A stretch of DNA of 64,000 bases from Candidatus Heimdallarchaeota archaeon (lineage in GTDB: Archaea > Asgardarchaeota > Heimdallarchaeia > Heimdallarchaeales > Heimdallarchaeaceae). Below are positions 1 through 64,000 of this stretch, one piece after another (the first letter of the stretch is position 1; each line of letters starts with the position of its first letter). Made by a program: the position numbers and the translations under genes. The stretch is taken from NCBI GenBank assembly GCA_018238545.1, contig JABCTC010000006.1, positions 40,609 through 104,608 of the forward strand. The letters run 5' to 3'. The notes beneath the pieces are model-generated. The model ran no database searches. It saw only the letters and a list, made by a program, of their open reading frames with translations, and was not told the DNA's origin.

Positions 1-654
1 CGACTTCATGTTTCTGAAAAAATACGCAATCGTTCTTTGTTTCTATATCACAAATACAAAAAAGAACATAAAGGCAAAATAACAAATCATGTCCTGTTAT
101 CTGCTTTGTCTCTTCTTCTTAGTGTCCGTGAATTCAAACATAATTGTCCTTTAACCCTCAAAGAGATAGTTGGAACATACAGAGAATTGGGTCACCGAGT
201 ATTGGGTAAAAACTTACTTAGTTTGATGCAAGATTTAAACATCAAATCTCCTTCTTCAAACATAAGAAGGAGTGAAGAATATGTTTTCCGGATATGTTCT
301 CTTATATGCCGCCATTCTCCAATAAAAGAAAGAATAGAAAAAAAATATTCTGTTGATGTTTATGTATATGAAAAAATGCTTCAATTACTTTGTTTACGAA
401 TTCTAGAAAGTATCCCTTACGTTGAACGTGGAGGAAAACGCCCTTATCCTTTTTCTGCAGCCTCTGCCTACGTAGCTGATAAACTTCTATCAAAGAAACT
501 CAACAGTTCTTCAGCTCTAACTCAAAAACTAGTTGCTCAATCAACTAATGTTGCTGAATTTACTATCAGAGATCATGCAGAATTTATGTTTAGTTATGAT
601 TATGATCAAATAATCACTGAAATTAGTAAAAGGCTTTCTTCAAGTTTCGAATAA
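1..654 (+). CDS. TFB/TFIIB-related transcription factor, cyclin-fold repeats (5' end lies outside the window)
   Basis: The frame is open to base 1 (RLHVSEKIRNRSLFLYHKYKKE...). First cyclin repeat, then a second repeat 'GGKRPYPFSAASAYVADKL...TQKLVAQSTNVAEFTIRDHAEFM' resembling TFB 'G.sP.glAAaaiYia...tQ.eva....vtevTiRnry.e'. Confidence 0.75.
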   Translation, partial: RLHVSEKIRNRSLFLYHKYKKEHKGKITNHVLLSALSLLLSVREFKHNCPLTLKEIVGTYRELGHRVLGKNLLSLMQDLNIKSPSSNIRRSEEYVFRICSLICRHSPIKERIEKKYSVDVYVYEKMLQLLCLRILESIPYVERGGKRPYPFSAASAYVADKLLSKKLNSSSALTQKLVAQSTNVAEFTIRDHAEFMFSYDYDQIITEISKRLSSSFE

Positions 655-688
655 TGCTTAGTAGAGAAATAAATGAAATTCCCCTACT

Positions 689-1312
689 TTAGAACCGAAT
701 TAGATTCGAAAAGAAATTTTGTACCACTAATACAATTGCTATGTGAAGAATAAAGACAATTACAACTTTAAAGATTATGCGCTTTTCATTACTCATTTTC
801 AATAAGTAGTAGTTATTTAAACAATTGATTACTAAAAAGGAAAATGACAAAAATGACCATATAGTAAACGAAAAAGAGAACGAGAAATCCCCGGTGCTAA
901 TTAAGGAATAAAAATTGGAAAATAAAGGAGAGAACCCTGCTATCATAGCTATTGTAATTAGAGTAACATAACGTATTATCCGCATCCTTCTTATATGTAC
1001 CTTTAATAAATCATCTCTCTCTTCAAGCGCTTCTTCTCGCATTTTAATGAGTTCTGCAGTTGATTTAAACCGTTCTATCATTTCTTGAGTATCAGCTTGT
1101 AATGCTGATGCAAATAGATTAGCAATCTCGGAATAATCTAATTTAAGTGATGAGAAAATATCGGTGATTTCCTCTCCAAGCTGAATCCTTAGAAGTAATT
1201 CTTTAGGAAAATCTTGTATGGAGAACATAGCTCTCTCAAGATTTTCTCCTTTTTCCATTTGGTTTGCTATTTCGCGGAGTAAAATATGATCTGAAAATGA
1301 TAGTTTATACAT
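689..1312 (-). CDS. TadC/ArlJ-like integral membrane protein of an archaeal type IV pilus/secretion system
   Basis: C-terminal hydrophobic TM segments; overlaps a second membrane protein and sits downstream of a secretion ATPase. Confidence 0.55.
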   Translation of the reverse strand: MYKLSFSDHILLREIANQMEKGENLERAMFSIQDFPKELLLRIQLGEEITDIFSSLKLDYSEIANLFASALQADTQEMIERFKSTAELIKMREEALEERDDLLKVHIRRMRIIRYVTLITIAMIAGFSPLFSNFYSLISTGDFSFSFSFTIWSFLSFSFLVINCLNNYYLLKMSNEKRIIFKVVIVFILHIAIVLVVQNFFSNLIRF

Positions 1313-2114
1313 TCTCTCCTCCCATGCTTTTGTTCTGAATTAACCTAAGTGTTACAGTTCCAAAAACTGCGTAAAGTAATGGAAAAAGCAGCAATGTTGG
1401 TGAAGTTGGTGCTACTATAAGTGATAAAACTAAACTAAGAACCAAAGGTAATAGACACGAGATTGCAACAAAGATGACCATATTATCTTCAATTAACTTG
1501 ATTTCTCTTTTTAATTTGGTCAAGAAATCAGGATCGGTTTCTATGAAAGAATCTGGGTTTTTTAGGCTTTGAAAAGCATATTTGTGCTTTCTGTTCTGAA
1601 ACATTTTTGAATTTTCGTCAATTGTTTGATTTTCATCAGCCCCAATGTTCAGATTGAAGATCATATCTTCAAAGTGTTTTTTGTAGAAATTATCAGTTGT
1701 CCCTTTTTTTAGAAGTAATTCGATGGAGCGAGGTAAAGATTGTGTTGATTTCATACTGATTGAGAGAGAATTTATAATTAGAAAGGCTACCTCGTCAAAC
1801 AATCTGTGCTTTTTTATTATGCTTGACCTAACATAATCACTAAAAATAAAGAAGAGAGCAAGTGAAATTACAATTGAAACAATCAGTGTAAAAACCAAGT
1901 TTAACTGAATTAGGAAGTAACAGAGTAGCATCGAAATAAAGAAACTAAAAATTGCAAGATTGCATAACACCACTAGTTTTACCAAATCGTTTTCTGATAT
2001 GAAATCTTCTGAGTGTTTTTTTATTTTGCCTAATGTGATCTTATAAAGAAATTCTTTTGGTATCATGCTAAATTGCATTGTCCTTTGTATCAACGAAAAA
2101 TACCTCGACCCCAC
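1305..2114 (-). CDS. TadB/ArlJ-like integral membrane protein (T2SF-type)
   Basis: Two pairs of TM segments with T2SF-like spacing 'IINSLSISMKSTQSLPRSIELL'; operonic with the ATPase. Confidence 0.6.
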   Translation of the reverse strand: MGSRYFSLIQRTMQFSMIPKEFLYKITLGKIKKHSEDFISENDLVKLVVLCNLAIFSFFISMLLCYFLIQLNLVFTLIVSIVISLALFFIFSDYVRSSIIKKHRLFDEVAFLIINSLSISMKSTQSLPRSIELLLKKGTTDNFYKKHFEDMIFNLNIGADENQTIDENSKMFQNRKHKYAFQSLKNPDSFIETDPDFLTKLKREIKLIEDNMVIFVAISCLLPLVLSLVLSLIVAPTSPTLLLFPLLYAVFGTVTLRLIQNKSMGGENV

Positions 2115-3491
2115 TTACCTCACCGTTAACAGTTGCTCTTTTATCTTCTCAACATGATGTTGAAAACTTATGTCTCTTTTAATGATTGAATCAATTTTCT
2201 CTTTAATGAACGATTCTTCTTTTATTGTATCTATTGTTCTTTTCTTATCCCAAGAAGAGTCGTAAACTTTTGTTAAAAACCCATATTTTTTATCTATTTG
2301 TAGATTATTTGCATTGACCTCATAGATTTCAGCGATAGTTCTAATAAAACTAGTTTTCAGTATTTCGCGTTTCATGATTATAATCGTTTCTAGAGATAGG
2401 AAGTCTGTAACTGAAATTTTGTGCAAATTCTCCCATCTTCTTAATATTTTTTCAACAGAGTCGGCATGAGCTGTCTGTATGCCTTTTAAACCAGCATTTA
2501 ATGCTTCAAACATGGCTTTTGTGTGCTCACTCGATTGGATCTCTCCTAAATATATCCAATCAGGAGATCGATGAAGAAGTTTCAAAATTTCCGATGTTTT
2601 AGTGTATAAAGATCTATTAGATTCAAAAGAATCTACTTGTATTGATAATTGTTTATAACCTAACTCTGTTTGATTTATTGATTCAATAGCATCCTCTATT
2701 GCAATTTTTCTCCAGTGCTTTGGTGTATACAGGTCTATGGCATTTGCCAATGTTGTTTTCCCTGAGTTTGGTTCTCCAATGACTGTGATATTTCTTCTTT
2801 TCTCTACGACTTCAACTAAGTAAGCTGCTATGAATGAAGGTAAGGTTTTCAGTTTTATTAAGTCAACTATTTTTAAAGGGTTCCTATGAAATTTTCTGAT
2901 ATTGAATGTGGGACCGTTTGGAGATAATGGGGGGAAATCCATTGAAATTCTCATATGAAAATCATTAGTTTTAAACTCAATTTTGAGAGATGGTTTCTTT
3001 GTTGTAATGGTAATGGGGTGCTCTAATTTCAGTCTGTTTAGTAGACTTCTTATTTCTTCTTCTTCTAAAACTATCCCTGTATTGCACCTGCCGAATATCC
3101 TGTGATCAACATATATTGGAGCATTCATTTGATCCAGATATATCTCATTTACTCCATCATCCAAAAATAGTGGGATAATCCTATCTAGCTTTATTAATTT
3201 GTGGATAAACAATTCCGCAAATAAATCGGGTTCTGTTGGCAAATTATCAATTTCTAATACTTTCCACATAAATATTGATTTTAATACACTAATTAATTCA
3301 TCAAACTTTAGTATTTTTTTCCCTAATCTTTCCTTGTTTTTGAAAACTATTGACGATAATTCTGTGAATAATAGTGGGTCCTGATCAAAATTATACTCGG
3401 GTTTTGCACTGTAGACCAGGTAATTGCCATCGGTTGTAATTCTAATTTTGTATCCTTTGACTTTGTATTCACTTATTCCATTCTTTTCCAA
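2115..3491 (-). CDS. Type II/IV secretion system ATPase (TadA/ArlI/GspE family)
   Basis: Walker A 'GEPNSGKTTLANA', Asp box 'IAIEDAIES', Walker B region 'DWIYLGEIQSSEH', His box 'GIQTAHADS'. Confidence 0.93.
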   Translation of the reverse strand: MEKNGISEYKVKGYKIRITTDGNYLVYSAKPEYNFDQDPLLFTELSSIVFKNKERLGKKILKFDELISVLKSIFMWKVLEIDNLPTEPDLFAELFIHKLIKLDRIIPLFLDDGVNEIYLDQMNAPIYVDHRIFGRCNTGIVLEEEEIRSLLNRLKLEHPITITTKKPSLKIEFKTNDFHMRISMDFPPLSPNGPTFNIRKFHRNPLKIVDLIKLKTLPSFIAAYLVEVVEKRRNITVIGEPNSGKTTLANAIDLYTPKHWRKIAIEDAIESINQTELGYKQLSIQVDSFESNRSLYTKTSEILKLLHRSPDWIYLGEIQSSEHTKAMFEALNAGLKGIQTAHADSVEKILRRWENLHKISVTDFLSLETIIIMKREILKTSFIRTIAEIYEVNANNLQIDKKYGFLTKVYDSSWDKKRTIDTIKEESFIKEKIDSIIKRDISFQHHVEKIKEQLLTVR

Positions 3492-3681
3492 TTAGAAATC
3501 TCCCTTTCAGTTTTCACACTATCTTAATTACTAATTAGTATATCAACACCACTTTTTTGAATAAATCAGCAATTACAAGATGAACTGCAGCTAAGTTTAG
3601 AAAAGCTAATTCATCAATAATTTCGACACATATATGTAATAACTTTAAATAGAAAAAACTTGCAGTTGATGATGTGAGAAA

Positions 3682-4653
3682 ATGGCCAATAAATACGATG
3701 TAATGTGGACAGAAAAATATAGACCAAAAACTCTTGACGATTTGAAGGGCCACGAAGATATTATAGTACGTCTAAAAGGATTTATAAAAAGAAGGAATCT
3801 TCCTCATTTGTTATTTGCTGGACCTCCCGGCACAGGTAAAACAACAGCTCTTTTAGCCCTTGCCAATGATTTGTATGGTCACACAAATGTTTCTCGTAAC
3901 TTTCTAGAAATGAATGCTTCGGACGATCGTGGAATTGATACAATACGAACTAAAGTAAAAGAATTTGCCCGTACAGCTTCTTATGGAAACACCCCATTTA
4001 AGATAATATGTTTAGATGAAGCAGATAACTTGACTTCTGCAGCTCAGCATGCTTTAAGGAGAACAATGGAAAGATATGTAAAAACAAGTAGATTCGCATT
4101 AATTTGTAACTATTCAAGTAAAATAATAGAACCTATTCAATCGAGATGTGCAATATTTAGATTTAAACCACTTGATGAAGATAGTATTCGAGAATTTCTC
4201 AAATACATATGTGATAATGAAAAACTAGTATATGATAAAGAAGGGTTGGATACAGTTCTTTACATATCGGAAGGAGATTTAAGAAAAGCTGTTAACATCT
4301 TACAATCTACTGCAGCCGCAGGCAAATCAGTGGAACGAGTAACTGTATTACAAACTGTAGGACATGCGGATCCTGAAAGGATTAAGGAGATGCTTAATCT
4401 TGCATTAGACAAAAAATTTGAAAAATCTAGAGCGGTTTTGCAGAACCTTATTCTACAATATGGGTTATCTGGAACAGATGTAACACACCAAATTTATAGA
4501 GAAATATCTTCTCTCTCTATTCCTGATAGCAAAAAGTTGGAGATTACCGAATTTTTAGCTGAAATTGATTTTCGTATTTCAGAAGGTGCTTCTAGTAATA
4601 TCCAACTGACTTCTTTCTTAGCAAAATTAGTAAAAGAAGCTGATAAAGAATAG
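3682..4653 (+). CDS. rfcS: Replication factor C small subunit
   Basis: 'WTEKYRPKTLDDLKGHEDI', 'FAGPPGTGKTT', 'CLDEADNLT', 'ALRRTMERY'. Confidence 0.97.
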   Translation: MANKYDVMWTEKYRPKTLDDLKGHEDIIVRLKGFIKRRNLPHLLFAGPPGTGKTTALLALANDLYGHTNVSRNFLEMNASDDRGIDTIRTKVKEFARTASYGNTPFKIICLDEADNLTSAAQHALRRTMERYVKTSRFALICNYSSKIIEPIQSRCAIFRFKPLDEDSIREFLKYICDNEKLVYDKEGLDTVLYISEGDLRKAVNILQSTAAAGKSVERVTVLQTVGHADPERIKEMLNLALDKKFEKSRAVLQNLILQYGLSGTDVTHQIYREISSLSIPDSKKLEITEFLAEIDFRISEGASSNIQLTSFLAKLVKEADKE

Positions 4654-4671
4654 TAGAAATTAACTGCGTTC

Positions 4672-5514
4672 CTATATATTTAAATCTTTGATATATTCCA
4701 AAATCAGTCTTTTTTGTACCTCTTCTTGTTTTATTTTTCTTAAAATACCACTGATTTTGTCTCTAATGATTTTTAATGCTTTACCATTAACAATCCATTT
4801 TACATCTTCATAATACTGTTTTACCAAGATTAGATTATTGGGGTCTGCAGGTTGTATGTTTAAGCTATCAATATCTGTTCTCGTACGAAGGAGTGCTTTT
4901 GTATTTTTTAATTCAACAGATAATTTACTATAATTCATGATATATCCTACGATTCTTCTAACTTGTTCCCATAGAAAGGATTGTGCAACAAATTCAAATA
5001 GAATATAACCTTGTTCTTCCATAATATTGATTTGTTCGATTTCCCTAATCGTATTGCGTTGATCATTCTTACAGAAGAGCCTATAATCGTTCTTTCCTTC
5101 AAAAAGTGAACAAATCTTCTGCATTTTACTTATCTCTTTTTCTATTTCGTCTTCTAAGTTCCCTTTTTCTGCTAAATACCAATATTTTTTCTTCAAACTG
5201 TGTTTAGGGGAAAAGTCTTCTTTGACTTTGGTATGAGACCAACATACAATCGAATTATCTTTAGGAAGTTGTGCATTTATTTGCTCTAAAATTATCTCCT
5301 TTTCTGAATTGAAACCAATTACATTGCCTATAGCGTTTACATTTTTATCCGTTCTACTTGCACTAATAAACCAATTATTTTGTGCTGATATGATGTGATT
5401 TGTTTCTATGAGTGCTTGTAGTAACGTTTCTTCAACCGTGGATATATTTGGCTGCCTTTGATAACCAAAGTAATTTTTACCTTCATAATAAACTTGTACT
5501 ATGTACCGTATCAT
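4672..5514 (-). CDS. truA: tRNA pseudouridine synthase A family
   Basis: 'YYEGKNYFGYQRQP', catalytic region 'SASRTDKNVNAIGNV', 'FVAQSFLWEQVRRIVGYI'. Confidence 0.9.
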   Translation of the reverse strand: MIRYIVQVYYEGKNYFGYQRQPNISTVEETLLQALIETNHIISAQNNWFISASRTDKNVNAIGNVIGFNSEKEIILEQINAQLPKDNSIVCWSHTKVKEDFSPKHSLKKKYWYLAEKGNLEDEIEKEISKMQKICSLFEGKNDYRLFCKNDQRNTIREIEQINIMEEQGYILFEFVAQSFLWEQVRRIVGYIMNYSKLSVELKNTKALLRTRTDIDSLNIQPADPNNLILVKQYYEDVKWIVNGKALKIIRDKISGILRKIKQEEVQKRLILEYIKDLNI

Positions 5515-5601
5515 CTTCTACTTTTTATTCTCTATATGATTAAAAATATAATGTAACACAAAGAAAAAAATTAAAAACCCAACCCCTCTCATTATCTTAC
5601 T

Positions 5602-5679
5602 GCCTCGATGGTGTAGCTCGGCCAATCATTGCGGACTCTCACTCCGCAGACCCGGGTTCAAATCCCGGTCGAGGCACCA
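5602..5679 (+). tRNA. tRNA-Glu (CTC)
   Basis: Acceptor GCCTCGA/TCGAGGC, anticodon stem GCGGA-CTCTCAC-TCCGC, T-loop TTCAAAT, encoded CCA. Confidence 0.93.
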
Positions 5680-5702
5680 CTATTTCTTTTATAATTACTT
5701 TT

Positions 5703-6005
5703 TTATTGCTTTTCTTCCCATACTGCAAACAGTTGCTTCAAAGATGATGCGAGGATATTTTCACTATCATATTGATATATCAAAATCCGTCCAAATTTCT
5801 TTTCTCTGATAAGTCCAGCTTTACATAAAAATTTCAAGTGCCCTTTTACCGACGAATGATTAAGATTTATGTTTCTTGAGATTGCAGATACGTTTAATTC
5901 GTCTAGTTCTGCTAGTAGTTTTAGGATTCTAACTCTACCTCTTGATGACAGAACATCTTCAACAGCGAGTCTTTGTGTATCTTTTATTTTGCCAATATTT
6001 GTCAT
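5703..6005 (-). CDS. ArsR-like winged-helix transcriptional regulator
   Basis: 'RVRILKLLAELDELNVSAISRNINLNHSSVKGHLKFLCKAGLIREKKFGRILIYQY'. Confidence 0.85.
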   Translation of the reverse strand: MTNIGKIKDTQRLAVEDVLSSRGRVRILKLLAELDELNVSAISRNINLNHSSVKGHLKFLCKAGLIREKKFGRILIYQYDSENILASSLKQLFAVWEEKQ

Positions 6006-6017
6006 TTTTTTCCCCTT

Positions 6018-7256
6018 TTATCGGTGTTCTATTGTTTTCTTTTGATTTTCAATGGTTTTAACCAAGAACTCTTCAATAGCTTCAACGGAAATATCTGGAA
6101 TGCTTATTAATGTGGTTTTACCTCGCATTCCCTCACCTGAAATTTTTGTACTTATGATGTCCTGCTTTGATAGCTCTTTCAAATATGTCCAGATTTGTGT
6201 ATGTTTTCGTGGATCTTCGTTGTATTCCTCACATAGTAGTTTGTATGAACTAATCGCATCATTTGTTGAAATATATGCATTTTTTGTATGTTTTAGTTTT
6301 CGTATTGTTGCTAACAAAACTAGTTTTTGGTGTAATGTTAGAGTAAGAATAACTTCTCTCCTGATTTCTGGATGAATTAATCCCTTGGCTTTTCTTACAT
6401 GATCTGGATAGATAATTGGAGAATTTTCATCATCTGCACATTGACCCGCACCCCATAACAATTCTATTGCATAACGAGCATCTCCTAATTTACTCGCAAT
6501 GTCAGCAATCAATTCTGTAGCATCTTCTGTTATTACCCCATCATAAAATGCTAATTCAGATCGAGATTTTATTATGTCCCGTAGATTTGTTTCGGAATAT
6601 CTATCTAATGATATGTGACTTGTTTGAAAACTACTTTGTGTGCTTGCATCAAGACTATGGATGAAGTTTAGATTTCTAGCAATAAAAATGTAAGATATCC
6701 ATTGTTTTGTTGTCATTTCGCTTATTCTTAATAAAGTATAGAGAAAATCTGTTCCTGCACGTGAGATAAGATAATCAACTTCATCCAAAATCAGCAATAT
6801 TTTTTGTGAATAGAAGTCCAATAAACGAATCAAGAGGTCTTGTAGTTCCTCAAAAGAATATCCTCGTGGTGGAATTGCCTTATTCAACTGGCGCGCTAAT
6901 GTGCTAATGATGAGATAAGGACTTTTATAAATTCGGCAATTGATGTAAACTAAACGGAAATTTTTCTGTTTATCAATATTTTCTAGTAATTGACCAAACC
7001 GTTTAGCTAAAGTAGTTTTACCAGAACCTGTTGGTCCTGTTATACTTATTTTTCTTAAAGGTTCATCCCTTTCTTCAAAAATTGTTTTGAAATATTTTGC
7101 TAAAGTTCTGAGTTCCTCCTCCCTGTGTGGTAGGTGTGGTGGGATATATGTGACGGATAAACAACTTATGTTCTTAAATACAGTAGGTTTTTTCAGTAAG
7201 GAATTAAAAAATTCCTCGTCAGATGTAGGCATCATTCTCTCTCTGATTGTACCCAA
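6018..7256 (-). CDS. cdc6: Orc1/Cdc6 replication initiator
   Basis: 'YIPPHLPHREEELRTL', Walker A 'TGPTGSGKTTLAKR', Walker B 'LLILDEVDYL', C-terminal winged helix. Confidence 0.95.
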   Translation of the reverse strand: MGTIRERMMPTSDEEFFNSLLKKPTVFKNISCLSVTYIPPHLPHREEELRTLAKYFKTIFEERDEPLRKISITGPTGSGKTTLAKRFGQLLENIDKQKNFRLVYINCRIYKSPYLIISTLARQLNKAIPPRGYSFEELQDLLIRLLDFYSQKILLILDEVDYLISRAGTDFLYTLLRISEMTTKQWISYIFIARNLNFIHSLDASTQSSFQTSHISLDRYSETNLRDIIKSRSELAFYDGVITEDATELIADIASKLGDARYAIELLWGAGQCADDENSPIIYPDHVRKAKGLIHPEIRREVILTLTLHQKLVLLATIRKLKHTKNAYISTNDAISSYKLLCEEYNEDPRKHTQIWTYLKELSKQDIISTKISGEGMRGKTTLISIPDISVEAIEEFLVKTIENQKKTIEHR

Positions 7257-7445
7257 GGGAAATTACTATTTATATTTAGCAGACAGACATCTCTGAAAGT
7301 GATAATCAAAAGCAACTCTAACACTTGTCTAGAACCAAGTTTCCTTGTTCCTAGTTACAATTTTCAGATTTGATAAAAACAAAGCTTGAATTGTAAGTAT
7401 TCATTTTAGAATGTATATTCTCAGTTGTGTTATATTGAACATGTG

Positions 7446-7474
7446 CCGATAAAGTTAAAAATCAACGTTATCGG
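7446..7474. repeat. Imperfect inverted repeat CCGATAAaGTT-aaaaatc-AACgTTATCGG
   Basis: 11-bp arms with one mismatch and a 7-nt spacer, upstream of tRNA-Leu and of divergent cdc6. Confidence 0.8.
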
Positions 7475-7489
7475 TTTTATTCACAACAT

Positions 7490-7574
7490 GTGGAGATTGC
7501 CGAGTGGTCAAAGGCGCTAGAATGAGGATCTAGTCCTTAGTGGTCCGGGAGTTCGAATCTCCCTCTCCGCACCA
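7490..7574 (+). tRNA. tRNA-Leu (GAG)
   Basis: Acceptor GTGGAGA/TCTCCGC, anticodon stem CTAGA-ATGAGGA-TCTAG, long variable arm, encoded CCA. Confidence 0.93.
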
Positions 7575-7624
7575 TCTAAAAAATATTTTTTTGTTATCTC
7601 CATTATCTGATTACAAGTTCTTTT

Positions 7625-7810
7625 TTAGCTGAACAAGTCATCTATAGAGGTAGTAGACCAATCAATTAGATTTAAAATCACACCAAAAATGATGGCGAAA
7701 ATGAAGACAGCTATACCGATGAGTAAAATTTCCTCAAGTATTGGGGATCCTCTCTTTTTACTAAATCTGAAACTTTTGAATAATTGAAATATCATCCTCA
7801 TAATTCTCAA
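7625..7810 (-). CDS. Very short type IV pilin/archaellin-like prepilin
   Basis: Class III signal peptide-like 'KKRG|SPILEEILLIGIAVFIFAIIFG': basic-Gly cleavage site, Glu at +5, hydrophobic helix. Confidence 0.65.
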   Translation of the reverse strand: MRIMRMIFQLFKSFRFSKKRGSPILEEILLIGIAVFIFAIIFGVILNLIDWSTTSIDDLFS

Positions 7811-8059
7811 TATTTAACTAAAGTTTGTTATTTAAACTCCACAAAACACACATTAAGCTTTCACTCTTCAGTAAAACACAGTTGTAAATATCCTCCATCC
7901 GCTATATTTTCTCGTTCATTTGTAAAATTGCTGTCATAATGATAAATTTGAGAATCATAATCATTCAGCAGAACATTATCTAAAATACTTGTGTATGGAA
8001 AACCTTTTTTATTATCATAAATCGGTGCGATATAGTATTAACCATTCCTAGGTGCCACT

Positions 8060-8893
8060 ATGGATATAGAGCTTGTTGAAATATTTCCAAATTCAGTTAA
8101 ATTCATCCTTTCGGATGTTTCATTAGCTTTCGCTAATGCTCTTAGACGTTTAGCTTTGGCTGAAGTTCCATCATTAGTAATTGAGGATGTTTATGTATTA
8201 CGAAACACTTCACCGCTTTTTGATGAATTTATTGCACATAGATTAGGGTTAACACCCTTAAAATATGATATTGATGAACTCGATTTGAATTTCAGAGACA
8301 AATGTGATTGTGGCGGAATTGGTTGCAATTTATGCACAGTAACTTTAATGCTCTCAAAAGAAACAGATGCTCAAACCACAACCGTTGTTTACAGTGGTGA
8401 TATTGTATCAGCCCAAGAAGGAGTAGAACCTGTAACATCAAAGATTCCAATCGTTAAATTAGGACCAAATCAAGCACTAGAATTGGAATGTATGGCACAA
8501 CTTGGAATAGGAAAAGAGCACGCTAAATGGCAACCAGTTTCTGCAATGGGATATCAAGAATTCCCAATACCAGAAATAAATAAGAGTAAATGTACTAACT
8601 GTCTTGCTTGTATAGATGCTTGTTACAGGGGAGTATATCAAAAAGTAGGGGACGAAGTTCAAGTGACCAATCCTTTAAGTTGCACCTTATGCAATTATTG
8701 TCTTGATTTTTGTGAACCTGGTGCCATTGAAATTGGAAACGACCCTTCCAAAATAATTTTTTCATTTGAAACAAATAGCGGTATTCCTCCTTCAAAAATA
8801 CTTTCTAAAACAGGAGAAATACTTCTCACAAATATCGACGAATTCAAAAAGACATTAGAATCATCGTTATTAGAAAAAGAAGAAAAAGAATGA
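8060..8893 (+). CDS. rpo3: DNA-directed RNA polymerase subunit Rpo3 (D) with ferredoxin-like domain
   Basis: 'VKFILSDVSLAFANALRRLALAEVPSLVIEDV', plus two Cys motifs 'CTNCLACIDAC' and 'CTLCNYCLDFCEP'. Confidence 0.95.
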   Translation: MDIELVEIFPNSVKFILSDVSLAFANALRRLALAEVPSLVIEDVYVLRNTSPLFDEFIAHRLGLTPLKYDIDELDLNFRDKCDCGGIGCNLCTVTLMLSKETDAQTTTVVYSGDIVSAQEGVEPVTSKIPIVKLGPNQALELECMAQLGIGKEHAKWQPVSAMGYQEFPIPEINKSKCTNCLACIDACYRGVYQKVGDEVQVTNPLSCTLCNYCLDFCEPGAIEIGNDPSKIIFSFETNSGIPPSKILSKTGEILLTNIDEFKKTLESSLLEKEEKE

Positions 8894-8904
8894 GGTGAGC
8901 TTAA

Positions 8905-9270
8905 ATGCCAAGAAGAACAGGACCAACAGATCCAAATATTATACAGTTAATTAACCAGCTTAAGAAGAAATCAGCTGAAACAAATGTTTCCATTTGGAAA
9001 ACAATTGCTGAAAGAATAGAGAAACCTAGAAGAAAAAGGGCCACTACTAATCTCAGTAAAATAAATAGATACTCAAAAGAAAATGATATTATTATTGTTC
9101 CAGGTTCAGTTCTAAGTTCAGGGAAACTTGATCACCCTGTAACTATTGTGGCTCTTAAAACCACTGAACAAGCAAAGGAAAAAATACACGCAACAAAAAG
9201 TAAATTCCTTACTATTCATGAACTATTAGAATCTAATCATGAAGTTGGTAAAATGAAAATAATAATCTAA
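8905..9270 (+). CDS. rpl18e: Ribosomal protein eL18 (L18e)
   Basis: 'TGPTDPNIIQLINQLKKKS...WKTIAERIEKPRR'; position between rpo3 and rpl13. Confidence 0.93.
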   Translation: MPRRTGPTDPNIIQLINQLKKKSAETNVSIWKTIAERIEKPRRKRATTNLSKINRYSKENDIIIVPGSVLSSGKLDHPVTIVALKTTEQAKEKIHATKSKFLTIHELLESNHEVGKMKIII

Positions 9271-9284
9271 TCAAGGTGAATTAA

Positions 9285-9755
9285 ATGGTAAAAACTGGAA
9301 AAAACGTTGTAACACAGTTAGTAACTCCCAAAATTATAATTGATGCAGATAATGCAATTTTAGGTCGTTTATGTTCTGAAGTTGCAAAATATCTACTAGA
9401 TGGTTATGCAGTAAATATTGTAAACTGTGAAAATGCTATAGTTTCTGGTAAAAAACACTCAATTTTAAATGAGTATAGAAACATGCACAAAATTCACACT
9501 GCAACTAATCCCCGAAGAGGACCTTTCCATCCTAAACGACCTGATAGATTAGTACGACGCACTGTTAGAGGAATGCTACCTTGGAAAAAAAGCAAAGGTA
9601 GAAATGCGTATCATAGACTGTTAACATATATTGGAATTCCAGATGAGTTTTCTAATTTAGAAATTATTAAACCGAAGTATGCTGATGCAAACAAACTGGA
9701 CTGCAAAAAGACAACTGTTGGAAATCTATGTAAAGAGTTTGGCTGGCAAGAATAA
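9285..9755 (+). CDS. rpl13: Ribosomal protein uL13
   Basis: 'IIDADNAILGRLCSEVAKYLLDGYAVNIVNCENAIVSG...RGPFHPKRPDRLVRRTVRGMLPWKKSKGR'. Confidence 0.96.
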   Translation: MVKTGKNVVTQLVTPKIIIDADNAILGRLCSEVAKYLLDGYAVNIVNCENAIVSGKKHSILNEYRNMHKIHTATNPRRGPFHPKRPDRLVRRTVRGMLPWKKSKGRNAYHRLLTYIGIPDEFSNLEIIKPKYADANKLDCKKTTVGNLCKEFGWQE

Positions 9756-9765
9756 GGTGATTAAT

Positions 9766-10170
9766 ATGGGTAAAGTTATTGTATCGTCTGGAAAGAGAAA
9801 AACAGCAATTGCACGTGCAACTATTAAAGAAGGAAAAGGAAGAGTTAGAATAAATGGTGTTCCATTAGAAGTTCTACCCAATGAGCTGAAACGAGTAAAA
9901 ATAAATGAAGTATTCGTACTTGCGGGTGGTGAAAGAAGAGATTCTGTGGATGTCAAAGTTAAAGTAAAGGGAGGCGGATTTATGGGACAAGCTGAAGCCG
10001 TTCGTACGGCTATTGCAAGAGGTTTAATCGAATTTTTTGATGACATGGTTTTAAAAGAAGTTTTTGTCGCTTATGATAAAACAATCATTTCTGGTGATCC
10101 AAGAAGAACTGAACCTAAACATTTTGGTGGGAAAAGTTCACGTTCCAGATTTCAAAAATCCTACCGATAA
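9766..10170 (+). CDS. rps9: Ribosomal protein uS9
   Basis: 'SSGKRKTAIARATIKEGKGRVRINGVPLE', C-terminal 'GGKSSRSRFQKSYR'. ATG at 9766 preferred over the ORF-track start because of the GGTGATT site upstream. Confidence 0.96.
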   Translation: MGKVIVSSGKRKTAIARATIKEGKGRVRINGVPLEVLPNELKRVKINEVFVLAGGERRDSVDVKVKVKGGGFMGQAEAVRTAIARGLIEFFDDMVLKEVFVAYDKTIISGDPRRTEPKHFGGKSSRSRFQKSYR

Positions 10171-10198
10171 CTTTTTCCCTTCCCTTATTTTATTTTAA

Positions 10199-11245
10199 GT
10201 GAATAAAATGTTGACTGTTCTAGATTGTTCTATGGGTGAAGGGGGCGGATCAGTTGTTCGCATTTCTGTTGCATTGGCAGCAGCTGCTAGCTCTTCCTTA
10301 AAACTGATTAATATAAGATCTAATAGATCAAATCCTGGTTTAAGAGCTCAACACCTTGAAGCAATAAATGCTTTAAGACAACTGTCTGGTTTTGAAATTG
10401 CTGGTGCAGAGTTGGGGAGTAAGGAAGTATATATTCACCAATATGGAAAAAGAAGAAATGAGGCAGCTGTGCACATAAATACAGCTGGAAGTATATCTCT
10501 CGTTGCTCAAGCAGTTCAATATTATGCATTGAATAGGGAGGTCGAAATAGGATTAAACATACAAGGTGGAGCTACTCATGGCAAATGGGCTCCTTCAATT
10601 GAATTCATCACAAATGTTACTTTTAAAATTCTTGAAAAAATGAACAAAGTAATCGATGTAAAGATAGATCGACACGGTTTTTTTCCAAAAGGTGGAGCGC
10701 AATCCTGTTTTATATTTCGCCCCCATGATAGGATATTACCCCTGAATTTAACGGAAAAAGGCATTTTAGAAGAAATACATATTTTTTCAACAGCTTCCTC
10801 TCATCTTGAGAAAAGGAAGGTGGCTGAAAGACAGCTAGATTCTTTTGTTAAATTAGCAAAATCAACAGTAAACGCTGTACATCACATAAATTATGTGGAT
10901 AGCATATCTCCTGGAAGTGGTTTAACAGTTGTGAATCAGTATTCAACGGGAACTTCAAAGGGATGTTTTGTTCAAGGAGAAAAATTATTAACGGCAGAAA
11001 CTGTTGGTAAAATGTGTTGGAGACAATGGAAAAGCTTAGAGCAAGACTCAGCAGCTGTTGATATTCATACAGCTGACCAACTTATCGTTCCCATGGCCTT
11101 AGCCGAAGGAAATTCAACAATAACAACAGCTAGATTAACTAATCACACCAAAACAAACATAGAACTAATTCAAAAATTCACCCATGCAGTTTTTAAAGTA
11201 AATAAAGAAAATGGACATTATCTCATATCTGTTAAACAGCCCTAG
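10199..11245 (+). CDS. rtcA: RNA 3'-terminal phosphate cyclase
   Basis: 'DCSMGEGGGSVVRISVALA', 'NPGLRAQHLEAI', 'HTADQLIVPMALAEG', 'LTNHTKTNIELIQKF'. Confidence 0.95.
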   Translation: MNKMLTVLDCSMGEGGGSVVRISVALAAAASSSLKLINIRSNRSNPGLRAQHLEAINALRQLSGFEIAGAELGSKEVYIHQYGKRRNEAAVHINTAGSISLVAQAVQYYALNREVEIGLNIQGGATHGKWAPSIEFITNVTFKILEKMNKVIDVKIDRHGFFPKGGAQSCFIFRPHDRILPLNLTEKGILEEIHIFSTASSHLEKRKVAERQLDSFVKLAKSTVNAVHHINYVDSISPGSGLTVVNQYSTGTSKGCFVQGEKLLTAETVGKMCWRQWKSLEQDSAAVDIHTADQLIVPMALAEGNSTITTARLTNHTKTNIELIQKFTHAVFKVNKENGHYLISVKQP

Positions 11246-11421
11246 ACTAGCTGATTATTCATTTCTCGCTATTTCTTTCTTAACGACATATTTATATGAT
11301 GCTATACAAGTCGGAGTACGACATAAGAGTATAATTTCTATAAAAATTTACTCTATTGAATACGTTTAGTAATATAAACTAATCAAAGAAATATAAATGA
11401 AACATTAAGGACGTTGAAAAT

Positions 11422-12423
11422 ATGGGGCATAGAAGGGTAAGTGCTCCCCATCGAGGATCTCTAGGATATCGAAGGGTAAGAGCAAGAAGAACAGTACCTG
11501 CACCTCGCGCATGGCAAACATACGAGGGTGCTCCTAAGTTACTAGGTTTTCTTGGTATTAAAGCTGGAATGACACATTGCGAATATCTTGAAGATAGACC
11601 AAGAAGCCATTTAGTAAATAGGGAAGTTACTGTAGCGGTAACATGTATTGAAACACCACCAAATGTTGTATTTGGTTTACGTGGTTATAAAAAATCACCT
11701 TATGGTCTCAAAATTGTTGCTGATTTAATTACAACAGAGACAAAGGAAGAGCTTAAAAGAAGGGTTAAACTTCCTAAACAATACGATCTTGAGAAAGCAA
11801 AGAAAAATTTTGAAGACCACCTTGAGGAAATAGTTGAACTAAGAGCAATTGTTCATACTCAACCTTATCTCACAGGAGTTGGTATGAAGACGCCTCAAAT
11901 TGCAGAAATTAAAATTGGTTGCTCAAAAATTGAGGAAGGATATCAGTATGGTATTTCTCTTCTTGGGAAAGAAGTGCTTATTCGAGATGTATTCAAAGCT
12001 GGTGAATTTGTAGATTCTATTGGTGTAACAAAAGGAAAAGGTTTCCAAGGACCAGTAAAACGACATGGAATAAAAATCCTCCAACACAAGTCAAAAGCAA
12101 CTAAAAGGGGAGTAGGTTCAATCGGTCCATGGACACCTTCAAGAACAATGTGGACTATTCCAAGATCTGGTCAGATGGGTTTCAATATTAGAACCGAGTA
12201 TAACAAAAGGATAATGCAGATTGGTTCTGATGGATCACAAATCGTTCCTAAGGGAGGATTTGTAAGATACGGTGTTGTGAAAAACAATTACGTTTTGCTT
12301 AAAGGATCTGTTCCAGGTCCTAAAAAGCGTACAATTCTACTAAGAGAACCTGTTAGAAAAGCTCCACAACCTGAGAAAGAGCCACAAATACTCTATATCT
12401 CAACAAGGAGTCAACAAGGTTAG
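11422..12423 (+). CDS. rpl3: Ribosomal protein uL3
   Basis: 'APHRGSLGYRRVRARR', 'GVTKGKGFQGPVKRHGI', 'GSIGPWTPSRTMWTIPRSGQMGF'. Confidence 0.97.
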   Translation: MGHRRVSAPHRGSLGYRRVRARRTVPAPRAWQTYEGAPKLLGFLGIKAGMTHCEYLEDRPRSHLVNREVTVAVTCIETPPNVVFGLRGYKKSPYGLKIVADLITTETKEELKRRVKLPKQYDLEKAKKNFEDHLEEIVELRAIVHTQPYLTGVGMKTPQIAEIKIGCSKIEEGYQYGISLLGKEVLIRDVFKAGEFVDSIGVTKGKGFQGPVKRHGIKILQHKSKATKRGVGSIGPWTPSRTMWTIPRSGQMGFNIRTEYNKRIMQIGSDGSQIVPKGGFVRYGVVKNNYVLLKGSVPGPKKRTILLREPVRKAPQPEKEPQILYISTRSQQG

Positions 12424-12439
12424 GATTGAGGCGATAAAG

Positions 12440-13237
12440 ATGAACACAAAAATATATTCCATCAAAGGAAAAAAACTTTCGGAAACAATTGAACTACCAG
12501 AAGTATTCCAAACACAATTGCGACCAGATATAATTAAAAGAGCTGTACTTGCTGAACAAACCTGGAAGAGACAGCCAAAAGGCGTTAGTCCTATGGCTGG
12601 AAAATCAGTTGCTGTTGAGAATTGGGGACCTGGTCGTGGTGCTGCAAGAGTTCCAAGAATAAAAGGTTCTAGAACACACAGTGCTCAACGAACAGCTTTT
12701 ATCCCACAAGCACGAGGCGGTCACAGGGCCCATCCTCCTAGAGCAGAGAAGAAGATAATAGAAAAAATCAATCGAAAGGAGCATCTAATTGCTTTGAAAT
12801 CTGCTATAGCATATACAGCACAAAAAGAATCGGTGGGTCAAAGAGGGCATCGTTTTGATGATAAAACTGACTTCCCAATTGTTATTGAGTCAAAAGCAGA
12901 AGAACTGGCAAAGACTCAAGAGGTTGTTACACTGTTAGATAATTTAGGTCTATCTTTGGAATTATTAAGGGTGAAATTTGGTAAAAATGTTCGCCCTGGC
13001 AAAGGCAAAGGAAGAGGGCGTAAATACAAAGTACCTGTTGGTCCTTTAATAGTAGTAAGTAATAGTGAATGTTCTTTGGTCAAAGCAGGAAGAAATATTT
13101 TAGGTACCAATGTTGTTACTGTAAACAAACTTACAACTGAACTTTTAGCTCCAGGAACTCAACCTGGAAGACTAACAATCTGGACAGAAGATGCAATAAA
13201 ATCTTTGAATGAACGCTTTATTTCAGGTGATAAATAA
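12440..13237 (+). CDS. rpl4: Ribosomal protein uL4
   Basis: 'ENWGPGRGAARVPRIKGSRTHSAQRTAFIPQARGGHRAHPP', 'GRGRKYKVPVGPLIV'. Confidence 0.97.
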   Translation: MNTKIYSIKGKKLSETIELPEVFQTQLRPDIIKRAVLAEQTWKRQPKGVSPMAGKSVAVENWGPGRGAARVPRIKGSRTHSAQRTAFIPQARGGHRAHPPRAEKKIIEKINRKEHLIALKSAIAYTAQKESVGQRGHRFDDKTDFPIVIESKAEELAKTQEVVTLLDNLGLSLELLRVKFGKNVRPGKGKGRGRKYKVPVGPLIVVSNSECSLVKAGRNILGTNVVTVNKLTTELLAPGTQPGRLTIWTEDAIKSLNERFISGDK

Positions 13238-13497
13238 TGGATCCGTACAAAATAATAGTAAAACCCCTTATCTCTGAAAAAGACTTCGAGTTAATTGAGA
13301 AAGAGAACAAGTTAGTTATCCAAGTTGCTCTGACCGCTACTAAGCACCAAATTAAAGAGGCGATGGAAAAATTGTACGAGGTTCAAGTTCTCAAAGTAAA
13401 CACCTTGATCACACCAAAAGGAACAAAGAAAGCTTATGTAAAACTAAGCGAATTCGATGATGCTGCAGATATAGCTTCACGAATGGGATTATTCTAA
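13237..13497 (+). CDS. rpl23: Ribosomal protein uL23
   Basis: 'YKIIVKPLISEKDFELIEKENKLVIQVALTATKHQIKEAMEKLYEVQVLKVNTLITPKGTKKAYVKL'. Confidence 0.96.
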   Translation: MDPYKIIVKPLISEKDFELIEKENKLVIQVALTATKHQIKEAMEKLYEVQVLKVNTLITPKGTKKAYVKLSEFDDAADIASRMGLF

Positions 13498-13511
13498 AGG
13501 AAGTGAATTAG

Positions 13512-14249
13512 ATGGGTAAGAAAATATTAGTCCAAAGACGAGGTAGAGGAACATCACAATTCCGAGCTGCTTCCCATAAGAGAAAAGGTAGTGTCAAATA
13601 TAGAAAAATTACCAAAATTGAATATACTGACGAAATAATAATCGGTTCAGTAAAGGATATTGTACATGACCCTGGAAGAGGAGCGCCTGTAGCAATAGTT
13701 CTTTTTCAAGATGGATTGAAAAAAGTGATACTGCCCTCTGAAGGATTAAGAGTAGGACAAACTATCGAATATGGTACTGGTGCATCAGCTGTTATCGGTA
13801 ATACAATCCCCTTACAAGCAATTCCTGATGGATCTCCTGTCTTCAATATAGAATTAACCCCTGGAGATGGAGGTCGTTTAATCCGATCTAGTGGCGGATA
13901 TGCAACTATCTTAGGTCGTGATAAAGGAAAAGTAACTCTTCAATTACCAAGTGGTGAAATGAAAGAAATTCCTCAAAGGTGCCGAGCAACAATTGGTATT
14001 GTGGCAGGCGGAGGAAGAACCGAAAAACCATTTGTTAAAGCAGGAAATAAACATCATCTCAAAAAAGCAAAAGGGCATTATTATCCAAGAGTGAGAGGTG
14101 TTGCTATGAATGCGGTTTCTCATCCACATGGTGGTGGTGCACATCAAAGCCCTCCACGTGCAACAACCGTTTCAAGACATGCTCAACCTGGAAGAAAAGT
14201 TGGTCTTATTGCAGCAAGAAGAAGTGGAAGAAGAAGAGGCAAGAAATAA
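13512..14249 (+). CDS. rpl2: Ribosomal protein uL2
   Basis: 'GRGTSQFRAASHKRKG', 'VRGVAMNAVSHPHGGGAHQSP'. Confidence 0.97.
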   Translation: MGKKILVQRRGRGTSQFRAASHKRKGSVKYRKITKIEYTDEIIIGSVKDIVHDPGRGAPVAIVLFQDGLKKVILPSEGLRVGQTIEYGTGASAVIGNTIPLQAIPDGSPVFNIELTPGDGGRLIRSSGGYATILGRDKGKVTLQLPSGEMKEIPQRCRATIGIVAGGGRTEKPFVKAGNKHHLKKAKGHYYPRVRGVAMNAVSHPHGGGAHQSPPRATTVSRHAQPGRKVGLIAARRSGRRRGKK

Positions 14250-14339
14250 TTTTGCCCTTTTATTTTTTATTTTTACATTTTTTAATAAACATAGTCATTA
14301 AAAACCCAAGGCTAAGATATATTGATAAGGAGTATTAGA

Positions 14340-15083
14340 ATGACAAGTAAGAAAACATACGGAGATGTCGAGTTTATATTTGAAAAACCTCAAAACTTTG
14401 AAGGTTGTGTTCTCTTAAACGGATGGCATGGGATCGGAGAATGTGGCTTTATATCGATGAGTCATTTAGTTGAAAACCTAGGATTAGAACGCATCGGTTT
14501 CATCATTACAAATAACCTACCTCAGTTTATTTCTATCAAAAATGAGCAAATTACTTTTCCATTTGAAATTTATCGCAAAGATAATTTAGTCGTAATATTG
14601 CCCATTTTTGAACCAATAAAATCTGAACATTTGCTTTTTACCAAAACTATTGTTGAATGGTCTATTGAAGAGAAATTCCAACAGGCTATTCTTATTGGCG
14701 GGTTGGATAAGCGTTTGCAAGGTGAACATGCTGTCAAGGGGATTTACACCCGTTCTTTCAAAAGGGACACTTCTATTTCTTCTATCCCTGTTCTTGATGA
14801 AGGACTATATGTAACTGGTCCCTTAGCTTACATGCTCATGTTTTACGAGCTCAATCAATTCCCCGCTGTAGCTCTCTTACCATATGCGGAAAGATCACGA
14901 CCTGATCCTGTTGCCGCAAGTGTAGCAATAGAACAGATCAATCTCTTATTAGGTATTGGAATTGACACAGAAGGATTGCTGAAAGAAGCAGAAAAGATAG
15001 AGAAGGAAATCGAGTCGTTAATCCAAGCAAGCAAACCTACAAGGGATAGAGATAAAGATTCTGATCAAGGAATGTTTGTGTAG
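14340..15083 (+). CDS. PAC2-family (proteasome assembly chaperone-like) protein
   Basis: 'CVLLNGWHGIGECGFISMSHLVENLGLERIGFI', 'AILIGGLDKR', 'VTGPLAYMLMFYEL...AVALLPYAE'. ATG at 14340 follows an AAGGAG site. Confidence 0.85.
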   Translation: MTSKKTYGDVEFIFEKPQNFEGCVLLNGWHGIGECGFISMSHLVENLGLERIGFIITNNLPQFISIKNEQITFPFEIYRKDNLVVILPIFEPIKSEHLLFTKTIVEWSIEEKFQQAILIGGLDKRLQGEHAVKGIYTRSFKRDTSISSIPVLDEGLYVTGPLAYMLMFYELNQFPAVALLPYAERSRPDPVAASVAIEQINLLLGIGIDTEGLLKEAEKIEKEIESLIQASKPTRDRDKDSDQGMFV

Positions 15084-15097
15084 ACGAATAAAAAAAG

Positions 15098-15190
15098 TGG
15101 CGGACCAGACAGGATTTGAACCTGCGAACCCCGGCTTTCTTCAATAGATTTCCGGAGGCCGGTGCCTTATCCAGACTAGACTACTGGTCC
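15098..15190 (-). tRNA. tRNA-Arg (CCG) with 15-nt intron at the canonical 37/38 position
   Basis: Reverse complement: acceptor GGACCAG/CTGGTCC-G-CCA; anticodon stem CCGGC/GCCGG; loop CTCCGG + AAATCTATTGAAGAA + A; T-loop TTCAAAT. Confidence 0.87.
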
Positions 15191-15246
15191 ATTTTCTTTT
15201 TCAAATAATGTAGAATTTATTAAAACTAATTCATTGGTATAAAAAA

Positions 15247-16362
15247 CTAAATGTCGTAAGAGAAATCCTCCTCCTCTTGGAGTAGAAACTCTTCAGAAAT
15301 TGACAATTTAGCAACATCTTTGAATTTTTCTTTGGTTTTGAGCATAGTTAACACCATAGTCTTCAAAGCTTCTACAAGTTCTTCTAATCCCTTACCTTCC
15401 ATAGTAGAAACGTGATATTCCGTTTTGAACTCAGCTTTAGCTTCTTTAATTTGCTCGTCAGTGAGCAGGTCTACTTTGTTAAGTACTCTAATAGTAGGAT
15501 TATCACTGAACTCATTGGAAATATCCTCAAGCAAATTATTCTGTTCTTTAGCAGATAATTCGGCCTTTTTTGAGTAATCAAACATGTATACAATAACATC
15601 TGAAATATGCTTGATTGAAGCAATACTTTGAAGTTCAATTAAACTGCGTTCATCAAAAGGACGATCAAGTAAACCAGGTGTATCAACAATCTGAACGAGA
15701 GTTAAGCCAAAATTTGCATGACCAAACACTATCTGTTTTGTAGTAAAAGGATATTCACCCACTTCAGGTGATCCTGAGGAAATACACCTAACAAGAGAAG
15801 ATTTACCAACATTAGGGGCACCAGCAATGACTATCGTAGGGAGGATAGTATTAAAATCGGGTACAGATTTCAATTTTTTAACAATTCGGATAAGATACTT
15901 CACATCTCCACGAGCCTTTTTAACAAGAGACACATATCTACCTCCTGTTTCCTTTCTTATTGAAGCCATAACAATAGGGTGATTTGTATCATTTAGTTTC
16001 TGTAATTGTTCCCTCTCAATTTCACGTAACTGATTAGACATGCCTTTTAATCTGCCAAGTACCTTCTTGATTTTGTCAACACTCCCCACTAAATTACAAA
16101 GTTCTTGATAAAATGGATGAATATCTTCAACCCAAGGAAACAGATTAATTATGCTATCAATCTTTCTGGTTAATTCATCTGTTAAGGTATTAATTCTATC
16201 TTTTTCAAGAAAAGAAAGTTTTTGTTCTCTGCTAATTCTTTTCTTAATACGTGTTCGTCTAATAGCTTGGCTTTGTTGAAAAGCATTGTCTATGATTTCA
16301 TCTATGGGAGAGATATAAGTAACCCTTCTAAACGGGTTGCTTGTTTTAGGGTCATTTTTCAA
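15247..16362 (-). CDS. Nog1-family GTPase
   Basis: 'AGAPNVGKSSLVRCIS', 'GEYPFTTKQIVFGH', 'VDTPGLLDRPFDERSLIELQSI', 'NKVD'. Confidence 0.93.
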   Translation of the reverse strand: MKNDPKTSNPFRRVTYISPIDEIIDNAFQQSQAIRRTRIKKRISREQKLSFLEKDRINTLTDELTRKIDSIINLFPWVEDIHPFYQELCNLVGSVDKIKKVLGRLKGMSNQLREIEREQLQKLNDTNHPIVMASIRKETGGRYVSLVKKARGDVKYLIRIVKKLKSVPDFNTILPTIVIAGAPNVGKSSLVRCISSGSPEVGEYPFTTKQIVFGHANFGLTLVQIVDTPGLLDRPFDERSLIELQSIASIKHISDVIVYMFDYSKKAELSAKEQNNLLEDISNEFSDNPTIRVLNKVDLLTDEQIKEAKAEFKTEYHVSTMEGKGLEELVEALKTMVLTMLKTKEKFKDVAKLSISEEFLLQEEEDFSYDI

Positions 16363-16364
16363 TA

Positions 16365-17495
16365 TTAATCACTTTCTGAATCTAGCACTGTCATGTCAAT
16401 TTCGTGTTCAAAGTACTTGGGAAGACACTTTATTACTTCTTTTCGTTGAGTTTTATGTTTTTCTTGATACTTCAGTACCATCTCAAGTAAACGGGGCTTA
16501 CAATCAAGACCACAAATAAGTTTACCACCTAAACAGCCTTGACGAGTTTCCTCTAAATCATCATCATCTTGAATGAAAAATTTTTCAAACCAATCAAAAA
16601 TTGTACAAATGGTAGGATTTGCTCCAAGTTCTCTTTGTTCTTTAACTGTAGTTCTTCCACCAGTGAAAGCGCCCATTATCTTTTTCTTTACAGTCTTAGG
16701 ATCATCTCTTAGGAAAACACATGTTTCAGGAGATGATGAAGACATAGGTCCCCCTGTAAGACCCTTCATATACCTGATGTATAAAGAGGCGGGCAAAGTA
16801 ATTTTACGCTTTCGAGCAATGTCTCGAGTTAAGCGCATGTATACATCCTGATCAAGACCAATTGGAACAACAACTGGAAAATCATCATCTACAGAGGGCT
16901 GGAGAATATGAGCTGCTTGAATGCAGGCATAATAAACAATACCCGCATTTTCCTCACCAGTTAGACCTAAGGCAGCTTTAATGGCATTATATGTTTGGTT
17001 AATAGAAAACGTCAAAGCAAGATAATGGATTCTTGGTGTAACACTGGAAATGTAGGCATGAACATTATTAGGATTAAAACCTACTGCAAAAATGTCAATA
17101 GCATTCTCCAAAGCAGGTTTATATGTATTTTCCAAGTTTTCAACTTTGCGAAAAACATACTTCTCGTCATCAGATAGGGGCATATAAAATTTACAATCAT
17201 ATTTCTTTTGCAAGTAACGTATTAATTCAAAAAGAATCAAATGACCAAAATGTAAATCGTTTGATGGACCACGACCGCTGATAATGGCAAATCCTTTGTT
17301 TTGTTCAATTCTGCTAAGGATTTTATCAAAGTCTCTATGTGCAAAGACTACTCCTCTCCTAAATAACAAGTGATCCTCTCCTATTCGAGGTAAAACATTA
17401 TCTATTTTAGCAATACCAAACTCTTTGAGAATAGTTTCGTAATCCGTCCTTTTCTCTATCTCTCTATTTTCTACAATCTTGCTCATTCTAAACAC
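16365..17495 (-). CDS. trpS: Tryptophanyl-tRNA synthetase (archaeal/eukaryotic type)
   Basis: 'GRGPSNDLHFGHLILFELI' (HIGH-like), 'VVPIGLDQDVYMRLTRDIA', 'LTGGPMSSSSPETCVFL' (KMSKS-like). Confidence 0.94.
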   Translation of the reverse strand: MFRMSKIVENREIEKRTDYETILKEFGIAKIDNVLPRIGEDHLLFRRGVVFAHRDFDKILSRIEQNKGFAIISGRGPSNDLHFGHLILFELIRYLQKKYDCKFYMPLSDDEKYVFRKVENLENTYKPALENAIDIFAVGFNPNNVHAYISSVTPRIHYLALTFSINQTYNAIKAALGLTGEENAGIVYYACIQAAHILQPSVDDDFPVVVPIGLDQDVYMRLTRDIARKRKITLPASLYIRYMKGLTGGPMSSSSPETCVFLRDDPKTVKKKIMGAFTGGRTTVKEQRELGANPTICTIFDWFEKFFIQDDDDLEETRQGCLGGKLICGLDCKPRLLEMVLKYQEKHKTQRKEVIKCLPKYFEHEIDMTVLDSESD

Positions 17496-17663
17496 CTTTT
17501 ACAAAATGAGAATAAAATACTTTTCAAAGAATAGCGATTTGGTCTGTCCCCTATAGAAATTTTGCAGTTGATAAAACAGGGGAAAGTCAATGCCAGTCCA
17601 AGTTACCACGCTCAATATCTTTTTACAAAAAAGTCTTTATAAGATTGTCGAACAAATAAAATA

Positions 17664-19088
17664 ATGATGGAAACTTGGAAAAAGATCTATCTAGAAGCAT
17701 CAAAATCGATTGACGATGATAGTATTCGTTCCAAAGGTGTCATATTAGGATTTAATGTCAACATAGACAAAGTTATCAAAATAACTCCTGAAATCCTCTC
17801 AAATATTCCACAGACAACTAGAGTAAAAAATAGATTATCAGGCAATAGTAGTCCAAAAGTAATTACGAATATTGAAGAATTGCTTATTTGTCTACTTCAA
17901 TCAATTAACGAAGGTAAAGCAGATGAGGTTCTCATAAGTTCAGATGAGGTTGCTATCTGGATAGAGGAGCACTTTGTGATCTCAAGAACATTGTTGGGGG
18001 GTCAAGCAGGAATAATGGCAAACCTGTTGAGAAAAATTGAAGTAAATCCGGTATTGTTAAGCATGCCAATTTCAAGTCCCAATTTAACTAAATTGCTTGA
18101 TTCATCAATTATTGACCCAATTACAAGCTATGATAAATTTCAATTAGAATCAAAAAATGCTTCAGAGAAGATCGAACCAATAACACACTATGTTTTTGAG
18201 TTCTCTAAAGGTCAGTATTCGGTCGGTGACAGGATAATTAATTGCGAAAGATCAAACCGCTTTATTGGTTCATATGATAAAATAAATTCCCTACTTATGT
18301 TTTCAGAGGAATTTAGTGAATATAGTATTAATAACATATCAAATTATACCTTATGTGTTATAGCAGGATTTCATCTCATTAATTTGGGAAATAGTTCTTC
18401 TAAATCTTATGCAGAGTTTTTCGAACCTGTACTAAGTTTAATAAGAAAATGGAAAGAAAGAAAACCTTCTCTAATTGTTCATCTAGAACTTGCTGCAGTA
18501 AAAGATGGTGTTTTGAAACAAGCGATAATTGATAATCTATTTACAGTTGTTGATTCTATTGGATTAAATGAACAAGAACTTGTATCTTTTCTACATTGTA
18601 TTGATAAATCTCTTTCAATATCTTTGCATTCAACCATGTCTTCGATTAATATATTCAAAGGAATGCACGCTATTTTTTCCAAGTACCCTCACATCCGGCT
18701 ACATCTTCACTATCTTGATTATTTTTTGCTTTTATCCCCTTTAATCTCAGAAGAATCTGCTCTTATGCGAAAAAATTCATTGGTTATTTCTTCACTTTTT
18801 GCTGCAACTAAAGCAAAAAACGGAAGTATAGATAGATTATCAGACACAAAACTGATTGATTATAATATATCGAAAAAAGGTTTAGAAGAGTTGCAGAATC
18901 TAGAAAATTATCTAGTAAACGAACGGGATGGTGATAATAGTTTCATAAATAATGGTTACATACAAACAAAATCATTTACTATGGTTGGAACCCCAACCAT
19001 AGTTGTACCATCTCCAAAGTACTTGGTAGGCCTTGGAGATACTATTTCTCTGGTGTCACTTTTGTATGAATTCAATAAACTTGACTAA
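17664..19088 (+). CDS. ADP-dependent sugar kinase (ADP-glucokinase/phosphofructokinase family)
   Basis: 'VILGFNVNIDKVIKITPE', 'LLGGQAGIMANLLRKI', C-terminal 'VPSPKYLVGLGDTISLVSLL'. Confidence 0.88.
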   Translation: MMETWKKIYLEASKSIDDDSIRSKGVILGFNVNIDKVIKITPEILSNIPQTTRVKNRLSGNSSPKVITNIEELLICLLQSINEGKADEVLISSDEVAIWIEEHFVISRTLLGGQAGIMANLLRKIEVNPVLLSMPISSPNLTKLLDSSIIDPITSYDKFQLESKNASEKIEPITHYVFEFSKGQYSVGDRIINCERSNRFIGSYDKINSLLMFSEEFSEYSINNISNYTLCVIAGFHLINLGNSSSKSYAEFFEPVLSLIRKWKERKPSLIVHLELAAVKDGVLKQAIIDNLFTVVDSIGLNEQELVSFLHCIDKSLSISLHSTMSSINIFKGMHAIFSKYPHIRLHLHYLDYFLLLSPLISEESALMRKNSLVISSLFAATKAKNGSIDRLSDTKLIDYNISKKGLEELQNLENYLVNERDGDNSFINNGYIQTKSFTMVGTPTIVVPSPKYLVGLGDTISLVSLLYEFNKLD

Positions 19089-19199
19089 TCAGAGAGAACA
19101 TTATTCGCTGTTTTAGTAAATGCTAATTGATTTCTCGGTGTTTAAATAACTTCTTCTAATAAAGATAATGAGTTTCAATTCAAATTAAATAATTCGAAG

Positions 19200-20609
19200 T
19201 TGACGACAATGATGACTGTAGATCACCTTTCAGAAGAAAAGCAAAATTCTTTAGATTGGAAGCAGAATAATGATATTATTACAATACAAGTATTCGAGAT
19301 TAGTTTGAATAGGAGTCGAGATCAACTAGCAAATTTGTTAACGGAATTAAAGTCAAAAAACGTAATGTTTACTTTGAAAATAACAAGAAACAACCTTTTT
19401 CTCTTGATTTATTCTCTGAACAATTCAGGAAATACAAACAAAGAAACTGGGTTGATAAATCATGTTGTGCAAACTTATTCTCTCAATGATACAGTTAATG
19501 TAGAGGATTTTTTCATTCAAAATGTGAAGAAAGTAGTTCAAAAGGATTACATTCTACAATTCTTTCATGAAGGTGAAAAACAGTCCTATGCACTAGGGCT
19601 TTTGCTTTCTTCAATAGATTCAGATTCTAATAGTTTTTTGAAGCATTTTACTAATTTCATGGTTAATCTTGTGAAAGCTGATATTTTCTCAATAATTATT
19701 TCTTCTATCCCATCAATTGACAGAACAGCTTCAATACGCTCAAAATGGGCGCTAATGCTTCTCGCTCAATCTGATAACCGAATTCAGATAGAAAAAAAGG
19801 AAGAAACATTTCATCGTTTCCTAAATGCGAATTCATCAAAACTACATTGTAAATTATCATATATAACAAAGAAAGAATTCGTGAGGCACAAAACAAATTT
19901 TAGATACCTTGTTCCTTGGCATTATCATAAAGGCGATTTTGCAGATAATATTGAGATAAACAAATTACTGATATTTGATAACAATTCTCTTAATCCAACA
20001 GTAGAGCATTACACAAATACACTTAGTACAACCCAATCTACTCCAGTTAAAGAAAAACTAATAATCAAAGAAGCTCGGGTGGTTAAACGACCCTTTCCTT
20101 CTGTCAAAGCTTCAAAACCTAGCAAACACATTTCTCCCCCAGTAATTGTTGAAGCGGAGAGAAAACCCAATTTTACAAGAATGAAGAGGGACAAATATTT
20201 GGTAAGTAATTTAGACGATATTTCTATTCCTATGCCAAAAACAATGAATGTTGTTTTTGATTTAGAGTATTTGAAGGTAAGAATTAGCAAGATGTTTAAG
20301 GATTTCGAATTTAAAGAAACAGTGATTTTTGAGGATGATTTTGACTTGGTTCTTCGAAAAGGATCCTTTTATATATTTACTAAATTCTATAAGGAGATTC
20401 TAAATCAAGCTGAAGCCTATAAAATTATTGAACATTTAAGTAGTATAGCAGGGTTAAGGAACCAATTTTTATGTATTGTAGTTGCTGATACTATAGAAGA
20501 AAAATCTATGAAGATTCTAAACGAGTTTAATGTGCTTCATTTAACGTTAAGTGATGTTTTACTTGAGGATACGCTGAAAAATAAGATTTACAATACTATC
20601 TTAGCCTAG
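19200..20609 (+). CDS. Uncharacterised 469-aa protein
   Basis: Long ORF in a plausible genic position; no family recognised. Confidence 0.6.
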   Translation: MTTMMTVDHLSEEKQNSLDWKQNNDIITIQVFEISLNRSRDQLANLLTELKSKNVMFTLKITRNNLFLLIYSLNNSGNTNKETGLINHVVQTYSLNDTVNVEDFFIQNVKKVVQKDYILQFFHEGEKQSYALGLLLSSIDSDSNSFLKHFTNFMVNLVKADIFSIIISSIPSIDRTASIRSKWALMLLAQSDNRIQIEKKEETFHRFLNANSSKLHCKLSYITKKEFVRHKTNFRYLVPWHYHKGDFADNIEINKLLIFDNNSLNPTVEHYTNTLSTTQSTPVKEKLIIKEARVVKRPFPSVKASKPSKHISPPVIVEAERKPNFTRMKRDKYLVSNLDDISIPMPKTMNVVFDLEYLKVRISKMFKDFEFKETVIFEDDFDLVLRKGSFYIFTKFYKEILNQAEAYKIIEHLSSIAGLRNQFLCIVVADTIEEKSMKILNEFNVLHLTLSDVLLEDTLKNKIYNTILA

Positions 20610-20760
20610 AAAGATGGCTGTTTTTTACCACCTTTGTTTATAATGCTGCATCAATTATTGCGGATAATACAACTAGAAAACAGGGGAATGGCAGTTTCTT
20701 TCTTGTTGTCTTTTAGAATATTCTTACACTTCTAAGTATGCCTTAATAGAGTGATGAATA

Positions 20761-20832
20761 ATGATGAAACAAACATATGACCCTGAACCTGGCGATGACG
20801 ACATAGGACCACCGTTGTGGTTTCCTAATTAA
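20761..20832 (+). CDS. Candidate micropeptide MMKQTYDPEPGDDDIGPPLWFPN
   Basis: Read from sequence: ATGATG preceded by GAGTGATG, ending TAA followed directly by a T8 tract. Too short for the ORF track. Confidence 0.4.
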   Translation: MMKQTYDPEPGDDDIGPPLWFPN

Positions 20833-20992
20833 TTTTTTTTCTTAATCTGTTTTGAATGGATAATTTATATCAATGGTTTTTACTTATTTATTACCCGAGT
20901 TTATATATGAAATGTCGGATTAATTTATAGATAACTGTTGCGCGCATGTATTGAAAAAAATAATTGTGTAGTAAATCAGTTTTCAAAGAAGT

Positions 20993-22582
20993 TTGGTGAG
21001 AGTTGTGTTGGATTCTAATCTGTGGAACAAGATTAAATTAGTTAAAACAAAGGAAGATTTAAGACGTTTTATTGATGCCTTGAGAATTATTGCAGCTAAT
21101 GAAAAATCAGAAGGAGTAAGAGATCTCATTAATGAAACGATTAAAAAATCTCTAGAAATTGAGGATGGTATTTCTCGTATTCATCTGTACGAATTAGAAA
21201 TAAAGCAGATTTTTCATCAAACTACAGAATTGCCTAAGGCCGAGAAAAAACTAATAAAAATGAAAAAACAGTCAATTGAGCAGAATTACAAGGATGGTTT
21301 AATTCTTAGCCTTTCAATTGAGTGGGGAATTGAAAAACTAAAGGGAAACAAAGAGAATAGTAGAAGAGCCATTACTCAATGCATGACTCTGTTAGGAAAT
21401 AATAATGCTACCGACGAATATGTTTATCATATTTGCAGATACATTTATGCAACTGAACAGTGGATAGACGAGCACAACTACCAATGTTCAAACATCCTTG
21501 AGGGGCTTATTCCTTATTTTCATCGAAAAGGTTTCCACAGAAGCATTGCACAAATTCTAGGAATGTTGTTAATTATATATCAACACACTCAAAATGAAGC
21601 AAAAGCAAGTTATATAAGCGAACAGTTATTTAGCAAAAAATACCAAATTAGTCAGCAATCTGATGATTTCCAAGTAATGTCTTATTATTTAGCTGGTGTA
21701 GGGCAATTATTGGGTCACAATTTGAAACAAGCAGAGAATCTGTTCAATGAATCTTATGTCTTGTTAAATAAACAACTACAGCAGAGCAGTTACTATGCCT
21801 ATTATTATATTAGATTATTATCCCATATTGCGATTGTTCAAGCTCTGCAAGGTAAAATTGCTCTTTCATATGAAAATATTGGAAAAGTTGAAAAACTGCT
21901 TGAAGATGATTTCTTTTCAAAAAATATGGACCCATATAGTAAGAAACAAGTTCCACACACTTTGAATTTAATCAAATTCTATGTAAAATCACGTCTATAT
22001 GGCTTCAAAACTGAGAATATTCAATAGCTTATAGGACAGATATGTAGAGGGATTGAAGGTAATTATAGTGATTCGATCCTTCTCAGTGAATTTATTCTGA
22101 ATGCAGCATTAAATGAAAAACTGCTAGAAAAACTAATTGAATCAAATAACGCAAGTTTACTGCGAATTAAACACATCATAGAATATATGTTACTAAAATC
22201 ACAGAACAATGATGAAGATACTGTTGGTTCTTATAGAAACGCTCTAAATAGAAAATTGAAAACTAAACGGATTACTTTTATTGAACAAGTATTTTCTAAG
22301 CTTCTACTTGCTCAAGAACTTTTCAGTAAGCAACAATATTCAGAAATCGCTCCTCTATTGAAGAAATACGAGCACAGACTACGGCGAATTGAAGTCCTGG
22401 AAATGCGGATTTTTATGGAAGCTTTTATCCAAGTAGGTGCATATAAGAACGGAGATCCGCTTGGTCCAGCTTTACAGTATATGGCAATAAAGAAATGTAG
22501 AGATTATGGGTTTTCTAGATTGGAAAACAAACTGCTAGATTACTTACAACTACAGCGAAAGGAGATAACAAGAACTAAATAG
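20993..22582 (+). pseudogene. Helical (TPR-like) repeat protein interrupted by one in-frame TAG at 22025-22027
   Basis: ORFs 20993..22027 and 22187..22582 share a frame. The intervening 53 codons are open (LIGQICRGIEGNYSDSILLSEFILNAALNEKLLEKLIESNNASLLRIKHIIEY...). Confidence 0.7.
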
Positions 22583-22699
22583 GATTCAAGTGAGTTTTTC
22601 TATGCTCTTTGGATGTTTTTTGTTTGTCAAAACTCTTCAAGCTACAATGAAATCTTTCATGAATGAATTCCCAAAAAGAGAAGGAACTATGCAAGATGA

Positions 22700-22864
22700 A
22701 GAGTGAATCGAGTTTCGTTAAAGTTTGCTCAAGGGTTCCTTATCAATACTGATGTGGTTACAGCATACAACATATTAGTTAAAAACAACCTGAAAACACT
22801 ATCTAAACTTATTGTAGACGGGGGTAGGGGGGATACGTGGTGTATCTATTCAGCTTTTGTCTAA
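22700..22864 (+). pseudogene. TnpB (IS200/IS605/IS1341-type) C-terminal remnant
   Basis: Translation 'RVNRVSLKFAQGFLINTDVVTAYNILVKNNLKTLSKLIVDGG...' matches the TnpB C-terminal pattern 'R..RGLF....G.LINADVNgAyNILrK'; no N-terminal part found. Confidence 0.6.
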
Positions 22865-22980
22865 GGCGATAGGAGAACAATAACCCATCGAAAATCTAAT
22901 GAAAGCAGTATTTAATTTTTGTTTGAAAATCGTTTGATAAATTCACTACTTGTTTTCTGTATTACAGAAGATTATCAGTC

Positions 22981-23394
22981 ATGAAGAAAATAGTCATCAT
23001 TATGGGGGAAGAATCAAAACTAATAACATCGTACATTGCTAGTATTGTTAAGAAATACTTGCCGAAAAATGAGGAAATCATTCACAGCGGTCTATTCCTA
23101 TTATCTGCAAGAGAAGAACAATTGAAAATCCCAGATTGGTATTATAACGGATATTCAGTAATTTCAGAAACTGTATCAAGCTATCTCCAAGCTCTTTGCA
23201 TGGAAAAGACTCTTACATTTACCAATAATGGAATGTACTTATTTATAGATGATCAGAATGCAATTCCAAGTGAAGATATAGAAACCGCTGTTTCTACTGT
23301 CGATAACATCTTACCAGATTGTGAATCAGGCATAAAAATAATAAAAAAAGCCAATAAAGAGTTTCAATTGAAACATATTGGCGCTGTCAGATAA
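22981..23394 (+). CDS. Uncharacterised 137-aa protein
   Basis: Complete ORF; no family recognised. Confidence 0.55.
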   Translation: MKKIVIIMGEESKLITSYIASIVKKYLPKNEEIIHSGLFLLSAREEQLKIPDWYYNGYSVISETVSSYLQALCMEKTLTFTNNGMYLFIDDQNAIPSEDIETAVSTVDNILPDCESGIKIIKKANKEFQLKHIGAVR

Positions 23395-23398
23395 TCTC

Positions 23399-24775
23399 CT
23401 AGTATGATGTTAAGGAAACATTTTTCTTTTTATCTTCTTCACTAGGTCGTATTTTTTTCCATATATCAGAGATGATCTTTGATTCATCTGGATGAGCATA
23501 GACTCTCACAAGTGTGAACAACGAGCGATATGCTCTAGGGCCTGAGAATGTTGTAATATATGTTGTTGTATTAAGAGCCTCATTTAATGTAAAGGAACTA
23601 CTTCCTGAGCGTATACGATCGTGAGGGTCGTAGATGTAAATGTTTGATGCTTGAAATTCTTGTTCGTTTATAGTTGAAAGTTTGTATGTAGAATCTATCT
23701 TCATTTTGTTTTCAAGAACAATATTATTCTCTTTACAGTCTTGTTCGATTCTCTTAATAAATGACTCTTGAGCGGTTAGCTTACATAACCCTTCCACAGT
23801 AATTCCTAGATTTTCAGCTGTTGATTCATCGATTATTTTTTCCCAGACTGACTTATAGAGCCGTCTATCAAACAAATCCTTAGCTAATGATTTTGCTTTC
23901 TTGAGCTCATCTGAATCCTTTGAGAAGAGCTCTCCAAGTAGTGTATATTCATTTAGATAAGTATATTCAGCTAAATCATTAGTTCGGTCTATAAGATTCA
24001 GTGGATCACAGGCTTCCCCAAGCATTTCGTGAATTGTGATATCAGCTGCCCTTGCAGTTTTATGAAAATAGACATTTTTATATTCGAAAAACCTTCCAAT
24101 CATTGATGAATAGATATCATCTAGACATTTCCAATTATAATGAATTGCATCTTTATCAAGGTGTTTTCTGATTGTAGTGTTATTGATAATCCTATTTACT
24201 GCAATAATTCCAAAGTGCAATGTTCCTGCAAAAAATGAATCTCTTAACATAAAATCTAAACGATCTGCACCTAAAGCTCCTTGAATAAGGGGATGCATAA
24301 GATAGTTTTCACCATTCCAAATCTTCATTAGTTCCTTTGGATTTGTAAATTCTTCAATGAATGGGAGAAGAAATTCTGATACAATCATTTTATCACGGTG
24401 AACATCGTGACCATGAGGTGCTTTTGGATATACTCTTTTAAAGACTACATCATCGTAAGTATGACTAAATGGACCATGACCTATATCGTGAAGTAATCCA
24501 GCTAAACGTGCTAACTGCACTTTTTCAACAACGTCTTCGTCCTCTCTAAAAACTTCTTCTGCATAACGACCAGCTAAGTGCATAACCCCAACGCTGTGAG
24601 TAAACCTAGTATGAACAGCAGAAGGGTATACTTGACGAACACCCGATAATTGGCTAATCCATCTTAATCTTTGGAAAATCGGTGTATCAACAATTTTATT
24701 TTCTAGGACCGTCATCCGTATTTCATCGTAAATGGGGTCTCTAATTGTGCGAACGAAGTTTAGAACGTCCTTCAT
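23399..24775 (-). CDS. HD-domain phosphohydrolase (dNTPase/SAMHD1-like superfamily)
   Basis: 'RDPIYDEIRMT', 'TPIFQRLRWISQLSGVRQVYPSAVHTRFTHSVGVMHLA', 'LLHDIGHGPFSHTYD', 'GADRLDFMLRDS'. Confidence 0.92.
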   Translation of the reverse strand: MKDVLNFVRTIRDPIYDEIRMTVLENKIVDTPIFQRLRWISQLSGVRQVYPSAVHTRFTHSVGVMHLAGRYAEEVFREDEDVVEKVQLARLAGLLHDIGHGPFSHTYDDVVFKRVYPKAPHGHDVHRDKMIVSEFLLPFIEEFTNPKELMKIWNGENYLMHPLIQGALGADRLDFMLRDSFFAGTLHFGIIAVNRIINNTTIRKHLDKDAIHYNWKCLDDIYSSMIGRFFEYKNVYFHKTARAADITIHEMLGEACDPLNLIDRTNDLAEYTYLNEYTLLGELFSKDSDELKKAKSLAKDLFDRRLYKSVWEKIIDESTAENLGITVEGLCKLTAQESFIKRIEQDCKENNIVLENKMKIDSTYKLSTINEQEFQASNIYIYDPHDRIRSGSSSFTLNEALNTTTYITTFSGPRAYRSLFTLVRVYAHPDESKIISDIWKKIRPSEEDKKKNVSLTSY

Positions 24776-24918
24776 ATCAATTCCTCTTTGTTTATCTATT
24801 TAATATTACAACCTTTTAATCTTTTTCCTCTTAACTAAATTCACGACAAAAAACATTTCGGCACCTCTAATGAGGAAAAGGCTCGCGAAACATCTTTTTT
24901 TACTTATTAAAAAAGTGT

Positions 24919-24995
24919 TGGTGGACCGACCGGGATTTGAACCCGGGGCCTCTTCGTTGCGAACGAAGCGATCTTCCAAGCTGATCTACCGGCCC
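24919..24995 (-). tRNA. tRNA-Ala (CGC)
   Basis: Reverse complement: anticodon stem CTTCG-TTCGCAA-CGAAG, G3:U70 wobble (Ala identity), T-loop TTCAAAT, encoded CCA. Confidence 0.93.
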
Positions 24996-25113
24996 GCTTA
25001 TTAACACATGTTATTATTTAATAGAATCTGAGACTTTAAATTGTCTAATTATGGACTCTATTGTGGCTTAAGCTTTATACATTGAGAAAAAGAAAGGGGG
25101 ATTGTAGTTAAAA

Positions 25114-25527
25114 CTAAGAAACTGGTTTGACTCTCATGATTTTGCTTTTACCGAAAGCTTTCCAGTATTCAACTTCCGCTCCTTCTGTGATTAATTTTTT
25201 CAATTCTTCTTCAGTTGGAAATGCGGCTTCGAATGTATCGTAAGTTTCAAGATCCATTAATTGAATACTATCACTACCTATAGAGATAACCTGTGCATTT
25301 CTTTTGTCAATAATTGGGGATTGTAATTTGGTATCACCAGGAATAGAAATTTCAGTTTTGCTACCAGTAAAAATATTCTCAATCTTCATTCTACACTTTG
25401 CATGTCCGTGTTTTCCTGTTTTTGATTTTTCGATTCCACGGACTAAAAAAACCTCACCATTTTGAATTATATGGTTACCTTCTTTGACTTGACCTGCTTT
25501 AATATTCTCGACATCTTGTTCTGACAT
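25114..25527 (-). CDS. Translation initiation factor aIF5A
   Basis: Hypusination loop 'SKTGKHGHAKCRMKIENIFTGSK'. Confidence 0.96.
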   Translation of the reverse strand: MSEQDVENIKAGQVKEGNHIIQNGEVFLVRGIEKSKTGKHGHAKCRMKIENIFTGSKTEISIPGDTKLQSPIIDKRNAQVISIGSDSIQLMDLETYDTFEAAFPTEEELKKLITEGAEVEYWKAFGKSKIMRVKPVS

Positions 25528-25755
25528 GTTTTCTCCTCTTCTTTATTTAATTTTGGTAAATGTTCTGAACGTTGATTTTACACATTACATATGAAGGAGT
25601 ACCACATTTGTGGTTGCTAATCCATGATTTATTTCAATATATTTAAAGGATTTTGTTTTTATTCTATTAATTATATCAATTTGTGATAAACATTTCAATT
25701 TAAATGAAACTAGGATTCAAAAACAAATCAAATTGAATAAAAAGAAGAGATGAGA

Positions 25756-26199
25756 TTATCTCTGAGGTTTGGCTTTGCGTCCAGTTACTAATTGACTAAC
25801 AGCAATACCGTTGATATGTGTAACTTGCCATTTAACACCTGGAATATCTCCCATAGCTCCCTTTTGAGCTCCTCCAATACTGCATACAAGAACCTCATCA
25901 TGTTCATCTATGTATAAAAGCCCTCCATCATGAGGAACAAAAGCCCCAACCTGTTTACCATTTTTGGTTAATCTTACTCTAACGCATTTTCGTAATGCAG
26001 AGTTTGGTTGTTTACTTTCTACACCGTATTTTTCTACAACAATTCCTCTAGCAGCTGGAGCACCTTCTAATGGGTCTGTTTTTTTATCTAATCTTAACAT
26101 TCTTCGTTTGTAATGAATATCTTTCCAGCGAAAATGCTTTCTCTTATTGGATAGTTTTCGAGCAGCAAATTCTCCTTTTGGACTCTTTGATCCAGTCAT
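25756..26199 (-). CDS. rps12: Ribosomal protein uS12
   Basis: '[34 protein letters not shown]'. Confidence 0.97.
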
Positions 26200-26345
26200 T
26201 TTAAATCACGTATTTTATAGGCTTTATTGCTCTTAAATTGTATTAAAGCTATTAAGCAATCATCCCTCATACACTTTTAATAAAAACTTTCTGTTCTTTT
26301 ACTTCTACATGATAAAAAAAAATAGGCGCAAGAAAAAAAGTTTTT

Positions 26346-27554
<1,209 letters not shown>

Positions 27555-30251
27555 TTAATCTTCCTCCTCATTGTCAGCTTCTTCTGGATGCGTTTCTAAG
27601 ATTTTGTTTACAATAATGGAAACGTTTACAGCTTTACCGTGATCACTTTTGGCTGGATCAACATTGTCCTCTCCATACAAGAATTGTACAATCTCACCTG
27701 TGGCGTTTCGAACAGTTTTATCATAGCTTGATGATATGTCTTGTAGGGCATTTACCAGTCTTCTTTGCATATACCCACTCTGAGATGTCCGAACGGCTGT
27801 ATCAACTAACCCTTCTCTTCCACCTGCAGCGTGCATAAAGAATTCAACTGGATTTAAACCACTTCTAAAACTACTATCAACAAAACCATGTGCCTCAGCA
27901 GAAAGATCCCCTCGCTTAAAGAAGGGAAGAACTCTATCTCTATACCCGCGTTGGATTCTTTGACCTCGGACAGCTTGTTGTCCAACACAAGAACTCATTT
28001 GTCCAAGATTTAACATGTTTCCCCTAGCCCCAGTTTTTGCCATGATTAAGGCCTCGTTTTCTGGATCAAGATAGCTTGCTCCTACATCTGAAGCATCGGT
28101 TCTTGCCTTTGCTAAAATTTCCATAATTCTTGCTTCTAGTGTTTCTTCTTCAGTACGACCTGCTTGGCGTTCAAGAGTCCCATCACCATATTTTTTGATG
28201 ATATTTTGAACGTCCTTCTTTGCTTTCCCTAGAATTTCAGCAATTTTCTTATCAGCTTCCTTTGGAATATTGATGTCACTACCACTCAAACTAAAACCTC
28301 TAAGTGTGATATTTGTAATTAACATCCGAGTAACACTGTCAAGAAAACCTCTAGTGACATCTGCACCATACTCTTTCAGTATTCTATGAAGAACACTATC
28401 TGGAACTTCTGCACCAAAAGCTTTTTTGTCAATAATACCAGAAACTAAGACTCCATCTCTAATCAGAATATAGCCCTCTATTTCGCATTTTACCTTCTTA
28501 CACGTTTCACGCTTTTCACAGAGGTTATTATACATAGTAAAATTGAACGTATCTGGAAGAAGAGCACTGAATAGCGTTTTTCCACTCCACAATGGTTCAC
28601 CGTTATCACCTTTTAAATCAGGTTTAGGAAGTTCTTCTAGACCTGCAGCAGTAATTAATTGGGCTGCTTCACTCTTTGAATATTTAGCATCTTTTCGAGT
28701 TAGGTAATATCCACTTGTAATAAAGTCTTGAATAGCTCCAATAATTGGTCCCCCATATCTTGGAGTACTTATTTGCTCTTGAACCCTCATCAAAATACGG
28801 GCCTCAGCTTGAGCTTCTTCACTTTGTGGAACATGAAGATTCATTTCATCTCCATCAAAATCTGCATTATATGGTCTGCATACTGGAAGAGTCAATCTGA
28901 AGGTTTTATATGGAACAACCTTTACTTCATGAGCCATAATACTCATTCTATGCAGACTTGGCTGTCTATTAAAAAGAACAACGTCTCCATTTCGTAAATG
29001 TCTTTCAATTATGAATTCAGGTTGAAGAGAATCGGCAACAGCTTGTAAGTTTCTTGCATATCGTAAATCTACTCTTCGTCCATCAGGTCGAATTATATAA
29101 TTTACACCTGGAAATGTACGAGGACCTTTCATTACAAGTTCTTTCATTTCTTCAATATTCCATTCTGTTATTCTTTCAGGGACAGTTAATATTTCTGCAA
29201 TATCTTTGGGAACTCCTACTTCATTAATGCTAAGCAAAGGATCGGGACTGATAACAGTTCTCGCACTGAAATCTACTCTTTTTCCGCTAAGGTTAGCTCT
29301 AAATCTCCCTTCTTTACCTTTCAATCTCTGTGTGATTGTTCTCAATGCTCTACCGCTTCTATGTCTTGCAGGAGGAATGCCGCTAATTTCGTTATCAAAA
29401 TAAGTGCTTACGTGATATTGCAATAATTCCCATAAATCTTCTACAATGAGTTGTGGGGCACCGGCTTCACGGTTTTCTAATAATCGCTGATTAATTCTAA
29501 TAATATCTACAAGTTTGTGAGTTAAATCATCTTCAGATCTAATACCATTCTCGAGAGTAATGCTTGGTCTAACACTTACTGGAGGGACTGGTAAAACCCA
29601 GAGTATCGTCCATTCAGGTCTTGCAACACTTGGTTTAATACCTAACAATCTACAATCTTCATTTGAAATATCCTTAAACCAACTATGAATATCGAGTGGA
29701 GATAATTTATTTGTTTGTTTTTGACCTGTTTCCGTTTCGATTTCTTCGAAATAAGTTGTAGGTTTTTCAAGCCTAATTTTATTCTGAGGTTCACTGCAAT
29801 AAGGACAAGCATTCCTCTTTGCTGCTTTTTTCAGGATTTCCTCTACTAGATCATAATCAGGTAATCCCCATTGTTCCTCATATTCATCCATTTTTCCAGA
29901 AATTTCTGTAATTTCTTCTGGGTCAAGTAAAACTCTGTGACATGACCGACATGTTGCGCGAAGAACTTTGTAAAGAAGTTTATTAAAACCAACATGAATG
30001 ACCGGTCGAGATAATTCTATATGACCAAAGTGACCAGGACATCCTCCTACTCTAGCTCCACAAGTCTTGCACCTCTGACCAGGGTCAATAGTGCCTAAAA
30101 GACCATCCATTAAACCGGAGGTAATGGGAGTCCCGTCAGCATCGTAAGTATCAGGGGTGATAATGCGTTCAACTGATAATTTTCTGATAGTATCTGGATC
30201 AAGAAGACCAAACCGAATTCCAGATATTGATTTATAGCTTTCTGAGCTCAT
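27555..30251 (-). CDS. rpo1N: RNA polymerase subunit Rpo1N (A')
   Basis: Active-site 'RPYNADFDGDEMNLHVPQSEEAQAEA', 'GKRVDFSARTVISPDP', Zn motif 'CKTCGARVGGCPGHFGHI'. Confidence 0.98.
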   Translation of the reverse strand: MSSESYKSISGIRFGLLDPDTIRKLSVERIITPDTYDADGTPITSGLMDGLLGTIDPGQRCKTCGARVGGCPGHFGHIELSRPVIHVGFNKLLYKVLRATCRSCHRVLLDPEEITEISGKMDEYEEQWGLPDYDLVEEILKKAAKRNACPYCSEPQNKIRLEKPTTYFEEIETETGQKQTNKLSPLDIHSWFKDISNEDCRLLGIKPSVARPEWTILWVLPVPPVSVRPSITLENGIRSEDDLTHKLVDIIRINQRLLENREAGAPQLIVEDLWELLQYHVSTYFDNEISGIPPARHRSGRALRTITQRLKGKEGRFRANLSGKRVDFSARTVISPDPLLSINEVGVPKDIAEILTVPERITEWNIEEMKELVMKGPRTFPGVNYIIRPDGRRVDLRYARNLQAVADSLQPEFIIERHLRNGDVVLFNRQPSLHRMSIMAHEVKVVPYKTFRLTLPVCRPYNADFDGDEMNLHVPQSEEAQAEARILMRVQEQISTPRYGGPIIGAIQDFITSGYYLTRKDAKYSKSEAAQLITAAGLEELPKPDLKGDNGEPLWSGKTLFSALLPDTFNFTMYNNLCEKRETCKKVKCEIEGYILIRDGVLVSGIIDKKAFGAEVPDSVLHRILKEYGADVTRGFLDSVTRMLITNITLRGFSLSGSDINIPKEADKKIAEILGKAKKDVQNIIKKYGDGTLERQAGRTEEETLEARIMEILAKARTDASDVGASYLDPENEALIMAKTGARGNMLNLGQMSSCVGQQAVRGQRIQRGYRDRVLPFFKRGDLSAEAHGFVDSSFRSGLNPVEFFMHAAGGREGLVDTAVRTSQSGYMQRRLVNALQDISSSYDKTVRNATGEIVQFLYGEDNVDPAKSDHGKAVNVSIIVNKILETHPEEADNEEED

Positions 30252-30469
30252 TTTTAATCTCCAAAAACCTTTGAATCTCTACACTAATTTAACATAATGT
30301 AGCTAACCTTATTTCTCGACCTTAGCGATTTGATAAAAATCTTTTGATTCTCAACCAGTAATAAAACATAGTACATTTTCTGATTTGGTTGATTATACTC
30401 GATTAGAACCAATAGATTCGGTAACTACTTAGAATTTATTAAGTGGTTTTAGTATCGTATAAGTGTTAA

Positions 30470-31432
30470 GTGAAAAAAATGGATTCGAATAAGACAAAAT
30501 CAAAGAAAATCGATGGCAGATTGTTTGCGCAAGAGTATTTGAATAAAGTGTTAAAACCTCGTTGTGAAACATTTACTGAGATTTATAAAAAACTACCAAA
30601 GTTATCAACCATTCTTGTTGGAGAGAGCCCTGCTTCAGAATCATATTTAAAGCTTAAAGAGAAATTTTTTGCCAAATTATGTGTCGAATCAGAAGTATTT
30701 CGTTTACCTGAAGAAACCACCGAAGAAGAACTTTTAGCATTTATCGATAAACAAAACCTTGATGATCAAATAGATGGAATATTGGTGCAAGTACCTCTTC
30801 CTTCTCACATCGATGAAGATACAATCAGTGAAAGCATTGAACCAAGCAAGGACGTTGAAGGTCTATCTCCAAGTAATGTACATGCTTGGGCTAAAGCTTT
30901 ACCTAACTTAGTTCCAGCAACAGCATTAGGCGTTTTAGCTCTACTAAAATTCTATAAAATTCCAATTGAAGGTAAGCACGCTGTTGTTATTGGAAGAAGC
31001 ATGATTGTAGGCAAACCTGTTACACATCTTTTACTTAAGGAAAATGCTACAGTTACAGTGTGTCATTCAAGATCAAAACCTCTTGAAGAGTTTACAAAAC
31101 AAGCAGATATACTCATTGCTGCAGTAGGATACCCTCATTTAATTAAGAAAGGAATGGTAAAGGATGGAGCCGTTGTAGTAGATGTAGGGATAAATTTTGA
31201 AGATGGCAAAATGATAGGTGATGTAGATCATGATGATCTTTTAGAAACAGCAAGCTATATCTCTCCAGTTCCTGGGGGTAGTGGTCCAGCAACAGTATGT
31301 ATGTTAGCTAGCAATCTATTACTTGCATATGAACTAAAACAGGTTAAGAAAAATGAAGAGAGACTAGAATGTTTAAGGGATTATTATGCAAATTATGACA
31401 CAATAGGCGAGATAGGTTTTTGCATGGAGTAG
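30470..31432 (+). CDS. folD: Methylene-tetrahydrofolate dehydrogenase/cyclohydrolase
   Basis: 'VGESPASESYLKLKEK', 'GILVQVPLPSHID', 'KDVEGLSPSN', 'AVVIGRSMIVGKPVTHLL', 'YISPVPGGSGPATVCML'. Confidence 0.96.
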   Translation: MKKMDSNKTKSKKIDGRLFAQEYLNKVLKPRCETFTEIYKKLPKLSTILVGESPASESYLKLKEKFFAKLCVESEVFRLPEETTEEELLAFIDKQNLDDQIDGILVQVPLPSHIDEDTISESIEPSKDVEGLSPSNVHAWAKALPNLVPATALGVLALLKFYKIPIEGKHAVVIGRSMIVGKPVTHLLLKENATVTVCHSRSKPLEEFTKQADILIAAVGYPHLIKKGMVKDGAVVVDVGINFEDGKMIGDVDHDDLLETASYISPVPGGSGPATVCMLASNLLLAYELKQVKKNEERLECLRDYYANYDTIGEIGFCME

Positions 31433-31505
31433 TAAACAGATTCCATCACTATTTATCCTTTTTCAGAGAAAAAAATTAATAGTTATAATAATATATAGTA
31501 AAACA

Positions 31506-31853
31506 ATGAGCGAAATAACCGAATCAAACTCCTTTGAGATTGAAGAAAGGAAATTTGGGTCAACTTTGACTTCTTTTGAAAATGCAATAGCTTTGTACAT
31601 TTACGAGGAAACTCCACGAATAGGAACTTTTGGTGTTTCGGTTCCCGGTACTTCCATAATGCCTGCTTCAACACTTTACATAACTGGAGCAAAGAATGAA
31701 CATTATGCAAAAATGATGGGTGAGAGATTAGCTACAAAACTTCAAAAATTGGTTCTAATCTCATTGAGTGTGAAAGATATTGATAATAAATTAATCGTAG
31801 AACTTATGCATAAAATTGAAACAACTTTTTTTGACAATAAAAATAAAAATTGA
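31506..31853 (+). CDS. Small protein resembling eukaryotic proteasome assembly chaperones PAC3/PAC4 (tentative)
   Basis: 115 aa. 'NAIALYIYEETPRIGTFGVSVPGTSIMPASTLYITGAKNEHYAKMMGERLATKLQKLVLISLSVKD' has the PAC4-like order: edge strand, 'P.ig...v..p......stl..G', 'A..lA.kl.k.v.iS'. Confidence 0.45.
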   Translation: MSEITESNSFEIEERKFGSTLTSFENAIALYIYEETPRIGTFGVSVPGTSIMPASTLYITGAKNEHYAKMMGERLATKLQKLVLISLSVKDIDNKLIVELMHKIETTFFDNKNKN

Positions 31854-31902
31854 ATATTTGATTAAATTAAAAAAGAGGGAAAGGAGGGTAGTAATTTGAT
31901 GA

Positions 31903-33231
31903 TTATTTCAAAATTGATAACCCTGGATAAAGTGGGAACTGCTTTGTAAGTTCAAGAATGGTCTCTCTGACTTTTTCACTTATTTCTGCGTCTCCCTTTG
32001 ATTTAATGACCTTTGATATGCCTTCAGCGATTACTTTCATTTCTGATTCTTTCATTCCTCTTGAAGTTATAGCAGGTGTTCCTAGTCTAAGTCCTGATGG
32101 GTGGAAGGGACTCGAGGGTTCATATGGGACTGTGTTTTTGTTAACTGTTATGCCTGCTTCATCCAAAGCATTTTGAATTGGTCCACCTTTTCCAATCAAA
32201 TCTTCAGGACGTAAATCAATGAGAATCAGATGGTTGTCAGTTCCATTTGTAACTAGTTTTGTATCAAGAGCCATTAATTCATCAGCCAAAGCCTTGGCAT
32301 TCTTGACAATTTGTTTTGCATAATCCTTAAACTCGGGTTTAAGAGCTTCAGCAAATGCAACAGCTCTTGCAGCTGTAGAATGGTCATGTGGTCCCCCTTG
32401 TAATCCAGGAAATACCGCAGAATCTATTAATCTTGCTAAGCTAAATGGCTCTCCAGCTTTTGTTTTTTTCTCAGGATGATGAATCTCATGTAACCTATCT
32501 TCCATTTTACTCATAATAATTGCACCACGGGGTCCTCTAAGACTTTTATGGGTTGTAGTTGTTACAACATCAGCATAAGGAACAGGGCTTTCATGTGCTC
32601 CACCTACAACCAGACCAGAAATGTGCGAAATGTCTGCAAGTTGATAAGCATCGACTTCTTCTGCTATTTCTTGAAATGCTTTGAAATCTATTTTTCTAGG
32701 ATATGCTGTTAAACCAGATATGATCATCTCTGGCTTTTCCTTCTTAGCTAACTCATGAATAACAGCCATATCTAACATTTCTGTCTCTTTATCAACATCA
32801 TAGCTAACACAAGCATAATTTTTACCTGAGAAGTTTACATGACTTCCATGGGTAAGATGACCCCCCGATGTAAGACTGAAACCTAGAAATTTATCTTGAA
32901 GGCTGAGCAAAGCAAAGAAAACTGCTTGATTCGCTGGGGAACCTGAATAGGGTTGAACATTAACATGCTCACAACCAAAGAGTTTCTTGGCGCGTTCTAT
33001 AGCTAATATTTCAACTTCATCAACAATTTCATTTCCACCATAATATCTTTTCTTCGGGTAACCTTCAGAGTATTTATTTGTTAAAACACTGCCCATGGCT
33101 TGAAGAACAGATCGATATGTATAATTTTCAGAAGGAATAAGTTCAATACCTTCTTCTTGACGCTTTAATTCCCTCAGAAGCATATCAGCAACTTCTGGGT
33201 CGGAATTGGCTAAATCATTCATTAGATTCAT
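31903..33231 (-). CDS. glyA: Serine hydroxymethyltransferase
   Basis: 'IELIPSENYTYRSVLQAMGSVLTNKYSEGYPKKRYYGGNE', 'VVTTTTHKSLRGPRGAIIM'. Confidence 0.97.
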   Translation of the reverse strand: MNLMNDLANSDPEVADMLLRELKRQEEGIELIPSENYTYRSVLQAMGSVLTNKYSEGYPKKRYYGGNEIVDEVEILAIERAKKLFGCEHVNVQPYSGSPANQAVFFALLSLQDKFLGFSLTSGGHLTHGSHVNFSGKNYACVSYDVDKETEMLDMAVIHELAKKEKPEMIISGLTAYPRKIDFKAFQEIAEEVDAYQLADISHISGLVVGGAHESPVPYADVVTTTTHKSLRGPRGAIIMSKMEDRLHEIHHPEKKTKAGEPFSLARLIDSAVFPGLQGGPHDHSTAARAVAFAEALKPEFKDYAKQIVKNAKALADELMALDTKLVTNGTDNHLILIDLRPEDLIGKGGPIQNALDEAGITVNKNTVPYEPSSPFHPSGLRLGTPAITSRGMKESEMKVIAEGISKVIKSKGDAEISEKVRETILELTKQFPLYPGLSILK

Positions 33232-33309
33232 ATGTAATCCTCAAAAGAATACAAATTGATTTCTTTAAATATTTTTTCAAATACACCATTACGCAAAACA
33301 ATGATCTGC

Positions 33310-33351
33310 AAAATCTTACCACATAAATTATTTAATGTGTGGTAAGATTTT
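33310..33351. repeat. Perfect 14-bp inverted repeat AAAATCTTACCACA-(14 nt)-TGTGGTAAGATTTT
   Basis: Read directly; lies between the ubiD stop and the glyA start (both minus strand). Confidence 0.9.
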
Positions 33352-33417
33352 TGTTATCCTTTTCTCGTTTTTAAAAAAAAGGAAATGCTATGAAATAACA
33401 ATAAGATTTAGGGAAAA

Positions 33418-34716
33418 TCAGTGATCAAAAGGCATGACTCTTTCGTATCCATTTTTATCTTTCTTCTTTGTTGCATCAATTATTATCTTGATTGAAGTGT
33501 TATCATCTCTATTCCGTGAAGGATCAAGAGAAGACCCCCTCATTTTTTCAAGCAAGGTGATATCGTTGGTTCCTGCTCTAGTAACCCTTGCCCATTCAAC
33601 AGCTGTACTATTGTGTATGTCTATGTCTTTATCCACAACTGTACACCATTTTAATGAGGGGTGTGCTTCAAAAGCTGTCAAACCTACCTCTCTAGCATCC
33701 CCATCATTTTTAGTTGATACAGAGATAACACAATTTAACCATCCACATCCACTGGGTGTTAAAGAAACTCCATGTACTTTAGAAACAATTTTACTTACTT
33801 TGTTATGGATTTCTGCTTCCCTTGGAAAACCCATAAGGATGAAATGTTCTTCATATGCAGGTAAAATAGTCTGAAAGATTGGTTCATCACGATACAACAT
33901 GTCCTCAAATTGAACTATCGGCTGAATTCGGATATCATCATAGGTGCCAGTAATGTCAACAAAAGGTCCTTCTCTCATCTCTTCGTTTGCAAGGATTTTC
34001 CCTTCTAAAATAAATTCAACATCAGAGGGAACAGCAATGTTATGACGGGGTGTTTTAATTGTTGAAAGTTTACCTCTCATCAGTGAGTTAGCTACAGCTA
34101 GTTCTGATTGCTTTAGAGGAGTAGGAGAAGAAGCTGCTAAAGCTAGAATAGGATGATAACCATTTACAACAGCAATTGGTGTATCTAAACCATTCTTCTT
34201 ATTTTCTTGAAAGATTTTATTTAAATCCCTGGGAACAATTCGTATAGTTCCTCTCTGATCATCAAGGATCATAATCCGATGAATACTCATGTTGGGAGTG
34301 TCAGTTCCAGGAAATTTAGCGAAAACGATACATGATGAAAGGTATCTGCCCCCATCGCCAGGAAAGAATTTCGGGATAGGTAGATGTGAGAAATTTACTC
34401 GTTTTTTGTTAGAAAAAGTGAGACTAGTCTCAGTTTTGGATGGTTTTGTAGGATTGAGAAGTGCTTGCTGAAAGAAATTATAGTAGTTCTCCTTTTTGTT
34501 TAAAACGAGTTTAAGCTGTTCACGAGACGAAAGACTATTTCCTAATAGCGGAAAATGAGAACCTTCTACATTATAAAACATAACAGCTTTATCCTTATTT
34601 GTTTGTAGATGTTCAGTAACGCCATATTCAAATTTAACTTCATCATGAACCTCAATTATTAAATTAGATTCCTTGAGTGTCTCCATGTAGTGTCTTAAAC
34701 TCATAATTTGTAGCAT
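33418..34716 (-). CDS. UbiD-family decarboxylase
   Basis: 'MSLRHYMETLKESNLIIEV...', 'REGPFVDITGTYDD', 'SGCGWLNCVIS', 'SSLDPSR'. Confidence 0.9.
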   Translation of the reverse strand: MLQIMSLRHYMETLKESNLIIEVHDEVKFEYGVTEHLQTNKDKAVMFYNVEGSHFPLLGNSLSSREQLKLVLNKKENYYNFFQQALLNPTKPSKTETSLTFSNKKRVNFSHLPIPKFFPGDGGRYLSSCIVFAKFPGTDTPNMSIHRIMILDDQRGTIRIVPRDLNKIFQENKKNGLDTPIAVVNGYHPILALAASSPTPLKQSELAVANSLMRGKLSTIKTPRHNIAVPSDVEFILEGKILANEEMREGPFVDITGTYDDIRIQPIVQFEDMLYRDEPIFQTILPAYEEHFILMGFPREAEIHNKVSKIVSKVHGVSLTPSGCGWLNCVISVSTKNDGDAREVGLTAFEAHPSLKWCTVVDKDIDIHNSTAVEWARVTRAGTNDITLLEKMRGSSLDPSRNRDDNTSIKIIIDATKKKDKNGYERVMPFDH

Positions 34717-34796
34717 CCTCTGAATACAAAAGACATAAGATACAATGATTTAAATATCTTGTTAGAAAGAAATCGATAGAAAAATCAGTCTTCCTC

Positions 34797-34881
34797 GCGG
34801 GGATTGCCGAGTGGTCAAAGGCGCTAGATTCAGGTTCTAGTCTTTAGTAGTTCGGGAGTTCGACTCTCCCTCCCCGCACCA
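34797..34881 (+). tRNA. tRNA-Leu (CAG)
   Basis: Acceptor GCGGGGA/TCCCCGC, anticodon stem CTAGA-TTCAGGT-TCTAG, long variable arm, encoded CCA. Confidence 0.93.
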
Positions 34882-34920
34882 AATTGATAATTAATTTTAT
34901 CAATAACATAGGTGTAAGTT

Positions 34921-35415
34921 ATGAAAATAGGAATCATGAGTGATAGTCATGATCATCGATCAAATATAAGGAAAGCTCTGGATATTTTTGAAAAAAAGGA
35001 AATAGAAACAATTATCCATGCTGGAGATTTAGTTTCCCCATTTTGTGTAAAAATGTTTGAAGAATACAAAGGTAAATTCTATCTCTGTTCAGGGAACAAT
35101 AAAGGTGATACAGCTGTCATATCTAAGATGATGAAAGAAGTAGGATTCTTTTATCTAGAAATAGGTGAATTCATTTTGGATGAGCAGAAATTTGCTCTCT
35201 ATCATGGCACAGAAAAACTCGTACTTAATTCATTAATTTATTCAAAAGATCCTTATGACTATGTAATAACGGGACATACTCATAAGAAACTTCTAAGGAA
35301 AGTTGGGAAAACCCTTGTAATAAATCCCGGGGAAACTTATGATTTATTTGATCATCCAACAGTGGTAGTTCTTGATACAAAAACACGTAAAGTTGAGTTT
35401 CACTCACTAGATTAG
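34921..35415 (+). CDS. YfcE/MJ0936-type metallophosphoesterase
   Basis: 'MKIGIMSDSHDHRSNIRKAL', 'IIHAGDLVSP', 'GNNKGD', 'ITGHTHKK', 'VINPGE'. Confidence 0.94.
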   Translation: MKIGIMSDSHDHRSNIRKALDIFEKKEIETIIHAGDLVSPFCVKMFEEYKGKFYLCSGNNKGDTAVISKMMKEVGFFYLEIGEFILDEQKFALYHGTEKLVLNSLIYSKDPYDYVITGHTHKKLLRKVGKTLVINPGETYDLFDHPTVVVLDTKTRKVEFHSLD

Positions 35416-35424
35416 GGGAAAGAA

Positions 35425-36612
35425 TTGACACACACTCATTCTAATTCTAATAAAAGTGTTATCCGGAAAGAGTTTAGAGAATATGTTGAAACACTCTTTG
35501 GCGATATTTTAGCTAAGGACTATTTTGAAAAAATATCTACACCAATGGAGGAATACACACTTCATATCTTTCAAAAATATGAGCTGATAGAGAGAATAGA
35601 AGATAATCTCAGACAGATTGGGTACGAAGCCAAAGTGCATAATGAATTTCCCAATATAATCATAACGAAACCAAAAGGACAATTTACTTTAGAATTTGAA
35701 GAAAATATGAAAGAAATGATAGTTGATAACCGTGCAGCAGAGATGATTTATCAAGGATCAGATATTTTCATTCCAGGAGTCAAAAGAGCAAACAAAGTAA
35801 AAGTTAATGATATTGTTAAGGTAATTAATCAAGAAAAAAACCCTGTGGCAAAGGCTCAAGCTTTACTAAATCATCACGATATGCTTGTTAAAGGGAAAGG
35901 AGTTGCAGCAAGAAACCTATTATCTCCATTTAAGGTACCAAATCTTCAAGAAGTAGGATTAGATGATTTTCCTGCATACTTTCAAAGCTTACCCGCTTAT
36001 TTAACAAGCATAAATTTGGAACCAGAACCCAATGAGAAGATTCTTGATTGTTGTGCAGCCCCTGGTAATAAAACAATTCATCTTAATGAACTATCAAAGA
36101 ATAAGGCAACGATAATTGCAGTTGACAAATCAAAGAATAGAATGCAAAAACTGAACAAAAAAATAGCGAAGTACAGATTAAAAAACATTCAAACCAAAGT
36201 AGGCGATATAGTAAAACTAAGTAAGAGTTGGAGTGTGAAATTTGATAAAATACTCATTGATCCCCCTTGTTCTTCCCTTGGATTAAGACCTCGTTTGGTT
36301 CACAATGTTGATGTTAAACTAATAAAATCAATAGCAAAGTATCAAAAAGCTATATTATTTGCCTGTGATAAATTGCTAAAAAATAACGGTACAATTATTT
36401 ATTCAACCTGTACAATTACAAAAGAAGAAAATGAAGAAATTATACACCATGCTACTGAAAATATGAATTATAGAGTTGTTAAACAAAATTTTGTTTTTTC
36501 AAAAACAAACATATCAATTGATAATTTCGTTTTTCCTGTTCAACGATTTACCCCTGGAATAGATCATACTTTGGGTTACTTCATAGCAAAACTTCAAAAA
36601 TTAAAGAGTTAA
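35425..36612 (+). CDS. NOL1/NOP2/Sun-family RNA m5C methyltransferase with PUA-like insertion
   Basis: 'ILDCCAAPGNKTIHL', 'ILIDPPCSSLG', 'IIYSTCTITKEENEE'. Confidence 0.93.
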   Translation: MTHTHSNSNKSVIRKEFREYVETLFGDILAKDYFEKISTPMEEYTLHIFQKYELIERIEDNLRQIGYEAKVHNEFPNIIITKPKGQFTLEFEENMKEMIVDNRAAEMIYQGSDIFIPGVKRANKVKVNDIVKVINQEKNPVAKAQALLNHHDMLVKGKGVAARNLLSPFKVPNLQEVGLDDFPAYFQSLPAYLTSINLEPEPNEKILDCCAAPGNKTIHLNELSKNKATIIAVDKSKNRMQKLNKKIAKYRLKNIQTKVGDIVKLSKSWSVKFDKILIDPPCSSLGLRPRLVHNVDVKLIKSIAKYQKAILFACDKLLKNNGTIIYSTCTITKEENEEIIHHATENMNYRVVKQNFVFSKTNISIDNFVFPVQRFTPGIDHTLGYFIAKLQKLKS

Positions 36613-36659
36613 AACCGAACTTTTTTTAATGATTGTTTTTTCTTTTGAATTGATGCCTA

Positions 36660-37508
36660 TTGGTTTCTAAAGATTCTTGTATTCTGATAACGAGTTCAAG
36701 CCAGGAAAAAGTAAAAAAAATTGCTCTTTCAGCATATGATAGATTAAAAGAAAGAGGTTTCAATGTTTTTCTTGATTCTTTTCTTGCTGAAAGGGTGGTT
36801 GATATTGAACCAATTTGTTCAGAAATGACAGTTGAACTTATTTTGGTTTATGGAGGGGATGGAACCATATTAAAGACCTTCAAGAATTGGAAAAACATTC
36901 CGATTTTAGGTGTTAATTGTGGACGAGTTGGATTTCTTAGTGAAATAAAACCTGAAGAGTTAGATGAAGCATTAGACAGAATAGAACAAAATGATTTTTT
37001 CACAGAATACTATTTTGCTTTGGCTGTTTCAACAGATGCTTTTTCAACAATCTCTGCTGCAAATGATGTTGTTGTTACTTCAGATAAAATAGGTCAAATT
37101 ATCTCTCTTAAGGTTCAGGTGAATGATAAGTATCTATACTCAGTAAACGGAGATGGACTTGTTGTTTCTACATGTGTAGGATCTAGTGCATACTCCCTTT
37201 CAGCTGGTGGGGCTTTAATAATGCCAAATGTTGAAGTTTTTAATCTAGTACCTATCTGTCCTTTTTCTAGACGAATTGTGCCCCTAGTTATTTCATCAGA
37301 TGTTAAGCTCACTATAACAAATTTGAGCGATTATAGAGCGGGTCATGTAGTAGTTGATGGTGCAACTTATTACAGCCTTGGACATGGTGAATCTATAACT
37401 GTTCAAAAATCAACTGACAAGATTGGCTTCTTAAGGTTTTCAGATAATTATGTAGAGCGTGTAAAAAACAAACTGCTAAAATACGATCCCGATGATTTTA
37501 ATGAGTAA
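36660..37508 (+). CDS. NAD kinase
   Basis: 'LVYGGDGTILKTF', 'ILGVNCGRVGFLSEI', 'STCVGSSAYSLSAGGALIMP'. Confidence 0.92.
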   Translation: MVSKDSCILITSSSQEKVKKIALSAYDRLKERGFNVFLDSFLAERVVDIEPICSEMTVELILVYGGDGTILKTFKNWKNIPILGVNCGRVGFLSEIKPEELDEALDRIEQNDFFTEYYFALAVSTDAFSTISAANDVVVTSDKIGQIISLKVQVNDKYLYSVNGDGLVVSTCVGSSAYSLSAGGALIMPNVEVFNLVPICPFSRRIVPLVISSDVKLTITNLSDYRAGHVVVDGATYYSLGHGESITVQKSTDKIGFLRFSDNYVERVKNKLLKYDPDDFNE

Positions 37509-38025
37509 GGAAAAGCAAGAAAGAAGAACTTACATAATTGATTCTACTGCAATTATGCATTTTTTTCCAAACGATAAATTTGTAAATGAGGATTCTTATC
37601 TTGTAATCCCTGACATTCTCAGATCTGAAATAAAATCTTTTCAAGCTAAAGCAGTATTAGAAGTAATGGCTGCTGATAAGCGTCTTACTTATACTTCACC
37701 TTCAGAACGTTCTCTAAACAAAGTAAAAGAAGAAGCTAAATCATCAGGAGACATTTCCTCCTTGTCGAAAGCAGATATTCATATTATTGCTACTGCACTT
37801 GATTTCCCTGGGTCTCATGTTATAAGTGATGATAATGCCGTTCAGAATTTATGCTCTTTCCTGGGAATAAAAGTTGAAACATTTCTCTTTAAGATTAAAA
37901 CTAGAAGAGTTTATTTCTGGAAGTGTATTGGTTGTAGTAGCTCATTCAAAGAAAAAATTGACGTGTGTCCTGAGTGCGGCAATAAATTAAAACGATTTTA
38001 TAAGAAAAAGAAAATCAAAGGTTAA
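37492..38025 (+). CDS. Nob1-like endonuclease (PIN domain plus Zn ribbon)
   Basis: 'YIIDSTAIMHFF', 'SKADIHIIATAL', 'VISDDNAVQNLC', 'CIGCSSSFKEKIDVCPECGNKL'. Confidence 0.92.
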   Translation: MILMSKEKQERRTYIIDSTAIMHFFPNDKFVNEDSYLVIPDILRSEIKSFQAKAVLEVMAADKRLTYTSPSERSLNKVKEEAKSSGDISSLSKADIHIIATALDFPGSHVISDDNAVQNLCSFLGIKVETFLFKIKTRRVYFWKCIGCSSSFKEKIDVCPECGNKLKRFYKKKKIKG

Positions 38026-38045
38026 TATCTTGAAGATTAGTATCT

Positions 38046-39158
38046 CTACAGGATAGATTCTAATATTTCAACAATTGCCATAATAAACTTATCATTAATC
38101 TCTGAATTTCCTAGAGTTACCAAAAAAGATTTTTCGCTATCTTTGAATGGTGGATATTTCTCGAATGTTTGAATAATTATACCCTTACTACATAGTTGTT
38201 CATATAATTCCTTAATGTTTTTCTTAAATTGAATTAGGAGAAAGTTTGTATCGCTTCTATGAACTTTAAGTCCATTCAACATACGAAGATGTTCTATAAC
38301 TCTTTTACGTTCGGTAATGAAATTATTAATTAATTCAACAAACCTGTAGGGTGCTTGAAGTATATAATTTGTTGCTAAAAGATGAATTGGTGGAATTTCT
38401 TCTATAATATAATTCTCCTTTAAAACATCAATATTAATTGCATTTGAAACCAGAAAGGCAGAAGAAAATGCTCCTAACCCCCAAGCTTTTGAAAAAGATC
38501 TAACAACAGTTAAATTATCGAAATTTTGCACTTGATTTACTAATGAATATTTACCAAATTCAACATAGGATTCATCTACAATTATAGGAATCTCTGTTTC
38601 CCTAGCCAATGTCAGAACATCTTCTTCCTTCAGCTGATTTGCAGTTGGATAATGGGGAGAAGAGAACACCATTGCTTTTGAATCTTCGTTTTTTATTTGT
38701 TCCAAGATGAGATTGATATCAAGTTCATAATTTGATGTTAATTCTGCCGTAAAAATGTTCAATTGTTGATTTTTGGCAATTTGGTAATAGATGTCCTTAT
38801 CTGGAACAATTAAAGAAATAGCGTCATTAGGTTTTGTGGCAACTCTAACAGCTCTTTGAATTAATTGGTTATGTGTTAAACCCGGATAAATAGAAGAGAT
38901 TTCAGCACTCACAAATCTAGATATTTCTTCAATTAGAGAAAAATAGTCGAGTGGATACTGTTTTCGTGGATCTATTGATTGAATCTCTTTAATTATAATT
39001 TTTTGAATTAAATTAGGTGGTATGAATAAATTATCACCCATACTTAAATCAATTATCTGATCTAGTGAAAGATTATATTTCTCTGCAACTTCTTGACGAG
39101 TTAATAACCGATCTAGAGCATATTTTATTTCTGAGATTCTATTAGACAGATGATTCAC
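38046..39158 (-). CDS. HisC-like class I/II aminotransferase
   Basis: 'PDKDIYYQIAKNQQL', 'IIVDESYVEFG', 'VVRSFSKAWGLGAFSSAF'. Confidence 0.85.
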   Translation of the reverse strand: MNHLSNRISEIKYALDRLLTRQEVAEKYNLSLDQIIDLSMGDNLFIPPNLIQKIIIKEIQSIDPRKQYPLDYFSLIEEISRFVSAEISSIYPGLTHNQLIQRAVRVATKPNDAISLIVPDKDIYYQIAKNQQLNIFTAELTSNYELDINLILEQIKNEDSKAMVFSSPHYPTANQLKEEDVLTLARETEIPIIVDESYVEFGKYSLVNQVQNFDNLTVVRSFSKAWGLGAFSSAFLVSNAINIDVLKENYIIEEIPPIHLLATNYILQAPYRFVELINNFITERKRVIEHLRMLNGLKVHRSDTNFLLIQFKKNIKELYEQLCSKGIIIQTFEKYPPFKDSEKSFLVTLGNSEINDKFIMAIVEILESIL

Positions 39159-39356
39159 CCACTTAAGATGGAATTAATACTGTATCAAGCTTAAATTAAA
39201 AAAACCTATTGGTTAGATGAACGTCCACATAAAATCTGTCATTTTCTACTTCTTTTGAAATATAGTTACACAAAAAACAAATAAAGGGTCAACACTAAAG
39301 AGACACACTGAAAATGTATTAGAGAAAATAAACCTCTGTTATTAAAGGTGGAATAA

Positions 39357-40247
39357 ATGGTTCACAAATTTACTGTTGAGTTTCCGGAAAGAATATGGAA
39401 TGCAATCAAAGATAAGAAGGGACAAGGCTCAATTAAGGATTTCCTAATCAAACTTATCGAAAAGGAATTTGAGCTTAGAAAAATCAAAGCCTTCATTCTA
39501 GCAGGAGGGGAAGGGGCAAGATTAAAACCTTTGACAGAGGCAATTCCAAAAGCAATGATCCCTGTTGGATACAAACCTCTTCTCGAGTATAACTTGGAGT
39601 TAATATCAAATAGCGGGATAACTGATGTTGTTCTTTTAATTGGAAAATTGGGAGATAGAATAATGAAACATTTTGGGCAAAATTGGAATGGACTAGATAT
39701 AAGTTATGTAAGTGAATCTACCATGTTGGATACTGCTGGTGCAATCCACAACGCAAAAAATTTAGTTTCAGGAACTTTTCTTGTTATGAATTCTGATATT
39801 CTTACAGATATCAATTTATCACATATTATTGATTTCCACAAGAATCAAAGAAAAGAAAAAATTGCCACTATATGTGGAGTGGGCGTGAGCGATTATTATC
39901 AATTGATGGGAAAGACTAGTGATAAGGGAATCTTTGCAGATTATGGTGTATTCTACATGGATGACCAAATAAATAATAGAATCACCAAATTTGAGGAATC
40001 CCCAACTAAAGCCCAGCAAAGTGGCTATATTAATACAGGAATATATGTTTTTGAACCTGATATAATGGATTATTTGGTTGATTCTGAAGGTAAATCCATT
40101 TCAAGCGATATTCTTCCCGCTCTAATTAAAGATGAAAAATTACAGGGATATATATGCCCAAAAAACGTTTTCTGGATTGATGTAGCCCATCCAGTTCGTT
40201 GGAGTAAAGCTTGGGACGTTCTATTTTCTGGTGCATTGGAAGTTTAA
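39357..40247 (+). CDS. NDP-sugar nucleotidyltransferase with N-terminal RHH-like extension
   Basis: 'KIKAFILAGGEGARLKPLTEAIPKAMIPVGYKPLLEY', preceded by 'HKFTVEFPERIWNAIKDKKGQGSIKDFLIKLIEKEFE'. Confidence 0.9.
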   Translation: MVHKFTVEFPERIWNAIKDKKGQGSIKDFLIKLIEKEFELRKIKAFILAGGEGARLKPLTEAIPKAMIPVGYKPLLEYNLELISNSGITDVVLLIGKLGDRIMKHFGQNWNGLDISYVSESTMLDTAGAIHNAKNLVSGTFLVMNSDILTDINLSHIIDFHKNQRKEKIATICGVGVSDYYQLMGKTSDKGIFADYGVFYMDDQINNRITKFEESPTKAQQSGYINTGIYVFEPDIMDYLVDSEGKSISSDILPALIKDEKLQGYICPKNVFWIDVAHPVRWSKAWDVLFSGALEV

Positions 40248-40372
40248 CTCGAACATATTAGCATCTTGTTATTAACTATATTTTTAGTATCTGAAAAATT
40301 ATTCTCAAAAGTAAAAATCTTTAATAATTTGGGTATTGAAACAGCACCAAGTAGATATACTGGTGACAATTA

Positions 40373-40675
40373 ATGGATTTGAACAGAAGCATCAAAATAG
40401 CTGTAGATACTGGGAAAATTTCCTATGGTGTAGACTCAGCTAAAAAGGCTCTATTAAATAAACAAGCTAAGTTAGTTATAATCGCAAAGAACATTCCAGG
40501 TGACTTAAGAGAGGATATCACAAGATATGCATCTCTATCTGAAGTACCCGTTCTCGAATATTCAGGTTCCTCACTTGATCTTGGAGGAATATGTGGAAGA
40601 CCGCATTTTATTGCAGCAATGACAGTATTTGAGTTTGGTGACAGCGATATTCTAAAAGCAGTTGAGAAAAAATAA
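40373..40675 (+). CDS. rpl30e: Ribosomal protein eL30 (L30e)
   Basis: 'IKIAVDTGKISYGVDSAKKALLNKQAKLVIIAKNIP...VPVLEYSGSSLDLGGICGRPHFIAAMTV'. Confidence 0.93.
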   Translation: MDLNRSIKIAVDTGKISYGVDSAKKALLNKQAKLVIIAKNIPGDLREDITRYASLSEVPVLEYSGSSLDLGGICGRPHFIAAMTVFEFGDSDILKAVEKK

Positions 40676-40887
40676 TAAAAGGTGAGTTTATTTTTTCCTT
40701 TAGATTTTCTTTACTTTATTCATTAAAAATAATCGAACTATCGATGTTAGGGTTGAGAGAACACAAAATTCTACATATATTTAAATAGTGAATAACACAA
40801 AGAAAAGTAAGGGGAACTAATAAATTTATAAAGACCAGTAAAACAATTTAAATTAGGTAAACCGTAAAATTAGACTTTACAAAATGG

Positions 40888-41331
40888 ATGAATAACATGC
40901 CAGCTGTCAAACTATCTCAAACAGAAATGCAATTTATTACGATTTTCCAAGGAATTGTTAATGTAATCATTAAGGACTGTCTAATCGACGAAGAAGATAA
41001 CAAAGTTACTTTTGTAGTTTCAGAAGGACAAGCAGGTCTAGCTATTGGAAAGCGAGGAACCAATATTAATAGGCTAAAAGAATTAATAGCAAAGGATGTA
41101 GAGATAATTGAATACTCTTTGGATTCTGCTAAATTTATACGAAACTGTTTCTTACCCATTGTTACTAGAGCAGTGCTAATATTGGATCGAAAAAATGGCA
41201 AGGTTGCAACAGTAGAAGTAGATAATAGAGACAAGGGTCGTGCTATAGGGAGAAATGGAAAAAACATAAACAAGGTTAAAAATCTTGTTTTAAGACAATT
41301 TGATATAGTTGATGTAATGATTAAACAGTGA
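40888..41331 (+). CDS. NusA-like KH-domain protein
   Basis: Two KH GxxG motifs: 'GLAIGKRGTNINRLKEL' and 'GRAIGRNGKNINKVKNLV'. Confidence 0.92.
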   Translation: MNNMPAVKLSQTEMQFITIFQGIVNVIIKDCLIDEEDNKVTFVVSEGQAGLAIGKRGTNINRLKELIAKDVEIIEYSLDSAKFIRNCFLPIVTRAVLILDRKNGKVATVEVDNRDKGRAIGRNGKNINKVKNLVLRQFDIVDVMIKQ

Positions 41332-41380
41332 GAGAGAACACTTTTTCACTCAATATCACTCAATGTGTCCCACCTTCTGA

Positions 41381-41401
41381 TTTTTCTTGTTTCAAGAAAA
41401 A
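41381..41401. repeat. Perfect 9-bp hairpin TTTTTCTTG-TTT-CAAGAAAAA
   Basis: Read directly, in the nusA-like/SWIM intergenic gap. Confidence 0.6.
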
Positions 41402-41432
41402 TTAAAATAAGAAGGAATCTAGGTTAATTCAC

Positions 41433-41840
41433 ATGACCTCTTCTTCTGATGACGAGAAATTAGCAGAATTATTAGATATAATTGGGAAAAAAAAGAGTCT
41501 AACAGAAGTTTTGGAAAATGAAATTCTATCTGTTTTTGATTCAAGGGGAGAAAACGCTGTCAAAGTGCTAAAAGAAAATAATTTACAAAAATTAATTTTA
41601 GATGAAAATATTAGCATCTGGGAAGTTAAAGGTAGAAGCAAGGTCTACATTGTGATAGAAAATAACTATTGCGAATGTACCGATTTTCAGTTTCGTGTGT
41701 TAAGAAAAGGACAAAAAACCTTATGCTATCATCTCTTAGCCAAGATTATTGGGGAGAAGCTTGAAGTTTTCAATACTAGGTCTTTATCTACTGACGAATA
41801 CAATAAAATATTGGAACAAAGAATAAAAAATGAAAAATGA
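41433..41840 (+). CDS. SWIM zinc-finger protein
   Basis: 'CECTDFQFRVLRKGQKTLCYHLLAK' matches CxCx(n)CxH. Confidence 0.85.
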   Translation: MTSSSDDEKLAELLDIIGKKKSLTEVLENEILSVFDSRGENAVKVLKENNLQKLILDENISIWEVKGRSKVYIVIENNYCECTDFQFRVLRKGQKTLCYHLLAKIIGEKLEVFNTRSLSTDEYNKILEQRIKNEK

Positions 41841-41856
41841 ATGAAGTTAGAAGTAC

Positions 41857-44800
41857 TTATGCAATGTCTTCTAATTCAATGTGAGGAGCAATACCTAGAC
41901 TCATTAGTTCTTGCATTAATAGTTTGAAAGCATAGCTTATTACGACTTTAGCAACAGTTGTTTCTTCTTTACAAATAGGACAATGGTATCGATCTCTATT
42001 CCTATCATACATTGCTAAGAAACCACACCTAGAACAAATAAGGGCATCAGTTTTATCAGATTCATCAAGTAATCTTTCTTTCAGAAGAATAGATGTTCCA
42101 TGACCTATAAGGCAATCTCTTTCCATCTCTCCAAATCTTAGACCTCCTTCCCTTGCTCTACCCTCAGTAGGTTGTCTTGTGAGCATTTGTATGGGACCTC
42201 TTGCTCGTGCGTGTATTTTGTCTTGAACTAAGTGGTGCAGCTTCTGGTAGAATTGAGATCCTACAAACACATTCCCCTCTAGTCTTTTTCCAGTTTTTCC
42301 ATCATACATTACTTCTCTTCCATAGGGATACATGCCTATCTCTTTTAGTTCATCATGAAGATCATCAAGTTTGGTTTGACTAAAAGCTGTACCATATATG
42401 GCGGAACCCCTTTGAGCTGCAAGCTTACCTGCAAGTAATTCCATTAACATTCCTATTGTCATTCTTGATGGGACTGCATGTGGGTTGACGATGATGTCTG
42501 GGACAATTCCAGATTCAGTGAAAGGCATATCTTCTTGAGGTATGATGAGTCCTATAACTCCCTTTTGTCCATGTCTGGATGCAAATTTATCCCCAATTTC
42601 AGGGATTCTTTCAGATCTAACTCGAACCTTAACAAGACGATTTCCTTCATTAGTGTCTGTAAGTACAACAACATCAGATATCCCCTTTTCTCCATGTCTC
42701 ATAGCTTTACTAGTTTCTCTTCTGTTTTGTGGAGGAACATCAAATTCGGTATATTCTTCCAGAAATCTGGGAGGACTTGTTCTACCAATCAATACTTCTC
42801 CTCTACTCCCCTCAACACTAATTTCGGGTTCAATAACACCATCTTCACCAAGATGTACATATTGGGATTCATCCTTGTACCCTCTAACTGAATCATCTGG
42901 AATTTCAAATGTATCTTCTTGTCCATTTGGATATTTACGCTCTTCAGCATCATATGTCCTGTAAAATGTACTTCTTCCCAATCCTCTCTCAATAGCTGCT
43001 TTATTTATCAGTAAAGCATCTTCCATATTGTATCCCTCATAAGCTAGAATTGCAATAATGAAGTTTTGACCTGCTGGTCTACTTTCAAAGTTAATTGCAT
43101 CCATTCCATGGGTTTTAACTAATGGTTTTTGAGGATAATGTAGAATGTGGGCTCTTGTATCCATTCTATATCTGAAATTTGCAGAGAAGATACCAAGAGC
43201 TTGTTTTGCCATTCCCGCTTCATAGACATTTCTATCAGAACGATTATGTTCAGGATAAGGAATAAGGGAAGCACAAATTCCTAGAATTGTACTAGGTGTA
43301 ATTTCCATGTGGGTAATATCTGGACCAAGTGAGTTTTCATCAATTGCAATGAACAAATTCTCTTCTTCTTCAGCATCTATATACTCAATAACTTGGTTTC
43401 GAAGGAGATCTGACCAAGACCATTTATTACTAACAATCCAATTGATCATCTCTTTTGTTAGCTTTGAGTTACCATTTTCAACAATTATCAAAGGACGACG
43501 AACTCTTCCTGCATCACAATTTATCATGATTTCCCTTGTATCATCATAGTATGCAATATTGACTTCGTGGTGTATCTCCCCTTCTCTTCGTTTCTCAATT
43601 AGTTTATGTCTAAATTCTTCACCTTTTTCAACAGCTCCTAGAAAGCTACCATTCAAGAAAACCTTGTAGTAGTTTGGATTAGCAACTAGTTTTGCTAACT
43701 GAGAAGTTGGTTCTGCCAAATCTTGAGGCTTAATAATATTTAATCCTAAATCATCAATTAGTTTTTTCTCAATCTCTTTTTCTTGTAATCCTACACTGAT
43801 ATATGCTTGAAGAGCTAGATTTTTCACTAAACCACAATTTGGTCCTTCTGGTGTTTCATTTGGACATATCTTACCAAAATGTGTTGGGTGAAGATCTCGA
43901 GCTTCAAAGTGAGGTTGACTTCTACTCAAAGGACTCACTACTCTTCGCAAATGGCTTAAGGCTGACATGTAATTTGTTCTATCAAGCAATTGACTGACTC
44001 CTGATTTTCCACCAGTCCAATTACCAGTTGCTAGTGCATGTCTTAATCTTTCAGTAATTAAATCAGCTCGAACAGCTGTTTTTAGATTAGGTTTTCGACC
44101 TCTAACAGTTACTCTTTCTAATTGGTATTTGATATCACGGCATAATGCATGAAAAGCTACTCTATATAACATGAGTAACAAGTCTCCAGCGAGTTTTAAC
44201 CGTTTATTTGAATAATGATCCTTGTCATCTTTATGTCTAACGCCTGCTTCTAGTTCAAGTAATCTTTGAGCCATACGGGCAAGAAAGAACGCTTTCTTTA
44301 ATCTAGATTCTTCATCACTTCCAAGATGAGGAAGAAGATATTTATCTAATACTTGCATAGCTCGATTAATACGATATTCTTTTGTTTGCCCTACAGCTAC
44401 TCTTTTTCCAATATAATCCAGAGATTCTTCTGTAGTATCTATTTCCGAGGATTCTCTCATTAAGATTGACATAACTCGGGATCGAAGTTCAGGTGTCGGA
44501 CTTATGGCCATTGCAATCATATCGTCTCTTTCTATTCCAAGTGCTCGCATTAGAAGGATGAGAGATATTTTTCTGGGCATACTTGGAAAACTTACTCTTA
44601 ATTGACCATCATTAGTGTGCTCTACAGTAACTGGAGCTCGAAAACCATGTATAACACTGAACACTTTAGCTTCACTTGTCACATTTCCTTTGCTCTTGAG
44701 CTTGTCTATGAGAATGCGATTTGGTGATAAATCTTCTTGAGTTACAATAACACGCTCACTACCATTTACTAAAAAGTAACCACCAGGATCTTTAGGATCT

Positions 44801-45255
44801 TCTCCTAGTTTAATTAGAGATTCAGGAGTACGATTATATAGTTGACATTTATTGGATTTCAACATAATGGGGAGATAACCAATAAAAACACTAATTGGTT
44901 CCAAGGGAACTTCTACGCCATCATCAGAGCCTTTCCGAATTGGTGTCATATGCAGATTTAACCTTGAAGCATAAGTTAGATTACGAATCCTTGCTTCCAT
45001 TGGATAAACAGAACTCTGTGAGCCATCAGCTTCGCGAATAGTTGGTTCTTCAACCTCAACTTTATCTAACCTCACATAAAATTCGGAATCTTCAGGTTCG
45101 ATAGTTTTAATCTCTTTGATAACTGATTGTAATCTCTTTTCTAGAAATTCATTAAAAGAATCAAGATGCTGACGAACTAATCCTAGCTCATCAAACATTG
45201 CGTTAACTAAAACCCAACGACTATTGGTATTTGAACTACTCTTCTTTTTGACCAT
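41857..45255 (-). CDS. rpo2: RNA polymerase subunit Rpo2 (B), unsplit
   Basis: 'CPNETPEGPNCGLVKNLAL', 'YEGYNMEDALLINKAAIERG', 'GDKFASRHGQKGVIG', 'GGLRFGEMERDCLIGHG', C-terminal Zn site. Confidence 0.98.
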   Translation of the reverse strand: MVKKKSSSNTNSRWVLVNAMFDELGLVRQHLDSFNEFLEKRLQSVIKEIKTIEPEDSEFYVRLDKVEVEEPTIREADGSQSSVYPMEARIRNLTYASRLNLHMTPIRKGSDDGVEVPLEPISVFIGYLPIMLKSNKCQLYNRTPESLIKLGEDPKDPGGYFLVNGSERVIVTQEDLSPNRILIDKLKSKGNVTSEAKVFSVIHGFRAPVTVEHTNDGQLRVSFPSMPRKISLILLMRALGIERDDMIAMAISPTPELRSRVMSILMRESSEIDTTEESLDYIGKRVAVGQTKEYRINRAMQVLDKYLLPHLGSDEESRLKKAFFLARMAQRLLELEAGVRHKDDKDHYSNKRLKLAGDLLLMLYRVAFHALCRDIKYQLERVTVRGRKPNLKTAVRADLITERLRHALATGNWTGGKSGVSQLLDRTNYMSALSHLRRVVSPLSRSQPHFEARDLHPTHFGKICPNETPEGPNCGLVKNLALQAYISVGLQEKEIEKKLIDDLGLNIIKPQDLAEPTSQLAKLVANPNYYKVFLNGSFLGAVEKGEEFRHKLIEKRREGEIHHEVNIAYYDDTREIMINCDAGRVRRPLIIVENGNSKLTKEMINWIVSNKWSWSDLLRNQVIEYIDAEEEENLFIAIDENSLGPDITHMEITPSTILGICASLIPYPEHNRSDRNVYEAGMAKQALGIFSANFRYRMDTRAHILHYPQKPLVKTHGMDAINFESRPAGQNFIIAILAYEGYNMEDALLINKAAIERGLGRSTFYRTYDAEERKYPNGQEDTFEIPDDSVRGYKDESQYVHLGEDGVIEPEISVEGSRGEVLIGRTSPPRFLEEYTEFDVPPQNRRETSKAMRHGEKGISDVVVLTDTNEGNRLVKVRVRSERIPEIGDKFASRHGQKGVIGLIIPQEDMPFTESGIVPDIIVNPHAVPSRMTIGMLMELLAGKLAAQRGSAIYGTAFSQTKLDDLHDELKEIGMYPYGREVMYDGKTGKRLEGNVFVGSQFYQKLHHLVQDKIHARARGPIQMLTRQPTEGRAREGGLRFGEMERDCLIGHGTSILLKERLLDESDKTDALICSRCGFLAMYDRNRDRYHCPICKEETTVAKVVISYAFKLLMQELMSLGIAPHIELEDIA

Positions 45256-45360
45256 TTAAACACCCATGGACGACTAAAAATTGCGATATCCTCGCATTTA
45301 CGAGCATTTTTGATAGATTAAAAAGATTATGAATCAAGACCACAAAAAAGAGTTATAGTC

Positions 45361-46758
45361 TCACTTGTCAGAGTGAAAAATTAAGGACCAAGGATAGCGT
45401 ACAGCTATTTCACTCACTACTCGTTTCACTTTCTCTTGTTCAGATGTATTTTCATAAAACAATAAAAACACCTCTCCTCCTCTACTTCGTTTCATTTTTT
45501 GATAGACTGTTTTTGGAGAATTCACTAAATCATATACTATAATTAACTCTGTTTGAGGGATGTCTATATCTCTTTCTCCAATGGGTGAAAGAATGAGTGC
45601 TGAGTGTTCCTTAGAGCTCTTAAACCTCTCAATTATCTCACTCTTGTTTCTTGATTTACCTGTAACTTCAAAAATTGTAATTCCTTCACTCTTAAGAAGC
45701 TGGGAAAGGGAACTTACTGTAGATAAAAACGAACAAAGAATAGTTATTTTCTTACGGTTCTTCACTATTTTTAACACCTCTAATTCTTTACCACTTATCT
45801 TTGGTATGTCAGAGAGAAGGCCCTTATCGAAACCATGACGCATCAAATAATTTGGATAGGTGCTTGCTGGCATAGAGTAAACATATTTTCTTAATAGTAA
45901 GAGTCGATTAAGTTTCTCCACCAAATCAGTTTCAATTGACATAAGTGAAATGTTTTGAAAGAAATTTTGCTTTAATCGCGGTAACTCGGTTGGAGATGTT
46001 TCACTTACAATTTGCAGTATTTCTTCTCGTAAATCTTTAATTTGTTTCGTAATCATTTGTATTATCTGGGCAGTTTTTTCATCTTTAACAGGATGAATGT
46101 GAACCTTTGTTTCTTTGATATATTCCTTAAGATCTGTCCCAATAAAATCTTCAATTGTTATAATGGAACTTTCAGGAATAAATTCCATTAAAGTACTTAG
46201 CTCGTTTCGTAATTTAAGCTGATCTTCATCTAATACAAAATGATCATCTCTAAGAGTGCCACTCATACCTACGAATCTTGTGTTATCTAGTTGTGCCAGT
46301 ATTCTATTCCATGGGACACATAAAACTCTCTTTAGAGAAACGCGTCGGATTATTTGGTCCACTTCATTAATAATTGCGATATCGATATTTTCAGCTAACT
46401 CTGGAAACTTTTTCAGTGTATTAGAAAAAACAATTGGAAGCGATAAGATTACACGGTTTTTTTCGATTATGTGTTTTCTATAATTTGCACTTAAACCACT
46501 CTTAACAACACCCAAATCTTTTATTCCACCATACTCTTTTTCCAAATAGTGGGCTGTTTCTTCAAGCGAAGTGTGTGTTTGCAGAAAAACCACAACTTTT
46601 TTGTCCTTAAACGCTTCCGTTACTAGCCTATACATCAGAACACGCTTACCCATCCCACAATCTAATTCTAGAATGACACTTTTTCTCGAATCTACCAATT
46701 CTTCAATTCGTTGAATGATAAAATTCTGATACTCACGAGATTCGATGGACAAGACCAA
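45361..46758 (-). CDS. Divergent SF2 helicase (XPB/Hef-like) with altered catalytic motifs
   Basis: Motif I 'LELDCGMGKRVLM', motif II 'IINEVDQ', motif III 'GMSGTLRDD', motif VI-like 'QKMKRSRGGEVFLLFY'. Confidence 0.75.
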   Translation of the reverse strand: MVLSIESREYQNFIIQRIEELVDSRKSVILELDCGMGKRVLMYRLVTEAFKDKKVVVFLQTHTSLEETAHYLEKEYGGIKDLGVVKSGLSANYRKHIIEKNRVILSLPIVFSNTLKKFPELAENIDIAIINEVDQIIRRVSLKRVLCVPWNRILAQLDNTRFVGMSGTLRDDHFVLDEDQLKLRNELSTLMEFIPESSIITIEDFIGTDLKEYIKETKVHIHPVKDEKTAQIIQMITKQIKDLREEILQIVSETSPTELPRLKQNFFQNISLMSIETDLVEKLNRLLLLRKYVYSMPASTYPNYLMRHGFDKGLLSDIPKISGKELEVLKIVKNRKKITILCSFLSTVSSLSQLLKSEGITIFEVTGKSRNKSEIIERFKSSKEHSALILSPIGERDIDIPQTELIIVYDLVNSPKTVYQKMKRSRGGEVFLLFYENTSEQEKVKRVVSEIAVRYPWSLIFHSDK

Positions 46759-46816
46759 TCACTTTGATATATGGATATTCGTATATAAAGAGACAAATTA
46801 ACAGCTAACAATCACA

Positions 46817-47647
46817 TCATATCTTATCTGAAATGTTTTCCTGAACCGATTTCAATAAGTTGAATGACTGATCTGATTTTTCGTGAAGATTGAATCCTAT
46901 CGCGGTTATGCTAATACTTTTCATGGTTTGCACTGCCCATGTATCGGTGTTTTCAGGAAAAGATTTTTTCTGTTCTCCCCACAACCATAAATACGGGAGT
47001 TTTCGCGGGTCTTTCTTCTCTACCATGTAGTTATTGTATTTGTAAAATGCAGGCCTTGTAATATATATCTCTGTTTCTTCTGTAATCTCCGTAGGGTAAT
47101 TTACATTTAGAAAAGCCAAACCTTGCGGCCATTCCATATCCAAGGTGTGCTCAACAATCATACGAGACATTTCTGCCATTCTATCGAAATTGATTCCTTT
47201 TTGTTCAATAAGTTGTGCATCATCTGATAAATCTGCTGAAAAAGCTATAGCTGGGACATTATTGAAAGCTGCTTCAAATGCTGCAGCGCAAGTACCACTT
47301 GTTAAAATTGAATGAATTGAAGAATTATCCCCATAATTGATTCCACTTACAACCATGTTAGGTTTCTTTTTCAAGACGTGGATACCAACAAGAACATTAT
47401 CAGCTGGTGCTCCAGTTGTACTGTAACCTATTGAACCATCTTCATAATCTATTTGTGAGAAACGTATGGGTTTATGGAATGTAAGGGCCTTTGATACGGC
47501 TGAACTAGCTTCAGCAGGTGCAAAGCACACTACTTTAGCTATTTTAACAAGCTCTTCTCTAATGGTGTTTAGACCAATGGATTTAATTCCATCATCATTT
47601 GTCAATAGAATAAGTTTATCTTTCACAAAGATATAATTGGCAATCAT
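46817..47647 (-). CDS. surE: 5'/3'-nucleotidase SurE
   Basis: 'ILLTNDDGIKSIGLNTI', 'APAEASSAVSKALT', 'VVSGINYGDNSSIHSILTSGTCAAAFEA'. Confidence 0.95.
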   Translation of the reverse strand: MIANYIFVKDKLILLTNDDGIKSIGLNTIREELVKIAKVVCFAPAEASSAVSKALTFHKPIRFSQIDYEDGSIGYSTTGAPADNVLVGIHVLKKKPNMVVSGINYGDNSSIHSILTSGTCAAAFEAAFNNVPAIAFSADLSDDAQLIEQKGINFDRMAEMSRMIVEHTLDMEWPQGLAFLNVNYPTEITEETEIYITRPAFYKYNNYMVEKKDPRKLPYLWLWGEQKKSFPENTDTWAVQTMKSISITAIGFNLHEKSDQSFNLLKSVQENISDKI

Positions 47648-47758
47648 TTGTTAAGTTTTATCTTTGGAAATAAATTTTAGTTCAAACATAACGTTAAAAA
47701 AAACAAATTGCGCTGTTCTTTTAGAATAAACAATTATGTACATAAAGGTGTTTTTACG

Positions 47759-50464
47759 ATGACTGAAAAATATGTCTATAAATTCTTTAGTAAAGATATA
47801 AGTGAAGGAAAAGCGGAAATGAAACCATTGCTAGGTGGAAAAGGAGCAAATTTGGCTGAAATGACAAATTTGGGGCTACCTGTACCACCTGGTTACGTAG
47901 TAACAACTCAAGCTTGTCTTCATTTTCTAGCGAATAACAATTCCTATCCTGAAGGGTTGGAAGAACAAATAGAATTGGCACAACAAGGATTAGAAAATTC
48001 TGCAGGGAAGAAATTGGGAGATGAAAATGATCCCCTATTAGTTTCTGTAAGGAGTGGATCAGTTGTTTCCATGCCTGGGATGATGGACACAGTGTTGAAC
48101 CTTGGTTTAACTGATAGTTCTGTTGAAGGGTTGGCAAAGGTGTCTGAAGACCCAAGATTTGCCTATGATTCATACCGTCGTTTTATTTACATGTATGCTG
48201 ATGTGGTAAAAGGTGTCAGCAAAACATTTTTTGAGAAAGAATTGGAAAAACTCAAAGTAGAACTCGGAGTAGAAACTGATACGGAAATACCTGCTGAAGA
48301 ACTCAAAAAACTTGTCCAAAAATACAAAATAATCTATAAAGAACATTTGGGCGAAGATTTTCCACAAGATCCACGTGTTCAGCTGTTGGATGCAGTTAAG
48401 GCTGTTTTTAAAAGCTGGAACAATAAACGTGCTATTGATTATAGAAACCATCAAGGCATTTCACATGATTTAGGAACCGCCGTAAACATTATGATAATGG
48501 TTTATGGTAACCTAGGCGATACATCCGCGACCGGTGTAGCATTCTCAAGAAACCCATCAGATGGAAGTAAGGGAATTTACGGAGAATATCTCATTAATGC
48601 ACAAGGAGAAGATGTTGTTGCTGGAATTAGAACCCCATTACCAATTGTAAATCTCAAGGACGACATGCCTACCCTCTATGATGAATTAGTAGAGATTTCT
48701 GAAAGCTTAGAGGCCAGATACCGAGACATGCAAGATATGGAATTTACAATTCAACAAGGAAAACTCTACATGCTTCAAACAAGAAGCGGTAAGAGAACTG
48801 GAATCGCTGCAAGTCAAATTGCATATGATTTAGTTAATGAAGGTGTTATTACTAAGGAAGAAGCCATCATGAGAATCACTCCAAGTGATGTTGAAAATGC
48901 TTTGTTCCCATCTATCGATTGGCAACAAATAAATGTTAATGCTCCTATAAAACAAATTAAACATGAATTAAGTGATAGACTCCTTGGTTCAGGTTTAGCT
49001 GCTGGAGCTGCTGCTGCAACTGGACTTGCTATTTTTGATGCCGATAGGGCTGAAGAAGCAGCAAAGCAAAATAAAGAAGTAATTCTAGTAAGGGTTGAAA
49101 CAACACCTGAAGATTTTCATGGAATGGCAGCCAGTAATGGTATTCTTACAATGAAAGGTGGTCTAACAAGTCATGCGGCGATTGTTGCAAGGCAGATTGG
49201 TAAAGCCTGTATTGTTGGAAGTGAAAATGGTGGTATTTCTATTGATGTTGAGAAAAATGAACTTTATGCAAAAGGTATAACCATTAAAGAAGGAGATTGG
49301 ATTACTATCGACGGTGAAGATGGTTCAATCTATGCTGGTAAATTACCCACTAGACCATCTAACTTAACCGATTCAATGAATACAATTTTAGATTGGTGTG
49401 ATGAAACCGCTAAAATTGGTGTGAAAGCTAATGCTGATAAACCTGATCAATTCGTAAAAGCTTTAGAGTTTGGAGCTAAAGGTATAGGATTATGTAGAAC
49501 AGAACACATGTTCTTTGATAACCTTGATTTAGTCAGGGGCATGATATTAGCCAAAAATGACGAAGAAAGAAAACACTATGTTGATCAATTAGAACCTGTT
49601 CAAGAAGAGGATTTTAGAGGTATATTTGATGTTTCAAAAGGTTATCCAGTTATCATACGTTTGATTGATCCTCCTCTACATGAATTCTTACCAAGTGAAG
49701 AAGAATTAATGACTGAGATTTTTGAAGCAAAACTAGCAGGTAAGAAGGATGAGGATTTCAAGGAAACAGCTGATATGCTAGAAGTTGTAAGAGAAATGAA
49801 AGAACAAAATCCTATGCTTGGTCTGAGAGGTTGCAGGCTTGGAATTACTATGCCAATTGTTACAGAAATGCAAGCTCGCGCAATATTCAAAGCAGCTGCT
49901 AAAGTTATCAAAAGTGGTAAAGAAGTACTTCCTGAAGTAATGGTTCCTCTTGTAGGATTCCAAAAAGAATTCGAACACCAAAGAACAATTATTGATCGAA
50001 TCGCCAAGGAAGTGATGCAAGAAGAGGGTATTGATTTTAAGTATCTTGTTGGAACTATGATTGAGGTACCAAGAGCAGCTTTGACAAGCAGTGAAATTGC
50101 AGGTGGAGAAAAAGGTGCTCAATTCTTTAGCTTTGGAACAAATGATCTTCATCAGATGGCATTAGGCTTTAGTAGAGACGATGCAGGTACATTTATCTCT
50201 AAATACATGGAACAAGGGATACTCAAAGATGACCCATTTGTTTCAATTGAAGAAGCAGGTGTCGGACGATTAATGAAGATATGTGTAGAAGATGGAAAAG
50301 CTACAAATCCAAATATCGAACTAGGGATTTGTGGTGAACAGGGTGGGGATCCTCAGTCTATAGATTTCTGTTACAGAATTGGTTTAGATTACGTGTCTTG
50401 CAGTCCATTCAGAGTACCAATAGCTAGATTAGCCGCCGCTCGCGCTACTTTAAGTAATAAATAA
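47759..50464 (+). CDS. ppdK: Pyruvate, phosphate dikinase
   Basis: 'LLGGKGANLAEMTNLGLPVPPGYVVTT', 'GGLTSHAAIVARQIGKACIVG', 'FFSFGTNDLHQMALGFSRDDAG', 'GICGEQGGDPQSI'. Confidence 0.97.
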   Translation: MTEKYVYKFFSKDISEGKAEMKPLLGGKGANLAEMTNLGLPVPPGYVVTTQACLHFLANNNSYPEGLEEQIELAQQGLENSAGKKLGDENDPLLVSVRSGSVVSMPGMMDTVLNLGLTDSSVEGLAKVSEDPRFAYDSYRRFIYMYADVVKGVSKTFFEKELEKLKVELGVETDTEIPAEELKKLVQKYKIIYKEHLGEDFPQDPRVQLLDAVKAVFKSWNNKRAIDYRNHQGISHDLGTAVNIMIMVYGNLGDTSATGVAFSRNPSDGSKGIYGEYLINAQGEDVVAGIRTPLPIVNLKDDMPTLYDELVEISESLEARYRDMQDMEFTIQQGKLYMLQTRSGKRTGIAASQIAYDLVNEGVITKEEAIMRITPSDVENALFPSIDWQQINVNAPIKQIKHELSDRLLGSGLAAGAAAATGLAIFDADRAEEAAKQNKEVILVRVETTPEDFHGMAASNGILTMKGGLTSHAAIVARQIGKACIVGSENGGISIDVEKNELYAKGITIKEGDWITIDGEDGSIYAGKLPTRPSNLTDSMNTILDWCDETAKIGVKANADKPDQFVKALEFGAKGIGLCRTEHMFFDNLDLVRGMILAKNDEERKHYVDQLEPVQEEDFRGIFDVSKGYPVIIRLIDPPLHEFLPSEEELMTEIFEAKLAGKKDEDFKETADMLEVVREMKEQNPMLGLRGCRLGITMPIVTEMQARAIFKAAAKVIKSGKEVLPEVMVPLVGFQKEFEHQRTIIDRIAKEVMQEEGIDFKYLVGTMIEVPRAALTSSEIAGGEKGAQFFSFGTNDLHQMALGFSRDDAGTFISKYMEQGILKDDPFVSIEEAGVGRLMKICVEDGKATNPNIELGICGEQGGDPQSIDFCYRIGLDYVSCSPFRVPIARLAAARATLSNK

Positions 50465-50492
50465 TATTTCTCTCTCTCTTTTTTCTTTTCTT

Positions 50493-51443
50493 TCACAATG
50501 ATATTATTCTATCAATACTATCTAAGAAGAAACTTATGTCTTCTATGAATTCAAAGAGAAATCTAACGAGTTCAGATTTTAATGAGGTTTTATGAAGCGT
50601 TATTAGTTCATCAAGCATCTGAATATTTGCTTTAGTATTTGCGAATTCAGTATAGACTCCGATTATATCTCTTTCCTGAACTGAACTAAGAAGATTTTCA
50701 AGAATATCAAGAATGAAATACATCTTGTTGTTGATATCTCCTGATTCACTATAGTTGTCTAACATTATCTGAGTTGAGACTTCTTGAGCCTTTGTTGCGA
50801 TATCTTCATAGGCTATATCCAACATGTCGATTACAATCTCATCTATATTCATCTCATCTGCTCTCTGCTCCACTGGCACCGTTGAAACTTCCATTCTACA
50901 TGTTGTATCTTTGATTTCTTCATCTAACCACTTAGCAAAGGAGGGTGTAATTATTGGTTTACGATCCAGAAGAGTATCAGCAGATGTGAACTCCTCTTGT
51001 TTTGGCTTAGGGTGAAAAAACTGTTCTTTTATCTGTGAATGAGCAGTGTATTCAGGATAATTATCGTAAACATACTTCACCAACTGCCGTAGACTATAAT
51101 TCTTAAAATCATAACAAAGGTCTTGGATAACTTGATCATAAATGTCCCCAAAATCATTTTCTAATAAATACTGTTCTCCATGATCTGTTATTTGATAGCG
51201 ATGAAGAATTTCACCACCGGCTTTTTCAACTTCTTCATGTTCAATGTAACCATAATCATCTAAATGATGAATGTCCTCTTGGATAACTTGACAATATGGT
51301 CCAAATTTGAAAGGAATGAAATCATAACCCGTATTGATGTGATAGTTCTTCTCCAAAAGAAACAAGAGTTTTTGAAACTGTACTCTCCCATTAACATACC
51401 CCATATGTTTTAGAAGTAATAACAATGTTGCGTAACGGGACAT
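50493..51443 (-). CDS. Uncharacterised protein with N-terminal YwgA/SocA(Panacea)-like winged-helix region
   Basis: 'LLLLKHMGYVNGRVQFQKLLFLLEKNYHINTGYDFIPFKFGPYCQVIQEDIHHLDDYGYIEHE'. Confidence 0.55.
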   Translation of the reverse strand: MSRYATLLLLLKHMGYVNGRVQFQKLLFLLEKNYHINTGYDFIPFKFGPYCQVIQEDIHHLDDYGYIEHEEVEKAGGEILHRYQITDHGEQYLLENDFGDIYDQVIQDLCYDFKNYSLRQLVKYVYDNYPEYTAHSQIKEQFFHPKPKQEEFTSADTLLDRKPIITPSFAKWLDEEIKDTTCRMEVSTVPVEQRADEMNIDEIVIDMLDIAYEDIATKAQEVSTQIMLDNYSESGDINNKMYFILDILENLLSSVQERDIIGVYTEFANTKANIQMLDELITLHKTSLKSELVRFLFEFIEDISFFLDSIDRIISL

Positions 51444-51556
51444 CTCACTATAATTAAACAGAGATTAATATATAAACTCATAGAAATATTTGGGTCTAAA
51501 CTGTGTTACACTCTTTTTATCGGCAATTTACTGATTTTAGTGTTAATTTTGTTATT

Positions 51557-52672
51557 TCAGAGGTCTATTTTGTAAATAATTTTCTCGCGGAAACCTGTAA
51601 TTACAGCTGTATATCCTCTTAACAACGAATCCAACTCATTATCTCCTGTATCAATTAAAAATGGTCGGCCATTTAGTGAATTGATTTTATGTTTTGTGGC
51701 TAAAACAATTATACTGTCTTTTCCTACAATCCTAATCACATTAGGGCTTAATTGTTGATTACCTCTGCCAAGTAAGAAACCTTGACCCCCAATAGGCGTG
51801 ATAATTATTTTGGTTTTTTTTTCTTTTATTCGTTCAAGCAGCGTTTTTTCATTTAAATCCATTTCAATGAGCTTTTTTCTATAGATGAGATCCACACCTA
51901 ACAAGGTATATTCAAGATTCAATTTTTCCATAATTGATTTAGTAGTTGTACCAGGTCCAATGATATACAGATGTTCATCGTCCATATTGTCAACAATTTC
52001 TTGAGCAATCGCTTCTTGCGAATATTTTTCAGTTGTTGAACTTCCAGTTTTCAATCCTTGAGTGTGCTTTTTCTCAAATGGAATCTTTAGGTAACCATAT
52101 AGCTTTGCAGATACAAATCCTGCTCTGAACGCTTCCTCATCAATATCCATAACTTCTGCTTTTCTTAGCTCTTTCACCTTTCCTTGGAGATAAAGCACAG
52201 CAAGATCTCCAGCTCTCATTGGATTGTGGGCATATACAGCTGAATGCATTTTGACACCCGTTGGGATACCCAATACAACAATTTCATCCCCAACAGCTTT
52301 GTAAATATCTCTCGCTGTTCCATCTCCTCCAGAAAAGAGTAATAAGTCGATTTTAAGATTGCACAATTCTTTTGATGCTCGTTGAGTATCATCAGCCGTA
52401 GTCTTCCCTTCAGCTATAGATCCAATAACTTTAGGATTGAAACCACATTGTTTAGCAACATTTTCCCCCATCTCTCCAGGATATGTAATTAGTACAATTT
52501 CATCTTTGAGGAAAATTAACCTTTCCAATGCTTTAATGGTGCGTTCTGGTGAAACTTGTTCTGCACCTAAACTTCTTGCTTTAGCTAAGACGGTTTGTCC
52601 GTCAGTTCCTTTAAGCCCTACTCTACCACCCATACCAGCAATAGGGTTTACTATTAAACCTATTTTCTTCAA
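51557..52672 (-). CDS. ATP-NAD/AcoX kinase-family protein
   Basis: '[22 protein letters not shown]', '[19 protein letters not shown]', '[16 protein letters not shown]'. Confidence 0.9.
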
Positions 52673-52694
52673 ATGAAACCACCTTTGTGCAAAT

Positions 52695-54272
52695 TTATTT
52701 TTGGTTTTTCTTCAAATAAGCTCTCCATGTAATAGCCCATTTTGTAGGATCATCTAATGAATCTGTATCGATTTTGTGTACAACACTTCTATGAGGCGCA
52801 CTCTTAACTAGTTCTGGATTTTCATATGCTTCTTCAACCACTCGCTTTAGTCCAGCAATGTACTCGTCGATTTCAGCTTTTGAATAAGACTCCGTGGGTT
52901 CTAGAGTAAAAGGTTGAGGGACAATAAATGGATGATGACTAGACCACATGTGAAAACCAAAATCAGCCATACGACAAGTAATATCTTCTGTTGTCACCCC
53001 TGTCTCATTGTAAAGCTCTTCCCAACTATAACGAACTTGTTCAATTCGATGCCTCCCCTTTGCATATGGAGCACTAGCACCACGAATCTCTAATATTTTC
53101 TTTAATAGATAATTATTATTAAGCACAGCAATTTGAGAGACTTCCTTTAAACCTACATTACCTAAACTCATAATCCATGAGTAAGCTTTCAAAATTGCGG
53201 GAACAACTCCATAGAAGGATCTAATCTTGCCTATGGTATTGGAAACACTGTAGTTGAAATAATATTTTTCCTCATCAAATTCGACTAAAGGAACAGGGAG
53301 ATATTTTATGAATTTATCAATTACACCAAGTGCGCCAGTAGCGGGACCACCACAACCATGAGGGGAAGAAAAGGTTTTGTGAAGATTAAAGAAGCAAAGA
53401 TCAAAATCAGCTTCTTTTGCTCGTGTAATTCCAAGAATTCCATTGGCATTAGCTTGGTCATAACCACACACACCTCCAGCTTCATGAACAATTCGATTAA
53501 ACTCTTTTATTTTTGGGTTAAAAATCCCCGTATCTTCTGGATTGGTAATTAATAATCCTGCGGTGTGGTTAGAAACAGCTTTTTCTAGAGCTTCAACATC
53601 AGGCAATCCATCTTCATTCGGATAAATATTGATGATTTTATATCCTTTGACAGTAGGTGCTGCTGCATCTGAAGGATGAGAAAACATTGTAGTAATAATT
53701 TCGTCACGTTGTTCTGATACATCATTTGCCTCATGATAAGCAAAAATAATAGATGCCATTGCTAAAATTGCTTGGCCTCCACCGCCTGGTTGGAATGTAA
53801 ACTTATCTAGGCCTGAGATTTCTCTGAGGAATAAATCTAGCTTATAGATTATTTCTAGGATACCTTGAACCGTGTCTTCATCTTGTGCTGGGTGAAGTGC
53901 TATTAATTTATGAGATGAAGCTAATTTTTCATTGATTTTTGGACTATATTTCATAGTACAGGTTCCTTGACCAATATCAACGTTAAAATCTGCTCCCAGA
54001 GTTTGCTGAGATAATCTCAGGTAATGCTTGAGAACCCGCATTTGAGATATCTCTGGCAAATTGGGTGGTTTTTGTCTTATCATGCTCGTAGGTAATTTTG
54101 AAAAACCATCTCCAACAATGTCTTCAATCTCTTGTTCAATCTCAGGAAAGAGGATGCCTCGTTCTCCTTTGTTACTTAACTCGTAAATAACTGGTTCATC
54201 CCATTTAGCTTGATGAAAATTCTTTTTTCTTGTTTGGTTGTTCATCTTCTTTTCTCTCCTTCGTTTAGACAT
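52695..54272 (-). CDS. gcvPB: Glycine dehydrogenase (decarboxylating) subunit 2
   Basis: '[49 protein letters not shown]' (PLP Lys context). Confidence 0.96.
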
Positions 54273-55657
54273 TCATCCAAAGCTTGGACGAGTCTGTCAA
54301 TATCCTCTTTTTTATGAATTTCAGTTACACAATAAACAGCACAATTTCCTAATTCTGAAAATTCAATTGAAATATCTTTACCACCAAAGATTCTCTTTTT
54401 GAGCAGGGCTTTATTCACTTCTTTAACAGTTTTACCTGTTCCATCTAAATTCACAACAAATTCTTTGAAGTGAGATGATTGACTGAATTGAATTTTAATT
54501 CCTTGAACTTCTGAAAGTTTCTTCATAGCATACTGAGATTTTTGTAAGACTAATTTTCCAAGCTCTTGCATACCTTGGGGACCTGCTAATGCCAAATAAA
54601 CACCTGCGGTGATTCCCCAAAGCGCTGTAGCAGTACCTATGAACTCCTTACCTTCAATTCTATCATGAAAAGATGTCCTGTCATATGTTACGTCACCAAA
54701 CCCATGTTCCCCTTCAACAGCAGTGGTAGTAATACCAAAAAGCCGTGAGGGGTATTCCATAACATAGCGTTCCTCATCTCTAGTAGCTATAAAACCTGCA
54801 AGACCTCCGCCAAATTGCATATGCATACCCAATGACTGAATATCACCACAAACAATATCCGCTCCATAATTACTCGGTGGAACAAGTATGCCTAAGGATA
54901 TCGGGTCTGTTCCAACTAAACTTAATGCACCATGCGAATGTGCAACATCAGAAATTATTTGACCTTGATTTTCAATACATCCTAAGTATGAGGGATTTTC
55001 AAAATAAACACCTGCTGTCTTTGATGAGATTTTAGTTTTTAAATCATCAATATCTAGATTTCCAGTTGTTGTATTGTATTCAACTAGTTTTATAGTAACT
55101 GTAGGTTTACAATAGTTTTGAATAATTGATAATCTGTCTGGTGAAATGGTTTTGGAGATTAGTATCTCAGTTCGCCCAGTTATTCGAGCAGCCATTCTTA
55201 TAGAAGTACTTGCTGCTTGCCCCCAGTCATATGTTGGAACATTTACAACATCCATCTCCAGAAGCTCCCCCATCATACTAGCATATTCGAAAAGTGTCTG
55301 AAACCTTCCATGATCTTCATAGGGTTCCCCAGCATATGCTGTTAGAAATTCCGAACGTTGGTTGATTTCATCGCATATTGCGGGCACATAATGTTGCCAA
55401 CAGTCCCCTCCTAAGAAGCTTAGATTCTCTTGACATGTTTGATTTTTAGATAGAATCTGTTCAACATGTCTACTTAGGTCATATTCTGATGGGAACGGTT
55501 TAGGCAAATTCATTTCATCCTTGAGCCTTAGTTCTTCAGGAATATCCTCGTAAAGTTCTTCAATGGTCTTTACACCAATTACATTCAGCATCTCTGCTTT
55601 TATTTCTGGAACGGAATTTGGAATATACGGGTGAATTAATATCTTCTTTTTATCCAT
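54242..55657 (-). CDS. gcvPA: Glycine dehydrogenase (decarboxylating) subunit 1
   Basis: 'YIPNSVPEIKAEMLNVIGVKTIEELYEDIPEELRL', 'GDIQSLGMHMQFGGGLAGFIATRDEERYVMEYPSRLFG'. Confidence 0.96.
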   Translation of the reverse strand: MDKKKILIHPYIPNSVPEIKAEMLNVIGVKTIEELYEDIPEELRLKDEMNLPKPFPSEYDLSRHVEQILSKNQTCQENLSFLGGDCWQHYVPAICDEINQRSEFLTAYAGEPYEDHGRFQTLFEYASMMGELLEMDVVNVPTYDWGQAASTSIRMAARITGRTEILISKTISPDRLSIIQNYCKPTVTIKLVEYNTTTGNLDIDDLKTKISSKTAGVYFENPSYLGCIENQGQIISDVAHSHGALSLVGTDPISLGILVPPSNYGADIVCGDIQSLGMHMQFGGGLAGFIATRDEERYVMEYPSRLFGITTTAVEGEHGFGDVTYDRTSFHDRIEGKEFIGTATALWGITAGVYLALAGPQGMQELGKLVLQKSQYAMKKLSEVQGIKIQFSQSSHFKEFVVNLDGTGKTVKEVNKALLKKRIFGGKDISIEFSELGNCAVYCVTEIHKKEDIDRLVQALDECLNEGEKRR

Positions 55658-55709
55658 GAACTATCTCTCCAACAAAGGGATTTTTGCAATTGTTTCTAAA
55701 AATCATGAT

Positions 55710-56501
55710 TTAGGCTAGACCTCCTCCATCAACAATTATGACTGTTCCTGTTACCCAGCTTGAAAGATCACTAGCAAGAAATAGAACTGCATTAGCTACG
55801 TCTTGAGGATTACCTACACGATTGAGAGGACGATCAGCAGCTTCCTTCATGAATTCATCTTCATCAACGCCCAATTGCTTTGCTTCTCCTCTTAATAGTG
55901 GAGTGTCGACATCTCCAGGGCAAACACAATTAACGCGAATCCCGTGCTTACCATGGTCAATTGCCATTGCGCGTGTCATGTTTACAACACCACCTTTTGC
56001 TGCACAATAAGCTACAGCATTAGAACCGCCCTTAATTCCCCAACCAGAACCATTGTTAATTATGCTCCCACCTTTACCTTTGATCATGATTGGAATTACG
56101 TACCGAGAAAGCAGATAGATTGATTTCATGTTAACATCTACTACTAAATCCCAATCTTCTTCTTCTAACTCTACAATGTTCTTGCGTCGTATCACGCCAG
56201 CATTGTTAAACAAAATATCTACTCTACCAAACTCTTTGTAAATAGATTCAACTGTTTTATTACACTCTGCATCGGAAGTTACGTTGCAAAGGAAAAATTT
56301 AGCCTCTCCTCCTTCTTCTTTTATTTGTTTAGCTGCACCGCTCCCTTCTTTTTCATTAATATCTATTAATGTTACAATGGCACCCATCTCTGCGAGAAGT
56401 TTAGCTGTTGCTAATCCCATACCTGAGGCTGCTCCAGTAACTATTGCTACTTTTTCTTTCAACGAAATAAGATTTACAATTCTATTGTTTTTTGTATTCA
56501 T
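55710..56501 (-). CDS. Short-chain dehydrogenase/reductase
   Basis: 'AIVTGAASGMGLATAKLLAEMGA', 'LFNNAGVIR', 'YCAAKGGVVNMTRAMA', 'TVIIVDGGGLA'. Confidence 0.92.
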   Translation of the reverse strand: MNTKNNRIVNLISLKEKVAIVTGAASGMGLATAKLLAEMGAIVTLIDINEKEGSGAAKQIKEEGGEAKFFLCNVTSDAECNKTVESIYKEFGRVDILFNNAGVIRRKNIVELEEEDWDLVVDVNMKSIYLLSRYVIPIMIKGKGGSIINNGSGWGIKGGSNAVAYCAAKGGVVNMTRAMAIDHGKHGIRVNCVCPGDVDTPLLRGEAKQLGVDEDEFMKEAADRPLNRVGNPQDVANAVLFLASDLSSWVTGTVIIVDGGGLA

Positions 56502-56538
56502 AGAGTTTCATCCCGATAATCTTCTTGTTTTGTGAAAT

Positions 56539-57306
56539 TTAATCCTCCAGTGGAGTATACGGACCAGCTGTTTCTCCACCATCAATATTTATTGCTTGAC
56601 CAGTAATGTATGCCGCTTCTGCTGATGCTAAGAAGGCAAATAGGCTGGCAACCTCTTTAGGTTCAGCATGACGATTCAAAGGTATTTTCGAATTAATCAC
56701 TTCCAGCATTTCAGGAGTATATTCAGCTTTTTGCATTGGTGTGAGTACATATCCAGGACAAATGGCATTTACTCTTAACCATGGAGCAAATTCTAGGGCT
56801 AACGATTTCGCTAGAAGGATTACACCTGCTTTTGAACTATTATAATCAGCATAATATGAATGTCCCTCAGTTCCATTAGTGGAACCTGTTAACAGAACAA
56901 CTCCAGAAAGCTGTTTCTTCATTCTTATTATTGCTTCTTTTGCACACAGAAACATTCCATCTAGATTTACTCGAAGAACTTTAGACCATTGTTCATAACT
57001 AATCTTAAGAAAAGGGTTACGAAAACTTATCCCGGCATTAGAAATTAGCACGTCAATCCCACCAAGAATATTGTCGATCTTCCTAAACGCTGCCTCAACA
57101 TCCTCGGGATTACTAACATCAGCATACACCCCACCTTTGATCTCAGGAATGACCGATGAAATATTTTCTAAATCCTTTTTATTCCAATCAATAATAACAA
57201 CCTTAGCTCCTTCATCCACAAAACGTTTAGCTGTAGCTAATCCTATACCACTTGCTCCACCTGTTATTACAACTCTCTTCCCACTAAGATCTTTGTATAT
57301 ACCCAT
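56539..57306 (-). CDS. Short-chain dehydrogenase/reductase
   Basis: 'VVITGGASGIGLATAKRFVDEGA', 'LISNAGISF', 'YNSSKAGVILLAKSLA', 'INIDGGETAGPY'. Confidence 0.92.
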   Translation of the reverse strand: MGIYKDLSGKRVVITGGASGIGLATAKRFVDEGAKVVIIDWNKKDLENISSVIPEIKGGVYADVSNPEDVEAAFRKIDNILGGIDVLISNAGISFRNPFLKISYEQWSKVLRVNLDGMFLCAKEAIIRMKKQLSGVVLLTGSTNGTEGHSYYADYNSSKAGVILLAKSLALEFAPWLRVNAICPGYVLTPMQKAEYTPEMLEVINSKIPLNRHAEPKEVASLFAFLASAEAAYITGQAINIDGGETAGPYTPLED

Positions 57307-57516
57307 TATTGTTCACTATACTGTACAAATCTGGTTATCATATTTTATTTTTTCGCAGATAATTGTTACAATAATTCCATCCATGATAAATAGTTAGTAA
57401 TACTATATTCTTGTTCCAACCGGTTCGTTAAGAAACTATATCTCTAATCGCTCCTTGTACTATATCGTATAGAGTATTTCTTTTTCTATATTACATAAAT
57501 AATACGCTATAATTAC

Positions 57517-58593
57517 ATGGTAAAAACGACAGAATTCAAAAGATTTTATAAGAAACTCTATTCTCTATTATTTATTATGAAAAAGAAAAACATTATTGCT
57601 ATAATTATGACCGCTATTGGGATAGCACTCATAACAAGTGCATTAGTTATAGTTTATGCATCCTATCCTCCAAGAGGGAATACAATAGATGCAGCAATAA
57701 CTGATTATTTCTATAATAATAGAAGTGATGCTCTCGAACTCATAATGTACATAATAACATATTTGGGAGAAATTTTAGTATACATTGGTATGTTACTCCT
57801 TCTTTATTATCTCTGGGATAAAAAGAGAACTTATAGAACAATGTCACTATTAATATCATCTACAGTTATTAACGTTTCAACTAAAGCAATCTTTGATTTA
57901 CCAAGACCACCTAGCGTTCAGCACTCAGATTATATAAAAGAAATATCTCCTGGATTACCAAGTGGTCACGCACAACTGAGTACAACTTTTTGGGGTATGC
58001 TTGGAATTTTTCTGAAGAAGGTAATGATCGTTTTCTCGATTCTATTACCCTTGTTAATAGGTTTCTCTAGAATATATCTAGGTGTACATTGGTTTACTGA
58101 TGTGATAATGGGATATGGTATAGCCTTAATCATACTGGCATTGTACATCTTCTTTGGTGAATACGTTGAGAATTTTCTCAATGAGAAGTCAACAATAATT
58201 AAAATCTTAGTAACTATTGCAATATGTGCCATTTTTGCTATTCTCGCAATTTTCTTATTTTATAACCGAGTTGAGCATTATGAAGAACAAATTTCTTCTG
58301 CCCTGAAACTCATTGTGATGCTTGCTACACTTTCTATTTCCTATTCAGTTGAAGGTTCACTAATTAATTTCAGTAATGAAATTGATAGATGGTGGAAATA
58401 CCTTGTTAGGATTTTGATTGGAGCTATAACTTTTGGTATCTTCTATTTTGGAGTGTCAATGCTATTTGATCTTGCTATCAACGCTGTAGCTTGGGTAGGT
58501 ATAGAATTAACACTAGACCTAATTAGATATGCAATGCTTGGTCCTGCCCTCATCCTATTTGCTCCTTGGATAATGATGAAGTTAAAAGTCTAA
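57517..58593 (+). CDS. PAP2-family membrane phosphatase
   Basis: 'KAIFDLPRPPS', 'GLPSGHAQLSTTFWG', 'GFSRIYLGVHWFTDVIMGYG'; many TM helices. Confidence 0.9.
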   Translation: MVKTTEFKRFYKKLYSLLFIMKKKNIIAIIMTAIGIALITSALVIVYASYPPRGNTIDAAITDYFYNNRSDALELIMYIITYLGEILVYIGMLLLLYYLWDKKRTYRTMSLLISSTVINVSTKAIFDLPRPPSVQHSDYIKEISPGLPSGHAQLSTTFWGMLGIFLKKVMIVFSILLPLLIGFSRIYLGVHWFTDVIMGYGIALIILALYIFFGEYVENFLNEKSTIIKILVTIAICAIFAILAIFLFYNRVEHYEEQISSALKLIVMLATLSISYSVEGSLINFSNEIDRWWKYLVRILIGAITFGIFYFGVSMLFDLAINAVAWVGIELTLDLIRYAMLGPALILFAPWIMMKLKV

Positions 58594-58715
58594 AATAACT
58601 TCATACTTTTTTCTTTTTTTTATTTTTGTGAATGCAAGAAAGCTTATTATTGTCTCTCAACATTAGATTTTTAAAGTAAATCTGACTGGTCAATTTAGTT
58701 GAAAGAGGATTCAAA

Positions 58716-59285
58716 ATGCACGAGGAAATTAAACTCTTCAATAAATGGGACTTCAACGAAGTAGAAGTAAGTGATTTAGGTCTACAAAGATACATCTCTC
58801 TTCACCCCGTATATTTTCCACATTCAGGTGGTAGATATCAGGATCAAAGGTTCAAGAAAGCTGAGATGAGCATCGTTGAAAGATTTACCAACAAATTGAT
58901 GAAGAGAGGTAAAAATGCCGGTAAAAAGCAGAGAGCAATCAATATTGTAAGAATAGCTTTCGATATAATTTACGAGAGAACTGGCGAAAATCCCATACAA
59001 GTTTTAGTAAATGCTATTACCAATGTTGCACCCAGAGAAGAAACAACTCGTTTAACATATGGTGGTGTAGCGCAACATATTGCAGTGGATATTTCCCCTC
59101 TCAGAAGAGTTGATCTTGCACTAAGATATATGTCCAACGCAATTAAGCAAAAAAGTTTCAACAACGTAAAAAGTGTTGATGAAGTCACTGCTGAAGAATT
59201 AATCCTTGCCTCCAAAGGAGACCAAGCAAGTGCAGCAGTTAAAAAGAGACTAGAGATAGAACGAATTGCTCTATCAGCTAGATAA
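58716..59285 (+). CDS. rps7: Ribosomal protein uS7
   Basis: 'NPIQVLVNAITNVAPREETTRLTYGGVAQHIAVDISPLRRVDLALRYM...', C-terminal 'KKRLEIERIALSAR'. Confidence 0.96.
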   Translation: MHEEIKLFNKWDFNEVEVSDLGLQRYISLHPVYFPHSGGRYQDQRFKKAEMSIVERFTNKLMKRGKNAGKKQRAINIVRIAFDIIYERTGENPIQVLVNAITNVAPREETTRLTYGGVAQHIAVDISPLRRVDLALRYMSNAIKQKSFNNVKSVDEVTAEELILASKGDQASAAVKKRLEIERIALSAR

Positions 59286-59502
59286 AGATTAAAAAAAGGT
59301 GGAAACAATGGGTAAGAATCCCAATATTTTCTACTAGAGTGATAATCTTTACAAGCGAAAAGCAATCGTAAATGAGCTTGTTTGGGCTTCTTAAAACTAA
59401 TTTCTTTTAGATGATTTAATTATTATATAATAATTTTTGACAAAAAGTCATATTTACGAGAAAAATGAGCAACACTATATTCTATAATAGATTCATAGTA
59501 AA

Positions 59503-60630
59503 CTATCTTTCAATATACGTACTTTTAACTTTTGTTTGTTTTCCGCCTTTTTTTCTGTTTTTTAAAAACTTGGGGTGGAATGTCTCATTAAAATTTTCAA
59601 TTTCTTTTAACAATTGCATTTGATGTTGAAAGTTTTCATTGTTTACTTGTCCTCTATAACTGTTAATTTCAACCTTTATATCAACGTATTCACAATAATT
59701 CTTACATATATTATGGTATTTTTTATGATGTTGATTTGATTTATTTGTGACTAAAAGTTCTACAAATCTCTGATCTTGATGTAGGTTTGTCAAATAGTAG
59801 TTGATGATTATTTGCTGTGTTACTAATACAGCATTAACAAATAAGATCAATGATTTAGTCAATCTGATACCCGATAAGTTTTCAGAATATTTGATTACGT
59901 TATTTTCCATTCTTCTTGATAAAGGTATTAGATATGGAATGCTATGTCCTGCTTTGTGCATCACATTTTCTTTTTGATTATGAGAAATCTCTTCAATATG
60001 AAGTTCAGGTATCCACATGGCTTTATGAAAATAGTTATTTCGAATTTGTATGGCAAATCGACAAAATTTTGGAATATGTGAAAACAAAGATGACAAAAAC
60101 TCTCTTTCCCAATCATATACTTGATGAACAAATCTCAATTCTTCCTCTGATAAACTAAATTCATCTAAATTGGCGATATTATAGATGTATTCAAACATCA
60201 ATTTTTCTGGACTATTGTTAATGAATGATATTAAATCACTGTAATCCAAACCATTTTCTATTATTTTTGTCTTTTTCTTTATATTTTCTTCTTGTAAACT
60301 GTAGATTAAATTCATCAACATTTCAATTTCTCTGAAAACCTTAGAAATAACATCTATTGATTGATCAGTTTCCAGCAACTTTAACCAGAAATATCTTTTA
60401 TCCAATGAATCTTTGTTTTCTTCTGTTTCATCTTTATTCATTAGTTCAATCAGCTTATCTTGCTCCTGTCTGTACAAGTTAGAAAACTCTAAATAAGCAT
60501 CAAAAATAGGAATTTTTGACTTTTCTATTGCATATTGTACTAATACTAATAGGTCATTCAAGACTTGTTTCTGATTTTTTTGCTGTTTAGAAAAAGATTG
60601 ATATAACGAAGAACTTTTACGAGATCTCAT
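59503..60630 (-). CDS. Uncharacterised helical protein with HEPN-like RX4H motif (R197-NNYF-H202)
   Basis: 'FCRFAIQIRNNYFHKAMWIPELHI' fits the HEPN ribonuclease RN(x3)H signature; located beside the QueC/TatD genes. Confidence 0.5.
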   Translation of the reverse strand: MRSRKSSSLYQSFSKQQKNQKQVLNDLLVLVQYAIEKSKIPIFDAYLEFSNLYRQEQDKLIELMNKDETEENKDSLDKRYFWLKLLETDQSIDVISKVFREIEMLMNLIYSLQEENIKKKTKIIENGLDYSDLISFINNSPEKLMFEYIYNIANLDEFSLSEEELRFVHQVYDWEREFLSSLFSHIPKFCRFAIQIRNNYFHKAMWIPELHIEEISHNQKENVMHKAGHSIPYLIPLSRRMENNVIKYSENLSGIRLTKSLILFVNAVLVTQQIIINYYLTNLHQDQRFVELLVTNKSNQHHKKYHNICKNYCEYVDIKVEINSYRGQVNNENFQHQMQLLKEIENFNETFHPKFLKNRKKGGKQTKVKSTYIER

Positions 60631-60822
60631 ACTACCCAGTTAATCTTGAGATATTTAATCGTTTCAGAACTTTGGATAAATTGTTCAAACTTTTGAAAAT
60701 ATGAACAGAGAGGTATTTGGTATACTGTTGCCTAAAAAAATATGTAACAATAGAACAAACCAATACTTGAAAAGTTGGAAGAAACCTTTCAAATAGGTAA
60801 CACACAATTAAGCTTAATCAAA

Positions 60823-62193
60823 TTATTCTAGTTCTTTCATTCTATTATTTAATCTGACCTTAAATTTTGCAAGAAGAGACTTTATTGATTTTCCTAATAC
60901 AAAATTTTGCATAGGAAGATTATTTTTTCTATAATATTCATTAATTCCTATTAAAATATCCAGTGCAAATGATTTCTGAAGGGATAATATATCTAAATCC
61001 TCAAATTCGGAGAAATGGCTGTTTTGATTTAGTTCTATTGTACTTCTAATAAAATGATTTAATTCGTTTATTTTTGTGCGCTCTAGAATGTCATAACAAT
61101 AATCTAGTAATGAAATTAATGTATAAAAATCATTTTTATATTTGTATTTAGAAATCTCTGACATTGTTTGAAAATCCATTGGCATTTGCTTATACAATGC
61201 TTTATTTTCATCAATTCCTACAGCCAATAAAGCTGTCATTCTTATAAAACATGCTAAACATGTTCCGCAATGGTAATGTCCAATATCTCGCAAATTGTTT
61301 TTCTTTAGTTTGTCACGCCTATTTGGGTGAGTACATGAATAGGAAAGGTGAATAAGTTTTTTCCTGTCCTTCAAGGTTTTAACTACATCAGCTTTAGTTT
61401 CTTTTGCTAATGAATCAGATAGTTTTATGCCAGTTAAATCAAAAGCAATATTAGCTATTTTTTCCATTAAATAGGGCGATACTGTTCTTGTTGGTTCTAT
61501 TGAAATGTCAAATTTAGGTAAGGTTGCAATAGCACCGTTTTCTGGTATAATTACTTCTTTTGCATTTACTGAATCGGCTATTGCTATTCCATTAAGAGCA
61601 TATGCTACAGCTCTACTATTGATTATGCCTTGCTCTTTTTCTTGTTTACATTTAATTCCAAAATAGTTTATCTCCACCAAATCTAGTCTGATCTTGAACA
61701 TTTTTTCCAGTTCTGATACCAGATTTCTTACATTTCTTGTTACTTTTTTGTTATGATTTGTGTAACATAACAGTATTTTCTCTCTATTTTCGATACTTCT
61801 CACTGTTTGTGTAAGTGAATCTAATCCTCCTGAAAATAATATTACTTTATCATATTTTTGATTATTTTCAATAATCTCTGAATTATATTTTATAGGCATT
61901 ATTTTCAATTTGAATCTATCTGTAAGACCGTTAAAGAAATATATTAACTCTTGAGTTATGCTTTGTATTTTTTGGAAATATTTATCATTGCAAAAGAACA
62001 CTGAAAATTCTTGCTCATTGAAAACAGAACTGTTTACATAGTATAGATAAGCACCATATTTAACAAGATCAATTCCCTTATCTGACAGAATGACTTCTTT
62101 TTTATCTTTACTTTCAACTGAAATAAGTTTTTGTATTTCTTTTCTATTTTTACTCTCAAGTATTTGATATATTTTTATGTGTCCTTGAACCAT
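60823..62193 (-). CDS. QueC-like PP-loop protein, long form (QatC-like)
   Basis: PP-loop 'KVILFSGGLDSLTQTV', Cys cluster 'YSCTHPNRR...YHCGTCLACFIRMTAL'; 456 aa with an N-terminal extension versus about 220-240 aa for biosynthetic QueC. Confidence 0.8.
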   Translation of the reverse strand: MVQGHIKIYQILESKNRKEIQKLISVESKDKKEVILSDKGIDLVKYGAYLYYVNSSVFNEQEFSVFFCNDKYFQKIQSITQELIYFFNGLTDRFKLKIMPIKYNSEIIENNQKYDKVILFSGGLDSLTQTVRSIENREKILLCYTNHNKKVTRNVRNLVSELEKMFKIRLDLVEINYFGIKCKQEKEQGIINSRAVAYALNGIAIADSVNAKEVIIPENGAIATLPKFDISIEPTRTVSPYLMEKIANIAFDLTGIKLSDSLAKETKADVVKTLKDRKKLIHLSYSCTHPNRRDKLKKNNLRDIGHYHCGTCLACFIRMTALLAVGIDENKALYKQMPMDFQTMSEISKYKYKNDFYTLISLLDYCYDILERTKINELNHFIRSTIELNQNSHFSEFEDLDILSLQKSFALDILIGINEYYRKNNLPMQNFVLGKSIKSLLAKFKVRLNNRMKELE

Positions 62194-62211
62194 TCAGCTC
62201 CGCTCCGTTTA

Positions 62212-62520
62212 TTATTTGTGTATTTTTAGTATATCTGCTATTATTCTTCTTATTTTTTGTTCATTTTCATTATTTTCAAAGTCTTCAATGGATTTAATAC
62301 CTTGTTCGTTCAATTTGTTCACTATTTTTGAAGCAATTTTCTTTGCAGTTTCTGCCACTAAATCTTCTATATTTTTACGTATCTTATTGGGATCGCCCTC
62401 TGTTTCTTCAAAGCTATAAAATTCTTCTGTAAAGTTTCTTTTAATTAAATCCAATGTAAGATTCTTTAAATAGTTTTCAACAACAGATTGGATTATTTGA
62501 TTTAAAGTTAATTCTTTCAT
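62212..62520 (-). CDS. Uncharacterised 102-aa charged helical protein
   Basis: ORF immediately abuts the upstream 135-aa ORF and precedes the QueC-like gene. Confidence 0.6.
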   Translation of the reverse strand: MKELTLNQIIQSVVENYLKNLTLDLIKRNFTEEFYSFEETEGDPNKIRKNIEDLVAETAKKIASKIVNKLNEQGIKSIEDFENNENEQKIRRIIADILKIHK

Positions 62521-62928
62521 TTAATCACCTATAAGTCTTGAATAGCTCTCTTCTATTGCCCAAGTCGCTGCTCTTTTTGCATATTGACCAATATTTCTTC
62601 CCAAAAAAGGTCCGCCTATTGCAGCCATTGTGACATCTGCTAATCCTGATGTAAAGCCCTCTATAGCAAATGTTCTTGCAGCCTCAATTGCTCCTGCGGA
62701 TCTAGATCCTGTCTTTTGATACATTTTATAACCCGCAATTCCAGATTTAATTACATCATATATTGTTCCTACACCAGCTAAATTAGCTGCAAGATCTATT
62801 GTTTTATCTGCCATTTTTGCAAAATTATTTTCTTTTATAGAAGAACGAACCTCTTCAGAAATTTTTTTATATTTGCTATCATTCAATGGAGCAGACCTAG
62901 AAGCGGTACCCATAATTTCCCTCATCAA
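62521..62928 (-). CDS. Uncharacterised 135-aa Gly/Ala-rich protein (first gene of the QueC-like operon)
   Basis: Directly abuts the next ORF; contains 'GTIYDVIKSGIAGYKMYQKTGSRSAGAIEAARTFAIEGFTSGLADVTMAAIGGPFLGRNIGQYAKRAA'. Confidence 0.6.
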   Translation of the reverse strand: MMREIMGTASRSAPLNDSKYKKISEEVRSSIKENNFAKMADKTIDLAANLAGVGTIYDVIKSGIAGYKMYQKTGSRSAGAIEAARTFAIEGFTSGLADVTMAAIGGPFLGRNIGQYAKRAATWAIEESYSRLIGD

Positions 62929-62949
62929 TTAATTGTATGGTGAATTAAT

Positions 62950-63690
62950 ATGTTTTCAGAATATAAATTTTATGATATTCATAGTCATTTACACACTTGT
63001 TTGAACAAAATGTTGTTTGATGAACCATTTCTAGCTAAGCTTAAGCAAATGTCTATCGGCATTATCTTAGCTACTGAAGATTTTTTAGATTTTGAAGAAG
63101 CTACAAGAATTAGTACTAGATTGGGTTCCGTATTATCTGTAGGTCTTGGTTTTCATCCTAAAAATTATACCTATTTTGAACAGTTTTCCAGAATTTTATT
63201 CGATCGAATGGAAAATGTAGATATAATATCTGAAATTGGATTAGATAAGAATTCTAAGTGTCCAATGAACCAGCAAGAAACCTATTTATATGAGATGCTT
63301 TCCAATCTATCTTCCACACACATAATACAATTTCACTCCCCATCTTTGTCTTCTTCAATCTTGGATATTTTATCATCGTTTCATTTCAAGAAAGTTATTT
63401 TTCATCGTTTCAATGGTACTATGAATGAGTTAGAGCGAATAATTGATCAAGGATACTTCATTTCTGTTAATGTTGATGATATTCCAGCATTGTCTCGCAA
63501 CAATCTGATACAAAATTGTCCTCTTTCACAGATTTTAACAGAAACCGATTTTCCATATTGTAAGAATAAAAATTATTTAACTATTCTTCCCAAGCTAATA
63601 GAAAAGATTGCACAGATAAAAAATAGGTGTAAAGATGAAATTAGAACAACCATAAAAACAACCATCAATAATATTTTAGTTGAAAACTGA
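62950..63690 (+). CDS. TatD-family metal-dependent hydrolase (QatD-like)
   Basis: Metal-ligand motifs retained: 'YDIHSHLHT', 'ISEIGLDKN', 'IQFHSPSL', 'VIFHRFNGT', 'LTETDFPYC'. Confidence 0.88.
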   Translation: MFSEYKFYDIHSHLHTCLNKMLFDEPFLAKLKQMSIGIILATEDFLDFEEATRISTRLGSVLSVGLGFHPKNYTYFEQFSRILFDRMENVDIISEIGLDKNSKCPMNQQETYLYEMLSNLSSTHIIQFHSPSLSSSILDILSSFHFKKVIFHRFNGTMNELERIIDQGYFISVNVDDIPALSRNNLIQNCPLSQILTETDFPYCKNKNYLTILPKLIEKIAQIKNRCKDEIRTTIKTTINNILVEN

Positions 63691-63784
63691 AAATGCAGAC
63701 TTTTGAGTATATACTTCTACTATACATTGTTTCTTTAATTAAACCCAATGTAACATCCTTGAGCCAAAAGACATCCATACTAAC

Positions 63785-63949
63785 TTAATCTCTTTGCATG
63801 ACCTCTTCACAAATGAATTTCTTGAAACGTTCAATTATCTTCCTTTCTTCAGGATTATTAGGGTTGTAGCATTTAATGAAGTCTTTCAGTTCTTCATAAG
63901 TGAGAGGATTCTGTTTACGAGTGAATATTGATTTCTCCTCTTTTTCTGT
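63785..63949 (-). pseudogene. Degraded type I restriction-modification HsdM C-terminal fragment
   Basis: Reverse-strand reading 'TEKEEKSIFTRKQNPLTYEELKDFIKCYNPNNPEERKIIERFKKFICEEVMQRD*' resembles N6 DNA methylase C-termini ('nPL..eDL.eFv.cY.p..r.eR...eRFk.F.yeEi..RD'); an in-frame stop lies just upstream. Confidence 0.6.
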
Positions 63950-64000
63950 TTACATATAGCTGAACACAAGCTTTTTGTTATGCTTATAGTATCTTACTTT

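Follow-up and report, generated by a model that had tools for sequence, protein, structure and literature searches.

The locus lies in a 64,000-nt stretch of Candidatus Heimdallarchaeota archaeon (GCA_018238545.1, contig JABCTC010000006.1, 40,609–104,608 of the forward strand), hereafter the window, and all five open reading frames reported in the initial annotation are found at the positions it gave (Table 1). A ~3.1-kb block holding four of them is 92.4% identical by blastn to G007:C43:1511-4606 from Heimdallarchaeota 18H4_34 (G007), a genome of a different genus, and the DNA on either side is unrelated between the two. Because this common block stops before the gene for the 375-aa protein, we define the cassette as tatD-orf1-orf2-qatC and treat the HEPN-like protein as a neighbor. 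With differing flanks in the two genomes, the cassette appears compact and transferable between genera, and its genes are under purifying selection (dN/dS of ~0.45 for orf1, ~0.24 for orf2, ~0.21 for qatC and ~0.25 for tatD). Inspection of the block edges found no long terminal or direct repeats, on which grounds we rejected a reading of them as transposon ends. A viral origin was likewise rejected, as neither scans of viral contigs nor a phage protein search with ORF1 as query returned a relative. An Rfam search of the window matched tRNAs alone.

Table 1. Features of the locus, in window coordinates
Feature	Position	Strand	Basis
Conserved cassette block	60662..63756		blastn vs G007; edges inspected
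TatD-family QatD-like hydrolase, 246 aa, divergent	62950..63690	+	Pfam, NCBIfam, PADLOC; adjoins cassette in G007 and G119
ORF1, 130 aa, MGTASRS N-terminus	62521..62913	-	Start by RBS and comparison; QatB profile alignment
GAGGG ribosome-binding site of ORF1	62919..62923	-	Sequence
ORF2, 102 aa, acidic helical	62212..62520	-	Same position in all archaeal loci; AF2 pseudo-fusion model
AGGTGAT ribosome-binding site of ORF2, overlaps ORF1 end	62524..62530	-	Sequence
QatC-like PP-loop ATP pyrophosphatase, 456 aa	60823..62193	-	Family profiles, motifs
HEPN-like protein, 375 aa, RNNYFH; outside cassette	59503..60630	-	Block boundary; homologues without qatC

The RNNYFH motif that had suggested a HEPN RNase effector is indeed present in the 375-aa protein, and its RNN..H core (Rx4-6H type) is invariant in four members of the family. 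No HEPN match was returned by Pfam, NCBIfam or PADLOC; judged by its motif, a HEPN-like identity is plausible for this protein as an independent gene. Although it is encoded next to the cassette on the same strand, we regard it as highly improbable that it serves as the effector of a Qat-like locus: it is missing from the cassettes of G007 and G119, and its homologues occur in G024, which lacks qatC, and on a G007 contig other than the one with the cassette. Where the block ends and where the homologues are found together exclude it as a cassette component.

Archaea need QueC for archaeosine, and the 456-aa protein could in principle be a metabolic 7-deazaguanine enzyme for archaeosine or DNA modification, with the small ORFs beside it incidental. 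Its PP-loop fold, SGGxDS motif, zinc-binding CxxCxxC cluster and Pfam QueC match (9.8e-11) are shared with canonical archaeal QueC and fit its initial description as QueC-like, but stronger matches are to QatC (PADLOC 1.9e-27, NCBIfam 1.5e-30), which is the top family, well above QueC, in all five archaeal versions tested. The NCBIfam QatC score of 106 bits does not reach the equivalog cut-off of 280 bits, and such family cut-offs miss the cassette. At 456 aa rather than about 220–240 aa, the protein has the QueC fold with the N- and C-terminal extensions of QatC, lacks the YPDC-type motif of QueC and instead carries QatC motifs (SGGLDS, ENG, a TxT in the form TRT, and zinc cysteines including CGTCLAC). 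The TxT..P element, essential in QatC (Gao, Wassarman & Kranzusch 2026, PMC13279940), is present in every archaeal QatC examined and not in Asgard QueC. A separate canonical QueC is encoded elsewhere in the same genome, the tree sets the QatC-like protein apart from Asgard QueC (support 100/99), and the cassette is distributed sporadically within the phylum (3 of 232 genomes) with constant partner ORFs. A metabolic role is hardly credible against these observations; on motifs and tree, the protein falls outside archaeosine QueC and is QatC-like.

The TatD-like protein matches Pfam PF01026 (1.5e-29), NCBIfam QatD (1.1e-24) and PADLOC QatD (7.5e-23); its NCBIfam score of 86.9 bits lies below the cut-off of 230, with QatD still the best NCBIfam match, and its tree gives no firm grouping with bacterial QatD. 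The metal ligands noted at the outset are all in place (HSH, E, H, H and D). The gene adjoins the cassette in all three Asgard loci, so that the pairing with the QueC-like gene recurs in G007 and G119; none was seen beside the Halobacteriota loci. It does start divergently, as described, but the spacing of 22 bp has to be corrected to 36 bp, since ORF1 starts at ATG 62913 (130 aa) and not at TTG 62928 (135 aa). A GAGGG ribosome-binding site precedes this ATG, and the five codons upstream of it are frame-shifted in the G007 copy.

Two small ORFs upstream of qatC had been recognized from the beginning, and their arrangement is found elsewhere too. In 14 archaeal loci, distributed over Asgard archaea, Halobacteria and other Halobacteriota, the order is MG-starting ORF, ORF of ~100–140 aa and QatC; 12 bacterial loci carry a single MGTS-starting QatB of 239–300 aa. 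In the window, ORF1 and ORF2 share a frame and are separated by one TAA directly before the ORF2 ATG (TAG in G007), and exactly one in-frame stop lies between them in all three Asgard loci. In G119, ORF2 would have to begin at ATT. These features might point to a single QatB gene with an internal stop codon, either read through into a fusion or mutationally inactivated, but we consider this very unlikely: the stop differs yet is kept, ribosome-binding sites stand in front of ORF2 (GGTGAT, GGAGGGG), in Halobacteria, G470, G816 and G532 the two reading frames differ and overlap, and purifying selection acts on both.

We favor the reading that ORF1 and ORF2 together are a colinear split QatB, a reading drawn from profile comparison. 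Aligned with hhalign against bacterial QatB, the joined ORF1+ORF2 reached a global probability of 94.9% and a score of 46.8, and circular permutations scored 33.6 +/- 5.4 (maximum 43.5; 0 of 70 equal to the true order). With the first eight residues left out, the probability was 85.8% and 0 of 67 permutations did as well. Single profiles matched QatB weakly (ORF1 27%, ORF2 11%), hhalign with small alignments of either ORF gave no usable result, and no QatB family model matched ORF1 or ORF2. The ORF1 of G119, at just 71 aa, also speaks against a split QatB. In an AF2 model of an ORF1-ORF2 pseudo-fusion (pLDDT 74), ten helices come after a disordered N-terminus, in agreement with reported QatB; the N-terminal tail has ~11 disordered residues, compared with the published 30–90. 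Foldseek lends no confirmation: the pseudo-fusion gave no significant match in PDB and BFVD, and solved QatB was missing from its best 50 matches, whereas a bacterial QatB model recovered solved QatB, aided by 32% sequence identity. Of the two options first put forward, a replaced or a split QatB, the split is thus favored by the colinear match and replacement less so. The tree favors neither the split nor the fused QatB as the earlier form (AU p 0.18 with all split forms in one clade, 0.44 with all fused forms in one clade).

Replacement would mean that ORF1 and ORF2 are no QatB homologues at all, ORF1 being a convergent MG-x-x substrate, perhaps a small hydrophobic, glycine-rich protein that is membrane-active once tagged and restrained by its partner ORF2. 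Such pairings have precedent, as defense QueC-family enzymes act with substrates as unrelated as QatB and the CD-NTase of Cap9 (PMC13279940). The Foldseek results, a weak, below-cut-off Tim17-like match of the window ORF1 (E 0.0027) and a strongly hydrophobic stretch in the G470 ORF1 also fit. We nevertheless judge convergence rather unlikely, because the colinear QatB similarity beats every circular permutation, position and order before qatC are identical to those of QatB, and hydrophobicity is not kept across ORF1s.

Under the split-QatB reading, we propose from these alignments that ORF1, with its Gly/Ala-rich, helical body, is the N-terminal half of QatB and the substrate of QatC, and that ORF2 is the C-terminal part. 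In bacterial Qat, the enzyme probably tags the first glycine of its partner, and the MGTS N-terminus of QatB, G2 included, is essential. The MG start is invariant in the 14 archaeal loci while residues 3–4 vary (MGTA, MGSQ, MGSA, MGGR), and G2 of ORF1 thereby corresponds to the G2 that QatB requires and to the acceptor MGGS in type IV CBASS. That G2 is invariant across very divergent ORF1s is an independent, evolutionary argument for the N-terminal glycine being the acceptor.

The cassette is best read as a variant of the known Qat system, and the initial description as a rearranged Qat relative is supported. As in QatABCD, whose structures are published (PMC13279940), a QatC-type enzyme with TxT and zinc cluster is preceded directly by an MGT-starting partner, with a TatD-like protein nearby in the Asgard loci. 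It differs in using two ORFs for QatB, in a tatD that is divergent or missing and in lacking the KAP ATPase QatA. The contig ends at base 64000, cutting the window on that side, and so the absence of the ATPase rests on relatives: none was seen beside the 14 archaeal loci, including G007 and G119, and two haloarchaeal genomes carrying the system gave no KAP match. Of the earlier suggestion that the ATPase is absent or off-window, the first part is supported and the second rejected on the evidence of the relatives. Type IV CBASS, in which Cap9 deazaguanylates the N-terminus of a CD-NTase (PMC11996544), likewise combines a QueC-family enzyme with an MG-start protein, and the G532 ORF1 begins MGGR, close to the MGGS acceptor there. 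The cassette has no CD-NTase or Cap10, however, judging by the genes present in the window and in G007, and its enzyme has the QatC extensions and TxT and not the CDG-binding Tyr/Asp pair of Cap9. One haloarchaeal cassette adjoins two CBASS cyclase/Cap15 pairs. The main texts of the archaeal or Asgard defense surveys consulted do not describe the cassette.

Overall, we think it fairly probable, as far as sequence comparison can indicate, that this is an ATPase-less archaeal Qat relative in which QatB comes as two chains and bears an N-terminal glycine that QatC modifies, and a putative defense system. Archaea would make QatB as two chains, and ORF2, with the ORF1 body, would dock on the QatC-like enzyme at its extensions, ORF2 being expected to bind the C-terminal one. 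After removal of the methionine, the exposed ORF1 glycine could enter the PP-loop active site, where the enzyme would spend ATP to activate an acid, either 7-carboxy-7-deazaguanine or a related carboxylate, and join it to the glycine. The modified ORF1/ORF2/QatC complex would be the immune unit, and the TatD protein, found only in Asgard cassettes, may tune or widen the response. We infer complex formation, the reaction, the substrate acid and the antiviral function; published work found QatBC alone to protect against some phages. A more speculative view, to which we give little weight, is that the split itself is meaningful, with ORF1 tagged on its glycine by QatC and released by the tagging as the effector, ORF2 acting as a separate adaptor that keeps ORF1 on the enzyme, and the whole being a minimal form possibly ancestral to bacterial QatABCD with its fused QatB and QatA. 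PMC13279940 names the QatC reaction and the action of modified QatB against phages as open questions, and the three- to four-gene, ATPase-less form in cultivable Halobacteria would offer a minimal system for identifying the N-terminal modification.

All five open reading frames that the initial annotation had placed in a Qat-like locus are present where it put them; the window forms the right-hand end of a contig from a 3.6-Mb genome. The 456-aa QueC-like protein is QatC-like (PADLOC, 1.9e-27; NCBIfam, 1.5e-30, under the equivalog cut-off) and matches QatC only among solved structures, and the best match of the 246-aa TatD protein is QatD in both NCBIfam and PADLOC. Where QueC binds the nucleobase through Tyr/Asp, QatC has two threonines (TxT; Gao et al. 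2026, PMC13279940). The window enzyme carries TRT at this position, all other archaeal QatCs carry TxT there, Asgard QueCs lack it, and a canonical QueC is encoded separately in the window's genome. One tree sets archaeal and bacterial QatCs strongly apart from QueC; with a second sampling, one pair from Halobacteriota outside Halobacteria (G470 and G816) shifts toward QueC with weak support. The PP-loop of this pair and of the haloarchaeal QatCs of G970 and G950 (L047, L079, L109, L110) reads SEGLDS or SDG[LI]DS, not SGGxDS. In two Asgard genomes a canonical QueC domain is fused with an NAD-dependent epimerase domain, and the fusion gene is divergent from a queD-like (PTPS) gene.

A single-sequence search of 232 genomes from the window's phylum found cassette-type QatC in only three, the window's, G007 (a Heimdallarchaeota MAG of another genus) and G119 (a third Asgard genome), each with an MGTA-ORF (ORF1), a ~100-aa ORF (ORF2), QatC and a TatD. 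Its closeness to G007 makes the window Asgard. The tatD gene is divergent in the first two and in line in G119, where the gene for an unannotated 392-aa protein comes before it; by eye this protein shows HD-like motifs, and it has no family match. The TatDs of the Asgard cassettes cluster (83/69) and are not firmly tied to bacterial QatD. The first three of these genes, with no TatD, also occur on haloarchaeal plasmids and genomes (Halolamina, Natrinema, with ORF2 interrupted by a stop, Halobiforma, Halapricum, Haloarcula and G984; divergent, G970 and G950) and, with MGSQ or MGGR starts, in G470, G816 and G532 of the haloarchaeal phylum, for an archaeal total of 14 loci. Across 201 genomes sampled from the haloarchaeal class, the QatC profile matches at E < 1e-15 in 10, some of which we inspected. 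The gene following qatC varies; that of Natrinema weakly matches an Mrr-type REase. The G984 cassette directly adjoins two CBASS modules, each an oligonucleotide cyclase with a Cap15-type 2TM effector, and neither cyclase has an MG start.

In 12 bacterial loci a single 239–300-aa MGTS protein precedes qatC. On a Mycobacterium plasmid whose QatC lacks TxT, the annotated ORF at the QatB position is 117 aa only; upstream of it stands an MGTS start (ATGGGAACTAGC), which may mean that the annotated ORF is truncated or that the gene carries a frameshift. The MGTS N-terminus of QatB is essential, its glycine being the presumed acceptor of the QatC-catalysed modification, and QatB with QatC is enough for protection against some phages (Gao et al. 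2026, PMC13279940). ORF1, upstream of the 102-aa ORF2, begins MGTASRS from an ATG preceded by GAGGG; a longer TTG start was rejected because the five codons upstream of the ATG are out of frame in the 92%-identical G007 copy. Of the 204 ORFs at least 120 aa long in the sampled archaeal loci, seven have an MGT start, all of them, by our count, cassette ORF1s.

ORF1 and ORF2 could be one broken QatB gene, but the stop between them is kept and differs (TAA in the window, TAG in G007), ORF2 has its own ribosome-binding site, and the two overlap in different frames in Halobacteria, G470, G816 and G532, which argues for two proteins. QatB family models match neither. Joined as a profile from 12 archaeal loci, they align with 12 bacterial QatBs at 94.9% (hhalign, global mode), colinearly from end to end; all 70 circular permutations of the joined profile score lower, and the reversed profile reaches 1%. 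Without the first eight residues the value is 85.8%, equalled by none of 67 permutations, and each ORF alone is weak. An AlphaFold2 model from archaeal rows only, reading the window pair through the single TAA as a modelling device (no readthrough is claimed), has pLDDT 74, residues 1–11 disordered and ten helices, the number in published QatB (PMC13279940). Foldseek returned nothing significant for this model and recovered solved QatB from a bacterial QatB model (7e-8, 32% identity). With a colinear profile match but weak halves, and no match from QatB models or Foldseek, a split QatB is favoured, not proven. The QatC tree, with long branches, favours neither the split nor the fused form as older.

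The window and G007 share a block at 92.4% DNA identity (dN/dS ~0.45 for orf1, ~0.24 for orf2, ~0.21 for qatC and ~0.25 for tatD). Because its flanks are without match, the other genomes of the Asgard phylum lack it, and a glycine dehydrogenase subunit, possibly not orthologous, shows just 40% identity between window genome and G007, we infer that the cassette moved horizontally. The 375-aa gene, which the initial annotation had included in the locus, lies outside this block, and its family recurs in G024, without qatC, and elsewhere in G007. This Asgard family (350–500 aa, invariant RNN..H) has no Pfam match and up to three matches within one genome; it is possibly a HEPN-like family not yet described.

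Coordinates of the features discussed
Feature	Locus	Position
Shared block	window	60662-63756
Shared block	G007	1511-4606
ORF1 start (ATG)	window	62913
RNN..H protein (375 aa)	window	59503-60630
RNN..H relatives	L050, L051, L054, L055	
392-aa protein between qatC and tatD, G119	L010	6250-7428
Gene following qatC, Natrinema	L012	6039-7292
CBASS modules, G984	L111	1466-4559
Mycobacterium plasmid Qat operon	L044	2343-4625
Epimerase–QueC fusion, G120	L080	4784-6352
Epimerase–QueC fusion, G125	L081	5590-7158

At none of the 14 archaeal loci did we see a neighbouring KAP ATPase. PF07693 searches found none in two haloarchaeal genomes, nothing beyond weak, unlinked matches in G000 and G119, and one strong match in G007, on a different contig. 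Compared with QatABCD, the archaeal cassette was searched for a neighbouring QatA and none was seen, and its QatB counterpart is a candidate, so we do not file it there. Gene content, motifs, conservation and the shared block in different surroundings are direct observations; by analogy with Qat and Cap9, ORF2 and ORF1 would dock onto QatC, ATP would serve to activate a carboxylate, and ORF1 would be acylated on its N-terminal glycine, with an acid that, judging by TxT, may differ from the Cap9 substrate. We regard the cassette as a Qat-related variant whose mode of action is most likely that of QatBC.
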